A stretch of 64,000 bases of DNA from Thiothrix litoralis. GTDB lineage: Bacteria > Pseudomonadota > Gammaproteobacteria > Thiotrichales > Thiotrichaceae. Shown here in pieces: positions 1 to 64,000 of the stretch (position 1 is its first letter; each line of letters starts with the position of its first letter). Position numbers and translations under genes: made by a program. Where the stretch lies: assembly GCF_017901135.1 (NCBI RefSeq), contig NZ_CP072801.1, positions 248,001 through 312,000 of the forward strand, written 5' to 3'. The notes beneath the pieces are model-generated. The model worked only from the letters and a program-made list of their open reading frames with translations, ran no database searches and was not told the origin of the DNA.

Positions 1-1283
1 TGCCTGCAATTCGAGTGCACCGGCCAATTGCCCGTTGACTGCCACGAAAATCAGTGAGTTGCCGCTGGTTTGGCAATTCACCTTGACCTCTTCCAGCGTG
101 GCGGGGATTTCAACGCCGACTTGTTGCATGAAACGCTGGCTGCCGACCTGAAGCGTATTGCCCTGATGGTTGACTTGTACGCCGAAGCCGACGGTGTAGG
201 CGGCGTCATCAGGAGGTGTCATTTCCAGCCCGTGCCATTCGGCGGCGGCAAGAATAGCGTTGGCGACTGGGTGGGTTTGGCGGTGTTCAGCCAGTGCCGC
301 AAATGTCAGTACCTCAGCTTCCGGCCAGTCCGCGCAGCAATGGATGCTGCTAACTTCAGGCTGTTCCAGCGTGAGTGTGCCGGTCTTGTCGAAGACGACG
401 GTATCGACGCTGTGCAGTTTTTCTAGCGAACGTCCGTCCTTGATCAGAATGCCGTGGTGGGAAGCTAGGTTCAGGTGGCTGAGCATACTCAAAGGCCCGG
501 AGAAAAACAGGGTGGAACCGAAACCGCTGTTCATGATGGCGGCGGCTCCCGCAGGGCCAATCGTTACCATCGCCAGACCACTAGCAGCCAAGACAGGGAG
601 TGTCAACTTGTCGGCCAGTTGTTCGCTGCGAGCTTCGTGTTCGAGCCGTTGAGCGGTCATGTTGCACAAGATATTGCCGATTTGTGCTGCCGCCGTATCA
701 TTTCCGGTCTGTTCGACCTGCACGTAAATTTTACCTGTCAGCACCAGCGTGTTGGCGAACACGGTGTCGTCCAAGGTTTTTTCAACCGGCTGGGCTTCCC
801 CTGTCAGCACATGCTGGTCAATGGTTGCTGCACCTTCAGTAATATGCCCATCGACCGGGATGGTTTGCCCGGCAGACAGGATAATGATGTCGCCGACCTG
901 CACTTCGGCAAAGCTGACTTCCGTTTCCATTCCAGCCACTTGTATCCACACCGTAGTGGGCGGCTGCAAGGCAAATGTGTTCATCATTGCAGCCTGAGAA
1001 TAGGCTTCGGTGCGGGCAGCGAGCTTGAAGGCGGAAAAGACTACGACCACTATCAGGCTGCTGACCACGTAATACCCAGCAGCCAAGCTGCTAAAGATTG
1101 ACAGGGTTGCTACCAAACGGTATTTGAATCGCCGTTCTTCAAGCAAAATACGGAAGTTACGGCGAAACAATGGCCACATGAGTGCAAGCAAACTGGCAGC
1201 ACTTACCCAAGACAGGGGGGGGTAAACCACTGCCCCTAACAGGGCAAGTTTGACAGTGAGCAGTGCTCTGCCGATGCGTCGGT
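1..1283 (-). pseudogene. Heavy-metal P1B-type ATPase, 5' end removed by an insertion sequence and 3' end outside the window
   Basis: The minus-strand frame stays open from the window edge to the IS605 end at about 1284. It encodes a membrane ion pump. Visible in order are a hydrophobic N-terminal part with basic loops (1280-1000), the actuator region with LTGEAQPVEK (about 795-825), two membrane segments, and the phosphorylation motif DKTGTLT (370-390) with the catalytic Asp. The start of the ATP-binding domain follows and runs off the edge. The usual CPC of the metal-site helix is replaced by SGP (493-501), just before GILIKDGRSLE, so substrate cannot be assigned. The frame runs without a start codon into the left end of IS copy A, and sequence beyond that IS does not continue it in frame. 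The 5' end, normally carrying metal-binding domains, is therefore lost or displaced, and I regard the gene as inactivated. Confidence 0.85.
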
Positions 1284-1435
1284 TGATCAGGTTGCGTGGC
1301 AAACCCCGTCCTTCAGGTCGGGGAGGATAGCGCGGGTGGCGAAGCCGCCCTATGTTCGGTAGTTTTGTCGGATAATCCGCGCAGTTTAACGCAGAATACC
1401 CACTCAAGCCGCTCTTGTTTAGCTACACTCCGAAG

Positions 1436-2625
1436 ATGCAACGACACCAAGCCTTCAAATACGAACTCATGCCCAATGGTGAAACACAGCGTCAACTGCG
1501 CCGTTTTGCTGGGTCATGCCGCTTCGTTTACAACAAGGCATTAGCGTTGCAGCAAGCCAATCATGAAGCGGGTGAAAATTCATCGGTTACGTCGCAATGG
1601 CCAAGCATCTGACAGCATGGCGTAACGGCACAGAAACCCCTTGGCTGAAAGATGCCCCCGTTCATCCCCTGCAACACGCACTCAAAGACCTCGACAAGGC
1701 TTACCAAAACTTTTTCGCCAAACGTGCCGACTTCCCCCGCTTCAAACGCAAAGGCAGTGGTGATAGCTTCCGTTACCCCGACCCCAAACAAATCAAGCTC
1801 GACCCAGGCAGTAGCCGAATTTTTCTGCCGAAACTGGGCTGGATACGCTACCTCAACAGCCGCGATGTCACGGTTTCCAGCAAGGGCAGCCAATGGTTTG
1901 TCAGCATCCAAACTCAGCGGGAAGTGGAAAAAATCGCCTCTCAAGCCACGACAGCCATCGGCATCGACCTGGGTATAGCCCGTTTTGCCACGTTCTCCGA
2001 CGGTACGTACCTCGAACCGCGCAACAGCTTCAAAACTAAAGCCGCCAAACTCGCCAAATACCAACGGCGCATGGCGCACAAACAAAAGTTCAGCAACAAC
2101 TGGAAAAAAGCCCAAGTTAAAGTTCAAAAAATTCACCCGCAAATCGCCAACGCCCGCCGCGATTTCCTGCACAAGGCGACGACCACGCTCAGCCAAAACC
2201 ACGCGTTCGTGTTCATCGAAGATTTGCAGGTACGAAATATGTCGAAGTCAGCGGCAGGCACGGCAGAAAACCCCGGCAAGAACGTTGTCCAGAAATCTGG
2301 CTTAAACAAAGCCATTCTCGACCAAGGCTGGGGTGAATTTCGACGGCAACTCGACTACAAGATGGTATGGAAAGGCGGCATGTTGTTCACTGTGCCACCG
2401 CATTACACCAGTCAGGAATGCCCCGAATGTCACCATGTAGCGGCGGACAATCGTCAGACGCAAGCGCGGTTTGTGTGTGTGCAATGTCACTATGAAAATC
2501 ACGCCGATCATGTCGGCGCGATCAATGTTTTAGAGCGGGGATACCGCTTGTTAGCCTGTGGAGATGCGGCCTTAAGCCGCTCTGTGAAGCAGGAACCCGC
2601 CGAAGTCAGTCAGCTATCTAGCTGA
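1436..2625 (+). pseudogene. tnpB: tnpB (RNA-guided nuclease, IS605 family), frameshifted
   Basis: TnpB proteins are RuvC-type, omega-RNA-guided nucleases of IS605 elements. The start ATG at 1436 matches copy B (MQRHQAFKYEL). At about 1575 one G is missing compared with copy B (GAAAATTC against GAAAAGTTC), which shifts the frame. The rest continues in another frame from 1597 to 2625. The RuvC residues are still present: Asp in GIDLGIARFAT, Glu in FIEDLQVRNM and Asp in HADHVGAIN. A CPEC...CVQC zinc ribbon is also present. Only a 342-residue C-terminal fragment could be made, without the N-terminal nucleic-acid-binding part, so the gene is probably inactive although its right end looks intact. 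Confidence 0.88.
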
Positions 2626-2668
2626 ATGCAGTAGGAATCCCCTTCCTTTAGGGAGGGGAGGATGTCAA
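2490..2668 (+). ncRNA. Putative omega RNA (reRNA) scaffold of IS copy A
   Basis: In studied IS605 elements the guide RNA of TnpB overlaps the 3' end of tnpB and the right end, and its guide is the flank just outside the element. Here the tnpB 3' end, the hairpin at 2638-2661 and the GTCAA terminus are intact, so the guide would begin at 2669. This is placed by homology of layout only. The 5' limit is a guess and no transcript is seen. Confidence 0.35.
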
Positions 2669-2752
2669 TGAGGTGAAAAGGGTGGTAATGACACGATGTC
2701 TACTTTTCAGACTAGTCATCGAATATTCAACTGTCAATGCTGTTCATCTGCG

Positions 2753-2772
2753 CTTAACATTTCTTAACATTT
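2753..2772 (+). promoter_or_regulatory. Tandem CTTAACATTT repeat upstream of the Rieske dioxygenase
   Basis: Two exact, adjacent copies of the 10-mer CTTAACATTT lie about 80 bp before the dioxygenase start. The spacing is one DNA turn, which suits a regulator bound as a repeated unit. The whole 2669-2853 gap is AT-rich and holds no gene I can support. A role as operator is inference. Confidence 0.3.
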
Positions 2773-2853
2773 AGATGGTACTCTGTTGAATAGTTGTTCT
2801 GTTAGTATCTTACTCTTAGATAATCTAAGTAAAGTGCAGGAGCAGAGACGTGT

Positions 2854-4158
2854 ATGTCAGACACGATTGAAACCTTGGCTGGTCTGGTTGACGATAACCC
2901 CCTTGACGGTCTTTTCAGGGTAAAAGCCAGTGCTTTTACCGATCAAGCGGTATTAGCCTTGGAGCAGGAGCGGATTTTCAAACGCACGTGGCTCTATGCT
3001 GCGCATGAGTCGGAAGTGGAAAAGCCCAATGCTTTTGTGTCCCGGCGGGTGGGAGGCATGTCTCTGCTGATTACCCGTGGCGAAGATGGCAATATTCATG
3101 CATTGATCAATGCCTGTTCACACCGTGGTGCATTGGTGTGTCGGAATGATGCCGGTTGTACCCGTACCTTTAAGTGTTCCTACCACGGCTGGTCATTTGA
3201 CACGCAAGGTCACTTGATTGGTGTTCCCGGTGAGGATGCCTACGACGGTAGCCGTTTTGAGCGTAAAACGATGGGGTTGAAACGGGTTGCTCAGGTTGCC
3301 AGTTACCGGGGGGTTATCTTCATCAACGCCACTGCTGATGCTGAACCGTTGGTAGATTTCTTGGCTGGGGCGAGTGAGATGCTGGATTTGGTGGCTGATC
3401 AAGCACCTCAAGGGCTGGAGATTTTACCCGGTAGCCACCGCTATATTATCCGCGCCAACTGGAAACTGGTGGCAGAGAATGCCATCGACTCTTACCACTT
3501 CCGTATTTTGCATCGGCGTTACCTCAGCTTTATGCGCAGTAAAGGCGCGGAAGTGGGTGCTCATGCGGGGGGCTTCACGCCCAGAGGCTGGTCATTTGGC
3601 AATGGTCACGGAGGCGATGAACATCAGAATCTAGCAGCTTTGGGGCGTTTCCCCGGTCGTTGGGGACCATTGTTCCCGGAATCTCTGAAACCTGCCATTG
3701 AAGCCAATCGGGTAGAACTGGAACAACTATACGGTGCTGAACGTGCTTATCGCATCAGTCAGGTCAACCGTAGTATGCGTTTGTTCCCCAACTTCTATAT
3801 TCTGGATAACAGCAATACGGGTATCCGTACTTTTCATCCGATTTCGGTTGATCAAGTGGAGGTGAATGAATGGATGTTAGCCGCGAAAGGGGAAAGTGCG
3901 GAACTGCGCGAAGAACGCTTGCGTACTCACTCCGGTTTGCCGGGGCCTGCGGGTTTCGTCAGCCCGGATGACGTTGATACGCTGGAATCCTGTCAGCGCG
4001 GTTTGAGCCATCAGGCATTTGACTGGATTGATTGCTCACGCGGTATGATGCGGGCAGAACCGTTACCTACTGATGAGCTGCAATTACGCGGATTTTACCG
4101 TCATTGGCATCCGCTGCTGACCGAAGGGCAAGTACATTATCCAGCAGACGCGACTTGA
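2854..4158 (+). CDS. Aromatic-ring-hydroxylating dioxygenase, large (alpha) Rieske subunit
   Basis: This is the catalytic subunit of a Rieske non-heme iron oxygenase, which adds O2 across an aromatic ring to give a cis-dihydrodiol. The N-terminal Rieske [2Fe-2S] site is complete: Cys88-x-His90 and Cys108-x2-His111. The mononuclear iron site is present as ENAIDSYHFRILH, with bridging Asp212 and ligands His215 and His220. The length of 434 residues is typical. The start is preceded by AGGAGCAGAG. The beta subunit follows 10 bp downstream. No ferredoxin or reductase gene is adjacent, so the electron donor must be encoded elsewhere. The overall pattern recalls benzoate- or anthranilate-type enzymes, but the substrate cannot be read from sequence. 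Confidence 0.93.
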   Translation: MSDTIETLAGLVDDNPLDGLFRVKASAFTDQAVLALEQERIFKRTWLYAAHESEVEKPNAFVSRRVGGMSLLITRGEDGNIHALINACSHRGALVCRNDAGCTRTFKCSYHGWSFDTQGHLIGVPGEDAYDGSRFERKTMGLKRVAQVASYRGVIFINATADAEPLVDFLAGASEMLDLVADQAPQGLEILPGSHRYIIRANWKLVAENAIDSYHFRILHRRYLSFMRSKGAEVGAHAGGFTPRGWSFGNGHGGDEHQNLAALGRFPGRWGPLFPESLKPAIEANRVELEQLYGAERAYRISQVNRSMRLFPNFYILDNSNTGIRTFHPISVDQVEVNEWMLAAKGESAELREERLRTHSGLPGPAGFVSPDDVDTLESCQRGLSHQAFDWIDCSRGMMRAEPLPTDELQLRGFYRHWHPLLTEGQVHYPADAT

Positions 4159-4168
4159 GGGGGAGACA

Positions 4169-4666
4169 ATGGATAAGCAAACAGCAATAGCATTGACTCG
4201 TGCTGAAGTAGAAGATTTTCTCTATCAGGAAGCCGCTTTACTGGATAACTGGCAGTTATCAGAATGGCTGAATCTGCTGACTGATGACATCGAATACCAT
4301 ATTCCTACCACTGACAAACCTAACAGCGATGGTGCAACTAGCTTGTCGCTGGTGTATGACAACCGCGAGCGCGTCGTGTCACGGGTGCAGCAATATCTGG
4401 ATGGGCAAGTGGCTGCTGAAAACCCGCGTTCACGGGTACGGCGCATGATCAGCAATGTGCGAATTCTGGAGCAGAATGCTACTGGTGCCGAGGTTACTGC
4501 CAATTTCGTCTGCTACCGTTTTGCCTTGGAGCGGATGGATACGTTTGTGGGGCGTTTGGAATACAGTCTGGTACGTGATGCGGCGGTCATAAAAATCCGT
4601 AAGCGGCGCTTAGTGTTGGATTTGGAGTCGTTACGACCTCATGGTATGGTCAGCATCATTCTCTAG
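4169..4666 (+). CDS. Aromatic-ring-hydroxylating dioxygenase, small (beta) subunit
   Basis: This 165-residue protein has the size and sequence style of the beta subunits of Rieske dioxygenases (NTF2/SnoaL-like cone fold), which build the alpha3beta3 hexamer and have no cofactor. Typical pieces are the N-terminal VEDFLYQEAALLDNWQLSEW helix, the DDIEYHIPTTD strand and RTRRRMISN-like basic stretch (RSRVRRMISNVRIL). It lies 10 bp after the alpha subunit with a strong GGGGGAG ribosome-binding site, so the two are co-translated. The role is structural, with some influence on substrate range in characterised relatives. Confidence 0.9.
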   Translation: MDKQTAIALTRAEVEDFLYQEAALLDNWQLSEWLNLLTDDIEYHIPTTDKPNSDGATSLSLVYDNRERVVSRVQQYLDGQVAAENPRSRVRRMISNVRILEQNATGAEVTANFVCYRFALERMDTFVGRLEYSLVRDAAVIKIRKRRLVLDLESLRPHGMVSIIL

Positions 4667-4702
4667 CGTGGCGTTTATTAATTGAGCTATGAAGGAGTCT
4701 CA

Positions 4703-5575
4703 ATGTCTGAGGATAGTGTCAAAACAAGTGCTGAAGCCAGCACAAACCATACTGTTCAGTCCAGTAAGGCCGCGTTGTCACGGCAAATCAAGGAGCAGGC
4801 ACAACGCATTGATGAACTCACTGCCCTGATCCAGCAAAAGGAGCAGGAGTTGATCGGTTTGAGCGGTCAGGCACATCTGATGGATGAGCTGACGCATAAA
4901 CTCCAGAAAACTGAAACCGCCATGCAGCTTGCCAATGCGCAAGTGCAAGCAAAATCCCACCTGATTGATGAGCTAACGGGTACGCTCAAGGAAAAGGAGC
5001 AGCAAATAATGACAGCCGCCGAACATGCCCAATTAATTGACGACTTGACCGCCAAGCTTCAGGAAGTGGAAATCAAGTTGGTAGCGGCTTCACTGCAAGG
5101 TAAACATTCGAACGCTCAGAATACCGTCAAAACGCATATGGTTTCGGGCATGGCACTGGGTTTGTTGCCAGCCCCCTTGTTTGACATTATGGCGTTGAGT
5201 GCTGTGCAACTTAACCTGCTGCGTAGCCTCTGTAATCATTATTCGGTGGATTTTGATGAGCAACTGGGTAAAGGCATTGTATCGTCCCTAATCAGTGGCT
5301 CTTTGCCTGTTCTGACGGTGTTGGGGTTAAGCAGTTTCGCCAAACTTATTCCGGGCATTGGTACCGTGGGCGGCGGTCTCAGTATGACGGCACTGGCAGG
5401 CGCAGCTATCTATGCTGCGGGGCAGGTGTTTATCCGCCATTTTGAAGCAGGTGGTACGTTACAGGATTTTGACAGCAAACATTGGCAGGCATTCTTCAAG
5501 CAACAATTGGAAGAAGGCAAAGCCTTTGTCAGGAACAAGCTGGATACAGCGGGGACGACCAAAATTGGGGCGTAA
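4703..5575 (+). CDS. Coiled-coil protein with C-terminal DUF697 membrane domain
   Basis: The start ATG at 4703 is chosen because AAGGAGT lies 7 nt before it; an earlier TTG (4682) would place that site inside the gene. The 290-residue product begins with a hydrophilic segment. It then has a long coiled coil made of four related blocks, each opening with (I/M)D(E/D)LT followed by heptad-like K/E/Q-rich sequence. The C-terminal half (about 150-275) is a DUF697/YcjF-like domain, with hydrophobic helices around LGLLPAPLFDIMALSAVQL and a glycine-rich GIGTVGGGLSMTALAGAAIY segment. Function is unknown. DUF697 proteins are often membrane-associated and linked to GTPase-like partners, but none is nearby. 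Confidence 0.8.
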   Translation: MSEDSVKTSAEASTNHTVQSSKAALSRQIKEQAQRIDELTALIQQKEQELIGLSGQAHLMDELTHKLQKTETAMQLANAQVQAKSHLIDELTGTLKEKEQQIMTAAEHAQLIDDLTAKLQEVEIKLVAASLQGKHSNAQNTVKTHMVSGMALGLLPAPLFDIMALSAVQLNLLRSLCNHYSVDFDEQLGKGIVSSLISGSLPVLTVLGLSSFAKLIPGIGTVGGGLSMTALAGAAIYAAGQVFIRHFEAGGTLQDFDSKHWQAFFKQQLEEGKAFVRNKLDTAGTTKIGA

Positions 5576-5638
5576 ATAGACCATCCGTTCTGCTCCTACC
5601 GCTAACGAAACCGTTGTTATGAACATGGGGTAATCATT

Positions 5639-6229
5639 GTGCATGAATTGACCGACCCAGCGCCGAAACTAGAACCTTTTTTTATCGAATACAGTAGCAT
5701 TTATCTGCATGGCGACATTTTGCCTAAGGATGCGGACGTACCACCAGAAGTGCTTTGCCTGCATGGCGGCGGGGCAGAAGGGCGCAGCAGTTTTTTGCTA
5801 TTGCGGCATGTTTTACTGCAAAAGTATTTAATCTCTTCGTGTGCGTTTGATTTTCTTGGTTATGGCGGCACCAGTGGGGCATCCGGCTTGGTTGAACAGT
5901 ACCAGCAGGAACACTTGAATCAGACAACCGATATTGTTGATGCTTGTTTTGATTCCCAACCGTTCAGTATTGTAGCTTCAGACATTAGTGCAGGGGTTGC
6001 TTTGCAATTGGCGGAATCCTTTCCAGTACGCCAGTTGGTCTTGTTGAATCCACCAAACGATCAGGATGTCACAGGGGATACCCCCTGTCAGAGCGTGGCG
6101 ATGCCGATTGAAGCTGCACAAACATTGGCTTACATGAACAGTCATCCGGCTGTATTATTGAAGATTGCCCAGCTTGTCAAAGATACTTTGCATGGCAATA
6201 GTCGTTATGTGAGATGCAATTATCCATAA
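5639..6229 (+). CDS. Short alpha/beta-hydrolase-like protein, probably C-terminally truncated
   Basis: The GTG start at 5639 has only a weak upstream site. The 196 residues show the N-terminal half of an alpha/beta hydrolase: an oxyanion-hole turn LCLHGGGAEGRS and a nucleophile elbow DISAG, with Asp in place of the first Gly of GxSxG. A canonical hydrolase of this type is 250-290 residues with the catalytic His near the end, and no His-containing C-terminal motif is present here. The frame ends just where a degenerate minus-strand relic begins, so a truncated gene is likely. Clustering with the dioxygenase suggests a possible ring-cleavage hydrolase origin, but this is speculative. Confidence 0.6.
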   Translation: MHELTDPAPKLEPFFIEYSSIYLHGDILPKDADVPPEVLCLHGGGAEGRSSFLLLRHVLLQKYLISSCAFDFLGYGGTSGASGLVEQYQQEHLNQTTDIVDACFDSQPFSIVASDISAGVALQLAESFPVRQLVLLNPPNDQDVTGDTPCQSVAMPIEAAQTLAYMNSHPAVLLKIAQLVKDTLHGNSRYVRCNYP

Positions 6230-6660
6230 TTGTGCTCAGCTCGAGTCAGGGCGAGGATATAAGCGGCTTTAGCTAACCTATCCGTTGCCGCCAGTGTCAG
6301 CGGCGTCAGGGCAATTTTTGCAGCGGTATCGGCGACACCATCCGGCGCGATAATGGTCAGCTCAGACGGCTGGCGGAAAAAGGTTGTTTGCGGTACTCGC
6401 ACATTGCCTGCCAGATAGCGCAAGCCCTGAATGCTGGCACTGTAGGCCAAGGTATTGCCTTGTTGGCTGAAACCACGTTGGGTCAGGAATTGGCGCTCAT
6501 CCACCGTGAGTGTTCCCACATTGCCAAAAGTCGGTTTGAGTTTGGTACGCCCCGGCTATTGCAACACCGATTTCAGTGGCTCATTCAGCGGGAAGAAGAC
6601 GCAACATTCGCGCTGTCTGTCAGGTCAATACCACTGACTGTGATGATAATCACTGTGTAC
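6220..6660 (-). pseudogene. Degenerate minus-strand gene relic of unknown family
   Basis: The 510-bp gap between two plus-strand genes has protein-like sequence on the minus strand. It runs from VIITVSGIDLTDSANVASSS (about 6650-6605), changes frame near 6600, meets an in-frame TAG at about 6560, and stays open to 6220 with GTLTVDERQFLTQRGF and LTPLTLAATDRLAKAAYIL. At best a 99-residue ORF (6220-6519) could be made. I do not recognise the family. The combination of stop and frame change suggests a decayed gene rather than an active one. The overlap with the truncated hydrolase end at 6220-6229 fits a recombination scar. Confidence 0.35.
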
Positions 6661-6739
6661 CGGGCATACTGCTGTTAAAGTTTTTTCCAATGTTTCGATC
6701 AAGCTTTTGACCGTGCCCGTATCACTGGAAATACAATAA

Positions 6740-7777
6740 ATGCGCAATAGACAAATAAAGACCTCATTAATTCTCAGCTTCGTACTGGCCTGTTCGCTGG
6801 GCGAAACCGCCTCTGCCGAGTGGCATGAATCCACGGCCGAACCCAGCTTGGTGGTGCGTGCCAAGCCAGATGTGGGCGCTGCAAAATGGGGTAATGTGCC
6901 TGTCGGTGGCAAAGTGAATGTGCTTGAGCAGGTGGGCAATGAAGAGTCCATCGGTGGCAATACGGGACATTGGGTAAAAATTCAGTGGAAAGATAAAACC
7001 GCCTACGCCTTCGATGCCTTCTTAACCCCTGTTGCGTCGCACGATGCCGCTCCCCAAGCGCAGACACCAGAACAAGCTTCGTCTTTGGAGGACGTGCTCG
7101 ACATGGTGTATGAGGGTCACGATAAAAATAACTGCCTGCGTTATCATTCCGACACCCCGAAGTATTATTACTGCATGAAGGTTGATCGTGTCGATACGGT
7201 AAGAGCCAATGATGGGCTGCGCACCTATGTGTTACTCAGTGGCGAAATGACCAATGGTGACGGGGAGGGTGGTTCCCACGTCGATGGCGGGTTAGTGGGC
7301 GCATTAGTGCTTAAGGAAGGCAGCAAGGGTATGGAAATTATTGCCGGTGATCCTGCGATTTCCATGGGAGCCTTTGGTAGTGGCCCAACAAAATGGGATT
7401 TGGTGAAACTGGGGCCATCCAGCTACTGGGGTTGGAAAAATACGTGGGGCGATACTCACCAAGGTATTACCGGCACACGTTATTCTATTCTTGCGCCCTA
7501 CGGTAAGAAGATTAAGGAACTGGCGGGTTTCGTTCAAGACTATTCTGATGAAGGCAATTGTGATGAAGCCAGTGGCTGCAAAGTAACCAGTTACACCAGC
7601 CATTTGAAAATCGACTCCACCCAAATCGGCGACAAGGTTTTCCCGCTTAACATTACCGTGAGTGGTACTGAAAAGGGGAAAACGATTCCCGAAAAAACGT
7701 GGACATTCCCCTTTGATACCAAGACATGGTCGTATGTTGAACCCAAGGGGTGGACACTGGAAAACCTGGAGTTTTAG
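6740..7777 (+). CDS. Exported protein with bacterial SH3-like domain
   Basis: The 345-residue protein starts with a clear signal peptide (MRNRQIKTSLILSFVLACSLGETASA, cleaved around residue 26). A bacterial SH3-type domain follows at about residues 30-95, recognisable by LVVRAKPDVGAAKWGNVPVG, GHWVKIQW and the C-terminal YAFDAFLTP, as in many cell-wall or periplasmic binding modules. The remainder (about 115-345) is a larger domain rich in Gly and Trp, with six Cys, and I do not recognise it. It stands alone between a relic and the convergent cvfB gene, with which it ends head to head (stop at 7777, next gene ends at 7778). Its function is unknown. Confidence 0.75.
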   Translation: MRNRQIKTSLILSFVLACSLGETASAEWHESTAEPSLVVRAKPDVGAAKWGNVPVGGKVNVLEQVGNEESIGGNTGHWVKIQWKDKTAYAFDAFLTPVASHDAAPQAQTPEQASSLEDVLDMVYEGHDKNNCLRYHSDTPKYYYCMKVDRVDTVRANDGLRTYVLLSGEMTNGDGEGGSHVDGGLVGALVLKEGSKGMEIIAGDPAISMGAFGSGPTKWDLVKLGPSSYWGWKNTWGDTHQGITGTRYSILAPYGKKIKELAGFVQDYSDEGNCDEASGCKVTSYTSHLKIDSTQIGDKVFPLNITVSGTEKGKTIPEKTWTFPFDTKTWSYVEPKGWTLENLEF

Positions 7778-8611
7778 TCAGGAAACCAGCCGGATCATAT
7801 CCTTACCCATCACGATTTTCTGCTGCTTGTACAGCAAGCCGATGGCGCGTTTGAAATGTGCTTTACTCACCTGAAATTCGCGGTAAATGTCATCCGGTGA
7901 ACTCTTGTCGGTAAAGGTGGATGTGCCACCTTGCGCTTGCAGGTGATCAAGGATTTTCTGCGCCAGCGCATCCTGCACCACCGGGCTGGGCAATTGTAGC
8001 ATCAGGTCGATTTTCTGGTCGGGGCGGATGGCTTTGATGTAACCCTGTAGGCGTTGCCCGATGTGCAAGGGCTGGAACACTTCGTTAGCGTACACCAAGC
8101 CGAGGTGGGTGGCTTCGATAATGGCTTTGTAGCCCAGTTCCGTGCGTTCATAAATCATCATATCCACGGGCTGGCGCGGCTCAAAATGGCTATTGAATTC
8201 GTTGAGGAACAAGTCCAGCCGCGATGAGGCAACGATGGTTTCGGTGTGATCATCGACGTAAATGTACACCACATACGACTGGCCTTCCTTCATCTGCGTG
8301 GCCTGTTCCTTACGCGGAACCAGCAAATCCTTCGGCAAACCCCAATCCAGAAACGCACCGAAATGGCTGACAGCCACGACTTTCAGGCAGGCGATTTCGC
8401 CGACTTCTGCCCGTGGGGTTTCGGTGGTGGCAATCAGGCGGTCTTCCGAATCCAGATAGATGAACACGTTTAGCCAGCTTTCGGGTTGGCAGCCTTCCGG
8501 CACGTAACGCTTGGGCAGGAGGATTTCACCGTAATTCTCGCCATCCAGATACACCCCGAAGCTGGTGGCCTTGGTGACGCGCAGCAGGTTGAATTTGCCA
8601 ATTTTTAACAT
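7778..8611 (-). CDS. cvfB: CvfB-family S1-domain RNA-binding protein
   Basis: CvfB/YitL proteins bind RNA through tandem S1-like domains followed by a winged helix. The 277 residues show this order: S1-like segments at about 1-65 (FGVYLDGENYGEILLPKRYV) and 70-130 (SHFGAFLDWGLPKDLLVPRKEQ), a third at about 145-205, and a C-terminal winged helix (SPDDIYREFQVSKAHFKRAIG). The length is normal. The start at 8611 is 26 bp from the left end of IS copy B, which must have displaced the native promoter. Transcription may now begin in the IS, or the gene may be poorly expressed. Confidence 0.9.
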   Translation of the reverse strand: MLKIGKFNLLRVTKATSFGVYLDGENYGEILLPKRYVPEGCQPESWLNVFIYLDSEDRLIATTETPRAEVGEIACLKVVAVSHFGAFLDWGLPKDLLVPRKEQATQMKEGQSYVVYIYVDDHTETIVASSRLDLFLNEFNSHFEPRQPVDMMIYERTELGYKAIIEATHLGLVYANEVFQPLHIGQRLQGYIKAIRPDQKIDLMLQLPSPVVQDALAQKILDHLQAQGGTSTFTDKSSPDDIYREFQVSKAHFKRAIGLLYKQQKIVMGKDMIRLVS

Positions 8612-8789
8612 GAGGGGGTTCCTTTAATTGCTGTTCTTGATCAGGTTGCGCGGCAAACCCCGTCCTTCAGGTCGGGGAGGATAGCGCGGGTGGCGAAGCC
8701 GCCCTATGTTCGGTAGTTTTGTCGGATAATCCGCGCAGTTTAACGCAGAATACCCACTCAAGCCGCTCTTTTTTAGCTACACTCCGAAG

Positions 8790-10052
8790 ATGCAACGACA
8801 CCAAGCCTTCAAATACGAACTCATGCCCAATGGTGAAACACAGCGTCAACTACGCCGTTTTGCTGGGTCATGCCGCTTCGTTTACAACAAGGCATTAGCG
8901 TTACAGCAAGCCAGCCATGAAGCGGGTGAAAAGTTCATCGGTTATGTGGCAATGGCAAAGCATCTGACGGCATGGCGCAACGGCACAGAAACGCCGTGGC
9001 TGAAAGATTCCCCCGTCCATCCCTTGCAACACGCGCTCAAAGACCTCGACAAAGCCTACCAAAATTTCTTTGCGAAACGCGCCGATTTCCCCCGCTTCAA
9101 GCGCAAAGGCAGCGGTGACAGTTTCCGTTATCCCGACCCCAAACAAATCAAGCTCGATCAAGGTAATAGCCGACTTTTCCTGCCAAAACGGGGCTGGATA
9201 CGCTACCGCAACAGCCGGGATGTGTTGGGTGAACTGCGCAATGTCACGGTTTCTAGCAAGGACAGTAAATGGTTTGTCAGTATCCAAACCCTTCGACAGG
9301 CTCAGGGCATCGCCCAACGGGAAGTGGAATTGCCCACATCCCAAGCGACTACCAGCACTTGTGCTGAGCGTAGCCGAAGCATCGGCATCGACCTTGGCAT
9401 AGCGCGTTTTGCCACCCTCTCCGATGGTACGTACATCGAGCCACTCAACAGCTTCAAAGCCAAAGCGGCCAAGCTTGCCAAATACCAACGGCGTATGGCG
9501 CACAAACAGAAATTCAGCAAAAACTGGAAAAAAGCCAAAGCCAACGTTCAAAAAATTCACACACAAATCGCCAATACCCGCCGCGATTTCCTGCACAAGG
9601 CGACGACCACGCTCAGCCAAAACCACGCGTTCGTGTTCATCGAAGATTTGCAGGTACGGAATATGTCGAAGTCAGCGGCAGGCACAGCAGAAAACCCCGG
9701 CAAGAACGTTGCCCAAAAGTCCGGCTTAAACAAAGCCATTCTCGATCAAGGTTGGGGAGAATTTCGACGGCAACTCGACTACAAAATGGCATGGAAAGGC
9801 GGCATGTTGTTTGCCGTGCCGCCGCATTATACCAGTCAGGAATGCCCAGAATGTCACCATGTGTCGGCAGATAACCGCCAGACGCAAGCCAAGTTTGTGT
9901 GTGTGCAGTGCCATTACGAAAATAACGCCGATCATGTCGGCGCGATCAATATCAAAGAGCGGGGATACCGCTTGTTAGCCTGTGGAGATGCGGCCTTAAG
10001 CCGCTCTGTGAAGCAGGAACCCACCGAAGTAAGTCAGCTATCTAGTGTCTGA
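8790..10052 (+). CDS. tnpB: TnpB RNA-guided nuclease of IS copy B
   Basis: The 420-residue protein has the full RuvC set: Asp in GIDLGIARFAT, Glu in FIEDLQVRNM and Asp in NADHVGAIN, with a CPEC...CVQC zinc ribbon between the last two. The native stop (TGA after ...SQLSS) has been replaced by GTC TGA read from the inserted ISNCY-like element, adding one Val. Compared with copy A it has three small in-frame insertions (about 7, 9 and 9 residues, near residues 148-200). Two of these are encoded by TTCGAC/GCTCAG-type palindromic repeat sequence. The protein looks intact, but its guide RNA region has been cut off by the insertion. Confidence 0.88.
   Translation: MQRHQAFKYELMPNGETQRQLRRFAGSCRFVYNKALALQQASHEAGEKFIGYVAMAKHLTAWRNGTETPWLKDSPVHPLQHALKDLDKAYQNFFAKRADFPRFKRKGSGDSFRYPDPKQIKLDQGNSRLFLPKRGWIRYRNSRDVLGELRNVTVSSKDSKWFVSIQTLRQAQGIAQREVELPTSQATTSTCAERSRSIGIDLGIARFATLSDGTYIEPLNSFKAKAAKLAKYQRRMAHKQKFSKNWKKAKANVQKIHTQIANTRRDFLHKATTTLSQNHAFVFIEDLQVRNMSKSAAGTAENPGKNVAQKSGLNKAILDQGWGEFRRQLDYKMAWKGGMLFAVPPHYTSQECPECHHVSADNRQTQAKFVCVQCHYENNADHVGAINIKERGYRLLACGDAALSRSVKQEPTEVSQLSSV
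9288..9379. repeat. Paired TTCGAC...CTCAG / CTGAGC...CGAAG repeat inside tnpB
   Basis: CCCTTCGACAGGCTCAGGG (9288-9306) and, 50 bp on, CTTGTGCTGAGCGTAGCCGAAG (about 9358-9379) are imperfect inverted copies of one motif. Both are absent from the otherwise similar copy A. Each adds about 9 codons and keeps the frame. A related pair lies in the MmeI-like gene at 43271-43372. Confidence 0.6.
10038..10045. repeat. Target duplication CTATCTAG, left copy
   Basis: CTATCTAG occurs once at the same place in copy A. Here it flanks the IS dimer on both sides and also separates its two units (11876-11883 and 13714-13721). This defines an 8-bp target duplication if the inverted repeats start at TGTCTGACCG. 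Confidence 0.8.
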
Positions 10053-11875
10053 CCGGAAACCCTAAAACCCTTTTCCGATCAAGATGCTACGCCCGTTTTC
10101 CTTGCCCTAAGATTTCCCGGAAGCAGGCCAGAAAGCTGCAAAAGCGCCCAAAATAGGGCAAAATAGGGCATCCATCCGCCAAACTTCGCAGGAGACACAC
10201 GATGCGTGAAGTGATCGCCCGCCAACTTCGCCTGGGTCACGCTGACATCGGCAGGCTGACCTTCAACCCACGTTCGCGGGACGACATCCCGCAGGTGTTG
10301 CAAGGGCTGCAATACATTTATGTGACAGACGAACTGCGTGAGGCGGTGTTTGCGGTGCTGGAAAAGCGGGTTCCGGCGGAGGTGGACGCCAGCCGTGGAC
10401 GCCCCGGCATGGATCTGTGGAATGCGCTGGTGCTGGCGACATTGCGGGTGAACCTGAACTGGGACTATGACCGGCTGCTGGAGATGGCGAACCAGCACCG
10501 CAGCATCCGTCAGATGCTGGGGCATGGTTTCTGGGATGATGACGATGAGTACAAGCTGCAAACGGTCAAGGACAACGCCGCTCTGGTGGACGAAGCCAGC
10601 CTGCAACGCATCAACCAGTTGGTGGTGGAGGCCGGTCACAAGCTGCTAAAAAAAAAGCCGCGCCGCTGAGCGCCCGTTGTGACTCCTTCGTGGTGGAAAG
10701 CAACATCCACTACCCGACCGACATCAACCTGTTGTACGACGCGGTGCGTTGTTCGGTGCGCACGGTGGCCGATTGGTGTGAAGGGCACGGCGACAGCCGC
10801 TGGCGGCAATGGCAGTACAATCTCCGCCAGGTGAAGAAAGCCTGCCGTCATGCGCAGAAGCTCAAGCACTCCAGCTCCCAAGACCCGGACAAGCAGGCCA
10901 CCCGGCAACAGGCCATCCGTGACGCCCACCACACCTACCTGGGCCTGTGCGCCGCGCTGTTGTCGAAAGTGGAGGAAACGGTGGCTGACCTGCCCCTCAG
11001 CCTGCTGGACAGCCGGTCGGGCAACGACCTCCAGCGCTGGCTGGGGTACGGGTGGCATCAGGTTGACCTGGTGCGGCGGCGGGTGCTGGACGGGGAAACC
11101 ATCCCCCACGGCGACAAGATCTTCTCCCTCTTCGAGGATTACAGCGAATGGCTCAGCAAGGGCAAAGCCGGTGTGCCGGTGGAGCTGGGCCTGAACGTGT
11201 GCGTGATGGAATCGGCTGACGGCTTCATCCTCCACCACCAAGTGATGCAACACTGCCCCGACAGTGAGATTGCCGTGACCATGGTTAAGCAAGCCAAAGC
11301 GCTGTTCCCCTCCCTGAGCGCGTGCAGCTTTGACAAGGGGTTCCACTCACCGGCCAACCAGCGCGAACTGGCCGAACTGCTCGACCGGGTGGTGTTGCCG
11401 AAAAAGGGCCGCTGGAGCCAGGCGGACACTGCCCGTGAAACCGACCCGGCGTTTGTCCAGGCCAGACGCCAGCACTCAGCGGTGGAATCCGGCATCAACG
11501 CACTGGAAGTCCATGGGCTGGACTATTGCCCCGACCGGGGGCTGGAACGCTTCAAGCGCTATGTGGCACTGGCGGTGGTGGGCAGGAACCTGCAAAAGGT
11601 CGGGGCCATTTTACAGGCCAGGGCGTTGGAGGCCTTGCAGAAGGATGAACGCCGACGACAGCGCCAAGCCGCCTGAACCACCCCACAACGCCGACCGATG
11701 AGGGAAAATGCCGGGAAGGCAGGGCAGCCCCTGCACCGAAGGCAAGCCTGCGCTGCCAGCCATGCCTTGAAACCCAGCGTTTTACCCTCGTGCTTGCCAG
11801 AAGGTGGCGGGGAAAACGGCTGCATGGACTAAAATTGGGCACTCGTGGCGGCAGGAAGGCTTTTTCGGTCAGACA
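10046..11875 (+). mobile_element. ISNCY-like insertion sequence, unit 1 of a tandem dimer (1,830 bp)
   Basis: The ends are short inverted repeats TGTCTGACCG...CGGTCAGACA. The unit holds one transposase gene in two overlapping frames. It is followed by the 8-bp CTATCTAG and then by an apparently identical second unit. The period of 1,838 bp is exact, and all predicted proteins of the two units are identical, which points to a very recent event. The family call rests on the transposase style (E/TDINLL and DKGFHS motifs) and is less sure than the boundaries. Confidence 0.85.
10202..11676 (+). CDS. Transposase of IS unit 1, two frames joined by a -1 slip on nine A's
   Basis: Frame 1 (10202-10669, 155 residues, preceded by GGAGA) ends soon after a run of nine A's at 10648-10656. 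The second frame is open across that run and continues to 11676 (ORF with start at 10690, 328 residues). A -1 shift on the A-run joins them into about 490 residues, the size expected of a full transposase. The second part carries a plausible DDE triad: Asp in NIHYPTDINLL, Asp in CSFDKGFHS and Glu in SAVESGINALE. Both units have the same run, so this is probably programmed slippage rather than a random mutation. Confidence 0.8.
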
Positions 11876-11883
11876 CTATCTAG
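11876..11883. repeat. CTATCTAG between the two IS units
   Basis: A single copy of the 8-bp target duplication separates unit 1 and unit 2, so they share it. This is the structure expected of a tandem insertion or an amplified IS-duplication unit. Confidence 0.8.
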
Positions 11884-13713
11884 TGTCTGACCGGAAACCC
11901 TAAAACCCTTTTCCGATCAAGATGCTACGCCCGTTTTCCTTGCCCTAAGATTTCCCGGAAGCAGGCCAGAAAGCTGCAAAAGCGCCCAAAATAGGGCAAA
12001 ATAGGGCATCCATCCGCCAAACTTCGCAGGAGACACACGATGCGTGAAGTGATCGCCCGCCAACTTCGCCTGGGTCACGCTGACATCGGCAGGCTGACCT
12101 TCAACCCACGTTCGCGGGACGACATCCCGCAGGTGTTGCAAGGGCTGCAATACATTTATGTGACAGACGAACTGCGTGAGGCGGTGTTTGCGGTGCTGGA
12201 AAAGCGGGTTCCGGCGGAGGTGGACGCCAGCCGTGGACGCCCCGGCATGGATCTGTGGAATGCGCTGGTGCTGGCGACATTGCGGGTGAACCTGAACTGG
12301 GACTATGACCGGCTGCTGGAGATGGCGAACCAGCACCGCAGCATCCGTCAGATGCTGGGGCATGGTTTCTGGGATGATGACGATGAGTACAAGCTGCAAA
12401 CGGTCAAGGACAACGCCGCTCTGGTGGACGAAGCCAGCCTGCAACGCATCAACCAGTTGGTGGTGGAGGCCGGTCACAAGCTGCTAAAAAAAAAGCCGCG
12501 CCGCTGAGCGCCCGTTGTGACTCCTTCGTGGTGGAAAGCAACATCCACTACCCGACCGACATCAACCTGTTGTACGACGCGGTGCGTTGTTCGGTGCGCA
12601 CGGTGGCCGATTGGTGTGAAGGGCACGGCGACAGCCGCTGGCGGCAATGGCAGTACAATCTCCGCCAGGTGAAGAAAGCCTGCCGTCATGCGCAGAAGCT
12701 CAAGCACTCCAGCTCCCAAGACCCGGACAAGCAGGCCACCCGGCAACAGGCCATCCGTGACGCCCACCACACCTACCTGGGCCTGTGCGCCGCGCTGTTG
12801 TCGAAAGTGGAGGAAACGGTGGCTGACCTGCCCCTCAGCCTGCTGGACAGCCGGTCGGGCAACGACCTCCAGCGCTGGCTGGGGTACGGGTGGCATCAGG
12901 TTGACCTGGTGCGGCGGCGGGTGCTGGACGGGGAAACCATCCCCCACGGCGACAAGATCTTCTCCCTCTTCGAGGATTACAGCGAATGGCTCAGCAAGGG
13001 CAAAGCCGGTGTGCCGGTGGAGCTGGGCCTGAACGTGTGCGTGATGGAATCGGCTGACGGCTTCATCCTCCACCACCAAGTGATGCAACACTGCCCCGAC
13101 AGTGAGATTGCCGTGACCATGGTTAAGCAAGCCAAAGCGCTGTTCCCCTCCCTGAGCGCGTGCAGCTTTGACAAGGGGTTCCACTCACCGGCCAACCAGC
13201 GCGAACTGGCCGAACTGCTCGACCGGGTGGTGTTGCCGAAAAAGGGCCGCTGGAGCCAGGCGGACACTGCCCGTGAAACCGACCCGGCGTTTGTCCAGGC
13301 CAGACGCCAGCACTCAGCGGTGGAATCCGGCATCAACGCACTGGAAGTCCATGGGCTGGACTATTGCCCCGACCGGGGGCTGGAACGCTTCAAGCGCTAT
13401 GTGGCACTGGCGGTGGTGGGCAGGAACCTGCAAAAGGTCGGGGCCATTTTACAGGCCAGGGCGTTGGAGGCCTTGCAGAAGGATGAACGCCGACGACAGC
13501 GCCAAGCCGCCTGAACCACCCCACAACGCCGACCGATGAGGGAAAATGCCGGGAAGGCAGGGCAGCCCCTGCACCGAAGGCAAGCCTGCGCTGCCAGCCA
13601 TGCCTTGAAACCCAGCGTTTTACCCTCGTGCTTGCCAGAAGGTGGCGGGGAAAACGGCTGCATGGACTAAAATTGGGCACTCGTGGCGGCAGGAAGGCTT
13701 TTTCGGTCAGACA
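11884..13713 (+). mobile_element. ISNCY-like insertion sequence, unit 2 of the tandem dimer (1,830 bp)
   Basis: A second unit with the same length, ends and gene content as unit 1. It starts TGTCTGACCG and ends CGGTCAGACA, followed by CTATCTAG and the remaining right end of IS copy B. I saw no base difference between the units in the stretches compared. Confidence 0.85.
12040..13514 (+). CDS. Transposase of IS unit 2, two frames joined by a -1 slip
   Basis: The same gene as in unit 1: frame 1 is 12040-12507, the run of nine A's lies at 12486-12494, and frame 2 reaches 13514. The encoded proteins are identical to those of unit 1, with the same candidate DDE residues. With two identical copies head to tail, the abutted right and left ends (inverted repeats 8 bp apart) could act together as a junction for further transposition, and may form a hybrid promoter. 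That is inference. Confidence 0.8.
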
Positions 13714-13721
13714 CTATCTAG
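13714..13721. repeat. Target duplication CTATCTAG, right copy
   Basis: The right-hand copy of the 8-bp duplication. The sequence after it (CTGAATGCAG...) resumes the right end of IS605-family copy B exactly as in copy A. Confidence 0.8.
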
Positions 13722-13841
13722 CTGAATGCAGTAGGAATCCCCTTCCTTTAGGGAGGGGAGGATGTCAAGCAAATGGGGCTAAAACGCGATTCTAACACCA
13801 AAATGAGGCTGTTTTCTGGCTTGTGCAATCTTCCCCGATGA

Positions 13842-14309
13842 CTATTGAGTCAGCGCCACCAATACGCCTCGGGTTAGCTGTTGCAGGTCTTGCGCTGCCA
13901 GCTCGATTTCCAGCCCGCGCCGCCCAGCACTGACGTAAATCGTGGGAAATTGCACGGCAGAAGTGTCAATGAAGGTTTTCAGCAGCTTTTTTTGCCCCAA
14001 AGGGCTGACACCGCCGAGCACGTAGCCGGTGGTGCGGGCGACCAGTGCCTTGTCTGCCATGTCGGCTTTTTTAGCGTGGGCGGCTTTAGCGATGGCTTTC
14101 ATGCTGAGCATCGCCGCGACGGGGAGGATGCCAACCGCGAGTTCTTTGCCATCGAGACTAACCACTAGCGTTTTGAAGACTTGCGTGGGGGGCAGGCCGA
14201 GCTTTTCCGCCGCCTCCAGCCCATAGGCTTCATTGGCAGGGTCGTGGGCGTATTCGTGTATCTTGAAGGCGATCTTGGCTTTTTTGGCAAGGTTGATGGC
14301 GGGGGTCAT
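13842..14309 (-). CDS. ybaK: Cys-tRNA(Pro)/Cys-tRNA(Cys) deacylase, YbaK/EbsC family
   Basis: YbaK hydrolyses cysteine wrongly attached to tRNA-Pro, acting in trans to proline-tRNA ligase. The 155 residues cover the whole single-domain family. Typical features are KIHEYAHDP near the N-terminus, VFKTLVV, the conserved lysine-rich middle (KAIAKAAHAKKADMAD), and the YVLGGVSPLGQKK motif, followed by FPTIYVSAGRRGLEIELAAQDL. It is the last gene of a compact minus-strand group: DUF2809 ends 19 bp before its start. Nothing unusual is seen. Confidence 0.93.
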   Translation of the reverse strand: MTPAINLAKKAKIAFKIHEYAHDPANEAYGLEAAEKLGLPPTQVFKTLVVSLDGKELAVGILPVAAMLSMKAIAKAAHAKKADMADKALVARTTGYVLGGVSPLGQKKLLKTFIDTSAVQFPTIYVSAGRRGLEIELAAQDLQQLTRGVLVALTQ

Positions 14310-14328
14310 GGTTGGCCTTTTTCTCCGG

Positions 14329-14721
14329 TTATCGCTGTTTCAAATATTCCAGCCTCAATTTTAGACCTATCCGGGTGTCCAGCCAATATACCGCGATACA
14401 CCCCGCTGCATACATCAGCAAATCGTGGAAACTGAAACTCGTCCCCAGCACTACCCGCGCCCATCCGGTCAGGTGTAGCACATCCGCCAGCCGGAACAGT
14501 TGTGCGACTTCAATCAGTGTGGCAAAGGCAAATACGCCTATTGCCAGCCGTTTCGGCTCGAAGTCATAAACAGCTTTCGCAGCGCAATACAACAAGATTA
14601 CCACCAGAAAATCACCGAAATAGGCGCGGATGAAGTGGTAGTCGTTGAGCTTGGTGGCAATGATCACTTCGACGATGAATAGAATGATGGCGGCGGTCAG
14701 CATCGGTAGATTCAAGCGCAT
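14329..14721 (-). CDS. DUF2809 family integral membrane protein
   Basis: This 130-residue protein has about four hydrophobic helices: an N-terminal one in MRLNLPMLTAAIILFIVEVII, then FGDFLVVILLYCAAKAVY, LAIGVFAFATLIEVAQLF and FHDLLMYAAGCIAVYWLD. The acidic residues in TKLNDYHFIRAYFGDF and the H-D-L-L-MYAAG segment fit DUF2809 (YjgA-like membrane proteins of unknown role). It lies between a 65-residue membrane peptide gene and ybaK on the same strand, probably in one transcript. Confidence 0.8.
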   Translation of the reverse strand: MRLNLPMLTAAIILFIVEVIIATKLNDYHFIRAYFGDFLVVILLYCAAKAVYDFEPKRLAIGVFAFATLIEVAQLFRLADVLHLTGWARVVLGTSFSFHDLLMYAAGCIAVYWLDTRIGLKLRLEYLKQR

Positions 14722-14741
14722 GTTGGTATTTCCCCATTATT

Positions 14742-14939
14742 TCAAGACGATTGTTGGCGGGATTTCCGGTAACGGTGAATGCGCGATTTCATGTCACTCA
14801 TCAGATTTTCTGCTTGTTTGGGAAATAGCAGCAATAATGCCCCGCCGGGCATGGCGACGGACAGCAAGATCAACACAATTTTGTGTGAAGGTGGAATATT
14901 CATCAGGTTTGGCCCATTTGTTTCTGTATTCTGCATCAT
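14742..14939 (-). CDS. Small single-pass membrane protein, unknown
   Basis: The 65-residue reading frame has one hydrophobic helix (KIVLILLSVAMPGGALLLLF) followed by a basic, Arg/Lys-rich tail. It ends 20 bp before the DUF2809 start, as expected for the first gene of that operon. No good ribosome-binding site precedes the ATG at 14939, and an overlapping frame (14794-15018) also has a hydrophobic N-terminus. The existence of this gene is therefore only moderately supported. Confidence 0.45.
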   Translation of the reverse strand: MMQNTETNGPNLMNIPPSHKIVLILLSVAMPGGALLLLFPKQAENLMSDMKSRIHRYRKSRQQSS

Positions 14940-15162
14940 GCAAAGTTTCAGACAGTATTATCTCCCACAGGTTTGCAGCTAATGTGCAGATAATCAAGAA
15001 ATTTATAGGCACATGCAAGCAATCTGGCTTTGGCTTGCATCGTACACATGACTTTGCCGCTATTCTTGCCGCCGACGTTGATCGATAATGCCCTAATGCA
15101 TTTCTTTTTCCCTCCTGCTAAAATAATGCCATTCAGTTAAATATGTGACATTGAGGTGAGAA

Positions 15163-15417
15163 GTGACATCCGTGGCAGCAAATGTCTCTCAAGGCGGCAG
15201 AATTGTCATCCCAGCCGACATCCGTCAGAAAATGGGTATAGCGATTGGTGATCAGGTCTTGCTCGACTGGTCGGAGGCAACGCAAGAACTACGGGTTTTC
15301 ACCCGCAAGCAACGCCTGCAACATGCCCGCGATCTCGTGCGGCAATATGCCCGTCCGGGCGTTTCAGTCGTCGACGAATTGATTCAGGAGCGACGCAAGG
15401 CAGCAGCCGATGAGTAA
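15163..15417 (+). CDS. AbrB/SpoVT-type antitoxin (VapB-like)
   Basis: The GTG start at 15163 follows TTGAGGTGAG. The 84-residue product has an N-terminal swapped-hairpin DNA-binding domain: GGRIVIPADIRQKMGIAIGDQVLLDW, then a basic/charged C-terminal tail that would wrap around the toxin. In this family the antitoxin binds its own promoter and neutralises a PIN-domain ribonuclease. The toxin gene starts 8 bp before the stop of this one, so the pair is translationally coupled. Confidence 0.88.
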   Translation: MTSVAANVSQGGRIVIPADIRQKMGIAIGDQVLLDWSEATQELRVFTRKQRLQHARDLVRQYARPGVSVVDELIQERRKAAADE

Positions 15418-15829
15418 GGTTATTCTGGATACTTCGGCTCTGCTTGCTTACCTGTTTGAAGAGACAGGAGCCGATAAGGTATCGCCAATTCTTGAAGCAG
15501 GCAGCGGGGTGATTGGTAGTGCCAACTATGCCGAGCTAGTCACCAAACTGGTCGACAAAAACATGCCGATGCCGGAAATCCTGGCCGTGATCAGCAGTCT
15601 CGAACTTGAGTTTATTCCGCAGGACGAACAGCAAGCACGTCTGACCGGGGAATTACGTGCTATTAGCAAGCCGTTTGGTTTGTCGTTGGGCGACCGAGCC
15701 TGTTTGGCGCTGGGGCTGGCGACTGGTCTACCCGTCATGACGGCGGATCAACTCTGGAAAGATGTTGCTACAGGTCAGGATATAAAGCTAATGGTCATTC
15801 GTGACAAACCATTATCTAAAGAAGTATAA
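15410..15829 (+). CDS. PIN-domain toxin (VapC-like ribonuclease)
   Basis: PIN toxins cut RNA with Mg2+ held by acidic residues. The 139 residues show the first Asp in VILDTSALLAYLFEE, Glu in NYAELVTKL, Asp in LSLGDRACLALGLA and Asp in VMTADQLW. All four catalytic positions are present, so the toxin should be active. It overlaps the antitoxin gene by 8 bp. A thioredoxin gene follows 14 bp later on the same strand and may be read through. Confidence 0.88.
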   Translation: MSKVILDTSALLAYLFEETGADKVSPILEAGSGVIGSANYAELVTKLVDKNMPMPEILAVISSLELEFIPQDEQQARLTGELRAISKPFGLSLGDRACLALGLATGLPVMTADQLWKDVATGQDIKLMVIRDKPLSKEV

Positions 15830-15843
15830 CCAAGGAATATTTC

Positions 15844-16314
15844 ATGCACGTCGTCATCCTCACCGCTATCGTAGTCGCCGTCTTCACATTCCTGATGTTA
15901 AGGCGGTGGCGCAGCGCTAAACAGGAGGCGATGCCTGATAACCGTAGTAGCTATGAAGCTTTCGTCAATGCCGACGAGTTCGATGAGATGGTATTGAAAA
16001 CCTCGCACAAGACGCCGGTAATGGTCGATTTCTATGCCGAATGGTGTGGCCCCTGTCGCGTGCTGACGCCACTATTGGCCGGATTCGCCGATGATTACCA
16101 AGGCGCGTTCCTGCTGGCGAAAGTGGATGTGGACAAGAACCAGCAACTGATGCACCGCTTCGATATTCGCGCCATGCCGACGGTCTTGCTGTTCCGTGAC
16201 GGGGAATGCGTGGAACGTTTCACTGGGGCAAAACTCCCCCATAGTATTCGCTACATCCTGACAAAACATGGTATTCACGCACCGAAAGCCGCATCAGGCG
16301 GGGAAGATGTGTAG
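15844..16314 (+). CDS. Membrane-anchored thioredoxin-like protein
   Basis: One N-terminal membrane helix (HVVILTAIVVAVFTFLML) with a basic stop sequence is followed by a full thioredoxin domain (about 45-145). The active site is WCGPC inside VDFYAEWCGPCRVLTPLL, and the cis-proline region is RAMPTVLLF. The basic residues after the helix place the thioredoxin domain on the cytoplasmic side or, if the helix acts as a signal anchor, in the periplasm; sequence alone does not settle this. The length of 156 residues is complete. It is the last gene of the group that starts with the toxin-antitoxin pair. Confidence 0.88.
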   Translation: MHVVILTAIVVAVFTFLMLRRWRSAKQEAMPDNRSSYEAFVNADEFDEMVLKTSHKTPVMVDFYAEWCGPCRVLTPLLAGFADDYQGAFLLAKVDVDKNQQLMHRFDIRAMPTVLLFRDGECVERFTGAKLPHSIRYILTKHGIHAPKAASGGEDV

Positions 16315-16367
16315 GAGTAGTGGTGCAAAGTTTTAAGTCATGAGTAGCCGTTGTTCAGTAGGTTGTC

Positions 16368-17416
16368 TTATGCCAAAGGCACAAGCAACAAACTGATGGG
16401 CACAGCAAAAAACTGTCGTCCAGTCACCCGAAACGGCAACACCCGCTCCCCACTGTAAAACACCAACCCCGCCTCCAACCTATCCCCCACAAACGCCGCC
16501 AACTGCGCCAACCCCTTGAAATCCGCCTCGCCCACCGAAGCCGACGCTTTGATTTCAATCCCGATCAGCTTGCCGCCGCTGCGTTCCAGCACAATATCCA
16601 CCTCGTTTTTGCTGGTATCACGGAAGTGGTAAACACCAACTTCCTCCTCCGCCCAGCCCATGTGCTTGAAGCATTCCATCACGATAAGGCTTTCCAGCAG
16701 GTTGCCAAAAATGGCGGAAGTCGCCAGTTGCCGCGCTGTCTTAAGACCGAGCAAATGGCAAGCCAGCCCGGTATCCACCATGTGCAGCTTCGGCATTCCC
16801 ACGGTTTCGCGTTTTGCGCTGTTTTTCACAAACGGGGAAATACGCTTGATGATAAACATCCATTCCAACGCCTCGATATAAGAGCGGATGACTTGATCGT
16901 TTTGCGCCAAAGCGTTGGCAACACTGGCATATTTCAGCAAATTGCCACTCAAGCCCGCGAGGTAGGGAATCAAGGCTTGCAGCTTGGCATGATATTCCCC
17001 TCGCGCCGCGTACAGCGTTTCAAAGTCCTTGAACAAACGCCCCTGAATGTAGGATTTGAACCAGATGGATTTGCCGCGCGTGCTTTTGCTTTGCACTTCC
17101 GGGTAGCCGCCATCCAGCAGGATTTGCGCCAGTTGTTCGCGCATGCCCGCTTGATGGCTGGGGTGAGTTCTGGCGCATACTGGAATTCATCCAGCACCAA
17201 ATTCTGCCCGGCAAAGGACTGGATAAAACCGTGGGGGTCATTGTGTGCCGCTGCCGCTACGGCTTCCTCATCCAGCGACAGGTATTGCATTCCACGCTCG
17301 GCGGCAATCATTTTGGCAAGCGTAGTCTTGCCTGCCTGCCGTGGCCCGGTTAGGTAAAGAATCCTGAATTCTGCCAGCAATTCCAGCAGAAAGGGTGTGC
17401 TGTTACGTTGATACAT
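16368..17416 (-). pseudogene. AAA (AAA_14)-DUF4143 ATPase, internally deleted and frameshifted
   Basis: Intact members are about 400-residue P-loop proteins with a C-terminal DUF4143/nuclease-like domain. Here the N-terminal part (17416 to about 17150) has Walker A GPRQAGKTTLA, Walker B NLVLDEFQYAPE and LTPAIKRA. It then jumps in another frame to REQLAQILLDGGYPEVQ (17144 on), continuing to 16368 with FKSYIQGRLFKDFE and KNEVDIVLERSGGKLIGIEIKAS. The central 80-100 residues that usually follow IKRA (sensor region, LTGS-type motif) are missing at about 17145-17160. The combined deletion and frameshift make an active protein unlikely. Confidence 0.85.
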
Positions 17417-17432
17417 GCGGATTCCTCGTCAC

Positions 17433-17512
17433 CTTAATACGAGAAATACTAGACCTTAATACGATTTTCGGGAACCCTTATCACGAGAAATCGGCGTGCT
17501 TAATACGAGTTT
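17433..17512. promoter_or_regulatory. Four CTTAATACGA repeats with exact 22-bp spacing
   Basis: CTTAATACGAG starts at 17433, CTTAATACGAT at 17455, CTTATCACGAG at 17477 and CTTAATACGAG at 17499. The interval is 22 bp each time, two turns of DNA, while the bases between vary. The array begins 17 bp upstream of the deleted ATPase gene and occupies its promoter region. It looks like a multi-site operator for a protein binding one face of the helix. No binding protein is known from the sequence. Confidence 0.6.
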
Positions 17513-17567
17513 TTGATAAATAATCTCATAAAAATCAGTTTTCTAGAAAATTTCTTTGCAAAAAGAG

Positions 17568-18077
17568 CTACTGTAACAACCACTGATTCGGATCAACATA
17601 AAACAGCTTGTTCCAAGCCTGCGGCACACTCGCGTTATACAGCCACGGCTGCGGGTAAGGCGTGCGGATGGCGTAATGCAAGTGCGGTGGCTTGCCCTTG
17701 GCATTGCCCGACGTGCCGACTGTACCCAGTGGTTCACCCGCTTTTACCCAGCGTAACGCTTGCGTATCAATGCGTTGCAGGTGCGCGTAATAATGCAAGC
17801 GCCACTTGCCACCCAGCACCAGCACGCTATTGCCACCCATGCTATCCACCCCGGTATGCACCACCAAGCCTTGGGTAGCCGCCAGCACGGGCGTGCCTTC
17901 CTTGGCGAAAATGTCGATGCCTTTGTGTGTGCCGGAACGTCCCCACGGGTAATACCAGAACGATTGCGGGTTCCAGTCTGCCGCCGTCGCGCCGCTGACC
18001 GGGATGCGCGGTGTTTCGGGCAGTAATGCAACCGCCGCCACGAATGCTAGTAATAATGCCAGCAAGGTCTTTTTCAT
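17568..18077 (-). CDS. M23-family (LytM-type) peptidase, exported
   Basis: The 169-residue protein has an N-terminal signal peptide or anchor (KKTLLALLLAFVAAVALL) and a single M23 endopeptidase domain. Zinc ligands are visible as His and Asp in GTHKGIDIFA, and as the HxH motif in PPHLHYAI. The central GNSVLVLGGKWRLHYYAHLQ segment matches the family. Such proteins cut peptidoglycan cross-links or, if inactive, regulate amidases; here the active-site residues are kept. The gene is short but complete and ends close to the phased repeat region. Confidence 0.9.
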   Translation of the reverse strand: MKKTLLALLLAFVAAVALLPETPRIPVSGATAADWNPQSFWYYPWGRSGTHKGIDIFAKEGTPVLAATQGLVVHTGVDSMGGNSVLVLGGKWRLHYYAHLQRIDTQALRWVKAGEPLGTVGTSGNAKGKPPHLHYAIRTPYPQPWLYNASVPQAWNKLFYVDPNQWLLQ

Positions 18078-18276
18078 CGCCTATCCTTTGCGTGCTTGTG
18101 TGTCTGCACAGCATAAGCATAGGTTTTGCAGAAATACCTCAATCAATACGGAAAGTTTGTGCAGAGTTAGCCGTTTGTCGTTTAAACCGTTTTGGCTGGG
18201 CTTGCGTTGTTACTTTTCGGCTAAACAGGCAGACTACGCAGGTGAGTAATACGTCATGCTCAAGAAAGGAGTTTTC

Positions 18277-18966
18277 ATGCTGACTGTCAAGATTGTTGAA
18301 CCGCTTCAGGCCATCGAATGGTTGAAGTTCGGTTGGCGCATGTTCCGGGCAAATCCGGTGAATTGGGCGCTGATGGGGTTATTGTTTGGGGTGATTGTGC
18401 TGGTCTTAAGCATGTTGCCGTTTCTCGGTGGGGTGCTGCTGAATATGGCCGTGCCCTTGCTGACCGGCGGCATGTTGCTGGCCGTGAAAAATGCTCATGC
18501 GGGTAAGCAGACTGAAATTCCTGAGTTATTCAGTGCATTCAAGGATGAAACCACCCGTTACCAGTTGTTGATGCTGGGCGCTTTGATGTTGGGCGCGGGT
18601 TTCGTCGCCGCTATCCTTAGCAAGTTATTGGTGGGGGATATGATCAGCATTGATGAGCTGACCGGGATGCCGATCTTCAATTTTGGTGGCAGTATACTGG
18701 TTTTCCTGTTGCTGGTTAGCTTGGGCATGGGGATGTTGTTCACCTATGCGCCTGCCTTGGTGGTGTTTAACGGCATGAGTGCGTTAGAAGCAGTGAAAGG
18801 TAGTTTCCAAGGTGCGTGGGCGAATGCGTTACCTTTCGTGGTATTTGCTTTGCTTTATATGGTGCTGGCGTTTGTGGCGTCGATTCCGATGATGCTGGGT
18901 TTTCTGGTGCTGATCCCGGTCATGATGGGAGCCGTTTATGCCAGTTACAAGGATATTTTTAAATGA
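18277..18966 (+). CDS. BPSS1780-family integral membrane protein
   Basis: The start ATG at 18277 is preferred because AAAGGAG lies just before it; an ATG at 18256 would put that site inside the gene. The 229-residue product has a conserved N-terminal WLKFGWRMFRANPVNWALMG segment and about five to six hydrophobic helices. These features fit the BPSS1780 family, whose role is unknown. It overlaps the start of the aldo/keto reductase by 4 bp (ATGA), so the two are translated together. Confidence 0.8.
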   Translation: MLTVKIVEPLQAIEWLKFGWRMFRANPVNWALMGLLFGVIVLVLSMLPFLGGVLLNMAVPLLTGGMLLAVKNAHAGKQTEIPELFSAFKDETTRYQLLMLGALMLGAGFVAAILSKLLVGDMISIDELTGMPIFNFGGSILVFLLLVSLGMGMLFTYAPALVVFNGMSALEAVKGSFQGAWANALPFVVFALLYMVLAFVASIPMMLGFLVLIPVMMGAVYASYKDIFK

Positions 18967-19760
18967 TGGAAAAGCGTCCGGTAGCCGCTACCGGCATGGC
19001 AATCAGCCCGTTGGGGTTGGGCACGGTCAAATTCGGGCGTAATCAAGGCGTTAAATACCCACAAGGCTTTGAACTGCCTTCTGATCGAGAAGTGCGCGAA
19101 TTGCTGGCGCTGGCTTTCGACCTTGGCATTAACCTGCTGGACACCGCACCCGCCTACGGTTTGAGCGAGGAACGTATTGGCAAACTGCTGCCGACTTCCC
19201 GCCACGAATGGGTGATCGAAACCAAGGTGGGCGAACATTTCCGTGATGGCGAATCCAGCTTCGACTTCAGTGCAGCGGGCACGCGCCTCAGCGTGGAAAA
19301 CAGTTTGCGCCTGCTGAAAACCGATTACCTCGACATGGTGCTGATCCATTCCGATGGCGATGATGTGCGCATTCTGCGTGAAGAGGCAGTGCTGGATACC
19401 TTGTTACACATGCGTGAGCAAGGCTGGGTGCGCTCGGTTGGCATTTCCTCGAAAACCGTGGAAGGTGGTTTGTTGGCCTATGAACTCGGTTGTGACGTGG
19501 TGATGGCGGCTTACAACCCGCTGTACACCGACGAATTGCCGGTGCTGGAAGCCGCCGCCCAACAGGGCAAGGCCGTGCTGGTGAAAAAAGCCTTTGCCAG
19601 CGGACATCTGGATAAATTCAGCGGTGCGAATCCTGTAGAACAGGCGCTGAGCTTTATCCTCGCACAAGCGGGCGCTACCAGCGTGGTGCTAGGAACAATC
19701 AACCCCAAACATTTGCGCGAGAATGTGGCGGTGGCGCTAGAGGTGTTAGGTGAGACGTAA
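18963..19760 (+). CDS. Aldo/keto reductase
   Basis: NAD(P)H-dependent oxidoreductases of this family are (beta/alpha)8 barrels. The catalytic tetrad can be seen: Asp and Tyr in NLLDTAPAYGLSEERIG, Lys in WVIETKVGEH and His in DMVLIHSDG. The phosphate-binding C-terminal part is present as TSVVLGTINPKHLREN. The length of 265 residues is slightly short but normal for the YqkF/bacterial subgroup. Overlap with the previous membrane protein gene and with the downstream waaA start shows an operon. The substrate cannot be predicted. Confidence 0.9.
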   Translation: MMEKRPVAATGMAISPLGLGTVKFGRNQGVKYPQGFELPSDREVRELLALAFDLGINLLDTAPAYGLSEERIGKLLPTSRHEWVIETKVGEHFRDGESSFDFSAAGTRLSVENSLRLLKTDYLDMVLIHSDGDDVRILREEAVLDTLLHMREQGWVRSVGISSKTVEGGLLAYELGCDVVMAAYNPLYTDELPVLEAAAQQGKAVLVKKAFASGHLDKFSGANPVEQALSFILAQAGATSVVLGTINPKHLRENVAVALEVLGET

Positions 19761-21012
19761 TCTTTACACTGTTTTGATGTACTTTCTGACACCCATCTTC
19801 ATCCTGCGCTTGCTGTGGCGTAGCCGTGCTAACCCGGCATATCGGCAGCGCCTCGCCGAGCGTTTTGGCTTTGGTACGGTGCGCGGTTCCTGTATCTGGC
19901 TGCACGCGGTATCCGTCGGGGAAACCATTGCCGCCCGCCCGTTGGTGGAACGTTTGCTGAAGGAATTTCCCCAACACACACTGCTGGTGACAACGACGAC
20001 GCCTACGGGGTCGGATACGGTCAAGCGCCTGTTCGGTGAACGGGTCAAGCACTGTTATTTGCCTTACGACTTGCCGGATGCACTGGCGCGTTTGCTGAGG
20101 CGGGTGCAGCCTAGATTGCTGGTGGTGATGGAAACCGAAATCTGGCCGAACCTTTACGCCGCTTGCGCCCAACGCAATATTCCGTTGTTGCTAGCGAATG
20201 CGCGGCTGTCGGAACGTTCGATGCGGGGCTATGCGCGGATTGATAAGTTGGTGTGGGAAACACTGGCAAATGTCAGTTTGATTGCGGCACGCGGTGAGCA
20301 AGATGCCTTGCATTTCCAGCAGCTCGGTGCTTATGCTGAACAAGTGGTGGTGTGCGGCAATATCAAGTTTGATTGGCAGATTCCCACCGGGCTGGTGGAA
20401 CAGGGCAAGCAATGGCGCCAGCAGTGGGGCGCAAGTCGCCCGGTGTGGGTGGCCGCCAGTACGCATCCGGGTGAAGACAAGATTATCCTGCGCGTGTTTG
20501 CCCGGTTGCGGGAAGCGTTGCCGGAGTTGCTGCTGATTATGGTGCCGCGCCACCCAGAACGCTTTGATGCTGTTGCCCGCTTGTGTGCGGAGAGCGGTTT
20601 GCCCAGTGTGCGGCGCAGTGCGGGCAGTGATTTTTCCTCTGATACCGCCATTATTGTGGGTGATAGTATGGGAGAAATGTTGTTGTGGTATGCTTCCGCC
20701 GATGTGGCCTTCATCGGTGGCAGCCTAGTGGCTCACGGCGGACATAACCCGTTGGAAGCGGCTGCTTTTGGCTTGCCGGTGGTCAGTGGCGTACACGTAC
20801 ACAACTTCGCCGACATCTTTCCGCCCCTGTGTGAGGCAGGTGGTGCAATACTGGTGGCGGGCGAAGCTGAGCTGTACGCACCCTTGCTGACGTGGTTGCA
20901 GGATGCGGAAGTGCATCACCAGACAGGTGTTGCCGCCCAACATTTTTTCCAACAAAATCAAGGTGCTTTGGATTGCCTGATGCAATCCGTACACCGCTTG
21001 ATGAAAATATAA
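19750..21012 (+). CDS. waaA: 3-deoxy-D-manno-octulosonic acid (Kdo) transferase
   Basis: WaaA (KdtA) adds Kdo from CMP-Kdo to lipid IVA in the inner leaflet of the inner membrane. The 420-residue GT-B enzyme has an N-terminal membrane helix (VLMYFLTPIFILRLLWRSR). It also has the family motifs GSCIWLHAVSVGE, TTTTPTGSDTV, METEIWPNLY, LLANARLSERS and the C-terminal FIGGSLVAHGGHNPLEAAAF. The start GTG at 19750 overlaps the aldo/keto reductase by 11 bp. Its presence confirms an LPS-making, Gram-negative host. Confidence 0.95.
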   Translation: MRRNLYTVLMYFLTPIFILRLLWRSRANPAYRQRLAERFGFGTVRGSCIWLHAVSVGETIAARPLVERLLKEFPQHTLLVTTTTPTGSDTVKRLFGERVKHCYLPYDLPDALARLLRRVQPRLLVVMETEIWPNLYAACAQRNIPLLLANARLSERSMRGYARIDKLVWETLANVSLIAARGEQDALHFQQLGAYAEQVVVCGNIKFDWQIPTGLVEQGKQWRQQWGASRPVWVAASTHPGEDKIILRVFARLREALPELLLIMVPRHPERFDAVARLCAESGLPSVRRSAGSDFSSDTAIIVGDSMGEMLLWYASADVAFIGGSLVAHGGHNPLEAAAFGLPVVSGVHVHNFADIFPPLCEAGGAILVAGEAELYAPLLTWLQDAEVHHQTGVAAQHFFQQNQGALDCLMQSVHRLMKI

Positions 21013-21022
21013 ATGAGGCTAA

Positions 21023-21421
21023 ATGATGAAATTACTGACCCCTTTCATGCTGGCAATGGCTGTTGCAGCATTCGCCCTGACCGCTTGCGGCGAGAAACAA
21101 AGCGGCACAGCGACTGCGCCGGAGACGGCGGGCAAACCGATGGAACAGGCGGTTGCGCCGAGTTCACCACCGAAGGCAACCGAAACAGCAGAAGCTGCCA
21201 GCGACGTGCATCCGGGCAAGGCTATCCATGACGCCAACTGCATCAGTTGCCATGATGCGGGCGTTTACACCCGTGCTGACCACAAGATGAAAGATTATGG
21301 GATGCTCGTCGCGCAGGTACGCCGCTGTGACGCCAACCTCGGTTCCAAACTGTTCGACGATGACATAAACAAAGTGACCGAGTACCTGAACGACACCTAC
21401 TATAAATTCCCGAAATCCTAA
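21023..21421 (+). CDS. Lipoprotein cytochrome c, mono-heme
   Basis: The 132-residue product has a lipoprotein signal with lipobox LTAC (residue 22-25) and a Pro/Ala/Glu-rich linker. One heme-binding site CISCH follows, and a Met in KMKDYGM could be the sixth ligand. The C-terminal part has the two-helix look of cytochrome c5-like domains. It should carry electrons in the periplasm, tethered to a membrane. It lies 10 bp after waaA, and a [2Fe-2S] ferredoxin gene follows after 14 bp. Confidence 0.9.
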   Translation: MMKLLTPFMLAMAVAAFALTACGEKQSGTATAPETAGKPMEQAVAPSSPPKATETAEAASDVHPGKAIHDANCISCHDAGVYTRADHKMKDYGMLVAQVRRCDANLGSKLFDDDINKVTEYLNDTYYKFPKS

Positions 21422-21435
21422 GTTAGCACAAGCCC

Positions 21436-21714
21436 ATGCCCTACACCGTCACTATCCAGAACACCCCTTGGCGCTTTCAGGTGAACGAAGGCGAAACCGT
21501 GCTGCAAGCCGCCTTGCGTCAGGAAATTCCGGTACCGTGGGGTTGTGGCGGTGGGATTTGTGGCGTGTGCATGGGGCAAATCGTCTCGGGGGAAATGATT
21601 TACCCCGACGGCGAACCGCTGGCACTGTTTGAAGAAGATGCCGCAGCGGGCAAGGGGCTGTTCTGTGTCGGCGAACCGGCTTCCGATCTGGTGCTGGAAG
21701 TGCCAGAAATCTAG
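21436..21714 (+). CDS. [2Fe-2S] plant-type ferredoxin
   Basis: The 92-residue beta-grasp protein has the cluster ligands in PWGCGGGICGVCMGQ (Cys-x4-Cys-x2-Cys) and the last Cys in KGLFCVGEP. The C-x4-C-x2-C spacing is that of plant-type ferredoxins and of ferredoxin domains of oxygenase reductases. It may supply electrons to an oxygenase such as the Rieske enzyme at 2.9 kb, though no reductase is adjacent and the distance is 17 kb. It shares the plus-strand group with waaA and cytochrome c and converges with the GDYXXLXY gene (4-bp overlap at the stops). Confidence 0.9.
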   Translation: MPYTVTIQNTPWRFQVNEGETVLQAALRQEIPVPWGCGGGICGVCMGQIVSGEMIYPDGEPLALFEEDAAAGKGLFCVGEPASDLVLEVPEI

Positions 21715-22223
21715 TCTAATCCGTCCACTGCTGCCTTCCACGGCTTGCCACCAATCAGCAAGTCGCGGATGGCGGCATTGCCTTGCATATCCACCGCCAA
21801 CACCAGTTCACCCTGCTGATCACGCACCTTGGCTTCCAGCACTTGCGCGTAGGCTTCGGGAATGTAGAAACGCTCAATCCCCGCGCTAAACACGCCGTTA
21901 TCGCACCGCCCGTGGATGAACAGCGTGCAATCGGGCGGCAATTCATCCGTTGGATACAACCCCCGTTGCGGACGCAGGCACACGCTGGCCTGCCCCTGTT
22001 GTTTGTCACAAACCGCTTCCACGCCGTAATCCACCCGGTAAATCAGGTAATGCCCGGAAAGCAAATCACGCGGGTCGAAACCACTGATGGGCAGAGTCAC
22101 TGCCACGCCGCTGTTACGCTGCACGCTTTTCAGGTAAGCACTGCCCGCCAGTGCCAGAATCGGTAATACCAAGGCCACGATCAGCCAGCGCTTTCTGTTC
22201 AAGTTTGCAACCCCGTTGTCCAT
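21711..22223 (-). CDS. GDYXXLXY-type membrane-anchored protein
   Basis: The 170-residue protein has a single N-terminal membrane helix (WLIVALVLPILALAGSAYL) followed by an extracytoplasmic domain. The family signature is present with one change, as SGHYLIYRVDY. This family is regularly found next to DUF2157/DUF4401 membrane proteins, as here: the upstream DUF2157 gene overlaps its start by 25 bp. Function is unknown. Confidence 0.8.
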   Translation of the reverse strand: MDNGVANLNRKRWLIVALVLPILALAGSAYLKSVQRNSGVAVTLPISGFDPRDLLSGHYLIYRVDYGVEAVCDKQQGQASVCLRPQRGLYPTDELPPDCTLFIHGRCDNGVFSAGIERFYIPEAYAQVLEAKVRDQQGELVLAVDMQGNAAIRDLLIGGKPWKAAVDGLD

Positions 22224-23395
22224 GCCCGCAGGCGGTCACGCGACTTGTACCACAGCCAGGTCATGCCGATGATCAAGCTGCCGGAAACGATCAGCCCCAC
22301 CCCGGTGGCTGCCAGCCCGCCCATCGCCTGAAAGTACAGGATCACAAAGCGTAGCCCGATCAAAAACGTCACCAGATTGAAGGTATGCTGCCGCCCGCTA
22401 TTTCCCGAATGCAACGCATACAGGAACAGAATGGCGAGTGTCAGTAAGGGGGCGCGGATGTCATCCGCCTGCCAGAAACTGACCGTAGCCTGTGCCTGTG
22501 ACCCAAACAGGCTGTAACGGCTTTGCCCGCTAAACAGCCAATCAGGGTGGAAATACAGCAGCAGCAAGCCCAATGCCCCCAGCAATAACAGCCGGTTCAG
22601 CCAGCGGTATTCGCGGTGTAACAGGATTCCCAGTGCCAGTAGCCCGGCGGTCATATAAGCAGGCACAAACCACGCCAGTTGATATTCCGTCATTTCGCCA
22701 CCGGAACGCGCAATGTCGATCATGGCCAGCGCAATCATCGCGGTAATTTGGAACCAGAAGTACAGGCTGGTGCTAAAGCCGCGCAAGGTTTTTACCGGAA
22801 ACGTGGCGTAATACAGCGTGGCGGATAGTAAGGGAGCCAGCAGCAACACCGCAGGCAAGGTTTTCCATTGCTGCCAGATGTCAGGGGTGGTGAAATCGAC
22901 CAGACTCCACACCAACCCTTGCAGCAATAATGTTACCCAGAAAAAGCGCGTAAACAGGCTGCGGGCAAACAGGCTCAGCAAAAATGTAATTGCCGCCCAG
23001 AACAGCAGCGCGTGATACCACTGCCCGCTGATGTGAAAAATTTGCGAAATCAAGCCAATGCTCGCCAGACACAGCAGCATGAAACTCACCAGCAGCACTT
23101 CAAACCACACCCCGTGGCGGCGTTGGGGGTATTGCCAGAAAATGCCCCCCGCCAACACCGACAGCAGCGCGAAATCCACCCCCAGTTTGGTGCTATCGGC
23201 GATGTGCGCCCAATTCGCCGCAATCAGCGAAATCACGCCCAGCCCGATGATCACCGCGCCGAGGATCATGAAACTGTACAGCCAGCCGTTGGCGTTCTGA
23301 CGGCGCTCGGCTTCAAAACTGAGGATATTGGCGTGTTGCGCTGGGGTAATTAACCCAGCTTGGAGCCATTGATTAAGTTTAGTGATAGTGGTCAC
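22199..23395 (-). CDS. DUF2157 multi-pass membrane protein
   Basis: The 398-residue product begins with a soluble helical part (LNQWLQAGLITPAQHANIL) typical of DUF2157, then has about ten to twelve membrane helices, starting with YSFMILGAVIIGLGVISLIAAN. The partner GDYXXLXY gene is coupled downstream. The role is unknown. The ATG at 23395 has no strong ribosome-binding site. Confidence 0.85.
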   Translation of the reverse strand: MTTITKLNQWLQAGLITPAQHANILSFEAERRQNANGWLYSFMILGAVIIGLGVISLIAANWAHIADSTKLGVDFALLSVLAGGIFWQYPQRRHGVWFEVLLVSFMLLCLASIGLISQIFHISGQWYHALLFWAAITFLLSLFARSLFTRFFWVTLLLQGLVWSLVDFTTPDIWQQWKTLPAVLLLAPLLSATLYYATFPVKTLRGFSTSLYFWFQITAMIALAMIDIARSGGEMTEYQLAWFVPAYMTAGLLALGILLHREYRWLNRLLLLGALGLLLLYFHPDWLFSGQSRYSLFGSQAQATVSFWQADDIRAPLLTLAILFLYALHSGNSGRQHTFNLVTFLIGLRFVILYFQAMGGLAATGVGLIVSGSLIIGMTWLWYKSRDRLRAWTTGLQT

Positions 23396-23547
23396 AGTTA
23401 TTATGATAAATTAAGTTGATGATGAGCGGTGTTTTTGGATCTCTGCATGTTTATAGGCTTTAAGTATTCTACACGGTTCGTCAGCGTGTAAACCTATCAA
23501 AATATGGCTTGGATGGTGAATTTTTTGAATCAGAAGGAGCTCGGGTT

Positions 23548-25734
23548 ATGGTTTCACAGCAAACAGGGACAGGCTTTGTTGCTCTGTCCAGTAGATTTCC
23601 TTGGTGGCGGCTTGCTTTATTGCCGCTCGCAGCTTCACTGCTGACAGCGTGCGGTGATGCAACTAACATCGCGAACAGCGATGATGGTTTGTCCTCAGAT
23701 TTGGCTACTATCGCATCAACCCGGCCTGTTGTGGAGAATACTTCCCAGACCAGTTCGGAAACGGTAACTATCCCCACCCGAGTCAACACGGCTCCTGCTG
23801 CCAGTAGTAGCACTGATTATCGGAGTAGTGGTCATACTGAACTGGATCAGCGGGATACTCCCCAGACCAGTTCGGGAACGGTAACTATCCCCACCCGAGC
23901 CAACACGACTCCTGTTGCCAGTAATGTAACAATTTCTGACAGCAACGGCGGCAGTGCCATGGTTGGGGATCTCCTGAACGGTACTTATACCTATACTGAC
24001 GCAAAAAATGATCCACAAGGTATATCCACTTTTCGCTGGTTGCGTAATGGCAGTGTAATTGCCGGGGCAACCAGCCAAAGCTACATGATTGTGGCAGCAG
24101 ACGCGGGGACAACCATTACTTTTGAGGTGATACCTGTCGCCGCTAGCCGTCAAGCTGGTATAACAACAGGGGCTTCCGTCACATCCAGTGGTATTAATGT
24201 CGTTGCTACCTCATCACCGGTAAATGTTACCATTAGCGGAAAAGCTACCTTTGATTTGGTTCCTGTTAAACTAACGGGACTTGATTATAACAATACCGTT
24301 ATTTCCAATGTCCGCAAGGCAACGGTTGAAGCATTGGATGCTTCCAATACGGTGATAGCCAGCACCAAAACGGGTATTGATGGTACGTATAGTGTTACCG
24401 TCCCGGCAAACACCCCGGTGAAAATCCGGGTCAAAGCTGAACTGGCTGATTATAGTTTAATGGTTGTCGATAATACTAACAGTCAAGCATTGTATAGCTT
24501 GGACGGGAGCCTGACGACTAGTGGCATGAGTAATTCAACCCGTGACTTATATGCGCCCTCTGGTTGGGGAGGAAACGGTTATACATCAGGTGCTGCCCGG
24601 AAGTCTGCTCCTTTTGCTATCCTTAACAGTATGTATACTGTCTGTGAGAAAATCAGGGCTGTTGATCCTGCCGCCACTTTTTCTCCCCTGAAGGTTAACT
24701 GGTCAGTAAACAATGTTCCAACCGTTGGTGATAAGGCGTTGGGGCAGATTGACACTTCTCATTATGATAGCGACGTAGTCGGGTTGTATATCTTGGGGAA
24801 GGAAAATGTTGATACCGATGAGTTTGATGATCACATCATGATTCACGAGTGGGGTCATTATTTCGAAGACAAGTTCTCCCGTTCTGATAGCATGGGAGGT
24901 ATCCATAGTGATGGAGATATTCTTGATATGCGCCTTGCATTTGGTGAGGCTTGGGGTAATGCCCTGTCAGGCATGATTACTGACGACCCGTTGTATGTGG
25001 ATACATCCGGTATGAATCAAGCATCCATTGGTCTCGAGTTGAATGTTGAGACGCAGGAAGCCGTTGAGCCAGGCTTTTACAGCGAGGGTTCATTACAGCG
25101 GGTTCTGTATGATCTTTATGATTCTACAAATGAAACGGGTGATGCAGTATCCTTGGGCTTTGGATCCATCTACTCTACCATGATAGGTAAAGAAAAAAAT
25201 ACCCAAGCCTATACCAGCATCTTTACCTTTATCAAGGCGATTAAAGAAAATAACCCAAGCCAAGCGGCTAATATAGATTCGGTTGTCGCCATGGAAAATA
25301 TGGAACCAATTAATGACATTTATGGTAGTGCTCAAACGGATAACCGCAGTGGGAACCTCAATGTTCTTCCCATTTACACGCCCTTAACGGTTGGTGGTGG
25401 TGCTGTAGAGCGTTGTAGCGTAGTTGACCTGAGTGCCCCCAACCCTGGCAACCGTTTGTCTGTAAGGCGTTACTTTAGATTTACGATTGCAGCAGCAGGC
25501 GATTACACGATAACAGCCGAACGGACTTCGGGGCGAGATCCAGCAAAAATAGTTTTTAATGTGGCGAAGGCATCACCGTTCAATGCAACATTTATCGAGG
25601 CGCAGGATACGGCACCAAATACACAAACAGTTACTCAAAACTTGGTTGCGGGTGATTATGTGATGGAGGTTTATGACGTTGATAATGCAGAAGGTGCTGG
25701 AGCAAATGTTTGCTTTAATGTATCCATTAACTAA
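23548..25734 (+). CDS. Surface lipoprotein with gluzincin-type metallopeptidase motif
   Basis: The start at 23548 is chosen because AGAAGGAG precedes it and it gives a normal lipoprotein signal (lipobox LTAC); an upstream ATG at 23509 lacks a site. After a Ser/Thr-rich stretch with a duplicated 20-residue unit and two Ig/CNA-like beta domains (about 130-300) comes a zinc-peptidase region. It holds HEWGH at residues 433-437 and a downstream Glu at 467 in FGEAWGN, the layout of a gluzincin. A C-terminal beta domain (about 610-728) resembles a pre-peptidase C-terminal module. Total length is 728 residues. A protease acting at the cell surface is likely; the substrate is unknown. Confidence 0.8.
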   Translation: MVSQQTGTGFVALSSRFPWWRLALLPLAASLLTACGDATNIANSDDGLSSDLATIASTRPVVENTSQTSSETVTIPTRVNTAPAASSSTDYRSSGHTELDQRDTPQTSSGTVTIPTRANTTPVASNVTISDSNGGSAMVGDLLNGTYTYTDAKNDPQGISTFRWLRNGSVIAGATSQSYMIVAADAGTTITFEVIPVAASRQAGITTGASVTSSGINVVATSSPVNVTISGKATFDLVPVKLTGLDYNNTVISNVRKATVEALDASNTVIASTKTGIDGTYSVTVPANTPVKIRVKAELADYSLMVVDNTNSQALYSLDGSLTTSGMSNSTRDLYAPSGWGGNGYTSGAARKSAPFAILNSMYTVCEKIRAVDPAATFSPLKVNWSVNNVPTVGDKALGQIDTSHYDSDVVGLYILGKENVDTDEFDDHIMIHEWGHYFEDKFSRSDSMGGIHSDGDILDMRLAFGEAWGNALSGMITDDPLYVDTSGMNQASIGLELNVETQEAVEPGFYSEGSLQRVLYDLYDSTNETGDAVSLGFGSIYSTMIGKEKNTQAYTSIFTFIKAIKENNPSQAANIDSVVAMENMEPINDIYGSAQTDNRSGNLNVLPIYTPLTVGGGAVERCSVVDLSAPNPGNRLSVRRYFRFTIAAAGDYTITAERTSGRDPAKIVFNVAKASPFNATFIEAQDTAPNTQTVTQNLVAGDYVMEVYDVDNAEGAGANVCFNVSIN

Positions 25735-25769
25735 CCATCAAAGTCTAATGTTTACAGAGGTTATTGATT

Positions 25770-26363
25770 ATGAAACAGAATAAGACAGCATTGGCAATTG
25801 TCATTGCGTTAGTGACGTTGGTTGGTTGTGGCAAAGCAGATGTCAGCCATAGTGCGGCAGCAGCTCCTGCCCCTGCTGGAGTTGAAAATACGACAGTGCT
25901 GGTAGGCTCTACCAAAGGGCAGTACCAGAAACCGGGCGCACCTGTTGACCTGACGTATAAGTCTGATAAGGTTAGCGTGGGTGAGACCAGTAATATCAGT
26001 GCAGTATTTCATTTGGCTGCCTTTAATATTGATAGTGCTAAAGTTGACGTTATTGTAGACGACGGGTTGTTAGTAACGGGGTTGGCGGGTGATTCATTCA
26101 TGCTCGATTTAAAGTCGAATGTAGTAGATTATCCGCTGTCATTTTCTGCCTATCCTAGTGATGCTGGACTACGTTATGTCAATCTGATAGTGACGACAAC
26201 GAAAGGCGGGGAATCGCAATCACGAGCCTTTTCAATTCCCGTTCAGGCAGATGGTGCTAGTAATGCTCGAGCGATGAGTAGGCCAACGTCGTCAGTTGAA
26301 TATGATGCTAACAATAATCCAATCTTGCCAATGAAAGCGGAAGAGACGATTAAGGTTAACTAG
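25770..26363 (+). CDS. Small lipoprotein, unknown
   Basis: The start ATG at 25770 follows AGAGGTTATT. The 197-residue protein has a lipoprotein signal (VTLVGCGKA) and an all-beta, Ig-like body. It lies 35 bp after the metallopeptidase gene and is probably co-expressed, perhaps as an accessory or chaperone-like partner. I do not recognise a family. Two hairpins in the following 250-bp gap close this transcription unit. Confidence 0.7.
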   Translation: MKQNKTALAIVIALVTLVGCGKADVSHSAAAAPAPAGVENTTVLVGSTKGQYQKPGAPVDLTYKSDKVSVGETSNISAVFHLAAFNIDSAKVDVIVDDGLLVTGLAGDSFMLDLKSNVVDYPLSFSAYPSDAGLRYVNLIVTTTKGGESQSRAFSIPVQADGASNARAMSRPTSSVEYDANNNPILPMKAEETIKVN

Positions 26364-26423
26364 GCTGATTATTTCAATACGCAGAGTTATAGACAAGTTC
26401 ATTGTTAAACTAGGCTTTGTCCG

Positions 26424-26453
26424 AGGAGTTGGTGAGTAATCTCACCCGCTCCT
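26424..26453 (+). terminator. Hairpin after the metallopeptidase-lipoprotein unit
   Basis: An inverted repeat AGGAG-TT-GGTGAG-TAAT-CTCACC-CG-CTCCT is followed by TTGTCG. The stem is strong but the T-run is poor, so termination may be weak. Confidence 0.5.
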
Positions 26454-26540
26454 TTGTCGTGAATAGATATTATCTTAACTGTCAAGTCCCGATAGATCAT
26501 ATACTTTATCAGTGCCATAACGGCCTAACCGTTAGTCGTT

Positions 26541-26562
26541 TCCCGCTCCTTGTCGAGCGGGA
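26541..26562 (+). terminator. Second hairpin upstream of impA
   Basis: A perfect stem TCCCGCTC/GAGCGGGA with a six-base loop lies 53 bp before the ImpA gene. It lacks a T-run. It could be a terminator of the upstream unit or a leader hairpin. The loop region repeats the motif GCTCCT(T)TGTCG of the first hairpin. Confidence 0.4.
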
Positions 26563-26614
26563 ACTCCCGTATCATGACGCAACCTTTTACCCATGAATAA
26601 CAATAAATTGCGCC

Positions 26615-29600
26615 ATGAAAATCAGCCATATCTTCAGTACGCTTGTGCTATTGGTCGCTAGTTGCCAACCCGCTTTCGCCGATGTTTCCTGTGAGGTTAA
26701 CGTGCTGCTGCAAGGCGCATACGAGGCTTCCAGCGGTTTAATGCGTGACGATTTACGCAGCAAAGGCTACTTACCCATCACGCAACCTTACAACGTTCCC
26801 CCTTTCAACCATGCCGGAGGCGAAACGCTCAGTACCGCCGTATTGGCGGTGGAAGGTGATAAAGCGGTGGTGGACTGGGTATTGCTGGAATTGCATGACG
26901 CTAGCAGTGATACCGTGCTGGGCAGCAAGGCGGTCATGGTGCAACGTGATGGTTTGCTGGCTAACCCGCAAACGGGTGCAAACACTTTGGACTTCATGGG
27001 GGTTGCGCCGGGTAATTACCGTATTGGTATCCGCCATCGTAATCATCTGGGGATAACCTCCCACCCGGTGGCGCTGGCACAAACGGCGACAGTGGTGGAT
27101 TTCACAGGCGTGCAGGCCGGGGATCTGACCCGTCAGGTGGTGGGCGACAAGGCGTTGCTGTGGGCGGGCGATGCGGATGCCAATACCCAAATCATCGGTG
27201 GCGGGCCGGGGACGGATGTGAATGCCGTGTTGGGTCAAATACTGACCGAGCCGGATAACAGCACGCAAGGCGCGAATTATCGTTTGAACGGTTATTTCAA
27301 TACCGACCTGAATCTGGATGGCGTGACCATTTTCGCGGGACCCGGAACCGACCTTAACCTGCTGAAATCCAATGTGCTATTACACCCCGATAACCTGACT
27401 ACCAGCCAGAATTACATCGTCAAGGCAACGGGTGAAGCGCCTGTCACGACGACCAGTGGCGTTGAGGATACGCGGCTGGAAGATGCTTTGCGCACTGGCG
27501 ATGCCAGCAGCGTGACCACCAAGGCATTGCTGGATGCGGGTATTGCTCAGGCGCAAAGTGAGGCGGATTACTGCAAGGCTGAGCTTGCCAACATTTATCC
27601 GGCTGGATTGGTGCAAACCCTGTTCCCGCTGCGTTCGGCTTACATGGCTTCGACCAGCCCGCACAATTTGCCGCTCCATGCTGCGTACAATAACGGTGCG
27701 GTGCAGGTGTATTCGTGGATGGGCAGCAAGGTCAATGGTACACGCTACGCCGTGCTGGGAACCAATGTGTTCAGCTTCACCAAGGTGAATACGGATCTGA
27801 AAGACAACACCCTCAATGTTTTGCGCTGGCTGCTGAAACGCGCTGCGGACGCTGATGTGCTCAATGAAAAACTGACCGTGCTGGTGCCTAACTATTGGGA
27901 CAGGGTGGCGCTGAATGACTGGCTGAGTGCCAATAGCCTGAGCCACCAGTGGACGGTTTCAGTCGACGCGGCCTTGCTGAAAAGTGGCGCGTTTGACCTG
28001 TATCTGGGCGATGTGAACCGCGATGTCACGGAAGTGCAGCAGGCATTTGCCGCCAACAAGCCGGTGCTGGTTTTCAATAACTGGTATCAGCCCAATGACG
28101 CCAATCTGGCCGAATTTGGCCTGCTTTGGCGTTGGTATGCTGAGCAAACCGTGGGCGATTTTGCGTCGGTGGCGGCGCAATGTGCCCAGTCGTCCGATGC
28201 CAGTGTTATCCAGACCACGCTGACCAGCCTGCGTGACGGGCTGCCGGATTTCACCTACGAGGCTAGCGATTGCCCCGACAGTGTAGGCACGGTGAAGTGT
28301 GATTTGGCTAAAGTGACCGATGCCGCCGGTCATAGTGTCGAGGAACTGTTTAATCAGGGCGCAACGGCGATTCGCACCCAGTTACAGGCGCTGGATTATC
28401 AGGGAAGCAATCTGTTTGCGCAGGCTGACGGCTCGCGCTTGCTGAAAATCGCGGTATTGCTGGCGGACAAGTACCGCGCCGACATCCACTACCCGATGGA
28501 TAAGGTGACGACGACGGATACGGCTTTTTATCAGGCATTGTTTGCGGATTACGGCGTCCACTATTCGCGCCCCGATAACGTTTACCAAGCGGATATGGGC
28601 GACTTTACCACCGCACAAACCAAGCTGAATGCAGCCAGCACCACCAGTAAAACCCGCACGTACACGCCTACGGTGTTTGGTGAATGGACGAGCACTGGCC
28701 TGTACGCGCCACCCGGTAAAACCATCACGGTACGCCGTACTGACAGCGGTACGTCTGAAGCCAAATTGCGTTTCAACTTCCTGCGGGAAAGCACCCGTTT
28801 GTGGAATGACCAGCAGTACAGCCGCCCGCGCTATATGAGCAGCCCGGTCATAACGCTGGCAGCAGGCCAGACTTACACCTTTTCCACCCCCTACGGTGGC
28901 CCGCTTTACGTTGGCTGGATGGGTGTCGACAGTGACGCAACCCCGTTTACGCTGGCATTCGACAATGTGCTGGAAAACCCGTTGTTGCAGGCGTTTGATG
29001 CCATCGACATCCAGAGTTTCCTGAATGACATCCTGTTAAGCGACAGCGACTGGGTGGACATCAAAACCCCGTATGCGGAAATCCATTCCCTCAAATCCTA
29101 TATGCTGAAATCCTTCGCGCGGCAGGATGGCAACGAGGCCAACAGTTATACGCCGGAAGACGTGCAGGCGTACATCGAGGATCTGAACCATTACCTGATT
29201 GCCGGGAATTACGCCTATGCTGGTTTCAGCGGGGCAGGGCTGGCGGCGCTGGATGCTGCAACCAGTGATTTCTGTACCCGTTTCGGTTTGAGCAGCGTGA
29301 TGTATGACGGCAGCACCCGCAACCTGTGTACCGATGCGGCGATTCATGTCAAGCCGAAAATCCAGCACATCAACGCGGATGTGAATGCGGCGTGTGGCGC
29401 GTTGTGCTCCGGCAACCCGTTTGATTCCTACGCACCGATTGAGCCGTTGGGCTGGGGTGAAAACCACGAAATGGGGCATAACCTGCAACGCGCCCGCCTG
29501 AAAATTTACGAAGGGCGCAGCACGGAAGTGTCCAACAATATATTCCCTTTGCACACCCAATGGCAGTGGACGCTGGATCAGGGGCTAAGCAAACACCCCA

Positions 29601-30145
29601 GCCAGACCCGCCCGGCGAACCAGGAAGCTTTCACCATCCTGCAAGCTGCCCGCAAGGCAGGCACGGCAGCCGATACCAAACACCCGCTGTGGTCGGGAAC
29701 GGGGACGTATGACAATGCGTTCGAGCGCTTGTCGTTCTACATGCAATTGGCCTACAGCCAGCAATCGTGGGGTGTTTACACCAAGCTGTATTTGCTGGAA
29801 CGCATTTTCACCGATGCCATCAAAACTGATGCCAAGTGGGATGCGGTGAAAACCCGGCTGGGTTTCGGTCATTACACCCGCACAGATGCCAGTGCTATCA
29901 GTGGCAATGACTTTATGTACATCGGTGCTTCAACCATCGCGGGCAAGGATTACAGCGCGTACTTCGCCGCCTGGGGAATTGAGGTCACGCAGGCCGCCAA
30001 GGATCAGGTGGCAGCGAACGGCGTCAGCGGGCAAGTACCGGCGTTGTTCTACTATGTGAATAAGGAATTGCCAGCGGTTATGCCAACAGCGGCGGATACT
30101 ATTCCGTTGGATGGCACAAGTGTGTGGTTTGATCCGACACCTTGA
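26615..30145 (+). CDS. ImpA-type M60-like secreted metalloprotease
   Basis: The 1,176-residue protein has a signal peptide (about residues 1-22, ending AFA). The catalytic zinc motif HEMGH lies at residues 951-955 inside GWGENHEMGHNLQ, with Glu nearby (RSTEVSNNIFPLH), as in ImpA/M60 peptidases that cut next to O-glycans on mucin-like proteins. The central third contains the ImpA-type N-terminal and beta-sandwich parts (for example GLYAPPGKTITV at about 696). It follows another secreted metallopeptidase, so the region forms a proteolysis cluster. In a free-living bacterium the target could be glycoproteins of neighbours. Family identity is firm; substrate is not. Confidence 0.88.
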   Translation: MKISHIFSTLVLLVASCQPAFADVSCEVNVLLQGAYEASSGLMRDDLRSKGYLPITQPYNVPPFNHAGGETLSTAVLAVEGDKAVVDWVLLELHDASSDTVLGSKAVMVQRDGLLANPQTGANTLDFMGVAPGNYRIGIRHRNHLGITSHPVALAQTATVVDFTGVQAGDLTRQVVGDKALLWAGDADANTQIIGGGPGTDVNAVLGQILTEPDNSTQGANYRLNGYFNTDLNLDGVTIFAGPGTDLNLLKSNVLLHPDNLTTSQNYIVKATGEAPVTTTSGVEDTRLEDALRTGDASSVTTKALLDAGIAQAQSEADYCKAELANIYPAGLVQTLFPLRSAYMASTSPHNLPLHAAYNNGAVQVYSWMGSKVNGTRYAVLGTNVFSFTKVNTDLKDNTLNVLRWLLKRAADADVLNEKLTVLVPNYWDRVALNDWLSANSLSHQWTVSVDAALLKSGAFDLYLGDVNRDVTEVQQAFAANKPVLVFNNWYQPNDANLAEFGLLWRWYAEQTVGDFASVAAQCAQSSDASVIQTTLTSLRDGLPDFTYEASDCPDSVGTVKCDLAKVTDAAGHSVEELFNQGATAIRTQLQALDYQGSNLFAQADGSRLLKIAVLLADKYRADIHYPMDKVTTTDTAFYQALFADYGVHYSRPDNVYQADMGDFTTAQTKLNAASTTSKTRTYTPTVFGEWTSTGLYAPPGKTITVRRTDSGTSEAKLRFNFLRESTRLWNDQQYSRPRYMSSPVITLAAGQTYTFSTPYGGPLYVGWMGVDSDATPFTLAFDNVLENPLLQAFDAIDIQSFLNDILLSDSDWVDIKTPYAEIHSLKSYMLKSFARQDGNEANSYTPEDVQAYIEDLNHYLIAGNYAYAGFSGAGLAALDAATSDFCTRFGLSSVMYDGSTRNLCTDAAIHVKPKIQHINADVNAACGALCSGNPFDSYAPIEPLGWGENHEMGHNLQRARLKIYEGRSTEVSNNIFPLHTQWQWTLDQGLSKHPSQTRPANQEAFTILQAARKAGTAADTKHPLWSGTGTYDNAFERLSFYMQLAYSQQSWGVYTKLYLLERIFTDAIKTDAKWDAVKTRLGFGHYTRTDASAISGNDFMYIGASTIAGKDYSAYFAAWGIEVTQAAKDQVAANGVSGQVPALFYYVNKELPAVMPTAADTIPLDGTSVWFDPTP

Positions 30146-30189
30146 TCAAAACGGTGGGAGTGGCATTCAGAAGCAGGCACAATAGCAGT

Positions 30190-31302
30190 ATGATCGAACT
30201 GGAAACAACACGGCAAGAGGGAACACTTCGCCTGAACTTGCAGGGCAAGTGGACGTTTGCAGAAGCGGATGCCATCAAGACGCAACTGTCTGCCATCGGG
30301 CTGGAAGCAGCGGTGGGCGTGGTGGTGGATGCTAGTGCGCTAGAACGGCTGGATGTAACCGCTGCATGGCTGGTTTATCAGCAGGCACAGATCTGGCAGC
30401 AACAAGGTGCCGAAGTCCGCTTTGAACATTTCCCCGCTGAATACCTCGGCTATTTTGAGGAAGCGCGACAGCGTGATCAGCCTGTTATGGGGTGGGGTGC
30501 ATTCCTGCAAACACCCGTGCGGCGTTTGGGGCAATCTGCGCTGGCTTTGCTGGAAACTTTGCGGTCGTTCATTACGTTTTTTGGCCACAGTCTGGTCGGG
30601 TTGGTCGTCGCACTGTTTTCACCTTCTACCTTCCGGTTTCGCTCGGTATTTCATCATGTATTTTCCACGGGCATCAGTGCCGTGCCGATTGTGGCTTTGA
30701 TTGCCTGTCTGATCAGCATTGTGATTACCTATCAGGGCGGTGGGCAATTACGCGATCTGGGGGCGGAAATGTATACCGTCGACATGGTGGCGATTTCGGT
30801 GCTGCGCGAACTGGGCGTATTGCTGACTGCGATCATGGTGGCGGGGCGTTCCGGCAGTGCGTTTGCGGCGGAAATTGGTTTGATGAAAACCAATCAGGAA
30901 GTGGATGCGCTGCGGGTGATGGGTGGCGACCCGTTCATGATTCTGGTGATTCCGCGTCTGGTGGCGTTGGTGATTGCTTTGCCGTTGCTGACAATACTCG
31001 CGGATATTATGGCGTTGGCGGCGGCGGCGCTGATTTCTTCCGCGATTCTGGATATTTCGTTTAGTCAGTTTTATTCGCGGGTGGCGTTGAATGTGGAATT
31101 TCGCACCTTTGCTGCCGGGTTGATCAAAGCGCCGTTTTTCGCGGTGGTCATTGCCCTGATTGGCTGTTGGCAGGGGATGCGGGTGACGGGTTCTTCCGAA
31201 AGTCTGGGCGAACACACCACCAAAGCGGTGGTGGATTCGATTTTTCTGGTGCTGCTGCTGGATGCGCTGTTTTCCGTGCTGTTCTATCAGCTTGGGTTTT
31301 AG
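30190..31302 (+). CDS. MlaE-type ABC permease with N-terminal STAS domain
   Basis: The start at 30190 (MIELETTRQEG) is the natural one; a TTG at 30142 adds an unlikely leader. Residues 1-100 form a STAS/MlaB-like domain, and the rest is an MlaE-type permease with five to six helices (VPIVALIACLISIVITYQGGGQL and the conserved REIG/EIGLMKTNQEVDALRVMGGDP loop). It opens a four-gene unit for phospholipid transport across the envelope. Here the MlaB and MlaE functions are fused, which is common in Ttg2-like systems outside Enterobacteria. Confidence 0.9.
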   Translation: MIELETTRQEGTLRLNLQGKWTFAEADAIKTQLSAIGLEAAVGVVVDASALERLDVTAAWLVYQQAQIWQQQGAEVRFEHFPAEYLGYFEEARQRDQPVMGWGAFLQTPVRRLGQSALALLETLRSFITFFGHSLVGLVVALFSPSTFRFRSVFHHVFSTGISAVPIVALIACLISIVITYQGGGQLRDLGAEMYTVDMVAISVLRELGVLLTAIMVAGRSGSAFAAEIGLMKTNQEVDALRVMGGDPFMILVIPRLVALVIALPLLTILADIMALAAAALISSAILDISFSQFYSRVALNVEFRTFAAGLIKAPFFAVVIALIGCWQGMRVTGSSESLGEHTTKAVVDSIFLVLLLDALFSVLFYQLGF

Positions 31303-31314
31303 CAAGGGGGAGTC

Positions 31315-32100
31315 ATGGAAACCATCATTGCCGTCAAGCATCTGGTCAACCAGTTTGGCAGCCAGCGGGTGCATGACGGGTTGGATCTGGAGATTCGCCG
31401 TAATGAAGTGCTGGGCATTGTGGGTGGTTCCGGCTCTGGTAAGTCGGTGCTGTTGCGCACGATTCTGGGCTTGAATACGCCCACCAGCGGGGAAATTTAT
31501 TTTCAGGGGCAGGAGTTGACCGGGATGAAGCGGCAGGAACTGGCTGGCCTGAAACGGCGCTGGGGGGTGATGTTCCAGCGGGGGGCGCTGTTTTCCTCGC
31601 TGAGCGTGGCGGACAATATCCAGTTTGCCCTGCGTGAATTTTCACATCTGACCCCAGCGGAATGCCGCGAGTTGATGCTCGTGCGTCTCGAAATGGTGGG
31701 TTTGGAAGCACATGTGGCCAACAAGTTCCCCTCTGAGCTTTCCGGGGGGATGATCAAGCGCGTGGCGTTGGCGCGGGCGCTGGTGCTTGACCCGCAAGTA
31801 CTGTTTCTGGATGAGCCGACCTCTGGCCTTGATCCGGTATCAGCGGAAGAGTTTGACCAGCTTATTGCGACCTTGCACCACAATCTGGAATTGACAGTGG
31901 TCATGGTAACGCACGACCTGGATAGTTTAGCGTCTGTCTGTGAGCGTATCGCCATCTTGGTCGATAAGCGTATAGTGGATGGTACATTAGCAGAGCTATT
32001 AGCAAGCCCGCATCCGCAAATCCGCCAATATTTCAGCGGTAGGCGGGCGCAGGCAATCATGAGGGAGAACACATGGAACGGGATGCCCACTACTTCGTAG
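31315..32100 (+). CDS. MlaF-type ABC transporter ATPase
   Basis: The 261 residues carry Walker A GGSGSGKSVLL, the signature LSGGMIKRVALARAL, Walker B VLFLDEPTSGLDPVS and the switch His in MVTHDLD. It has the RGALFSSLSV segment typical of the MlaF/Mkl ATPases of Mce-type transporters. It starts 12 bp after the permease with AAGGGGGAG and overlaps the MCE gene by 28 bp. It powers the transporter formed with the neighbouring permease. Confidence 0.93.
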   Translation: METIIAVKHLVNQFGSQRVHDGLDLEIRRNEVLGIVGGSGSGKSVLLRTILGLNTPTSGEIYFQGQELTGMKRQELAGLKRRWGVMFQRGALFSSLSVADNIQFALREFSHLTPAECRELMLVRLEMVGLEAHVANKFPSELSGGMIKRVALARALVLDPQVLFLDEPTSGLDPVSAEEFDQLIATLHHNLELTVVMVTHDLDSLASVCERIAILVDKRIVDGTLAELLASPHPQIRQYFSGRRAQAIMRENTWNGMPTTS

Positions 32101-33014
32101 TTGGTTTGTTTGTCATCGCGATGGCGGTGGCGGGTTTCCTGTTTGCCGGATTGTTTTACGATGATAAGGCGGGCAGGGATTTCGTCAGTTACGACATCCA
32201 TTTTGATACGCCGGTCGATGGCTTGGAGCGGGGCAGTGAAATCCGCTACATGGGTATCAAGGTCGGCGAGGTGACGCAGGTTTTTCTGTTACCCGGTGGT
32301 GATGCGCGGGTTGGGGTGCGGGTACGGGTGGAAGATTATACGCCGGTCAATTCCGCTACGATCGCCACTTTGCGTCAGCAAGGGCTGACCGGGCTACCTT
32401 TCATCAACCTGACCCAGAATGACAAGGTGGGTAAACCGCAACCGCTGGTGGCTGCCGAAGGTCAAGCGTTGCCGGTCATTTTCACCGAGCCGTCGGAGCT
32501 GGATGCCTTGGTGCAAAAGCTACCCGATCTGGAGAAAAACCTCACCGTATTGCTGAATTCTGCCAGTGAAGTGCTGAATAAGGAAAACCGTGAGAACGTA
32601 GCCAGCTTGTTGAAAAATCTGGATACGGCGGTGGCAGGTATCCCGCTCTTGATCAGTAGCCTGCAACAAACCAGCACCCAACTGGCAGAGCTTGTGGATG
32701 CCACCAACAAGGCAGTGAGCCATTCTGAGCAAGGCATTACTGCCAGTATGAAAGACTTTCAGGCCGCTTTGGGTACTATTCGCAATACCTCGCAAAAGCT
32801 GGATACCTTGCTGAAAGATGTCGACCGGGTGGTGGTCAATAATGAAGGTCAGGTCAACGAGTTACTGGGCGAAGGCAGTGAAAACCTCCGACAATTGCTG
32901 AATGAATCGCGTAAGACGGCGGTATCCATCCGTCAGTTGAGTGACCGGTTGGGGCAAAATCCTTCGCAGATCATTTACCAACCTGCCCCGCAGGGAACGG
33001 AGTTGCCACGATGA
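32073..33014 (+). CDS. MCE-domain protein (MlaD/PqiB-like substrate-binding subunit)
   Basis: An N-terminal membrane helix (FVVGLFVIAMAVAGFLFAGLFY) is followed by one MCE domain (about 40-120; GLERGSEIRYMGIKVGEVTQV), then a long helical C-terminal part (about 150-313). MCE proteins form rings that carry lipids between membranes. The ATG overlaps the end of the ATPase gene by 28 bp. The long coiled region would extend into the periplasm. Confidence 0.92.
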   Translation: MERDAHYFVVGLFVIAMAVAGFLFAGLFYDDKAGRDFVSYDIHFDTPVDGLERGSEIRYMGIKVGEVTQVFLLPGGDARVGVRVRVEDYTPVNSATIATLRQQGLTGLPFINLTQNDKVGKPQPLVAAEGQALPVIFTEPSELDALVQKLPDLEKNLTVLLNSASEVLNKENRENVASLLKNLDTAVAGIPLLISSLQQTSTQLAELVDATNKAVSHSEQGITASMKDFQAALGTIRNTSQKLDTLLKDVDRVVVNNEGQVNELLGEGSENLRQLLNESRKTAVSIRQLSDRLGQNPSQIIYQPAPQGTELPR

Positions 33015-33610
33015 ACATACGCCCTCTTCTGCTATCGTGCGTGATGTTGTTATCGGCCTGTTCGTCGCCGTTGAAAAGCGACTTGCCTGCCGACCAGACC
33101 TACCGGCTGAATCCGCAGGTAGCGCTTGCCCCACAACGCCTAAGCATCAATCTGTATGTGCCGAAAGTGTCGGTCAGCCCAGCGTTGGATAGCGCCCACA
33201 TCACGCTGATGAAACCGGGGTTCCAGCAGGATTTCATCGCGCACAGCCGTTGGCCTGATGATTTGTCGGTGTACCTGCACGCGGTTATGCTGGATACCTT
33301 GTCACGCAGCGGCGGCTTCCAGTCGGTTTCCGAACAAATGCTGGGCAAGGGCGGAAACTACAAGCTGTTGCTGCGCGTATCTGCGTTTCAGGCAGAGTAT
33401 CCGCCGGATGGCAAGGGCAATGCCGCCGTGGTCGTGGCGATGGAATCCATCCTCGTGCGGGTGCAGGATCAGCGGGTTATGGGGCAACACCGTTACGATA
33501 GTCGCAAAGAAAATATACCCGTGAGCACCAGCAAAATTGTCGAAGCACTGAATCAGGCGTTGGCAGAATCCACCCGGCAGTTGATTCAGGATTTACAGCG
33601 GGATTTGTAA
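33011..33610 (+). CDS. ABC-type transport auxiliary lipoprotein (PqiC-like)
   Basis: This 199-residue lipoprotein (lipobox LSAC at about residue 14-17) belongs to the family that completes MCE transporters at the outer membrane. Typical parts are LPADQTYRLNPQVALAPQRL and the YDSRKENIP...ALNQALAES segment near the end. Its ATG overlaps the stop of the MCE gene (ATGA). It converges with a minus-strand gene, overlapping by 18 bp. Confidence 0.85.
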   Translation: MNIRPLLLSCVMLLSACSSPLKSDLPADQTYRLNPQVALAPQRLSINLYVPKVSVSPALDSAHITLMKPGFQQDFIAHSRWPDDLSVYLHAVMLDTLSRSGGFQSVSEQMLGKGGNYKLLLRVSAFQAEYPPDGKGNAAVVVAMESILVRVQDQRVMGQHRYDSRKENIPVSTSKIVEALNQALAESTRQLIQDLQRDL

Positions 33611-33973
33611 GGCTTCCCGCATGGCCTGTTCGCTGCTCGGCAGTGCCAGCACAGCATGTAGCGGAAACAGGGCGGCGAGTTTAACAACGTACTGCATGTC
33701 TTCCTTGTTGCAGAACACGATGACTTTGGTTTGTGGGGAAAAGCGTTGTAAGGCGCGTAAGGTGACATCGAGGTTGCATACATTCGCCCCGGCGTAGTTG
33801 TTGCCATAGCCGTAGATGAATTCCCCAGTCAGAAAGTCGGGAGCTTGTTGCTGCAAGGCTTTGTGCAGTTTGCGGGCAGCGTTAAAGCACTCTTCTTGCA
33901 TACCAAGCTGCTGGTAGAGAGCACCAAAATTCGGGTGTACTGGGGATTCGATCAAGGAAAAAACTGTTTTCAT
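33593..33973 (-). CDS. Conserved hypothetical protein, possible nucleotide-binding fold
   Basis: The likely start is MKTVFSLIESPVHPNFGAL at 33973, giving 126 residues; an earlier start at 34105 would add an unlikely leader. No signal or membrane helix is present. Alternating strands and helices (KVIVFCNKEDMQYVVKLAALFP, HAVLALPSSEQAMREAL) suggest a small alpha/beta domain. I do not recognise the family. It lies alone on the minus strand, its end overlapping the PqiC-like gene. Confidence 0.6.
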   Translation of the reverse strand: MKTVFSLIESPVHPNFGALYQQLGMQEECFNAARKLHKALQQQAPDFLTGEFIYGYGNNYAGANVCNLDVTLRALQRFSPQTKVIVFCNKEDMQYVVKLAALFPLHAVLALPSSEQAMREALQIPL

Positions 33974-34060
33974 AACGCTACCGGAAACCATCATGTCACT
34001 GCGAATTATCGCATGATAGGGCATAATGGCTGCATCCAGAACAGCCGGGAATAACAAAAG

Positions 34061-34291
34061 ATGCAATACAGGTTGAGTGACCACGCCAAGAAACGGCTCC
34101 AGCAACGGGGAATCAAGCAGGAGTGGTTAGCTGCTGCCTTGGCAATGCCTGATATAACAGAAAACGATGCAGAAGATGCGACACTCGTTCACGCGCTGAA
34201 AGAAATTCCAGAGAAAGGTTTCAAGCGGCTGCGGGTCATTTACAATGAATCCATTGAACCTGTGACTATCGTGACGGCTTACTTTGAATAG
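34061..34291 (+). CDS. DUF4258 protein (putative toxin of a two-gene module)
   Basis: The 76-residue product matches the RelE-like DUF4258 style: LSDHAKKRLQQRGIKQEWL at the start and FKRLRVIYNES...VTIVTAYFE at the end. DUF4258 and DUF2283 genes commonly occur as adjacent pairs and are regarded as toxin-antitoxin-like. The DUF2283 gene follows after 9 bp. Activity is not established for this family as a whole. Confidence 0.8.
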   Translation: MQYRLSDHAKKRLQQRGIKQEWLAAALAMPDITENDAEDATLVHALKEIPEKGFKRLRVIYNESIEPVTIVTAYFE

Positions 34292-34300
34292 GGTGATACC

Positions 34301-34486
34301 ATGAAGATTGAATTTGATCCACTAGCGGATGCCATGTATATCCAGCTTGCTGAAGGCGAAGTCGACAAAACCGAAGAGGTCAAACCGGGCATGATGTTCG
34401 ACTACGATGTGAACGGCAATGTGCTGGGTATTGAAGTCTTGTATGTGAGTAAACGCGCTGAACTACCTTTGAAACAGGCTGCATAA
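34301..34486 (+). CDS. DUF2283 protein (putative antitoxin partner)
   Basis: The 61-residue protein has the family pattern FDPLADAMYIQLAEGEVDKTEEV...FDYDVNGNVLGIEVLYVSKR. It lies 9 bp after the DUF4258 gene and 3 bp before ispG, so ispG may be partly transcribed from the module's promoter. GGTGATACC is the only weak binding site before the start. Confidence 0.82.
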   Translation: MKIEFDPLADAMYIQLAEGEVDKTEEVKPGMMFDYDVNGNVLGIEVLYVSKRAELPLKQAA

Positions 34487-34489
34487 CTA

Positions 34490-35710
34490 ATGAACAATCA
34501 CGTTATTCCACGTCACCACACCGTTCCCGTGAAGGTGGGCAATATCACGGTCGGTGGCGATTTCCCGGTGGTGGTGCAATCCATGACCAATACCGATACG
34601 GCGGATGCAATCCGCACGGCGGCGCAATGTGCGGAGCTGTACCGCGCTGGTTCGGAGCTGGTGCGCATTACCGTCAATTCGCTGGAGGCAGCGCAAGCCG
34701 TGCCCGAAGTACGCGACCGCCTCGACAAGATGGGCTGCGACGTGCCGCTGATTGGCGACTTCCATTTCAACGGCCACAAGCTGCTGACCGCTGTGCCAGA
34801 ATGTGCGCAAGCCCTCGCCAAATACCGCATCAACCCCGGCAATGTCGGGCGCGGCAAGAAGCGTGACGAGCAATTCGCGCAAATGATCGAATTCGCCTGC
34901 CGTTACGACAAGCCAGTACGCATCGGCGTTAACTGGGGGTCGTTGGATCAGGAATTGCTGGCACGCAAGCTGGACGAAAACAGCAAACTGGCACAGCCGC
35001 TGGAACTGTATGACGTCATGCACGCTGCACTGATCGAATCCGCCCTCACCAGTGCGGCGAAAGCCGAAGAATACGGCCTGCCACACGATCACATTATTCT
35101 GTCGTGCAAACTCAGCGAAGTGCAGGGTTTGGTACGTGCTTACCGCGACTTGGCGAGCCGTTGCGATTACCCCTTGCACCTTGGTTTGACGGAAGCGGGC
35201 ATGGGTAGCAAGGGCATCGTCTATTCCACCGCTGCCCTCTCGATCCTGTTACAGGAAGGCATTGGCGACACCATCCGCATTTCCCTGACACCCGAACCCC
35301 ACGCCAAGCGCGAAAAGGAAGTCATCGTCGGGCAGGAAATTTTGCAGTCACTCGGCTTGCGTTCCTTCACCCCGCAAGTGGTGGCTTGCCCCGGTTGCGG
35401 GCGTACTTCCAGCGATTATTTCCAGCACCTTGCTGAAGACATCCAAAACTGGTTGCGCGAACAAATGCCGGTGTGGAAAGATCAATACGCAGGCGTGGAA
35501 AGCATGTCGGTGGCGGTGATGGGTTGTGTGGTTAATGGGCCAGGCGAGAGCAAACATGCCAATATCGGCATTAGCCTGCCGGGTAGCGGTGAAACGCCGG
35601 TTGCCCCAGTTTACGAAGACGGGCAGAAAACCGTCACGCTGAAAGGCGACAATATTGCACAAGAGTTTCAGGCATTGGTCGAAACTTACGTGCAAAAAAC
35701 GTATGGATAA
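34490..35710 (+). CDS. ispG: 4-hydroxy-3-methylbut-2-enyl diphosphate synthase
   Basis: IspG (GcpE) is the [4Fe-4S] enzyme of the MEP isoprenoid pathway. The 406 residues start with the barrel domain ([20 protein letters not shown]) and end with the cluster domain. The three cluster Cys are in [12 protein letters not shown] and [11 protein letters not shown]. Length and motifs are standard for the single-chain bacterial form. It sits just after the small DUF4258/DUF2283 module. Confidence 0.96.
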
Positions 35711-35729
35711 CAACCAAAGGAGTGTTCAC

Positions 35730-36512
35730 ATGAAGAAAATTGCTGCATTAGCGATTGTTGGCTTGTCTCTGTTAAGTGCTAACGTCATGGCTGCTGTGAA
35801 AAGCGAAGCCGTGAATTATGAACTTGATGGCACAAAATTCATCGGTCAGATGTATTACGACGATGCCGTGACAGAAAAGCGCCCCGGCGTATTAGTTGTC
35901 CACGAATGGTGGGGATTAAACGATCATGCCAAAAACCGTGCCGAAGAATTGGCTAAAATGGGTTATGTCGCCTTCGCGGCGGATATGTACGGCGATGGCA
36001 AAGTCACCGACAAACCTGCGCAAGCCAAGGAATGGATGACAGAAGTCACCTCCGACGTGGATGCATGGCGCGGTACTGCGCTGGCGGGTCTGGAGCAGCT
36101 CAAGAAAAGCGACAAGGTGGATACCAGCAAGTTGGCAGCGGTGGGTTACTGCTTCGGTGGTGGCACGATTTTGCAGATGGCGTACAGCGGTGTGAAAGAT
36201 TTGGCGGGTGTGGTCAGCTTCCACGGTTCGCTGCCTTCCGCGCCGGATGGCACTGAAATCAACACCAAAATACTGGCTTTCCACGGCAATGCTGATGCGA
36301 TGGTGCCACCTGCGACTGTCACCAAGTTTCTGGAGCAGATGGAAAAAACCGGCGCAGACTGGCAATTTGTCGCCTTCGGTAGTGGCGTGCGTCATGCCTT
36401 TACTAACCCCGATGCAGGCAAGTACGGTGTCGAAAACCTGAAATACGATGAGAAGGCTGACAAGCGTTCTTGGGCAGGAATGCAGACGTTTTTCAACGAA
36501 ATTTTCAAGTAA
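35730..36512 (+). CDS. Dienelactone hydrolase-family protein, exported
   Basis: The start at 35730 follows AAAGGAG. The 260-residue product has a signal peptide (KKIAALAIVGLSLLSANVMA). The dienelactone-hydrolase triad is visible as the nucleophilic Cys in VGYCFGGG, an Asp in HGNADAMV and a His in RHAFTNP. The family cuts ester or lactone bonds. Periplasmic location is unusual for a dienelactone hydrolase of aromatic degradation, so the natural substrate may be different. Confidence 0.88.
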   Translation: MKKIAALAIVGLSLLSANVMAAVKSEAVNYELDGTKFIGQMYYDDAVTEKRPGVLVVHEWWGLNDHAKNRAEELAKMGYVAFAADMYGDGKVTDKPAQAKEWMTEVTSDVDAWRGTALAGLEQLKKSDKVDTSKLAAVGYCFGGGTILQMAYSGVKDLAGVVSFHGSLPSAPDGTEINTKILAFHGNADAMVPPATVTKFLEQMEKTGADWQFVAFGSGVRHAFTNPDAGKYGVENLKYDEKADKRSWAGMQTFFNEIFK

Positions 36513-36515
36513 GTC

Positions 36516-37298
36516 TTACCGCGAACGTGCCACGCGGAAGCCCCGGAATATCTGGCGACCGTTGGCATAATCCTTGACCCGGTAGGCGGCGCGTAAATAG
36601 CGCGGCCTGTCGTTCCACGAACCACCACGTAGCACGCGCTCGTGGTGGCTTCCGGCTTCTTCCCATGCCTGCGCGTTGCTGGGTGCGCCTTGGTAGGTGT
36701 CGTGCCAGCAGTCTTGCACCCATTCCCAAACATTGCCGCACAAGTCGTGTAAGCCGAAAGCGTTCGGCGGGTAAGCGTCGACGGGTGTGGTCATGCCGTG
36801 TTGCATCTGGTGGTTGGCGTGTTGAGCGTCTGCCTGCATTCCCCACGGGTAAGCCGCGTTTGTGCCGCAACGGGTGGCGTATTCCCATTCTGCTTCGGAA
36901 GGCAGGCGATAGCCTGTGCCGTTTAATTCACACAGCCAAGTGCAATAGGCTTGTGCATCCTCCCAACTCACGTTGATGACCGGGCGTTTGTCGCGTCCCC
37001 AGCCTTTGTCGTCCGGCAATGGCGCGTTGGTTTCGTGGCAAAAGGCGTCGTATTCGGCAAAAGTGACTGGGTATTTGCTCAGTGCAAACGCGGCAATGTA
37101 AACGTGGCGGGTCGGGCGTTCGTTGGCGGTGCAGCCGCCTTCCACGTCATCGCGCCCGTCTTGCCCGCCCATGAGGAAGCGTCCCGCTGGAATGTTGACC
37201 ATGCGCGGCAAGGGTAGGGCGAGGCTGTGTGGGTGTAGTGCTGGGTACATGCGCTTATCGTAAAACAAGGTAGCGGCGCTTTCCTGTTTGGCTGACAA
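36516..37298 (-). CDS. SUMF1/formylglycine-generating-enzyme-like protein
   Basis: The 260-residue protein has the FGE-sulfatase (EgtB/SUMF1) fold: N-terminal VNIPAGRFLMGGQDG, central PVTFAEYDAFC, PVINVSWEDAQAYCTWL, RLPSEAEWEYATR, and the C-terminal GNVWEWVQDCW...VLRGGSWNDRP...FRGFRVAR. No sulfatase gene is near. The CxxxC pair of true FGEs is not obvious, so this is probably a member of the wider superfamily with unknown activity. The start could be either MSAKQES or the internal MYPALHP. Confidence 0.85.
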   Translation of the reverse strand: MSAKQESAATLFYDKRMYPALHPHSLALPLPRMVNIPAGRFLMGGQDGRDDVEGGCTANERPTRHVYIAAFALSKYPVTFAEYDAFCHETNAPLPDDKGWGRDKRPVINVSWEDAQAYCTWLCELNGTGYRLPSEAEWEYATRCGTNAAYPWGMQADAQHANHQMQHGMTTPVDAYPPNAFGLHDLCGNVWEWVQDCWHDTYQGAPSNAQAWEEAGSHHERVLRGGSWNDRPRYLRAAYRVKDYANGRQIFRGFRVARSR

Positions 37299-37346
37299 GC
37301 TGTCTGTGGTAGCGTTACGGTTTTTTACGCCAAAGGAATCATCACC

Positions 37347-37976
37347 ATGCGCTGCCGGGTTAAAGTTTGCGGGATCACTTCAGTTACGGATGCGGCAATG
37401 GTCGGCGCAGCGGGTGCGGATGCGATGGGTTTGGTGTTTTACCCCAAGAGCAAGCGTAATTTGAGCATTGCGCAGGCGGCGGACATTTGCCGGGCTGCGC
37501 CGCCGTTTGTGACGGTGGTGGGTCTGTTTCTGGATGCGGAAGCGGATTTTGTGCGCGACGTGCTCGACGCAGTGCCGCTGGATGTGTTGCAGTTCCACGG
37601 TTCGGAAACACCGGAGTATTGCCGCCAGTTTCCGCGCCCGTATATGAAGGCGGTGGGGATGAAGGGCTTGGCAGCCAGCGGTGGTTTTGCCGCTTACGCT
37701 GACCATTACCCCGATGCGCAAGCGTTTCTGGTGGATAGCCATGCGCCGGGCGCGGCAGGTGGCACGGGCGAAACTTTTGACTGGACGCAAGTGCCACAGG
37801 ATTACCCTAAGCCGATTATCCTCGCAGGTGGTTTGACCCCGGAGAACGTAGCGGAAGCGATCCGCACCAGCCGCGTGTATGCGGTGGATGTGAGCAGCGG
37901 GGTGGAATCCGCGCCGGGGGTGAAGGATGCCGCGAAGGTGCAAGCCTTCATGAACGGCGTGCTGTTGGTAAACTGA
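37347..37976 (+). CDS. trpF: Phosphoribosylanthranilate isomerase
   Basis: TrpF performs the Amadori rearrangement in tryptophan synthesis. The 209 residues contain the catalytic Cys in VKVCGIT, the family motif GADAMGLVFYPKSKRN, QFHGSE, and the phosphate site ILAGGLTPENV...VDVSSGVE. It is a single trpF, not fused to trpC, and lies upstream of an unrelated DUF1615 gene. No regulatory leader can be seen. Confidence 0.95.
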   Translation: MRCRVKVCGITSVTDAAMVGAAGADAMGLVFYPKSKRNLSIAQAADICRAAPPFVTVVGLFLDAEADFVRDVLDAVPLDVLQFHGSETPEYCRQFPRPYMKAVGMKGLAASGGFAAYADHYPDAQAFLVDSHAPGAAGGTGETFDWTQVPQDYPKPIILAGGLTPENVAEAIRTSRVYAVDVSSGVESAPGVKDAAKVQAFMNGVLLVN

Positions 37977-37980
37977 GTTC

Positions 37981-39213
37981 ATGGATATGCTGAAACGTTT
38001 AGCACGCTGGCTAATGGCTACCACTGTACTGGGGGCGGTCGTAGGGGTTGGTATGTGGGTTTACCCAGCCTTCAAGCAATACTGGATGGGTGAACCAGCC
38101 AAAGCGGTGGCTGTGTCAGCGCCACCTTCTGTTGGTTTGCTGCCGACGGTTATGTTGATTAAGGCAGCGGAACCTGCGGTGGCTGATCCGCGTGGCTGGG
38201 CAAGTGATGTGCTGGATGTGCTTAAGCTGCATGGCTTGCCACAAAGTCGTGAGAATGTGTGTTCGATTATTGCGGTAGCTGATCAAGAGTCCGGGTTTGT
38301 CGCTAATCCCACTGTGCCGAATTTGGGTAAATCGTCTGAAAAAGCGGTGATTGAGAAGCTCAGTAAATTATCGATCCTGCGCGGTGGGGCGATCACGTTT
38401 CTCAACCGTTTTCCTGATCCTGCTGATAGCTTTATGCAGCGTATTCGTCGGGCTAAAACCGAGCGTGATCTTGATCTGGCTTACCGCGCTCTGGTGGCGG
38501 GGCTAGAAGATTATGCGCGTCGCTACAAGCTGGGTTTGTTGTTGGATAACCATTTTGCTAGCGACCTGATTGAAGGTAGCAATGAAATCGACACCATCGG
38601 TTCCATGCAGGTGGCCGTGAATTTTGCGGTGCAGTATGAAACCCAGCGGCGCGGTGGCAAGGCATTGTCGCTGCAAGAGATTTACCAAGTTCGCGATAGC
38701 CTTTATACCCGTAAGGGTGGGTTGTTTTACGGGGCGTTATTATTGTTGGGTTATGAGTCGGGCTACGACAAGAAACTTTACCGTTTTGCTGATTTTAATG
38801 CGGGGCGTTACAGCAGCCGCAATGCCGCGTTTCAGGCGGTGATTGGCGTATTAAGTAAGCAAACGTTGGCAACTGATGGCGATTTGTTGATGTACAAAGC
38901 CGATGGCAGCGTGGCGTCAAAGGTTAGTGGTACGGAGCAGGCGTTACGCTATATTAATCAGGCGTTTGCGTTGAATTTGAAAGAATCACAAATCCGCCGG
39001 GATTTGATGCAGGAAAAAACCCTGAGTTTTAACAATACCACGACCTATAAGCTGATTCGGGCAACGTATGCTAAGGCGACGGGGAAGGCGGCGGTCTATG
39101 CGCAAGTGCCTAATATCCAACTGCATAGTGAGAAAACCTCACGGATACTGACAACGGGGAAGTTTGCTAATACGGTGTATGGGCGGTATCAGCGCTGTTT
39201 GGCGGCACGGTGA
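37981..39213 (+). CDS. DUF1615-like membrane-anchored protein
   Basis: The 410-residue product has one N-terminal membrane helix (WLMATTVLGAVVGVGMWVYP) and a large, mostly helical domain. Features such as DPRGWASDVLDVLKLHGLP, QESGFVANPTVPNLG and DTIGSMQVAVNFA resemble DUF1615, some members of which look like lytic-transglycosylase relatives (Glu in DQESGF as a candidate catalytic residue). Function is unproven. It starts 4 bp after trpF. Confidence 0.7.
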   Translation: MDMLKRLARWLMATTVLGAVVGVGMWVYPAFKQYWMGEPAKAVAVSAPPSVGLLPTVMLIKAAEPAVADPRGWASDVLDVLKLHGLPQSRENVCSIIAVADQESGFVANPTVPNLGKSSEKAVIEKLSKLSILRGGAITFLNRFPDPADSFMQRIRRAKTERDLDLAYRALVAGLEDYARRYKLGLLLDNHFASDLIEGSNEIDTIGSMQVAVNFAVQYETQRRGGKALSLQEIYQVRDSLYTRKGGLFYGALLLLGYESGYDKKLYRFADFNAGRYSSRNAAFQAVIGVLSKQTLATDGDLLMYKADGSVASKVSGTEQALRYINQAFALNLKESQIRRDLMQEKTLSFNNTTTYKLIRATYAKATGKAAVYAQVPNIQLHSEKTSRILTTGKFANTVYGRYQRCLAAR

Positions 39214-39221
39214 TGGGTAGC

Positions 39222-39593
39222 TTAGTGTGATTCCTGCCAGCCACAGCCTAATTCGGTGGCAATGTTATGTAGACGCTTGTCCCGCGTCCAAATCTGTGTT
39301 CCCGGTGATAGTAGGACAGTGGTTAAAAGGTGCAAATCCACATAGCCGATGCCTTTGCCCATCAGTTTACGTTGTTCTAAGCAGTACATGGTTTCAGCAT
39401 GGCTGGCTTGGGTGATGGCGGGCAGACCTTGCCATAAACGCAACAGGGTTGGGCGGTTTTTCAGGTTGCCACACGCGAGTTCGCCCCACACCATTGGGTG
39501 CATACAAACTTGCACTTCATTCAAAAGAATGGCTAAACGTTCGTCTTTTACCCGCAGGTGATCAATCCAGACCGAGGTATCAACCAGAATCAC
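39222..39593 (-). CDS. PIN-domain toxin (VapC family)
   Basis: The 123-residue protein has the PIN acidic residues: Asp in MILVDTSVWIDHL, Glu in VWGELACGN, Asp in GIGYVDLHLL and Asp in IWTRDKRL. It should be an Mg2+-dependent ribonuclease. Its start overlaps the stop of the upstream antitoxin (TGA/ATG), typical of vapBC pairs. Confidence 0.9.
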   Translation of the reverse strand: MILVDTSVWIDHLRVKDERLAILLNEVQVCMHPMVWGELACGNLKNRPTLLRLWQGLPAITQASHAETMYCLEQRKLMGKGIGYVDLHLLTTVLLSPGTQIWTRDKRLHNIATELGCGWQESH

Positions 39594-39793
39594 AGGGCTT
39601 CTTCCGTGGAACGGCGACGGGGCTGGGCTTCCAGTTGTGGTTCGGAACCTCCCAATAAAGCGAGGCGGCGGGCGCTTTCGCGTTCGATCAGGGCTTTCAG
39701 GCTTTCACGCAACAGGGCTGCTTTTTCGGCAATGCCTGTCAGCTCAAATGCCTGACGTAATAGTTCATCATCAAGGTTTAATGTAGTACGCAT
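39590..39793 (-). CDS. VapB-type antitoxin
   Basis: The start ATG at 39793 is preferred because TTGGAGA precedes it. The 67-residue product has the ribbon-helix-helix start MRTTLNLDDELLRQAFELTG and an acidic/basic tail (QPRRRSTEEAL) that would cap the PIN toxin. It is translationally coupled to the toxin and likely represses its own promoter, possibly through the palindrome at 39881-39896. Confidence 0.88.
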   Translation of the reverse strand: MRTTLNLDDELLRQAFELTGIAEKAALLRESLKALIERESARRLALLGGSEPQLEAQPRRRSTEEAL

Positions 39794-39860
39794 GATTGTC
39801 TCCAAGGCATCAAATATATGCATCATATTATGCTTGTTTTGATGCTGTCGACAACTGTTT

Positions 39861-39896
39861 GATGTGAAGTTTACATCTGTAGTGATACTTATCACT
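39861..39896. promoter_or_regulatory. Palindromes between vapBC and the restriction-modification gene
   Basis: AGTGATA-CT-TATCACT (39881-39896) is a perfect palindrome, and GATGT-N7-ACATC (39861-39877) lies next to it. Both are in the 160-bp gap shared by the divergent vapB and MmeI-like genes. They are candidate binding sites for VapB or another dimeric regulator. Confidence 0.4.
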
Positions 39897-39955
39897 GCCT
39901 GTGCGTCGTGTTTAGGTTACATTCCATGCCCATCTAATGGGGAACAGGGGCTTTC

Positions 39956-42900
39956 ATGATCACCACCGACACGCCCGCAGACGCTTTCATCCAACGTTGG
40001 CAGGGCAAAGACGGCTCGGAAAAAGCCAATCTTCAGTTTTTCCTCGGTGAATTGTGCGAATTGTTGGGGGTGGAAAAGCCGCAGCCTGCGCAGGCGGATA
40101 ACAAGTTGAATGCTTATGTGTTTGAGCGGCGTATTGATCTGCTTAAGGTGGATCACAGTTCCAATACGGGGTTTATCGACCTGTATTGCCGTGATTGTTT
40201 TGTGCTGGAAGGCAAATCGACGGGTAAGAAGTACGGTTCTACCGGATTAGATACGGCGATGATCCGCGCTCATCGGCAAGCTAAGAATTACATTGAAAAT
40301 CTGCCTGCTACTGAGAAAAAGCCGCCTTTCATGATTTTGACCGATGTAGGGCATGTGCTTGAGTTGTATGCGGAATTTTCCTGTTCCAATTCAACCTATA
40401 CCCAGTTCCCTGATAGCAGTTCGTACCGCATTAAACTCGATGATTTGCGTAAGCCGGACATCCGTGCGCGGCTGGCGGCGGTTTGGACTGATCCGCATAG
40501 TCTGGATGAATCCAAAAAAGCCGCTAAAGTCACCAAGCAGATTGCGACGCAATTGGCTGCGTTGGCGAAATCGCTGGAAGCGGCGCACGCGGCGGAAACG
40601 GTCGGCACGTTTTTGATGCGCTGCCTGTTTACCATGTTTGCGGAAGATGTGGAGCTATTGCCGAAAGACCGTTTCACGCACTTGCTGGAAAAGATGCTAG
40701 ATAAGCCAGAACGCTTTAAAGCAGCGGTGGAAAACCTGTGGTTGATGATGGATAAAGGCGGTTATGACAATAGCGAGTATGTTGAGATTAAACGCTTTAA
40801 CGGTGGGCTGTTTGCGGGGGCGACGGCGCTGGCGTTAGACAAGGCGCAAATTGAACTGTTGTTGAAAGCGGCAAAGGCGGATTGGCGTTACGTTGAACCG
40901 GCGATTTTCGGGACGTTGCTGGAGCGGGCGTTGAACCCGAAAGAGCGGCATAAGTTGGGGGCGCATTATACGCCGCGTGCTTACGTGGAGCGGCTGGTGT
41001 TGCCGACGGTGCTTGCGCCGTTGCGTCAGCAGTGGGCGGATGTGCAAACCGCTGCGACCGTGTTATTGGCTGAATACCAAAAATCCTTGGAAAAGGCGGA
41101 AAAAGCATCGCAGCGGATTGTGTTGCCTGTGGTGAATGATGAGTCTGCGCCGACTTCGCTGGAGTTGTCGGGGCAGCGCAAGGTGAAAAAAACCAAGAAA
41201 GTGCTGACGGCGGATGAGTCATTCAAGAAGGCGGCGATTGATGAAGTCCGCGCCTTTCATGCCCATTTGTGCAGTTTGCGGATTCTTGACCCGGCGTGTG
41301 GGTCGGGTAATTTTTTGTACGTGACCTTGGAACATCTCAAGCGGTTGGAGGGTGAGGTGTTGAATACTTTGCAGGCGTTGGGTTTTTCGCCGCGAACGCT
41401 GGAAATGGAAGGCGTGTCGGTGAGTCCGCAACAGTTCTTGGGCTTGGAGGTGAATCCACGGGCGGCGGCGATTGCGGAAATGGTGTTGTGGATTGGCTAT
41501 TTGCAATGGCATTTCCGCACGCATGGCAATGTGTCGCCTGCCGAGCCGATTTTGCGTGACTTCCACAATATCGAAAACCGTGATGCGGTGTTGGCGTATG
41601 ACGGCGTTGAAAACGTGCTGGATGCGGCGGGGAATCCCGTGACGCGCTGGGATGGGCGCACGGTCAAAACGCATCCGGTCACAGGCAAAGATGTGCCGGA
41701 CGAAACCGCGCAAGTGCCAGTGTTGCGCTACCTCAAGCCGCGCAAGGCTGAATGGCCTGCCGCCGATTACATCATCGGCAATCCGCCATTTATTGGCAAC
41801 AAGCGTATGCGTGAATTGCTGGGTGATGGCTATGTGAATCCTTTGCGCACCGCATGGACGGATGTTCCCGATTCGGTCGATTTTGTGATGTATTGGTGGC
41901 ACAAAGCGGCGGAAGCAACTCGGAGTGGTAAAACACAGCGTTTCGGTTTTATCACTACTAACAGTTTGCGCCAGACATTCAATCGCAAAGTTTTACAACA
42001 TCATCTTGAAGCACAAAACCCTGTATCGCTGATTTTTGCGATTCCTGATCATCCGTGGGTAGACAATGAAGATGGGGCAGCGGTGCGTATTGCTATGACC
42101 GCCTGTGCCGCAGGCGATTGGACTGGGCAATTGCAGCAAGTAACGCTTGAAACAGATACTGGTGAGGATGAAGTTCAAGTTGAACTCAGTACGCAAACCG
42201 GCAAGTTATTTTCTGATTTGCGCATCGGGGCAAACATTGCTGCCGCCAAACAATTGGTAGCAAATTCAGCGTTAAGTAACCGTGGCGTGATCCCACACGG
42301 CGAAGGCATGACGCTTTCCCCAGAACAAGCCAAACTCATTGGTTATGGTAGCGTTTCAGGTATTGAACAGCATATTAAAGATTACCGAAATGGTAAGGAC
42401 ATTATGCAGATACCTCGTGGAGTCAAAGTTATTGATCTATACCCACTGAAAGAAACAGAGGTGTTGTCTAAGTTTCCCAACCTGTACCAGTGGCTTATTG
42501 ATAACGTGAAACCAGAACGATTGCTAAACAAAGATAAGAGTCTTAGAGAAAATTGGTGGTTGCATCGTCGTAATAATGAGGATATGCGCCGTTCTTTGGC
42601 TGGTCTTAAACATTACGTAGCAACAGTGCAGACATCAAAGCACAAAATATTTGTGTTTTTGGACGGTAGTGTTCTGCCTGATGATAAATTGATTGCTATC
42701 GCTTTGAGTGATGCGTATTTCTTGGGAGTGTTGTCCAGTCGCTTGCATATATTCTGGAGTTTGGTTTCGGGTGCGCGGTTAGGTGTTGGCAATGACCCTG
42801 TTTACAACAAATCCATGTGTTTTGATGCATTTCCGTTTCCTGATGCGAGTGACGCGCAGAAAGCGCAGATTCGGACGATTGCCGAGCAAATTGACGCGCA

Positions 42901-43576
42901 CCGCAAGCGCCAGCAAGCCGCACACCCAACCCTGACGCTAACCAATATGTACAACGTGCTGGAAAAGTTGCGTAGCGGCGAAGCACTAAACGCCAAAGAC
43001 AAAGAGATTCACGCGCAAGCCCTAACCAGCATCTTGCAAGAACTCCACGACAAGCTCGACCGTGCCGTATTCGCCGCTTACGGATGGGATGACCTCGCCG
43101 CCGAACTGGTCGGCAAACCCGGCGCAACCACGCCACTCCCCGACAAACCCGAAGCCCAAGCGCAAGCCGAAGAAGAACTCCTCAGCCGCCTCGTTGACCT
43201 CAACACCCAACGCGCCGCCGAAGAAGCCCAAGGCACTATCCGCTGGTTACGCCCCGACTTCCAAGCACCGGCTTCGACTCCGCTCAGCCCACGGGACGGG
43301 ATGCCCAGCCAACAGGAAGACCTCGCGCTTGCCGACGACGACACCGGTTCCCTGAGCGCAGCCGAAGGGAACACCCCCGCCGTCAAACGCGACTGGCCAA
43401 AAGTATTACGTGAACAAACCCGCTTGGTACGCGAATTGCTGGCGCTGACACCGCTATCGGCTCAAGCACTCAGCAAACAATTCAAACGCAAGCCCTCCAA
43501 CCTGCAAGAAGTACTGGATGCTTTGCAGGATTTGGGCATGGTGGCGTGTGAAGGCGAGGTTTATAGGATGGTGTGA
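39956..43576 (+). CDS. MmeI-like single-chain type II restriction-modification enzyme
   Basis: The 1,206-residue protein joins nuclease and DNA adenine methyltransferase. The N-terminal part has Asp75-x9-Glu85-x-Lys87, the exact spacing described for the MmeI nuclease. A helical linker contains the typical FLMRCLFTMFAED and FNGGLFAG blocks. The amino-methyltransferase follows, with motif I DPACGSGNFLYV and motif IV NPPFIGN. A target-recognition region lies at about 780-1000 and a helical C-terminal part ends near 1120. The last 60 residues resemble a winged helix. In this family one enzyme both cuts and protects DNA; the recognised site cannot be read from sequence. A TTCGAC/CTGAGC repeat pair is inserted in frame near 1105-1140. 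Confidence 0.85.
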   Translation: MITTDTPADAFIQRWQGKDGSEKANLQFFLGELCELLGVEKPQPAQADNKLNAYVFERRIDLLKVDHSSNTGFIDLYCRDCFVLEGKSTGKKYGSTGLDTAMIRAHRQAKNYIENLPATEKKPPFMILTDVGHVLELYAEFSCSNSTYTQFPDSSSYRIKLDDLRKPDIRARLAAVWTDPHSLDESKKAAKVTKQIATQLAALAKSLEAAHAAETVGTFLMRCLFTMFAEDVELLPKDRFTHLLEKMLDKPERFKAAVENLWLMMDKGGYDNSEYVEIKRFNGGLFAGATALALDKAQIELLLKAAKADWRYVEPAIFGTLLERALNPKERHKLGAHYTPRAYVERLVLPTVLAPLRQQWADVQTAATVLLAEYQKSLEKAEKASQRIVLPVVNDESAPTSLELSGQRKVKKTKKVLTADESFKKAAIDEVRAFHAHLCSLRILDPACGSGNFLYVTLEHLKRLEGEVLNTLQALGFSPRTLEMEGVSVSPQQFLGLEVNPRAAAIAEMVLWIGYLQWHFRTHGNVSPAEPILRDFHNIENRDAVLAYDGVENVLDAAGNPVTRWDGRTVKTHPVTGKDVPDETAQVPVLRYLKPRKAEWPAADYIIGNPPFIGNKRMRELLGDGYVNPLRTAWTDVPDSVDFVMYWWHKAAEATRSGKTQRFGFITTNSLRQTFNRKVLQHHLEAQNPVSLIFAIPDHPWVDNEDGAAVRIAMTACAAGDWTGQLQQVTLETDTGEDEVQVELSTQTGKLFSDLRIGANIAAAKQLVANSALSNRGVIPHGEGMTLSPEQAKLIGYGSVSGIEQHIKDYRNGKDIMQIPRGVKVIDLYPLKETEVLSKFPNLYQWLIDNVKPERLLNKDKSLRENWWLHRRNNEDMRRSLAGLKHYVATVQTSKHKIFVFLDGSVLPDDKLIAIALSDAYFLGVLSSRLHIFWSLVSGARLGVGNDPVYNKSMCFDAFPFPDASDAQKAQIRTIAEQIDAHRKRQQAAHPTLTLTNMYNVLEKLRSGEALNAKDKEIHAQALTSILQELHDKLDRAVFAAYGWDDLAAELVGKPGATTPLPDKPEAQAQAEEELLSRLVDLNTQRAAEEAQGTIRWLRPDFQAPASTPLSPRDGMPSQQEDLALADDDTGSLSAAEGNTPAVKRDWPKVLREQTRLVRELLALTPLSAQALSKQFKRKPSNLQEVLDALQDLGMVACEGEVYRMV
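43271..43372. repeat. Inverted repeat pair inside the MmeI-like gene
   Basis: GCTTCGACTCCGCTCAGCCC (43271-43290) and CCTGAGCGCAGCCGAAGGG (about 43351-43369) are imperfect inverted copies of the same motif as in tnpB of copy B. They encode a Pro/Ser/Asp-rich insert in a linker between the main enzyme and the C-terminal winged-helix-like part, keeping the frame. Confidence 0.6.
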
Positions 43577-43655
43577 GAGCTTGTGCTAGAATCTTCCCCG
43601 TTGGATGCGCTGTTGCTGCGCGTCTCCTCCCGTCTAGCATTACAGAGGCCGAGGA

Positions 43656-44722
43656 TTGACTTCCTCCCCTCCCTAAAGGAAGGGGATTCCTAATTCATCG
43701 AGAACAGGACAACGACACCGAAATGCCATCACCGCTAACATTCTCTCCAAAGGCTAGCACCGCCAGTCCGGCGGCTAAAATGTTACGTGCTGCATTCACG
43801 TCACGGTCGTGGGTTGCGCCACATTCGGGGCATTCCCAAGACCGCACGTCCAGCGGCATGTTTGCTTTCACGAACCCGCAGCCGTTACAGCGTTTGCTGG
43901 AAGGAAAAAACCTGTCGATTTCGACATACGTCCTACCTGCCCAATTGGCCTTGTATTCAAGCTGGCGGGTAAATTCCCCCCAACTCGCATCCGCAATGTG
44001 CTTGGCCAGTGTCGGGTTCTTAATCATGTTTTTCACGGCGAGGTTTTCAGCGCAAACGACTTGGTTCTCGTTAATCAGTTTGCGGGACAGCTTGTGCAAG
44101 TTGTCCGACCGGCAATCGGAGATCTTCGCGTGAACACGGGCAACGTTGCGTTTAGCTTTCAGCCGGTTCTTGCTGCCGAATTTCTTCTTGGCAAGACGGC
44201 GTTGGTACTTCGCCAGTTTAGTCGCGTGTTGGGCGGTATGGCGGGGATTGCCGGACTTAAAACCGTCAGAGGTGACGAACAAATCCTTGATGCCCACGTC
44301 GATACCTGCCTTTTTGTCGGTGACGGGCAACAGCGTGGGTTCAAATTCACACAAGCAAGACACGAAATAGCGTCCGGCCTGATTCAGGCCATTGTTTGAT
44401 GGCGGTCAACCGCGCATTAGCACCCAGGTAACTGACCTTTTCCTGAGTCTGATCGTAAGCATCCGTGCGGTAACGCAAGATGCTGTTGTACACGTAACGC
44501 ACACAACCAAACGTCTGCGCCAGCAACTTTTCTTGTTGCAGGTCTGGGTAAAACCGGAATTGGTAGGCGCGTTTCGTTGGCATGACTCACAGTGTAGTTC
44601 ATACCGTGTGATTTCTGTGTGTTTAATCAAGATAGCTTAACCAAAAAGAGGAGCGAGAAGAGGGTCGGCTAACGCCGACGCGCTATCCCTCCCCGCCCTG
44701 AAGGACGGGGTATCTCGCGCAA
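43656..44722 (-). mobile_element. IS200/IS605-family element, copy D (deletion derivative)
   Basis: Read on the minus strand, the left end has TGCGCGAGATACCCCGTCC..., with hairpin CCCCGTCCTTCAGG/GCGGGG, and the right end finishes at GTCAA (43656-43660 on the plus strand). Terminal hairpins are nearly the same as in copies A-C although its TnpB is of another lineage. About 265 bp are missing from the coding region compared with copy E. The element lies directly before bioA. Confidence 0.85.
43695..44583 (-). pseudogene. tnpB: tnpB of copy D, internally deleted
   Basis: The start (MPTKRAYQFRFYPDLQQEKLL, 44583) and the catalytic C-terminal part (from 44363) are close to copy E, but about 90 residues between them are gone and the frame is shifted. 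The junction at about 44380 is the palindrome GGCCTGA-T-TCAGGCC, made from two separate sites in copy E. The C-terminal frame still holds Asp in GIDVGIKDLF, Glu in CAENLAVKNM and the last Asp in HDRDVNAARN. Confidence 0.88.
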
Positions 44723-44727
44723 GATGG

Positions 44728-46041
44728 ATGACCCTTACCGATCTCGACCGCCACCACGTTTGGCATCCCTTCACCCAAGCCCAGACCGCGCCCGACGCTA
44801 TTCCCATCGCTTCGGCCAAAGGCATTCGCCTCTACGCCGAAGACGGTCGTGAATTCCTCGATCTGATTTCTTCATGGTGGGTGAATACTCACGGGCACGC
44901 GCACCCCACCATCGCTGCCGCGATTGCCAAGCAAGCGCAAACGCTGGAACAAGTGATTTTTGCCGGATTTACCCACCAACCCGCCGCGCAATTGGCGTAT
45001 GAGCTGGTACAACGCCTGCCCAAGGGGCTGACGCGTGTGTTCTTCAGCGACGACGGTTCCACAGCGGTGGAGGTGGCGTTAAAAATGGCGTTGCAATACT
45101 GGCACAACCAGGGTGAAACCCAGCGTACCCGTTTTCTTGCGTTTGAGGGCGGCTATCACGGCGATACCGTCGGCGCGATGTCAGCGGGGAAGGGCTGTGG
45201 CTTTTTCGATACCTACGGCAGCCTGTTGTTTGAAGTCGGGTTGCTGCCTTTCCCGGAAACGTGGGATGGCGATACCGAGGTAGAGGCGAAGGAACAGGCG
45301 TCACTGGCGCGGCTGGATGAGTACCTCGCCGACCACGGCAATACCCTCGCAGCCGTGATCATGGAGCCGCTGATTCAAGGTTCATCAGGAATGCGCATGT
45401 GCCGCCCTGAATTTCTGCAAGCCTTGGCAACGCGATTGCGTGCAGCGGGTATCCTGCTGATTTTTGATGAAGTCATGACGGGATTTGGGCGCACGGGTGC
45501 GATGTTTGCCAGCCTCAAAGCGCAAGTGACGCCGGATATTATTTGCTTGTCGAAAGGGCTGACAGCAGGGTTTCTGCCGCTGTCGGTGACAGTAGCCAGT
45601 GAAGCAATTTACGCGGCATTCCTGGGGGATACGTTTGATAAAGCTTTTGTGCATGGGCATTCCTTCACCGCTAATCCGCTGGGGTGTGCGGCGGCATTGG
45701 CCTCGTTGCAAGTGTTTGAAGACGAGCAAACCCTTGCGAAATTGCCGCAAATCGAGGCTTGGCATCGGCAAGGCTTGGCAACATTGGCAGCGCACCCTCT
45801 GGTGCAACGGGTAAGGGTGATGGGGACGATTGCCGCGTTTGATGTTATAGCAACGGATGCAGGCTATACCTCGCAGATTGGGGCGCAGCTCAAAGCCTTT
45901 TTCCACGAGCGGGGGTTGTTGTTGCGCCCGTTGGGGAATGTAGTTTACTTGTTGCCGCCTTATTGTATTGCTGAGTCCGAACTTCGTCATGCTTATAAGG
46001 TTATTTTTTTGTCATTAATGACCCTTTCACCGCCTGCATGA
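44728..46041 (+). CDS. bioA: Adenosylmethionine-8-amino-7-oxononanoate aminotransferase
   Basis: BioA transfers an amino group from S-adenosylmethionine to KAPA in biotin synthesis. The 437-residue PLP enzyme has the family motifs HVWHPFTQAQ, FSDDGSTAVEVALKMALQYW, GGYHGDTVGAMS, IFDEVMTGFGRTG and the PLP-lysine segment ICLSKGLTAGFLPLS. The start ATG is 5 bp from IS copy D. Without the IS, GAGGAT would lie 8 nt before the ATG; now no good site precedes it. The encoded protein looks normal, so any loss is in expression. Confidence 0.95.
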   Translation: MTLTDLDRHHVWHPFTQAQTAPDAIPIASAKGIRLYAEDGREFLDLISSWWVNTHGHAHPTIAAAIAKQAQTLEQVIFAGFTHQPAAQLAYELVQRLPKGLTRVFFSDDGSTAVEVALKMALQYWHNQGETQRTRFLAFEGGYHGDTVGAMSAGKGCGFFDTYGSLLFEVGLLPFPETWDGDTEVEAKEQASLARLDEYLADHGNTLAAVIMEPLIQGSSGMRMCRPEFLQALATRLRAAGILLIFDEVMTGFGRTGAMFASLKAQVTPDIICLSKGLTAGFLPLSVTVASEAIYAAFLGDTFDKAFVHGHSFTANPLGCAAALASLQVFEDEQTLAKLPQIEAWHRQGLATLAAHPLVQRVRVMGTIAAFDVIATDAGYTSQIGAQLKAFFHERGLLLRPLGNVVYLLPPYCIAESELRHAYKVIFLSLMTLSPPA

Positions 46042-46051
46042 TACTGGCAGG
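46033..46051 (+). terminator. Weak hairpin at the bioA stop codon
   Basis: CCTGC and GCAGG pair around a nine-base loop overlapping the bioA stop, and the next bases are TTTATTAT. This may be a short terminator. The 150 bp that follow, up to the repeat lipoprotein, are very AT-rich and hold only promoter-like sequence. Confidence 0.3.
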
Positions 46052-46210
46052 TTTATTATGTTTATTTTTATACCAAATTGATATTATTTATTGTTTATAT
46101 AAATAAATAATATTGCAGTTTTTATGTTATTTGTGTATTTCCGTAACATATTAGGCTTATACTTATTATAACTAATCTTATTGGCTTGAGAATGATTGAG
46201 GAAATTACTT

Positions 46211-47356
46211 ATGCGTAATATACAATATACAACTAAATTCAATAATGGCAATTTAAGCGTTAAAAAAGTCAATGTACTACTGTCCAGTATTCTATTATCT
46301 GCGTTATTAGGCGCTTGCAGTGCCAATAATGGATCGACGGAAACAGCGGATAATACAACGGACACAACAGGAGCGTCTGCTACAACGGGAACAGGCACAA
46401 CGGGAACGGATACAACGGGAACAGGCACAACGGGAACGGATACAACGGGAACAGGCACAACGGGAACAGGCACAACGGGAACGGATACAACGGGAACGGA
46501 TACAACGGGAACAGGCACAACGGGAACGGATACAACGGGAACAGGCACAACGGGAACAGGCACAACGGGAACAGGCACAACGGGAACGGATACAACGGGA
46601 ACGGATACAACGGGAACGGATACAACGGGAACGGATACAACGGGAACGGATACAACGGGAACGGATACAACGGGAACGGATACAACGGGAACGGATACAA
46701 CGGGAACGGATACAACGGGAATGGATACAACGGGAACGGATACAACGGGAACGGATACAACGGGAACGGATACAACGGGAACGGATACAACGGGAACGGA
46801 TACAACGGGAACAAGTGATGGTACTGGTTTCCCTCCATACTTCACCAAACTGGGTAACGACGGCTTACCACTGTCAGACGATGCGAGTTCTTGGAGTTGT
46901 ATTCTGGATACCAGAACAGGATCCGTGTGGGAAGTAAAAACGGATGACGGCGGTTTGCGTGATAAAGACTGGCGTTATCAGTACAACGGTTCTTCCGGCT
47001 TATCACCTGCGGGTACGGATTACCCTTGTGTGGGCGTGTTCGCTTGTAACCCGATTTCCTACATAGAGACGATGAATGCCTATGCGGTCTGTGGTCAAAC
47101 AAACTGGCATTTGCCTGCGGCTAGTGATATGGCTGGAATTGCTGAGCCACATGATGCGCCTCCACATATTAATCTTGCGGCATTTTCTGTGAATACTGAT
47201 TTGCCTTACTGCATTACCAAGGCAACACCTGGGCGCTACCTAGGTTTCCATTTTGGATTAGAAGTGCCAGCGGGTGCTGATTTACAAGATCTGTTGAGTG
47301 TCGACATGAAAGATTATGATTTCGAGTGCCGCGTATTAAGCATTAGTAATCCATAA
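46211..47356 (+). CDS. Lipoprotein with pentapeptide-repeat stalk and DUF1566-like domain
   Basis: The start at 46211 follows TGAGGA. The 381-residue product has a lipobox (LGAC), then 28 repeats of the five residues TTGT(D/G), coded by a 15-bp minisatellite, making a flexible, possibly glycosylated stalk. The C-terminal 180 residues (SWSCILDTRTGSVWEVKTDD..., WHLPAASDMAGI) resemble DUF1566/Lcl-type domains found in surface proteins. A stalked outer-membrane lipoprotein displaying this domain is likely. The ligand is unknown. Confidence 0.8.
   Translation: MRNIQYTTKFNNGNLSVKKVNVLLSSILLSALLGACSANNGSTETADNTTDTTGASATTGTGTTGTDTTGTGTTGTDTTGTGTTGTGTTGTDTTGTDTTGTGTTGTDTTGTGTTGTGTTGTGTTGTDTTGTDTTGTDTTGTDTTGTDTTGTDTTGTDTTGTDTTGTDTTGMDTTGTDTTGTDTTGTDTTGTDTTGTDTTGTSDGTGFPPYFTKLGNDGLPLSDDASSWSCILDTRTGSVWEVKTDDGGLRDKDWRYQYNGSSGLSPAGTDYPCVGVFACNPISYIETMNAYAVCGQTNWHLPAASDMAGIAEPHDAPPHINLAAFSVNTDLPYCITKATPGRYLGFHFGLEVPAGADLQDLLSVDMKDYDFECRVLSISNP
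46382..46812 (+). repeat. 15-bp minisatellite, 28 full units
   Basis: The unit ACAACGGGAAC(A/G)G(G/A)(C/T) is repeated without gaps. Units ending AGGC (Gly) and GGAT (Asp) are mixed in the first 13 copies, and the last 15 are all Asp type, one with ATGGAT. Because the unit has no stop in several frames, long false reading frames appear on both strands here. Confidence 0.97.
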
Positions 47357-47384
47357 TAAAAAATTATTCTAATAATATTTATAG

Positions 47385-47417
47385 GCTGGAGCTAATGGAG
47401 TTATTCATTGCTCCAGC
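47385..47417 (+). terminator. Hairpin after the repeat lipoprotein gene
   Basis: GCTGGAGC and GCTCCAGC form a perfect eight-base stem, extended by AATG/CATT inside, 28 bp after the stop codon. No T-run follows. It probably ends or protects the upstream mRNA. Confidence 0.45.
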
Positions 47418-47566
47418 ATTAATTGGAATTATTAGTGCTAATTGTTATAAGCCATAAATTAAATATAAGCCAAATGTCGCTGATTCATTACCTGTTATTG
47501 TTATGATTTATGCTATAAATAAAGCGCGAGTTTCGAGTTTTATTTATCAATAAGGATTATTGATTT

Positions 47567-48334
47567 ATGCATAATAAAAAATTTCAGTTAATTCAGCATG
47601 TTGTTGTGTTGTCCATGATTAGCCTGTCCGGTGTCACCGGGTGTTCCACTCTAAATCACATGAATGCTTTAAATGGTGGGATGGATGCCACTATGAGTTC
47701 TAATGAGATTGCAGCCTATGCGGCTAATCAGGAAGCGGTCTATCAGGCATTGCTGACCTTGGCTGGATTGCCTGACCAGCCAGCCAGTACTGAAGAGTGG
47801 AATCAGTTGATTATGGCGGGCGTGCAGTACTCCAATCAGAAATGTGAAAATTACTTGGACGCTGTGAATTGGTCAAAGCAAGGTAGTCAGCGCGAAAGTA
47901 GTTTATTGGGGCAATCTGGCTCATTCACCAACGGCATAATGGGAATTTCCAAGGCGAGTGCGCGTGAGCTGGCCTTGACTGCTGCTGCGTTTGGTTATGC
48001 CCGCGCTGGGTTTGATACCTTGAATGAGGATGTGTTGGCGGGTTTGGAGGCGTCTTCGGTACGCACTGTGGTGCATACCATGCAGCAACAGTACGTGGAG
48101 CGTATCCATGCTAACCAGTATACCAACCGTGTTGGTGCATTCAATGCGTTGCAGGGCTACATTCGTTTATGTATGCCGGGTAATATTGCTGCTGAAGCCA
48201 ACCAGGCGGTACGTAGTGCTAAAGCCGTTGATCAGTCGGGCATGGGGGGTATCAACATGGCACCTTCCATTTCACTCAATGCGCCTGTACCCGTTGTTAA
48301 TGAGTCGCTGCTGGCTACCCCAATTTTGCCGTAA
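47567..48334 (+). CDS. Lipoprotein, unknown, helical
   Basis: The 255-residue product has a signal peptide with lipobox VTGC (about residue 23-26) and a helical body rich in Asn, Ala and Gln. It includes the acidic/aromatic segment AAYAANQEAVYQALLTLAG. The C-terminus is Pro/Val-rich. AAGGATT precedes the start. No family is recognised. It may be co-regulated with the repeat lipoprotein upstream, but a 210-bp AT-rich gap lies between them. Confidence 0.7.
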   Translation: MHNKKFQLIQHVVVLSMISLSGVTGCSTLNHMNALNGGMDATMSSNEIAAYAANQEAVYQALLTLAGLPDQPASTEEWNQLIMAGVQYSNQKCENYLDAVNWSKQGSQRESSLLGQSGSFTNGIMGISKASARELALTAAAFGYARAGFDTLNEDVLAGLEASSVRTVVHTMQQQYVERIHANQYTNRVGAFNALQGYIRLCMPGNIAAEANQAVRSAKAVDQSGMGGINMAPSISLNAPVPVVNESLLATPILP

Positions 48335-48366
48335 TTGTGTCCAGTCTCAACATCGCCAGTGGTTCC

Positions 48367-48863
48367 TTGACATCCTCCCTTCCCTGAAGGAAGGGGATTC
48401 CTACTGCATTCAGCTAGATAGCTGACTGACTTCGGCGGGTTCCTGCTTCACAGAGCGGCCTAAGGCCGCATCTCCACAGGCTAACGTGGTATTTTTTCCA
48501 GCGTGTGTACCGACTTTGAAGCGGAATTGCTGGAATTCGATGGCGAGGATGACCATGTTCACCTACTGGATAAACTATCCGCCAAAAGTGGCAGTCTCGG
48601 CTTTGGTCAATAGTTTAAAGGGGGTTTCTAGCCGAGTGATACGCAAGAAAAATTACCCTAACCTCCATAAGAAACTCTGGCGCGGTGCTTTATGGTCGCC
48701 CAGTTATTTTGCGGGTAGCTGTGGCGGTGCACCTATTTCTCTCATTCGCCAATACATTGAGCAGCAGCAGACACCACACTAAACACTCCGAACATAGGGC
48801 GGCTTCGCCACCCGCGCTATCCTCCCCGACCTGAAGGACGGGGTTTGCCGCGCAACCTGATCA
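48367..48863 (-). mobile_element. IS200/IS605-family element, copy C (relic with tnpA remnant)
   Basis: Both ends match copies A and B: the right end (GTCAA, plus-strand 48367-48371) with the last 80 nt of tnpB, and the left end (to 48863) with 75 matching nt. Between them most of tnpB is gone and a piece of tnpA in the opposite direction remains. It shows that the ancestor was an IS605-type element with divergent tnpA and tnpB, of which copies A and B have kept only tnpB. Confidence 0.85.
48484..48782 (+). pseudogene. tnpA: tnpA (Y1 HUH transposase) remnant
   Basis: The reading starts in one frame with DFEAELLEFDGEDDHVHLL, containing the HUH motif His-Val-His, and continues in another with INYPPKVAVSALVNSLKG...GGAPISLIRQYIEQQ, with the catalytic Tyr in RQYIEQQ. 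One extra G at about 48567-48570 (CTACTGGATAAA) causes the frame change. About 45 N-terminal residues are missing. This gene, if intact elsewhere, would move all five IS605-family copies. Confidence 0.85.
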
Positions 48864-48945
48864 GTGGGGGACGAACGTCCGCCGCCCGTTGTTGCAGGAT
48901 GATTTCGCCCTGTTGGGCAATGGGCAGGATGGTGGGTTGAGTCAT
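48864..48945 (-). pseudogene. 5' stub of a peptide-deformylase-like gene
   Basis: The minus strand from 48945 reads MTQPTILPIAQQGEIILQQR followed by AADVRPP, then runs into IS copy C. The pattern of Ile-Leu-Pro-Ile, Gly-Glu, Leu and Ala-x-x-Val recalls the start of peptide deformylases (for example LPILxxGxPxLRxxAxxV). The rest of the gene is not on the other side of the IS, so it was deleted. Only 27 residues can be judged, so the family is a guess. Confidence 0.4.
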
Positions 48946-49051
48946 GGTTGTTGGCACGGTTTTTAGCTCAGTTGAACGGTTTCTGGATGTCATTATACTT
49001 TAGTGGGATGATGTTATACTGACCCGATTTACCCTTGCAGAGAGCCGTTTG

Positions 49052-50317
49052 ATGCTGCCGAATAATGACAATACTAACGAAGGCTTGTTTCTTCCCTCAC
49101 CCCCGCTACAACCCAAGGCTCGTTGGGAGCATGTGCTGCCGTTGTTGAGCCGTTTGTTGGTGTGGGGCATTATTTTCGGTTTGTTGGCCTTACTCAGCTC
49201 CTTTTTCACCCTGATTTTCCTGACGTTTGTGTTCGCTTACTTGCAATCAGGCATTGTGGATATGCTGACCCGACGGATGCGCTGGCTGCGTGTGCCCGTG
49301 GTGATTATGGTCGGCACCTTGTTTCTGGGGGCCATTATTGCCGTGAGCTTGTTTCTTGCGCCACAGGTGTATCAGCAGGCGACGGGGTTTGCGAAAGGCT
49401 TCTTTGTCTACATGGAACGCATTGATACGGAAGTGCTGGATCTGGCGGAACGTTACCCGGTGCTGCAAGAGGCTATCCCGGAATTACGTCGCCCGCCTGC
49501 GCCCACGACACCTGCACCGGCTATTCCTACATGGGCTGCGCCCGCCGCCCCGGTAATAAATGATACTGCCGTTGCTAACTCTGCCAACGGCGCTGCCGAT
49601 ACGATGCCCCGGACATTTCGGGATTCCCCCACCAGCCTGTTGTTGGGGTTTTTTACCGGATCGGATAAGCCTGTCGATGGGCGCGAAGCAGTGAAAGTGG
49701 GTCTGGATCAGTTGACCCATTTCAGTGGTCAAGCGCTGGGAATTTTAACCACTTTTCTGCTGGCGCTGTTGTTTGCTTTCCTGATTGTGCTGGATCTGCC
49801 GCATTTGGTGGCAAGTGTGCGCGATTTGGAAAATACCCGCTTACGGTTTATCTACGTGGAAGTGGCGGATAATATCTACCAGTTCGGTAAAGTATTGGGT
49901 CATGCCATGCAGGCACAATTTTACATTGCGTGTGTGAATACGGTGTTGACTGCGATTGGGGTGTCATTTTTAGGGATGGGCGAGCACATGGCATTCCTTG
50001 CCGTGCTGGTCTTCTTGTTTAGTTTTGTGCCGGTGGCGGGCGTCTTCATCAGTTCAGTGCCGATTTGCCTGATCGCGCTGAATACCGGCGGCGCGAATCT
50101 GATGTTGTTGAGCATTGGCATGATCATCGTTATTCATCTAGTGGAAGGCTATGTTTTGAACCCGCTGATTTATGGCGCACGTCTGCGGGTTAACCCGGTG
50201 ATCGTGCTGATTATTCTCACGGTTGGTGGTAAGTTGTTCCATATCTGGGGCTTGATCCTGGGGTTGCCGGTGTGCATTTACCTGTTTGGTCATGCTATTC
50301 GTTACCGTAAGATGTGA
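49052..50317 (+). CDS. AI-2E-family (PerM-like) membrane protein
   Basis: The 421-residue protein has about seven to eight membrane helices and the family motif in the C-terminal half (FLGMGEHMAFLAVLVFLFSFVPVAGVFISSVP, then EGYVLNPLIYGARLRVNPV). A Pro/Ala-rich, Asn/Thr linker (about 150-200) lies between the two membrane parts. Members export small molecules or act as antiporters, and function cannot be inferred further. It is followed by the hydrogenase operon on the same strand, separated by a 90-bp gap with an FNR-like box. Confidence 0.85.
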   Translation: MLPNNDNTNEGLFLPSPPLQPKARWEHVLPLLSRLLVWGIIFGLLALLSSFFTLIFLTFVFAYLQSGIVDMLTRRMRWLRVPVVIMVGTLFLGAIIAVSLFLAPQVYQQATGFAKGFFVYMERIDTEVLDLAERYPVLQEAIPELRRPPAPTTPAPAIPTWAAPAAPVINDTAVANSANGAADTMPRTFRDSPTSLLLGFFTGSDKPVDGREAVKVGLDQLTHFSGQALGILTTFLLALLFAFLIVLDLPHLVASVRDLENTRLRFIYVEVADNIYQFGKVLGHAMQAQFYIACVNTVLTAIGVSFLGMGEHMAFLAVLVFLFSFVPVAGVFISSVPICLIALNTGGANLMLLSIGMIIVIHLVEGYVLNPLIYGARLRVNPVIVLIILTVGGKLFHIWGLILGLPVCIYLFGHAIRYRKM

Positions 50318-50329
50318 TTTTCATTTGTA

Positions 50330-50343
50330 TTGACCAATATCAA
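50330..50343 (+). promoter_or_regulatory. FNR/Anr-like box upstream of the hydrogenase operon
   Basis: TTGAC-CAAT-ATCAA differs by one base from the FNR consensus TTGAT-N4-ATCAA. It lies 65 bp before the first gene of the hydrogenase operon, a normal position for activation. Oxygen-dependent control of the hydrogenase would fit. Confirmation of a bound regulator is lacking. Confidence 0.6.
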
Positions 50344-50407
50344 GCACTTATTGCCGAAACACGCCACAATGTCTGTCATGGCAATTAAACTTAATAAGTG
50401 AATCATT

Positions 50408-50923
50408 ATGTTGGTGTTAGGTATTGGCAATATCCTGTTACAGGATGAAGGGATCGGCATCCATCTTCTCAACTTCATGGAAAGGTGTTTTCCCGCGTTC
50501 CCGGATGTGACCTATCTGGATGGTGGTACCTTGAGCTTTACCCTCGCCAGCGACATCGAAGAACACGATCACTTGCTGGTGCTGGATGCGGTGGAATTGA
50601 ATGCAGCCCCCGGTACCTTATGCTGTTACGAAAATGAGGCGATGGATCATTTTCTCGGTACAGCCAAGCGCAGCGCCCACGAAGTGGGTTTGCTGGATTT
50701 GATGGATATTGCCCGCCTGACCGATCACTTACCCAAACACCGCGCCTTGGTCGGTATCCAGTACCAGACCTTTGGGTGGGGCGAGCAGCCGACGCTGCGG
50801 GTAAAGCACAATATTCCGCTGGCAGGCCGTCTGGCTGCCAATGTCTTACAAAAGTGGGAGTTCGAGGCGCATCCGCCGTGCCGACCTCTCCGTCAAGCAC
50901 CCAAGTTGGAGATCGCGCTATGA
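50408..50923 (+). CDS. hynD: Hydrogenase maturation protease (HyaD/HynD type)
   Basis: This endopeptidase removes the C-terminal tail of the [NiFe] large subunit after nickel insertion. The 171 residues show the family pattern: GIGNILLQDEGIGIHLL with the nickel-binding Glu/Asp, LDGGTL, LVLDAVELNAAPGT with the second Asp, and His in AHEVGLLDL. It is the first gene of the operon and overlaps hupH (ATGA). Its substrate should be HynL at 56.2 kb, which has a 14-residue tail after the last Cys-x2-Cys-x3-His-like motif. Confidence 0.92.
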   Translation: MLVLGIGNILLQDEGIGIHLLNFMERCFPAFPDVTYLDGGTLSFTLASDIEEHDHLLVLDAVELNAAPGTLCCYENEAMDHFLGTAKRSAHEVGLLDLMDIARLTDHLPKHRALVGIQYQTFGWGEQPTLRVKHNIPLAGRLAANVLQKWEFEAHPPCRPLRQAPKLEIAL

Positions 50924-51345
50924 GTCTACATGCTATTCCTGTTCACGCCGAAGCCGCCGTCACGGGCAACTTGCGCCCCGTGCAGCACGAAATCCGCCAA
51001 GCACTGAGTGAGCTGATTGCGCATGGCACGCACGGCATGATCGACTTGCACAGCTTGCCATTTTCACCACAGGAATATGCGGCACTGGATGATTTTCTGG
51101 GTGAAGGCGAAATCGACCTGACCCTCAATGTGCTGGGCAAAACCCGCTTGCGTGAAAGCAGCTATGCTGGCATCTGGCGTGTTGAACACTTTGACGACAA
51201 CGACAAACGTATCGGTTATTTCATCGAAATTGGTCATGTGCCGGAAATCCTGCGTTCCCAATGCGACGACATTAAGGAAGGCTTGGCGACCATGACCACG
51301 ATTCTCGCGATGGAGGAAAATGATAATGAGGACGACGCAACATGA
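50920..51345 (+). CDS. hupH: HupH/HyaF-type hydrogenase expression protein
   Basis: The 141-residue protein is close to the C-terminal part of HupH/HyaF: LHSLPFSPQEYAALDDFLGEG, ESSYAGIWRVEHFD and YFIEIGHVPEILRSQ. These proteins help mature the small subunit Fe-S clusters, and their exact role is unsettled. It overlaps hynD by 4 bp and overlaps the start of hynS by about 20-26 bp, so the three are coupled. It is shorter than HyaF of E. coli, which has an extra N-terminal part. Confidence 0.85.
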   Translation: MSLHAIPVHAEAAVTGNLRPVQHEIRQALSELIAHGTHGMIDLHSLPFSPQEYAALDDFLGEGEIDLTLNVLGKTRLRESSYAGIWRVEHFDDNDKRIGYFIEIGHVPEILRSQCDDIKEGLATMTTILAMEENDNEDDAT

Positions 51346-52438
51346 ACCCCACGAGGAAACCTTAGGCGAACGCCTACGCTCGCAAGGTATTTCGCGGCGC
51401 GGTTTCCTGAAATTCTGCGGCCTGCTGGCATCCAGCATGGCGCTTGCCCCGGCGATGGTGCCGAAAATCGCGGCAGCGCTGGAACAGGCCAAACGCCCTT
51501 CAGTGATCTGGCTTTCCTTTCAGGAATGCACCGGTTGCACCGAATCCCTGACCCGTTCCCACAGCCCTAGTATCGAAGGCTTGATCTTCGATGCCATCTC
51601 GCTGGATTACCACCATACCCTGCAAGCCGCCTCTGGTTATGGCGCGGAAGAAGCGCGTGCCGAGGCGATGAAAGAACACTACGGCAAGTACGTGTTGGTC
51701 GTGGATGGTTCTATTCCAATCGGCAACCCCGGCTTTTCCACCATCGCCGGTATCAGCAATCTGGATATGTTGAAAGAAGCTGCCGCAGGCGCAGCAGCGA
51801 TTATCGCGGTGGGGACGTGTGCTGCCTTCGGTGGTTTGCCGAAAGCTGACCCGAACCCGACGGGCGCGGTCTCTGTTGCCGACATCATCAAGGACAAGCC
51901 GATCATTAACGTGTCCGGTTGCCCGCCGATTCCGGTGGTGATTACCGGTACGATTGCCCACATTCTGACGTTTGGTATACCTGAGCTGGACAGTTTGGGG
52001 CGTCCGAAAGCGTTTTACGGGCAAAATATCCACGACCGTTGCTACCGCCGTCCGTTTTACGAACGCGGTCTGTTTGCGGAAACTTTCGATGACGAAGGCG
52101 CAAAAGCAGGCTGGTGTTTGTACAAGCTCGGCTGCAAAGGGCCCGTCACTTACAACGCTTGCGCCACCCTCAAATGGAACGAAGGCACTAGCTTCCCGAT
52201 TGAAGCCGGGCATGGTTGCATTGGCTGTTCCGAACCCAACTTTTGGGATTTCGGCGGCTTCTATAAGGCGCTATCCATTCCCACCGGTATGACGGGGCAA
52301 ACGGCTGTTTATGCCGCTGCTGCCGGGATTGCCGTCGGGGTCGCCGCTGGTGCGATGAACAAGAAAGCCAAGACGGATGCTGCTGGTTTGCACAAAACCG
52401 TCACCGTCGATGAATTGAATCAGGAGTCACCGTCATGA
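51326..52438 (+). CDS. hynS: [NiFe] hydrogenase small subunit
   Basis: HynS carries three Fe-S clusters that pass electrons from the active site. The protein has a twin-arginine signal SRRGFLKFCG (about residue 25) for folded export. Ligands for the proximal cluster are in FQECTGCTESL, VGTCAAFGG and SGCPPIPV. Distal and medial cluster ligands are in the CYRRPFYERG/GWCLYKLGCKGP and GCIGCSEPNFW regions. The proximal site is CTGC, not the CTCC of oxygen-tolerant enzymes. A C-terminal hydrophobic stretch may anchor it. The start could be the ATG at 51320 or at 51326. Confidence 0.93.
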   Translation: MRTTQHEPHEETLGERLRSQGISRRGFLKFCGLLASSMALAPAMVPKIAAALEQAKRPSVIWLSFQECTGCTESLTRSHSPSIEGLIFDAISLDYHHTLQAASGYGAEEARAEAMKEHYGKYVLVVDGSIPIGNPGFSTIAGISNLDMLKEAAAGAAAIIAVGTCAAFGGLPKADPNPTGAVSVADIIKDKPIINVSGCPPIPVVITGTIAHILTFGIPELDSLGRPKAFYGQNIHDRCYRRPFYERGLFAETFDDEGAKAGWCLYKLGCKGPVTYNACATLKWNEGTSFPIEAGHGCIGCSEPNFWDFGGFYKALSIPTGMTGQTAVYAAAAGIAVGVAAGAMNKKAKTDAAGLHKTVTVDELNQESPS

Positions 52439-53097
52439 ATGAAGTCGATTTCCTGTTATGGGTAAAAGGGCCAGCGTTTACCGTTGCCGTGGTGATCTTT
52501 GTCGCGGGTTTGGTGTTACGTCTGTTTGAAATCCTCTCGCTGGGGCGCAAACACAATTTCGCCGTGAGCAAAGGTGACCCGATGCAGGGCGGCCTGCGTG
52601 AAATGTGGCGACGTTCCATCCCGGCGGACAAGGCCACGTTTGAGCGTTCCCTGTTCACTATTGTGGCGGGGTATGTGTTCCACATTGGCCTGTTTGTGGT
52701 GATCTTCCTGTTGGCGGCACATATTGCGCTGATCAAGAGCGTGATTGGGTTTGGTTGGCCGAATTTGCCTACCCCGGTGGTGGATGCGTTTGCGGTCGTG
52801 ACCATGATTGCGCTGATTGCGGTGCTGGTGCATCGCCTGCGCCATCCGGTGAAACGCTTCTTGTCAAAGCCGGGTGATTACGTGGTGTGGGCAGTGACGT
52901 TTCTGCCGCTGCTGACGGGCTACATGGCTTACCACCACTTGTTGCTGTCGCCGCAGATGATGCTGGGCTTGCATATTCTCAGCGTGGAATTGCTGCTGGT
53001 GCTGTTCCCGTTTACCAAGCTGATGCACGCTTTCACACTGTTTCTGTCCCGCTGGTATAACGGCGCGACAATGGGAATGCGGGGGGTTAAATCATGA
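52435..53097 (+). CDS. isp1: Isp1, membrane cytochrome b of the hydrogenase
   Basis: The 220-residue protein has about five membrane helices and conserved His residues (VFHIGLFVVIFLLAAHIALI, YMAYHHLLLS, GLHILSVELL) that can bind two hemes. This is the nitrate-reductase-gamma/DsrM-like fold known for Isp1. It links the periplasmic hydrogenase with the quinone pool or Isp2. Its ATG overlaps hynS by 4 bp and its stop overlaps isp2. Confidence 0.9.
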   Translation: MNEVDFLLWVKGPAFTVAVVIFVAGLVLRLFEILSLGRKHNFAVSKGDPMQGGLREMWRRSIPADKATFERSLFTIVAGYVFHIGLFVVIFLLAAHIALIKSVIGFGWPNLPTPVVDAFAVVTMIALIAVLVHRLRHPVKRFLSKPGDYVVWAVTFLPLLTGYMAYHHLLLSPQMMLGLHILSVELLLVLFPFTKLMHAFTLFLSRWYNGATMGMRGVKS

Positions 53098-54377
53098 GCG
53101 TACTGACACTCGAACGCGGTATCAACGCCTTCAAGGCGCAAATCGACGCGCCAATGGCGAGCTTCTTTTCTTCCTGCGTTTCCTGCGGGATGTGTGCGGA
53201 AGCCTGTTTGTTCTACACCGAAAACCCTGACCCCAAGTTCACGCCCATCTACAAGCTGGAGCCGATGCGCCGCGTGTGGGAACAGGAATACACCCTGATC
53301 GGCAAACTCAAAGCCAAGCTGGGCTTGAGCAAACCCGTGACCGACGCAGAACTCGCCGAATGGCAGGAACTGGTCTACAACAACTGTTCACTGTGCGGAC
53401 GTTGTTCGGCAGTTTGCCCAGTCGGTAACGACATCACCTACATGATCCGCAAAATGCGTGAGGGCATGGTTGCCTCCGGTCACGCGCCGGAAGGCTTGAT
53501 TGGCGCATCCACCCGTGCCGTACAGATCGGCAGCCCGATGGGGGTGAAACTGCCTGCCCTGCAAGCACAGGTCAAACACGTCGAAAAACACACTGGCATG
53601 GAAGTTCCCTTCGACAAGGAAGGCGCGGAATACTTGCTGATGCTGTCCTCGATGGAAATCATGAATTACCCCGAGTACTTGGAAGCGGTTGCCAAAATCC
53701 TTACCAACGCAGGCAAGACTTGGACGCTGAGTTCAGAGTGTTTCGAGGCCACCAATTCCGGTATCCAGATCGGCTCGTCCGACATTGCGCGGGAGTTGGT
53801 CAGCCGGGTGGTCGCTGCCGCCGAAAAGCTCAAAGTCAAAACCGTGATCAGCCCCGAATGCGGGCACGCTTACACCGCCTTGCGTTGGGAAGGGCCCAAC
53901 CTGATTGGTCGCCCGTACACCTTCGCCGCTAAGCACATTGTCGAAGTGCTGGATGAATTACGGGTAGCAGGCTTGCTGGAAACCGAAGGTTTCGAGGACG
54001 CCAAAATGACCTTCCACGACCCTTGCCAGTTGGTACGGCGCGGTGGCGTGGTGCAACAACCGCGCAACCTGATGAACATGGTGGCGAAAAACTTCGTGGA
54101 AATGGCCGACCACGGCACCATGAACTGGTGCTGCGGCGCAGGCGGTGGTGTCAGCGCCAATGAAGATGCGGAAGAAGTGAAGATGAAAGCCTTCCAGCGC
54201 AAGAAAAAGCAGCTCGATGAACTCAAGGTCGACACGCTGGTAACGGCTTGCGCCAACTGCCGCATCCAGTTGGAGGAAGGGCTGGAAGTAAACCAGATGG
54301 ATATGCCGGTAGTCGGCTTGACCGAAATGATCGCCGAACATCTGGTGGAACGCAAAGACAAGGGAGGTGCAGCATGA
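53094..54377 (+). CDS. isp2: Isp2, HdrD/DsrK-like iron-sulfur protein
   Basis: The 427 residues show two [4Fe-4S] motifs (SCVSCGMCAEACLF and NNCSLCGRCSAVCPVG) followed by two CCG domains (SPECGHAYT...; CCGAGGGVS...CANCR). This matches the heterodisulfide-reductase-D-like Isp2 of Thiocapsa-type hydrogenases. It should sit on the cytoplasmic side and exchange electrons with a thiol/disulfide or sulfur carrier. Its stop overlaps the inferred native start of the next gene (ATGA at 54374-54377), right where IS copy E is inserted. Confidence 0.92.
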   Translation: MSVLTLERGINAFKAQIDAPMASFFSSCVSCGMCAEACLFYTENPDPKFTPIYKLEPMRRVWEQEYTLIGKLKAKLGLSKPVTDAELAEWQELVYNNCSLCGRCSAVCPVGNDITYMIRKMREGMVASGHAPEGLIGASTRAVQIGSPMGVKLPALQAQVKHVEKHTGMEVPFDKEGAEYLLMLSSMEIMNYPEYLEAVAKILTNAGKTWTLSSECFEATNSGIQIGSSDIARELVSRVVAAAEKLKVKTVISPECGHAYTALRWEGPNLIGRPYTFAAKHIVEVLDELRVAGLLETEGFEDAKMTFHDPCQLVRRGGVVQQPRNLMNMVAKNFVEMADHGTMNWCCGAGGGVSANEDAEEVKMKAFQRKKKQLDELKVDTLVTACANCRIQLEEGLEVNQMDMPVVGLTEMIAEHLVERKDKGGAA

Positions 54378-54379
54378 TC

Positions 54380-54560
54380 TTGACTACTCCCCACGGCTAA
54401 AGCCGGGGGATTCCTAATTCACCGAGAACAGGACGACGACACCGAAATGCCATCGCCACTAACATTCTCTCCAAAGGCTAACACCGCCAGCCCGGCGGCT
54501 AAAATGTTACGTGCTGCATTCACGTCACGGTCGTGGGTTGTGCCGCATTCGGGGCACTCC
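54380..54560 (-). ncRNA. Putative omega RNA (reRNA) of copy E
   Basis: By the layout of studied TnpB systems, the RNA would cover the tnpB 3' end and the hairpin CCCCACGGCTAAAGCCGGGG, and continue into the flank from 54379 downwards. The guide would thus read the antisense of the isp2 3' end. Only the position is inferred, and its 5' limit is arbitrary. Confidence 0.35.
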
Positions 54561-55570
54561 CACGATCGCACGTCCAGCGGCATGTTTTCTTTCACGAACC
54601 CACAGCAGGAACAGCGTTTAGTGGACGGGAAGAATCTCCCTATCTCAACGTATGTCCTCCCGTACCAGCCAGCTTTGTACGCAAGCTGGCGAGTGAACTC
54701 ACCCCAACTTGCATCCGCAATGTGCTTGGCTAACGTTGGGTTCTTAATCATGTTCTTCACGGCGAGGTTTTCAGCACAAACCACTTGGTTCTCGTTAATC
54801 AGTTTGCGGGACAACTTGTGCAAGTTGTCCGAACGGTCATCGGAAATTTTCGCGTGAACACGGGCGACCTTGCGTTTAGCTTTCAACCGGTTCTTGCTGC
54901 CGAGTGTCTTCTTGGCAAGACGGCGTTGGTACTTCGCGAGTTTAGCCGCATGTTGTGCGGTGTGGCGGGGATTACCGGATTTAAAACCGTCAGAGGTAAC
55001 GAACAAATCCTTGATGCCCACGTCAATGCCTGCCTTTTTATCGGTGACGGGCAACAGCGTGGGTTCAAATTCACACAAGCAAGACACAAAATAGCGTCCG
55101 GCCTGATCTTTGGAAACAGTAACCGTGGTGGGGTCAGCCGGAAGTGCCTGACTCCACTTGATATTCAGCGGTTTATCGCACTTCGCCAGTTTCAATTCAC
55201 CGTCACGGTAGCTGAACGCGCGGTACGTGAATTCAGCCGATTGGCGGTGCTTTTTAGATTTGAAGACAGGGTATTTTGCCCGACCTTCAAAGAAGTTTTT
55301 GAACGCCGTTTGCTGATTCCTCAAGCATTGTTGCAGCGGAACACTGGAAACGTCGTTCAGGAAAGTAGCTTCAGGCAGTTTTTTGATGGCAGTCAGTTGG
55401 GAACTCGCTTTCGTGTACCCAACTTTTTCCTGAGCCTGATAGTAGGCATCCGTGCGGTAACGCAAGATGCTGTTGTAAACGTAGCGCACACAACCGAACG
55501 TCTGAGCCAGCAACGTTTCTTGTTGTGGGTCTGGGTAGAATCGGAATTGGTAGGCGCGTTTAGTTTTCAT
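54419..55570 (-). CDS. tnpB: TnpB RNA-guided nuclease of copy E
   Basis: The 383-residue protein is complete: N-terminal KTKRAYQFRFYPDPQQ, RuvC Asp in GIDVGIKDLFVTSD, Glu in VCAENLAVKNM, and Asp in THDRDVNAARNIL, with the zinc ribbon CSCCGF...CPECG. Of the four tnpB genes in this window, it is the only one with both an intact coding region and an intact right end. It is of a different TnpB lineage than copies A and B. Confidence 0.93.
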   Translation of the reverse strand: MKTKRAYQFRFYPDPQQETLLAQTFGCVRYVYNSILRYRTDAYYQAQEKVGYTKASSQLTAIKKLPEATFLNDVSSVPLQQCLRNQQTAFKNFFEGRAKYPVFKSKKHRQSAEFTYRAFSYRDGELKLAKCDKPLNIKWSQALPADPTTVTVSKDQAGRYFVSCLCEFEPTLLPVTDKKAGIDVGIKDLFVTSDGFKSGNPRHTAQHAAKLAKYQRRLAKKTLGSKNRLKAKRKVARVHAKISDDRSDNLHKLSRKLINENQVVCAENLAVKNMIKNPTLAKHIADASWGEFTRQLAYKAGWYGRTYVEIGRFFPSTKRCSCCGFVKENMPLDVRSWECPECGTTHDRDVNAARNILAAGLAVLAFGENVSGDGISVSSSCSR

Positions 55571-55711
55571 TATTCACAAAATATCGTATATTTCGTGAAG
55601 AGTCAACAACCGAAGATAGCAAACCAAACGGAGGAGCGAGAAGAGGGTCGGCTGTCGCCGACGCGCTATCCCTCCCCATGCCTAAAGGCAGGGGTATCTC
55701 GCGCACGACTG

Positions 55712-56155
55712 ATGAATGACGCTGATTTCAAACAGGCGCTGGAACAATTGCCGCTGGCACAGCAACGCCGGGTAGGTTCTGCCTTTGTGCGCAATGTGCT
55801 GGCACTGAGCGCTGACCCGGCGGTGGCGAAAGTGCTGGATACGGCCTCCAACGCTGAAACTGTGGCTGACGACGAACTGGCGCTGGCCTTCAAAAATGCC
55901 AAGGCCGCCGCGCTGGAAAGCCACACCCGCTGCGGTGCTGACAGCGACTGGCAGGCGCAGGCTGGCTATTTCGTCGCCCGCGCTGCTTCCGCACTGGTTG
56001 CTTCGGCGAAACAGGCCAAATCGCCCGCGTGGGAAGCTGCCGCCAATGCGCGGCTGGCGCGTACCTGCGGCATGATTGAATCCGCCGACGAATCCATGCA
56101 CGAGGAAAGCGAAGCCCAATACCGCCTCCTTGAGCAATTCCTGAACGACATTTGA
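55712..56155 (+). CDS. Hydrogenase-operon accessory protein, unknown, start displaced by IS
   Basis: The visible frame starts at ATG 55712 (MNDADFKQALEQLPLAQQ) and gives 147 mostly helical residues with two Cys (TRCGAD, RTCGM). It lies between isp2 and hynL, where the operon is otherwise compact, so a role in hydrogenase maturation or assembly is likely. Joining the flanks of IS copy E gives ATG ATC CGA CTG ATG AAT, in frame, with AGGGAGG before it. The native protein thus began four codons earlier. The present start has no Shine-Dalgarno site. No family is recognised. Confidence 0.65.
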   Translation: MNDADFKQALEQLPLAQQRRVGSAFVRNVLALSADPAVAKVLDTASNAETVADDELALAFKNAKAAALESHTRCGADSDWQAQAGYFVARAASALVASAKQAKSPAWEAAANARLARTCGMIESADESMHEESEAQYRLLEQFLNDI

Positions 56156-56165
56156 GGATACCCAC

Positions 56166-57887
56166 ATGACTGAACGTGTCGTTGTTGACCCCATCACCCG
56201 CATCGAAGGCCACTTGCGTATCGAAGCGCAAATGAATGGCAATACCATCGAACAGGCGTATTCCGCCGGAACGATGGTGCGCGGTATTGAAATCATCCTG
56301 CGTGGGCGCGACCCGCGTGACGCTTGGGCATATGCGCAACGCATCTGCGGCGTGTGCACGCTGGTACACGGCATTGCCTCGGTGCGCTCGGTGGAAAACG
56401 CGCTGAATTACAGCATTCCGCCCAATGCGCAACTGATCCGCAACCTGATGATCGCGGCGCAATACGTGCATGATCATGTGATGCACTTTTATCACTTGCA
56501 CGCGCTCGACTGGGTGGATGTGGTGTCTGCGCTCAAGGCCGACCCTAAGGCGACTTCCGACCTTGCGCAAAAGGTTTCGCCAAGCTGGCCGAATTCCTCC
56601 GCCGGTTATTTCGCCGATCAGCAGGCCAAGCTGAAGAAATTTGTTGAAGCCGGGCAATTGGGCATTTTCGCCAAGGCGTATTGGGGGCATCCCGCCTACA
56701 AGCTGCCGCCGGAAGCCAATTTGATGGCAGTTTCACACTACCTTGAAGCGCTGGCGTGGCAACGCGATGTGGCGAAATTGCACACCATTTTCGGCGGGAA
56801 AAACCCGCACCCCAACTTCCTCGTCGGTGGCGTGCCGTGCCCGATTGACCTGAATTCTGATTCCGCCCTCAACATGGAAAAGCTGTCGAAGGTGCAGGAC
56901 ATCATCAAGAAAATGCAGGTGTTCGTCGATCAGGTGTACGTGCCGGATACGCTCGCCATCGCCAGCTTCTACAAGGACTGGTTCAAGCAGGGCGAAGGCT
57001 TGGGCAATTTCATGACTTACGGTGATTTCCCGGAAAAGGGTATGGATGATCCGGCCTCGTTTTTGATTCCCTCCGGCGTGATTCTCAACCGCGATTTGTC
57101 GAAAATCCACCCGGTTGATTTGAATGCCGAAGACCAGATTCAGGAGTTTGTTGCCCACTCGTGGTACGACTACAGCGAGGGCAAGGATAAGGGTTTGCAC
57201 CCTTACGCGGGCGAAACTGAGCTGAATTACACGGGCCCGAAACCGCCTTACACCCAACTCGAAGTTGATCAGTCGTATTCGTGGATGAAATCGCCGCGCT
57301 GGAAAGGTCAGGCGGTTGAAGTTGGACCACTTGCCCGTGTGCTGATGCTGTACGCCACCGGGCACGAACACACCAAGGCGCTGGTTGATTCCTCGCTGAA
57401 ATATCTGGATCTGCCGATTGAGGCGCTGTATTCCACGATGGGGCGCACCGCTGCCCGCACGCTGGAAACCAAGATCGTTGCCGACAAGATGCAAACCTGG
57501 TTCGACAATCTCATCGCCAATATCAAGGCGGGTGATACCAAAACGTTCAACGAAACCTTGTGGGAGCCGTCAAGCTGGCCATCCAAAGCGCAAGGCGTCG
57601 GTTATATGGAAGCCCCGCGTGGTGCACTGGCGCATTGGATCGTGATCAAGGATGAAAAGATCGCCAACTATCAGGCTGTCGTGCCGAGTACTTGGAACGC
57701 TGGGCCGCGTGACGTGCAAAATCAGGCGGGGGCGTATGAAGCTTCACTGAAAGGCCACGAGCTGCATGACCCGAAACAGCCGGTGGAGATTTTGCGCACT
57801 ATCCACAGTTTCGACCCGTGCATTGCTTGCGCCGTGCATGTGACCGACCCGGATGGGGAAGAGCTGATTAAAGTGGAGATTCAATAA
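56166..57887 (+). CDS. hynL: [NiFe] hydrogenase large subunit
   Basis: HynL holds the NiFe(CN)2CO site that splits H2. The 573 residues begin with DPITRIEGHLRIE, have the first nickel motif RICGVCTLVHG and end with DPCIACAVHV followed by a 14-residue tail. Cleavage after the His by HynD should occur there. It starts 10 bp after the accessory gene with GAGGATA. Together with hynS-isp1-isp2 the order is that of group 1e hydrogenases, known from purple and colourless sulfur bacteria. Confidence 0.95.
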   Translation: MTERVVVDPITRIEGHLRIEAQMNGNTIEQAYSAGTMVRGIEIILRGRDPRDAWAYAQRICGVCTLVHGIASVRSVENALNYSIPPNAQLIRNLMIAAQYVHDHVMHFYHLHALDWVDVVSALKADPKATSDLAQKVSPSWPNSSAGYFADQQAKLKKFVEAGQLGIFAKAYWGHPAYKLPPEANLMAVSHYLEALAWQRDVAKLHTIFGGKNPHPNFLVGGVPCPIDLNSDSALNMEKLSKVQDIIKKMQVFVDQVYVPDTLAIASFYKDWFKQGEGLGNFMTYGDFPEKGMDDPASFLIPSGVILNRDLSKIHPVDLNAEDQIQEFVAHSWYDYSEGKDKGLHPYAGETELNYTGPKPPYTQLEVDQSYSWMKSPRWKGQAVEVGPLARVLMLYATGHEHTKALVDSSLKYLDLPIEALYSTMGRTAARTLETKIVADKMQTWFDNLIANIKAGDTKTFNETLWEPSSWPSKAQGVGYMEAPRGALAHWIVIKDEKIANYQAVVPSTWNAGPRDVQNQAGAYEASLKGHELHDPKQPVEILRTIHSFDPCIACAVHVTDPDGEELIKVEIQ

Positions 57888-58099
57888 TGAGTAAAGTGAA
57901 ACGGTTGGTTGCCGGTGGTTTGCTGGTCGCGAGTGACGTTGTGGCGGCGCATCAGGATGGGTTTCCGCACCATTTCTTGTCTGACTCGAATACCGAGCAT
58001 TTTTGGCTGATTGGGAGTGGGTTGGAGTATGTGTTTGCGTGCGTGGTGGCGACGGTGGTGTTTTTTGTAGTGAGGCGGGTAGCCGTCAAAAAGAAATAA
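57887..58099 (+). CDS. Small membrane protein at the end of the hydrogenase operon
   Basis: The 70-residue product starts within the hynL stop (TAATG overlap). It has a hydrophobic N-terminus ending VVAAHQDG that could be a signal, a His-rich stretch (HQDGFPHHF), and a C-terminal membrane helix (YVFACVVATVVFFVVRR). His residues may bind metal or heme. No family is recognised. Position suggests it belongs to the hydrogenase unit. Confidence 0.65.
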   Translation: MSKVKRLVAGGLLVASDVVAAHQDGFPHHFLSDSNTEHFWLIGSGLEYVFACVVATVVFFVVRRVAVKKK

Positions 58100-58101
58100 G
58101 G

Positions 58102-60879
58102 CTAGCCGATGTATTGTTGTAACTTGGCTAGTTCCGCGTCGCGGCGGTGGTAGCCGGTTTCGGTGATCAGGCGGGCTGCCGCGGCAATGTGGGATTGAAG
58201 AGAAAGAGGGCGTATGCAATACGCCCCTACGTCCGTCTCCTGTAGGGGCGTATTGCATACGCCCTCTTCTTCCTCCGCCAGAATCAACCGCGCCATCTCC
58301 AAATGATAATCCGTCAAATGCAGCCGCATTCCGCTGTAATCGGCAATCTCGAATACTTCCTGCAAGTCCTGCCGGGCGCGGTCGAAGTCGTGGGTTTTGC
58401 GGAACAAGGCAGCGCGGGCGAGCAGCCCATAAGGTAGATATTTCTGCACCCCCGATAAATGTAGATGAGATATAGCTTCATCACTTTTCTCTAAGGATTT
58501 AACCCACTTCTGTTGCTTAGAAAATAGCTGGGCATGTGAAAGTTTAGTTAATGCTATTGATACCAAAGACATTTCCCTATGTATTTGATTTATCCTTAAG
58601 GATTCTGTGATCCTGATTGAAGCTTCTTTAGATTCTTCAAGCTCTAACAATAAATCGCAGTAATGGAATCCTTGGATGGAATATAAATACGGTTCGTATG
58701 ATCGCTGATTTTTTTGGATTTGTTCTGCTTGCTGATACAGTCTTTTAGCTTTGTTCATTTCTGAAGCTTGGTGCAGGCTATGTGCAAGCGTTGTGAGACT
58801 CGCCATCTGGCTAAACATACTTCCATGCCGCTTACCGTAATAGATTGATTTTTCTGCATACTCTATAGATTCATTAATATTTCCCAAGAAAAGATGTAGT
58901 TCACTGAGATTCCTAAAATTTAGCTCAACCTCCTCCCAATGACGCTGCTTAAAACGTAATTCTGCCGCCAAACTCATGGGAATAACCGCCTCATTAAGCC
59001 TACCTAAGCTCGATAGATCATTTGCCACCCAATTGAATAAGGCTGCTTTCGCATCTTGACTTATAGAATTGGCAGTGTGTGACCAAGGTATGCTGAAAAG
59101 GCTTGATAGCGTTGAAAGGCTATCGCTGCTCGCCGAGAATTTGTAAAACAAATATTGCTCCCATCCTCTTTGAACTCTGTAGGAATAGATCCACATGGCC
59201 TGCTGATGCAACCCCGCAGCACAGCCATGTGCCACCGCACTAAACAGGGGCTGCATTTCTTCCAACGTGTCGGGAAACTCCTCTTCTGGTAGGGCTTTGT
59301 AGTATTCGTACAGCCGCTCATGTGCCTGTTGCCATGCATCGGGGTACTGTGTTTGCAGTTGCTTGCCGAAGTATTCGCGGATCAGCGGGTGGCAGTCGAG
59401 CAGGCCGGGGCGGCCTTCATGTGCGGACAGCATCCGGTGTTTTTCGCGCAAATCGCGGATGGCGACTTTCCACGCTTTTTCCGCGATGCCTGCGGTTAGG
59501 TTGGGGATTTGCGATTGCCATAATACTTGCAACACATCGGTTTCGATCGGGTGGTCGAACAGCCCCAGCAAATGCAGCAGTTGCAACTCGGGTGTGCCGG
59601 ACAGCCATTCGCGATACGCCTGCATCACCTTGAAGGCATGGCGGCCTGCGTCATCGTAATCGTCGATCAATTCATCCAGCGTGTCGCGTTTGCGTACATC
59701 CCCATCCAGATAGGTGTGCAACGCATTGCCCAATAAATGCAGGGCGAGCGCATGGCAGCCGTATTCCTGCACCGCCTTTTTCAGTTCTTCGTCACTGCCG
59801 CGTATCTTCCAATACCTCAGCAAGTCGATGCCATCTTCCACCGCAAGGTTTTGCAGGTCGTGGGAAACGGTGTGGGCGCGGTCGCAGAGTTCATGCACCG
59901 CCAGACGGGTGGTGATGATACACAGGCTGGTGTGTTCCCCGGCAAGATTTTTCAGCAACTGGCGGATGGCGCGATCCTTGAGTTCGCCGCGCATCCCGCG
60001 CCCGGCATGTTGCAAGGGTTCCAGCCCATCCAGCACCAGCAGGCAACGCTGTTGGCGCAGCAGGTGGGCGAGGTGTTCGCCTTTTTCTTCTTCCGTGCTG
60101 AAGGTGGTTTTATCGGAGTGCAGCGCGTTGAAGGCATGGCTGAAAAATGGGGTGGCGGAAATCTGTTTGTCTTCGGATGAGCCTTGCGAGTAGAACGACC
60201 AGGCGATCAGGGCTTCGATATTGTCGGTGTGGTCGAGCCAGTGGCGCAGCAGTTTGGTTTTGCCGGTTCCACCGGGGGCGATGAATTGCACCACGCGGGT
60301 TTGCGGGTCTGCCCAGGCTTTATCCAGTAGCGCCAGTTCATCCTTGCGCCCGAACAGTTTGCCTTCAACGGTCGGTAGCGAGTTGCTGTGGATGGTGCGG
60401 ATGAAATGCGGTGCACCCAAAGGTGGTTTGTCTGCGCCCAGTTCGCCGCGAATATGGCGGTAGAGGTTGTCGTATTCGCGGGGATGGCTCAGATTATACC
60501 GGCTGAAACCAAACACTGGGTCAGGGATGAAAGCTTCGTCTTCTGGCCTGAAAATGACGGGGATGAATTTGGTGTTGAGTGATTGATTGCGATAAAGCTG
60601 GTTCAGCAGCAACATGCCTTCCCATCTGACGCCCAACCCCTTGCCGGGTTCTTCGCGTTGCTCAACCCGTTTCTGGTAGGTTTCGGTGCAGATCAGCAGA
60701 ACGTAGTTGGCGTCCTGCATGTGCTTGAGCATCCACAGCGGCCAGCCTTCATTCGGTGTTGGGTCGTATTGGTCTATATCGCAATCAATACCCTCGGTGC
60801 GAAGGCGATCGGATAATTTCCGTACTCGTTCGCGGTGGGCGTCGGAATCGTGGCTGTAGCTGATGAAAACCTTGGTCAT
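58102..60879 (-). CDS. SEFIR-STAND-TPR protein (putative immune receptor)
   Basis: The 925-residue protein has an N-terminal SEFIR domain (about 1-150; VFISYSHDSDAHRERVRKLSDRL, DQYDPTPNEGWPLWM), then a STAND-type NTPase with Walker A GGTGKT at about 203-208 and Walker B LLVLDG at about 280-285, then a TPR array (about 530-920). SEFIR and TIR domains in bacteria are effector or adaptor modules, and STAND-TPR proteins can sense phage proteins. It lies alone, next to a HAD gene transcribed divergently. Near its C-terminus a 26-bp palindrome is inserted in frame (58205-58267). Confidence 0.85.
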   Translation of the reverse strand: MTKVFISYSHDSDAHRERVRKLSDRLRTEGIDCDIDQYDPTPNEGWPLWMLKHMQDANYVLLICTETYQKRVEQREEPGKGLGVRWEGMLLLNQLYRNQSLNTKFIPVIFRPEDEAFIPDPVFGFSRYNLSHPREYDNLYRHIRGELGADKPPLGAPHFIRTIHSNSLPTVEGKLFGRKDELALLDKAWADPQTRVVQFIAPGGTGKTKLLRHWLDHTDNIEALIAWSFYSQGSSEDKQISATPFFSHAFNALHSDKTTFSTEEEKGEHLAHLLRQQRCLLVLDGLEPLQHAGRGMRGELKDRAIRQLLKNLAGEHTSLCIITTRLAVHELCDRAHTVSHDLQNLAVEDGIDLLRYWKIRGSDEELKKAVQEYGCHALALHLLGNALHTYLDGDVRKRDTLDELIDDYDDAGRHAFKVMQAYREWLSGTPELQLLHLLGLFDHPIETDVLQVLWQSQIPNLTAGIAEKAWKVAIRDLREKHRMLSAHEGRPGLLDCHPLIREYFGKQLQTQYPDAWQQAHERLYEYYKALPEEEFPDTLEEMQPLFSAVAHGCAAGLHQQAMWIYSYRVQRGWEQYLFYKFSASSDSLSTLSSLFSIPWSHTANSISQDAKAALFNWVANDLSSLGRLNEAVIPMSLAAELRFKQRHWEEVELNFRNLSELHLFLGNINESIEYAEKSIYYGKRHGSMFSQMASLTTLAHSLHQASEMNKAKRLYQQAEQIQKNQRSYEPYLYSIQGFHYCDLLLELEESKEASIRITESLRINQIHREMSLVSIALTKLSHAQLFSKQQKWVKSLEKSDEAISHLHLSGVQKYLPYGLLARAALFRKTHDFDRARQDLQEVFEIADYSGMRLHLTDYHLEMARLILAEEEEGVCNTPLQETDVGAYCIRPLSLQSHIAAAARLITETGYHRRDAELAKLQQYIG
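58205..58267. repeat. Perfect 26-bp inverted repeat inside the SEFIR-STAND gene
   Basis: Arms 58205-58230 and 58242-58267 are exact reverse complements around an 11-base loop. The core is GGCGTATGCAATACGCCCC. In the protein it gives about 20 residues (EEGVCNTPLQETDVGAYCIR) between two TPR helices. Such palindromes are normally intergenic, so this looks like a recent insertion that left the frame intact. Confidence 0.9.
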
Positions 60880-60956
60880 GCGGACAGAGCCTGTTCACGT
60901 TGCGGTGGGTTTGATCATACCGTTACAATTCCAGCACCACAATTCAGATACAGCTT

Positions 60957-61616
60957 ATGGACGACCTCGAACTCATCGCCTTCGACCTCTTCGGTGTCGT
61001 CATCACTGACGGACACCTCGTTACCAATGGATTGATGCCGCTGCTGCCGCCCGGTATTACCAAGGCCGCCGTAAAGCCGTATTACGACGCTTATACCGGT
61101 GGGCAAATTTCTGAGGCGGATTTCTGGCAAGGTATCGGCCTGATGCTTGATTCCCCCATCCGCAATCAATTCCTCAATGTTTTTGAGCTGGATGCAGATT
61201 TGGCAGCAGTGACCTATGCCCTGTCAAAACATTACCGCCTCGGCATCCTTTCCAATTTGGGCGCGGAATGGGGCGAGATGTTGGAAGAACGTTTTGCCTT
61301 CAGTGAACGCTTTGAGCCACGCATTATCAGCGGTGCGGTGAAGTGCCAGAAGCCGGAACCAGCGATTTACGCAGCGCTGATCCGTGCCAGCGGGGTAGGG
61401 GGTGAGCACATCGCTTTCATCGACGACCGCCGCGAAAATCTGGAAGTGGCCAAACGTTTTGGCATGACCACGATCCACTACCAGCGTGAACCCGATCAGT
61501 GCGCGTTTGAGCCAGATTACACCATCAGCTCTTTGGGCGAGGTATTGCAGATTTTTCACAAAGATAACCCTGTTTTTCTAGGGTTGCCAAAACCAGATCA
61601 TGGAACCATTCCGTAA
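60957..61616 (+). CDS. HAD-superfamily hydrolase
   Basis: The 219 residues show the HAD motifs: I in IAFDLFGVV (nucleophile Asp), II in GILSNLG, III Lys in VKCQKPEPAIY and IV in IAFIDDRRENLE. Such enzymes are phosphatases or dehalogenases; the YihX-like order of motifs suggests a small-sugar-phosphate phosphatase. It is divergent from the SEFIR gene, 77 bp away. The substrate is not predictable. Confidence 0.85.
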   Translation: MDDLELIAFDLFGVVITDGHLVTNGLMPLLPPGITKAAVKPYYDAYTGGQISEADFWQGIGLMLDSPIRNQFLNVFELDADLAAVTYALSKHYRLGILSNLGAEWGEMLEERFAFSERFEPRIISGAVKCQKPEPAIYAALIRASGVGGEHIAFIDDRRENLEVAKRFGMTTIHYQREPDQCAFEPDYTISSLGEVLQIFHKDNPVFLGLPKPDHGTIP

Positions 61617-61665
61617 CCTTTTTAGCGGCAAGTGTTTTGCCTGTTACTGGAATGAGGAAAAGACC

Positions 61666-63702
61666 ATGAAAAGTTCACAGCAATACGCAGTTCTCCCCAT
61701 TATTGCCTTAAGCCTTTCGGCAGTAGTTTTGAGCGCCTGTAATGGTAGCAGCAACGATACTACCGATACGGCGGATAGTGGTGGTGAAACTCCCCCTGAG
61801 AATAAGGTTTCGCTACTGGTGGCGGCTGATGGTGGTGACGAAACTGGCTTGATTAGCCGCTACGACGCGTCTATCCAACCTGCCACGGGTCTAGGTAGCG
61901 CGGTGCAAACCTTCGCAGCCGGTTTGGCGGAAGGGATTGCCACCGATCACGCCGATCATTTGTATCAGGCGGGTATTGATGGTTTTGGTACCGTGAAAGC
62001 GGTGTGTCATTTGCCGAAAAGGGCGAGTGGCAGTGTGTTTGATGTGGGTATTGATCGAGTGGTGACTTCCGCACTCAATAGCCCGAAAGGGATTACTGTT
62101 GCCCAGAAAGCGGGTTTGATCATGACCGCAGAAACGGGTGCGCCAGCGGCAGCCGTTAGTGTGGTGAGTGCGACGGCTGGGGAGGGCAGTATGCCTTTGT
62201 ACACCATTTCGCGTACAGCAATGGGCGGTAGTGGCGCTTGGGATGTGGCCTATGATGAGGACAGCGATAAGCTGTTTGTCGCACTGACCAACGGTAGTGT
62301 TGCTTATTTCAAGGGGTATCTGGCGCTGGCAATGACAGGCGCTGAGGTGGAACCAACCGCTATTTTTCGACCCAATAACCCGCTGCCCGCCAGTAATATG
62401 CATGGCATTGTGTATGACGCTGCCAGTGATCGTTTGATCGTGAGCGATGTGGGCAGTGCCACCTCGGCAGATGACGGGAGTCTCTATGTTTTTGAGGGGG
62501 CTTCAGGTTTATCTGGAGCGGTAGCACCTGAGCGTACTTTACGGGGTGCGGCTACTTTACTGGGTAATCCGGTGGATTTGTCCATGCAAAACGGTGCTTT
62601 GTTTGTCGCGGAAAAAGCCAATGGTGGCGGGCGTATTCTGGTCTTTCTGGATATTGCAGGGGGTGGGAGTGGTGATATTGCCCCGGATCGTGTTTACGAT
62701 CTGGCTGCCCCGGAATCCTTAATGGCTTCTGCGGCTACGGGTAATGCAACGGTGGTAACACCTGCGCTTAGCCGTTTGTTGGTTAGTGCCAATGCGGCGA
62801 ATATGGGCACGCAGGTGACGGCAGTTTCCCCAGCACTGGATACTAAGGGCAATGTGTTCACGCCGGTGATGACCAGCCAGTTTGTGGAAAGTATTGCGCT
62901 GGATAACAATGGTGATGCACTGGTGAGCTTTGATGATGCGGGTTCGCCTGGTACTGGGGGTATTAGTTTCGTCAATCGCTTGGCTACTCGGGCGGCAGAT
63001 GACATGTTGAGTGTGAATCGTGACCGGCAGGTGATGGGGGCGTCTACGACACTGATTGCACCTAAGGGTATGAAAGTCGTTGATAGCGCAGGGGTTGCGT
63101 TGGTGGCTGATTTGAATGCTGCTGCTCCAGGTGCGGTGAAGGTGTTTAGTCTTTGTTCCGCAGGTGATCATACGCCCCTGATGACAACGACGTTGCCTGC
63201 GGGTGCTCGCCCTTGGGATGTTGACTATGATGCGGGCGCTGATCGTCTGTATGTGGCGGCGACGAATGGTTCGATTCTGGTGTACGACAATTACCTTGGT
63301 AGTATGCCGACGGCCCCTTCCCGTACTATTGATCCTGATGACAAATCCGGGTTTGCGGTCAGCAATCTTCATGGGATTGTCTACGATACCAAGACTGACC
63401 GTCTGATTGTCTCCGATGTTGGTGATGCTGCCAATGCCACCGATGGGCGTATCTATATCATTGATAATGCAGCTAAGGCTAATGGTCTGACAGCGTTGCG
63501 GCTGGAAATTTCCGGGCCACTCAGTCAGTTGGGTAATCCGGTGGACTTGGCGTTCGATGGTGCTAACTTGTATGTTGCTGAGAAGAGCAATAATCAGCTT
63601 CAGCGCATTAATGGTATCTACAACCTTAGTGGCGCTATAGATAAGGCTGCGGATGTGGCTTTGAGCTTTACGGCCCCAGAGTCCATTGCTTTATCTTACT
63701 GA
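61666..63702 (+). CDS. Repeat lipoprotein, beta-propeller-like
   Basis: The start at 61666 follows AATGAGGAAAAG and gives a lipobox (LSAC); an upstream ATG inside the HAD gene gives no signal. The 678 residues have two long copies of the same unit (about 150-310 and 500-660), each with WDV(A/D)YD...(L/V)(F/Y)VA.TNGS, NLHGIVYD/NMHGIVYD and DRLIVSDVG. This layout suggests a beta-propeller or similar repeat domain on the cell surface. Function is unknown. A terminator is not clear before the tRNA gene. Confidence 0.75.
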   Translation: MKSSQQYAVLPIIALSLSAVVLSACNGSSNDTTDTADSGGETPPENKVSLLVAADGGDETGLISRYDASIQPATGLGSAVQTFAAGLAEGIATDHADHLYQAGIDGFGTVKAVCHLPKRASGSVFDVGIDRVVTSALNSPKGITVAQKAGLIMTAETGAPAAAVSVVSATAGEGSMPLYTISRTAMGGSGAWDVAYDEDSDKLFVALTNGSVAYFKGYLALAMTGAEVEPTAIFRPNNPLPASNMHGIVYDAASDRLIVSDVGSATSADDGSLYVFEGASGLSGAVAPERTLRGAATLLGNPVDLSMQNGALFVAEKANGGGRILVFLDIAGGGSGDIAPDRVYDLAAPESLMASAATGNATVVTPALSRLLVSANAANMGTQVTAVSPALDTKGNVFTPVMTSQFVESIALDNNGDALVSFDDAGSPGTGGISFVNRLATRAADDMLSVNRDRQVMGASTTLIAPKGMKVVDSAGVALVADLNAAAPGAVKVFSLCSAGDHTPLMTTTLPAGARPWDVDYDAGADRLYVAATNGSILVYDNYLGSMPTAPSRTIDPDDKSGFAVSNLHGIVYDTKTDRLIVSDVGDAANATDGRIYIIDNAAKANGLTALRLEISGPLSQLGNPVDLAFDGANLYVAEKSNNQLQRINGIYNLSGAIDKAADVALSFTAPESIALSY

Positions 63703-63792
63703 TTCAGCTTGGCGCGAGTAAGTATCCATTAACCGCACATCGCCAAGAATGAGCCGATTGTTTGGAAGTCAGGCAAAAAGTTGAAAAAATAG

Positions 63793-63821
63793 TTGCACAC
63801 CCCTATAAGATTTTATAGAAT
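63793..63821 (+). promoter_or_regulatory. sigma70-type promoter of the tRNA gene
   Basis: TTGCAC (63793-63798), a 17-bp spacer and TAGAAT (63816-63821) lie 13 bp before the tRNA. This is a good -35/-10 match. Confidence 0.7.
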
Positions 63822-63834
63822 GCGCAGCTTCAAA

Positions 63835-63910
<76 letters not shown>

Positions 63911-64000
63911 AATTAAAGTTCGATCCAGTCAGCATCTCTTGATGTTGACTGGTAATCGGAAAATTTCTGCATCTATACCATTAAATTGATTTGTATCTCG

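Follow-up and report, generated by a model that had tools for sequence, protein, structure and literature searches.

The window (the whole stretch of 64,000 nucleotides of the Thiothrix litoralis genome that was analysed) contains an array of four short direct repeats immediately before the ATG (17416, minus strand) of a broken gene for an AAA_14/DUF4143 ATPase. The features of the locus, in window coordinates, are as follows.

16368 to 17144, minus strand: 3' part of the broken ATPase gene, an ORF of 258 amino acids encoding DUF4143 with a PD-(D/E)XK-like motif.
16970 to 17416, minus strand: 5' part of the broken ATPase gene, an ORF of 148 amino acids encoding the Walker-type AAA_14 part and then out of frame.
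17433 to 17442, minus strand: repeat copy nearest the ATPase gene, TCGTATTAAG, ending 16 bp before the ATG; orthologues keep the register.
17455 to 17464, minus strand: repeat copy TCGTATTAAG, an exact match; orthologues keep the register.
17477 to 17486, minus strand: variant repeat copy TCGTGATAAG; orthologues keep the register.
17499 to 17508, minus strand: repeat copy farthest from the ATPase gene, TCGTATTAAG, an exact match; orthologues keep the register.

Directly upstream of the array lies a gene for an M23-family peptidase (17568 to 18077, minus strand). A VapBC-like pair (15163 to 15829, plus strand), consisting of a gene for a MazE-type antitoxin and, after it, one for a PIN-domain protein, is situated two genes from the broken ATPase.

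Read on the minus strand towards the gene, the four 22-bp units begin with TCGTATTAAG, TCGTGATAAG, TCGTATTAAG and TCGTATTAAG; the plus strand reads CTTAATACGA exactly at 17433, 17455 and 17499, and CTTATCACGA at 17477. The pitch of the four 10-bp units is exactly 22 bp throughout, and the spacers differ while the units agree. Over the 144-bp region the four-copy periodicity score is 54 out of 60, a value reached by none of 3000 dinucleotide shuffles (mean 29.2, standard deviation 2.1, maximum 39). The four evenly spaced motifs of the preliminary description are thus real and lie exactly where it had placed them. Between 17300 and 17700 no sigma-70-type consensus promoter is found on either strand (0 sites); possible -10 boxes can be read by eye in the spacers, none of which is claimed. 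An RNA hairpin in the leader was considered and rejected, its folding being no better than that of shuffled sequences (z -0.63).

The window copy of the ATPase has no single intact reading frame, its two halves residing in separate ORFs. The 148-residue ORF matches positions 2-88 of the 129-position AAA_14 profile (E 2.9e-14) and the 258-residue ORF matches DUF4143 (E 1.1e-38). From the ATG to a common downstream word there are 278 bp in the window and 495 bp in all four of the intact orthologues measured; therefore 217 bp, which is not a multiple of three, are missing from the window gene. Relative to the orthologues this deletion lies near 17138-17150 and causes a frameshift. The claim that the array occupies the promoter region of an internally deleted ATPase gene is accordingly borne out. 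The same junction is found in a sister species (G005), whose equally broken copy is 97% identical over the 258-residue ORF and has lost its start codon in addition. Because the junction is common to both genomes, the break is older than their split. The four 10-bp cores are also unchanged between the two, which shows no selection, since the body of the pseudogene is itself nearly identical.

Among 16 genomes of the genus, six hold an orthologue that is complete or almost so (G006, G007, G009, G012, G013 and G015, the copy in G009 containing undetermined letters), three hold a broken or remnant gene together with the array (the window genome G000, G001 and G005), one holds the array alone (G004), and six have neither. 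The array of G001 is accompanied by a C-terminal remnant, and that of G004 has no ATPase coding sequence beside it. Loss of the ATPase gene is frequent, and the array persists for some time afterwards; the lingering arrays of G004 and G001 fit slow decay of a cis-element after gene loss. The window copy is itself a relic, because its ATPase gene is already broken. An independent function for the array beside the broken gene, as had been suggested from its survival, finds no support here and was rejected as unneeded.

The array is located in the promoter region of the gene that encodes its putative binder, and the two are conserved together. A protein search of named genomes identified 24 relatives in Thiotrichales-type Gammaproteobacteria and Desulfobacterota, the record of one being titled Anaerolineaceae, possibly through a binning error. 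Twenty-eight orthologue upstream regions were compared, made up of those of the 21 loci among these 24 that had a usable upstream sequence, the genus loci L012, L014, L015, L016 and L019, a locus from another genus of the family (L094) and the broken G005 copy (L082). The array is held in 22-bp register in 26 of the 28, spanning Thiotrichales and Desulfobacterota, with at least two to three copies in register and the last copy 20-50 bp before the start. A region counted as in register when three copies together matched 19 or more of the 27 core letters in the best register; the misses score 13 and 12. The motif is therefore found upstream of intact relatives, where the preliminary description had proposed to look for it. 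In the consensus 22-bp unit 14 bp are conserved (core WWWWCTCGTATTAW) and the remaining 8 bp or so vary. At L069 and L072, the two orthologues without the array, its place is taken by insertions with inverted repeats or by other sequence. By eye these insertions are MITE-like, and the ATPase frames at both loci are open.

Within the genus, the C-terminal piece of the protein detects close orthologues or remnants (82-100% identity) in nine of the 16 genomes; the array is present in all nine, and the tenth genome to carry it, G004, has no gene match beside it. A two-copy pattern allowing at most three mismatches occurs at 23 places in 11 of the 16 genomes, of which 21 are the ATPase locus and the remaining two, in G014, look like chance; a reversed control pattern gave 10 matches. 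Two Thiothrix loci, L018 and L019, have kept the array though their upstream sequence differs from that of other loci. A DNA-only pattern search of 63 genomes of the order returned 11 places in seven genomes, and in six of the seven the array lies directly before the orthologous ATPase gene (G015, G424, G434, G441), its broken copy (G005) or its remnant (G001). An orphan array of three perfect 22-bp copies was observed in G416 (L091, G416:C59), with no ATPase in the fetched 3 kb. The TATTAT form of the array was found in none of 398 genomes of the phylum. No flanking gene family is common to more than four of 20 loci, those present at three or four belonging to near relatives of each other, and the array therefore travels with the ATPase and not with a neighbour. 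Among viral contigs a search with protein A1 found no relative. The array pattern matched three of these contigs (L088, L089, L090), which carry the same local phage-like sequence with two TCGTATTAT units 22 bp apart, the spacer also being repeated, and no ATPase in the fetched stretch; these matches are probably due to chance.

The protein encoded by an intact orthologue (L014) matches DUF4143 (E 2.9e-39) and AAA_14 (E 8.7e-24), both over the Pfam cut-off. It also matches the PADLOC profile PDLC04790 of PDC-S01 end to end (E 1.1e-132, residues 1-417). PDC-S01 combines AAA_14 with DUF4143 and carries the COG1373 label; the protein is a candidate for phage defence by the PADLOC label alone. An AlphaFold model based on 39 aligned relatives (pLDDT 91.3, pTM 0.92), which replaced an earlier model from a shallow alignment (pLDDT 48.6), is made up of an AAA part, a winged-helix-like part and a PD-(D/E)XK-like part. 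Residues 214-285 follow the order helix-helix-helix-strand-wing-strand typical of a winged helix. The C-terminal domain has the order strand-strand-strand-helix-strand, and residues E344, D346, E360 and K362, which correspond to the PD-(D/E)XK active site, are invariant in the 39 aligned rows. The best structural matches, over residues 1-296, are the archaeal ATPases 2QEN (PABY2304; Z 15.7, 252 residues aligned, rmsd 4.8) and 2FNA (SSO1545; Z 14.3, 249 aligned, rmsd 4.7), followed by STAND proteins. Identity to the two archaeal proteins is, however, only about 20%, and the nuclease-like part lies outside the match. Fold matches cover residues 1-311 only, so that absence of a match for the C-terminal domain is not evidence; a Foldseek search placed Card1 at rank 23, its TM scores being low. 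Sequence searches of the PDB gave no match with one protein, and P-loop-type or weak matches only with a profile.

The conservation of these parts varies with the motif. Within the group sharing motif A, identity is 84% for the winged helix, 76% for the AAA part, 67% for the nuclease and 73% for the whole protein. Between groups A and B, whose motifs differ, the corresponding values are 26% (18% for helices 2-3), 41%, 39% and 35%. With a shared motif the winged helix is better conserved than any other part, and with differing motifs it ranks with the least conserved. Such a pattern, short of proof, would be expected of a domain that reads DNA and changes along with its site, and the linker (residues 139-209), at 26% between the groups, is conserved as poorly as the winged helix.

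Repeats with the same pitch of 22-23 bp recur in the ATPase family. In a three-copy test, 36 of 142 family upstream regions reach z of at least 3, with 29 of them at 22 bp (24) or 23 bp (5); L227 and L235 are one gene fetched twice, and the corrected count is 28 of 141. Control promoters subjected to the same test reach this threshold in 6 of 165 cases, none of the 165 at 22-23 bp. The repeat sequences differ among family members, including CTCGTATTAW, ATTCCTGATTT, TTTCAATTGGT, AGCAATTAGAC, AAAATCGCGG and ACTTTGGATTA. A fresh set was assembled by searching 274 genomes of the class with a group-B protein, yielding 30 loci, three of them without a start found. Among the 27 testable loci, 15 reach z of at least 3 and 14 of these have a pitch of 22 or 23 bp, with further unrelated motifs; the other 13 are without the 22-23-bp pitch at this threshold. 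One further upstream region, that of L257, holds a perfect 21-bp tandem repeat (CGGCAATCGGCAA per unit), with the last listed copy 87 bp from the start.

A further test in the genus started from 120 loci, 12 of which lacked a usable ORF and three of which were duplicates. Of the 27 protein clusters, 18 have a direct or inverted repeat (z of at least 3) within 130 bp upstream of the gene, and no such repeat is detected in the other nine; three clusters (L008, L009 and L011) match the family weakly, scoring below the Pfam cut-off. Such repeats occur in 17 of 160 control regions (tested of 165; Mann-Whitney p 7.6e-9). Many of the genus clusters have, instead of direct repeats, a palindrome that overlaps the start codon or lies near it. 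Palindromes in this position were seen at L002, L003, L026, L038, L155, L163, L178 and others, as well as in the viral contigs L202, L204, L205 and L209; that upstream of L178 reads CCTAGCAAATTATC..GATAATTTGCTAGG. A quick tree with 67 rows, built without L008, L009 and L011, has long branches that call for caution. On it the direct-repeat rows require three changes; there are 20 such rows, and a single branch of 24 rows takes in 18 of them. The direct-repeat rows include L066, L081 and L210, which were labelled from register or by eye though z is below 3 in the three-copy test.

These observations make it likely that the array is the ATPase's own operator. The computed elements of this reading are the array and its conservation, its travel with the ATPase gene alone, the recurring pitch, and a domain resembling a winged helix-turn-helix with its pattern of conservation. 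From these we infer that the protein binds the array, oligomerises there and exerts a repressive effect. Each 22-bp unit, about two helical turns, would be read by the winged-helix domain of the ATPase itself, with one protomer or dimer per unit. Contacts between AAA parts would link adjacent protomers along one face of the DNA, spanning the promoter, and the ATPase would most likely repress its own gene until a signal releases the repression. The presence of the same repeats, or of different ones equally spaced, before intact relatives in many bacteria suggests that the family binds its own promoter. The operator-like arrangement put forward earlier is in this respect supported, as an array in the promoter region of the ATPase gene. 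Counting against the operator are the equally divergent linker, the lack of a sigma-70 consensus, the two orthologues L069 and L072 without an array and the 13 of 27 fresh loci without the pitch. Furthermore, in STAND ATPases the winged helix after the AAA part can be regulatory and not DNA-binding. As STAND proteins are the nearest solved folds besides the two archaeal ATPases, such a role can, by analogy, be held against the winged helix as reader.

A conserved host transcription factor, encoded elsewhere, might bind the array and control the ATPase gene, direct-repeat operators of host regulators being common. Control by such a factor appears unlikely, however, as the motif is kept from Gammaproteobacteria to Desulfobacterota next to the ATPase gene only, and the T. 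litoralis genome contains no second array at up to three mismatches in the 20 specified bases. In addition, related ATPases change the motif yet keep the pitch, which a host factor does not predict. The array could also be a DNA target of the nuclease or motor part of the enzyme, a place where that part loads or cuts, or it could belong to a small mobile unit. The invariant PD-(D/E)XK-like residues agree with a nuclease target, and the surroundings of the unit vary from genome to genome. We regard both versions as quite improbable, since the array is found upstream only, close to the start codon and in a single orientation, and an unsystematic look at the far end revealed no terminal repeats or sign of mobility in the stretch read.

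Plasmid iterons are direct repeats spaced about two helical turns apart, some of them autoregulatory, and the 22-bp repeats resemble them. An origin as iterons of an integrated plasmid, which had been raised at the outset, or as another replication-control site is nevertheless very improbable: no replication initiator or origin accompanies the window array, and among the flanking ORFs compared only the ATPase accompanies the array in more than four of 20 loci. In 72,556 plasmid records no match covers the array, the two short matches found (query 111-147, E 0.4) being chance ones outside the repeats. A chance tandem duplication, in whose favour stands the low copy number and nothing more, can safely be dismissed on the strength of the shuffles, the differing spacers and the conservation in orthologues, which refutes it.

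Returning to the self-encoded operator, a more speculative extension is possible though doubtful. The 22-23-bp pitch may be the fixed footprint of an AAA+ oligomer, with PDC-S01 parked on its own promoter, such that one assembly would repress the gene and hold the enzyme inactive until an infection signal released both. Were this true, a signal breaking the assembly would turn on expression and free the nuclease at once, and a very common and unexplained defence candidate would be defined in part by its upstream array or palindrome.

Several known systems offer points of comparison. PDC-S01 is described, in the portion of the source available, as the fourth most common defence across prokaryotes and as an ATPase fused to a PD-(D/E)XK member, validation being pending for most such candidates; that portion contains nothing on promoter arrays or self-regulation (PMC12988326). 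The intact orthologue matches its profile from end to end, but the window copy is broken. The nearest functional parallel is, by analogy, RptR, a proven autorepressor of a defence locus acting on three direct repeats. These overlap the promoter of an E. coli defence island and two copies suffice in vivo, according to the part of the report at hand (PMC12255303). RptR is, however, described there as a separate 9-kDa helical protein recognizing a 6-bp palindrome in 9-bp repeats, whereas the arrays described here have a pitch of 22-23 bp and would be read by the AAA-nuclease itself.

MalT boxes are the promoter sites of the STAND regulator MalT. Regulators of the MalT/IniR type likewise combine a STAND-like ATPase with binding to promoter sites and oligomerisation, and the available text on IniR likens its AAA part to SSO1545 (PMC5760070), which together with PABY2304 gave the best fold matches here. 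The DNA-binding domain of these regulators is a C-terminal one of LuxR type; in the present family, by contrast, the winged helix follows the AAA part and the PD-(D/E)XK-like domain ends the protein. No LuxR-type domain is present among the Pfam matches of the intact orthologue up to E 1, its C-terminal part being DUF4143. The haloarchaeal Orc1-2 also uses AAA+ plus winged helix as a transcription regulator; it is, however, an Orc1 relative controlling a global DNA-damage regulon, and the accessible part of the report mentions no direct-repeat array (PMC9738581). The TAACTGA repeats of Beggiatoaceae, on the portion of the source seen, are a different thing and were set aside, consisting of 7-bp head-to-tail units near many genes (PMC4679880).

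The AAA_14/DUF4143 ATPases are a widespread and poorly understood family. The literature searched on DUF4143, AAA_14/PF13173, COG1373, PDC-S01 and SSO1545, as far as its text was available, holds no description of promoter repeats for the family and none of the working mechanism or control of PDC-S01. If each enzyme does read its own array, the DNA-binding domain of the family, its target and its regulation become directly testable. The arrays would then also provide a sequence handle for sorting subfamilies and for finding degraded loci, and the fixed pitch would constrain how AAA protomers assemble on DNA. The family has expanded strongly: the window genome has 10 DUF4143 matches (7 of them over the cut-off), and one relative has as many as 20 protein matches.
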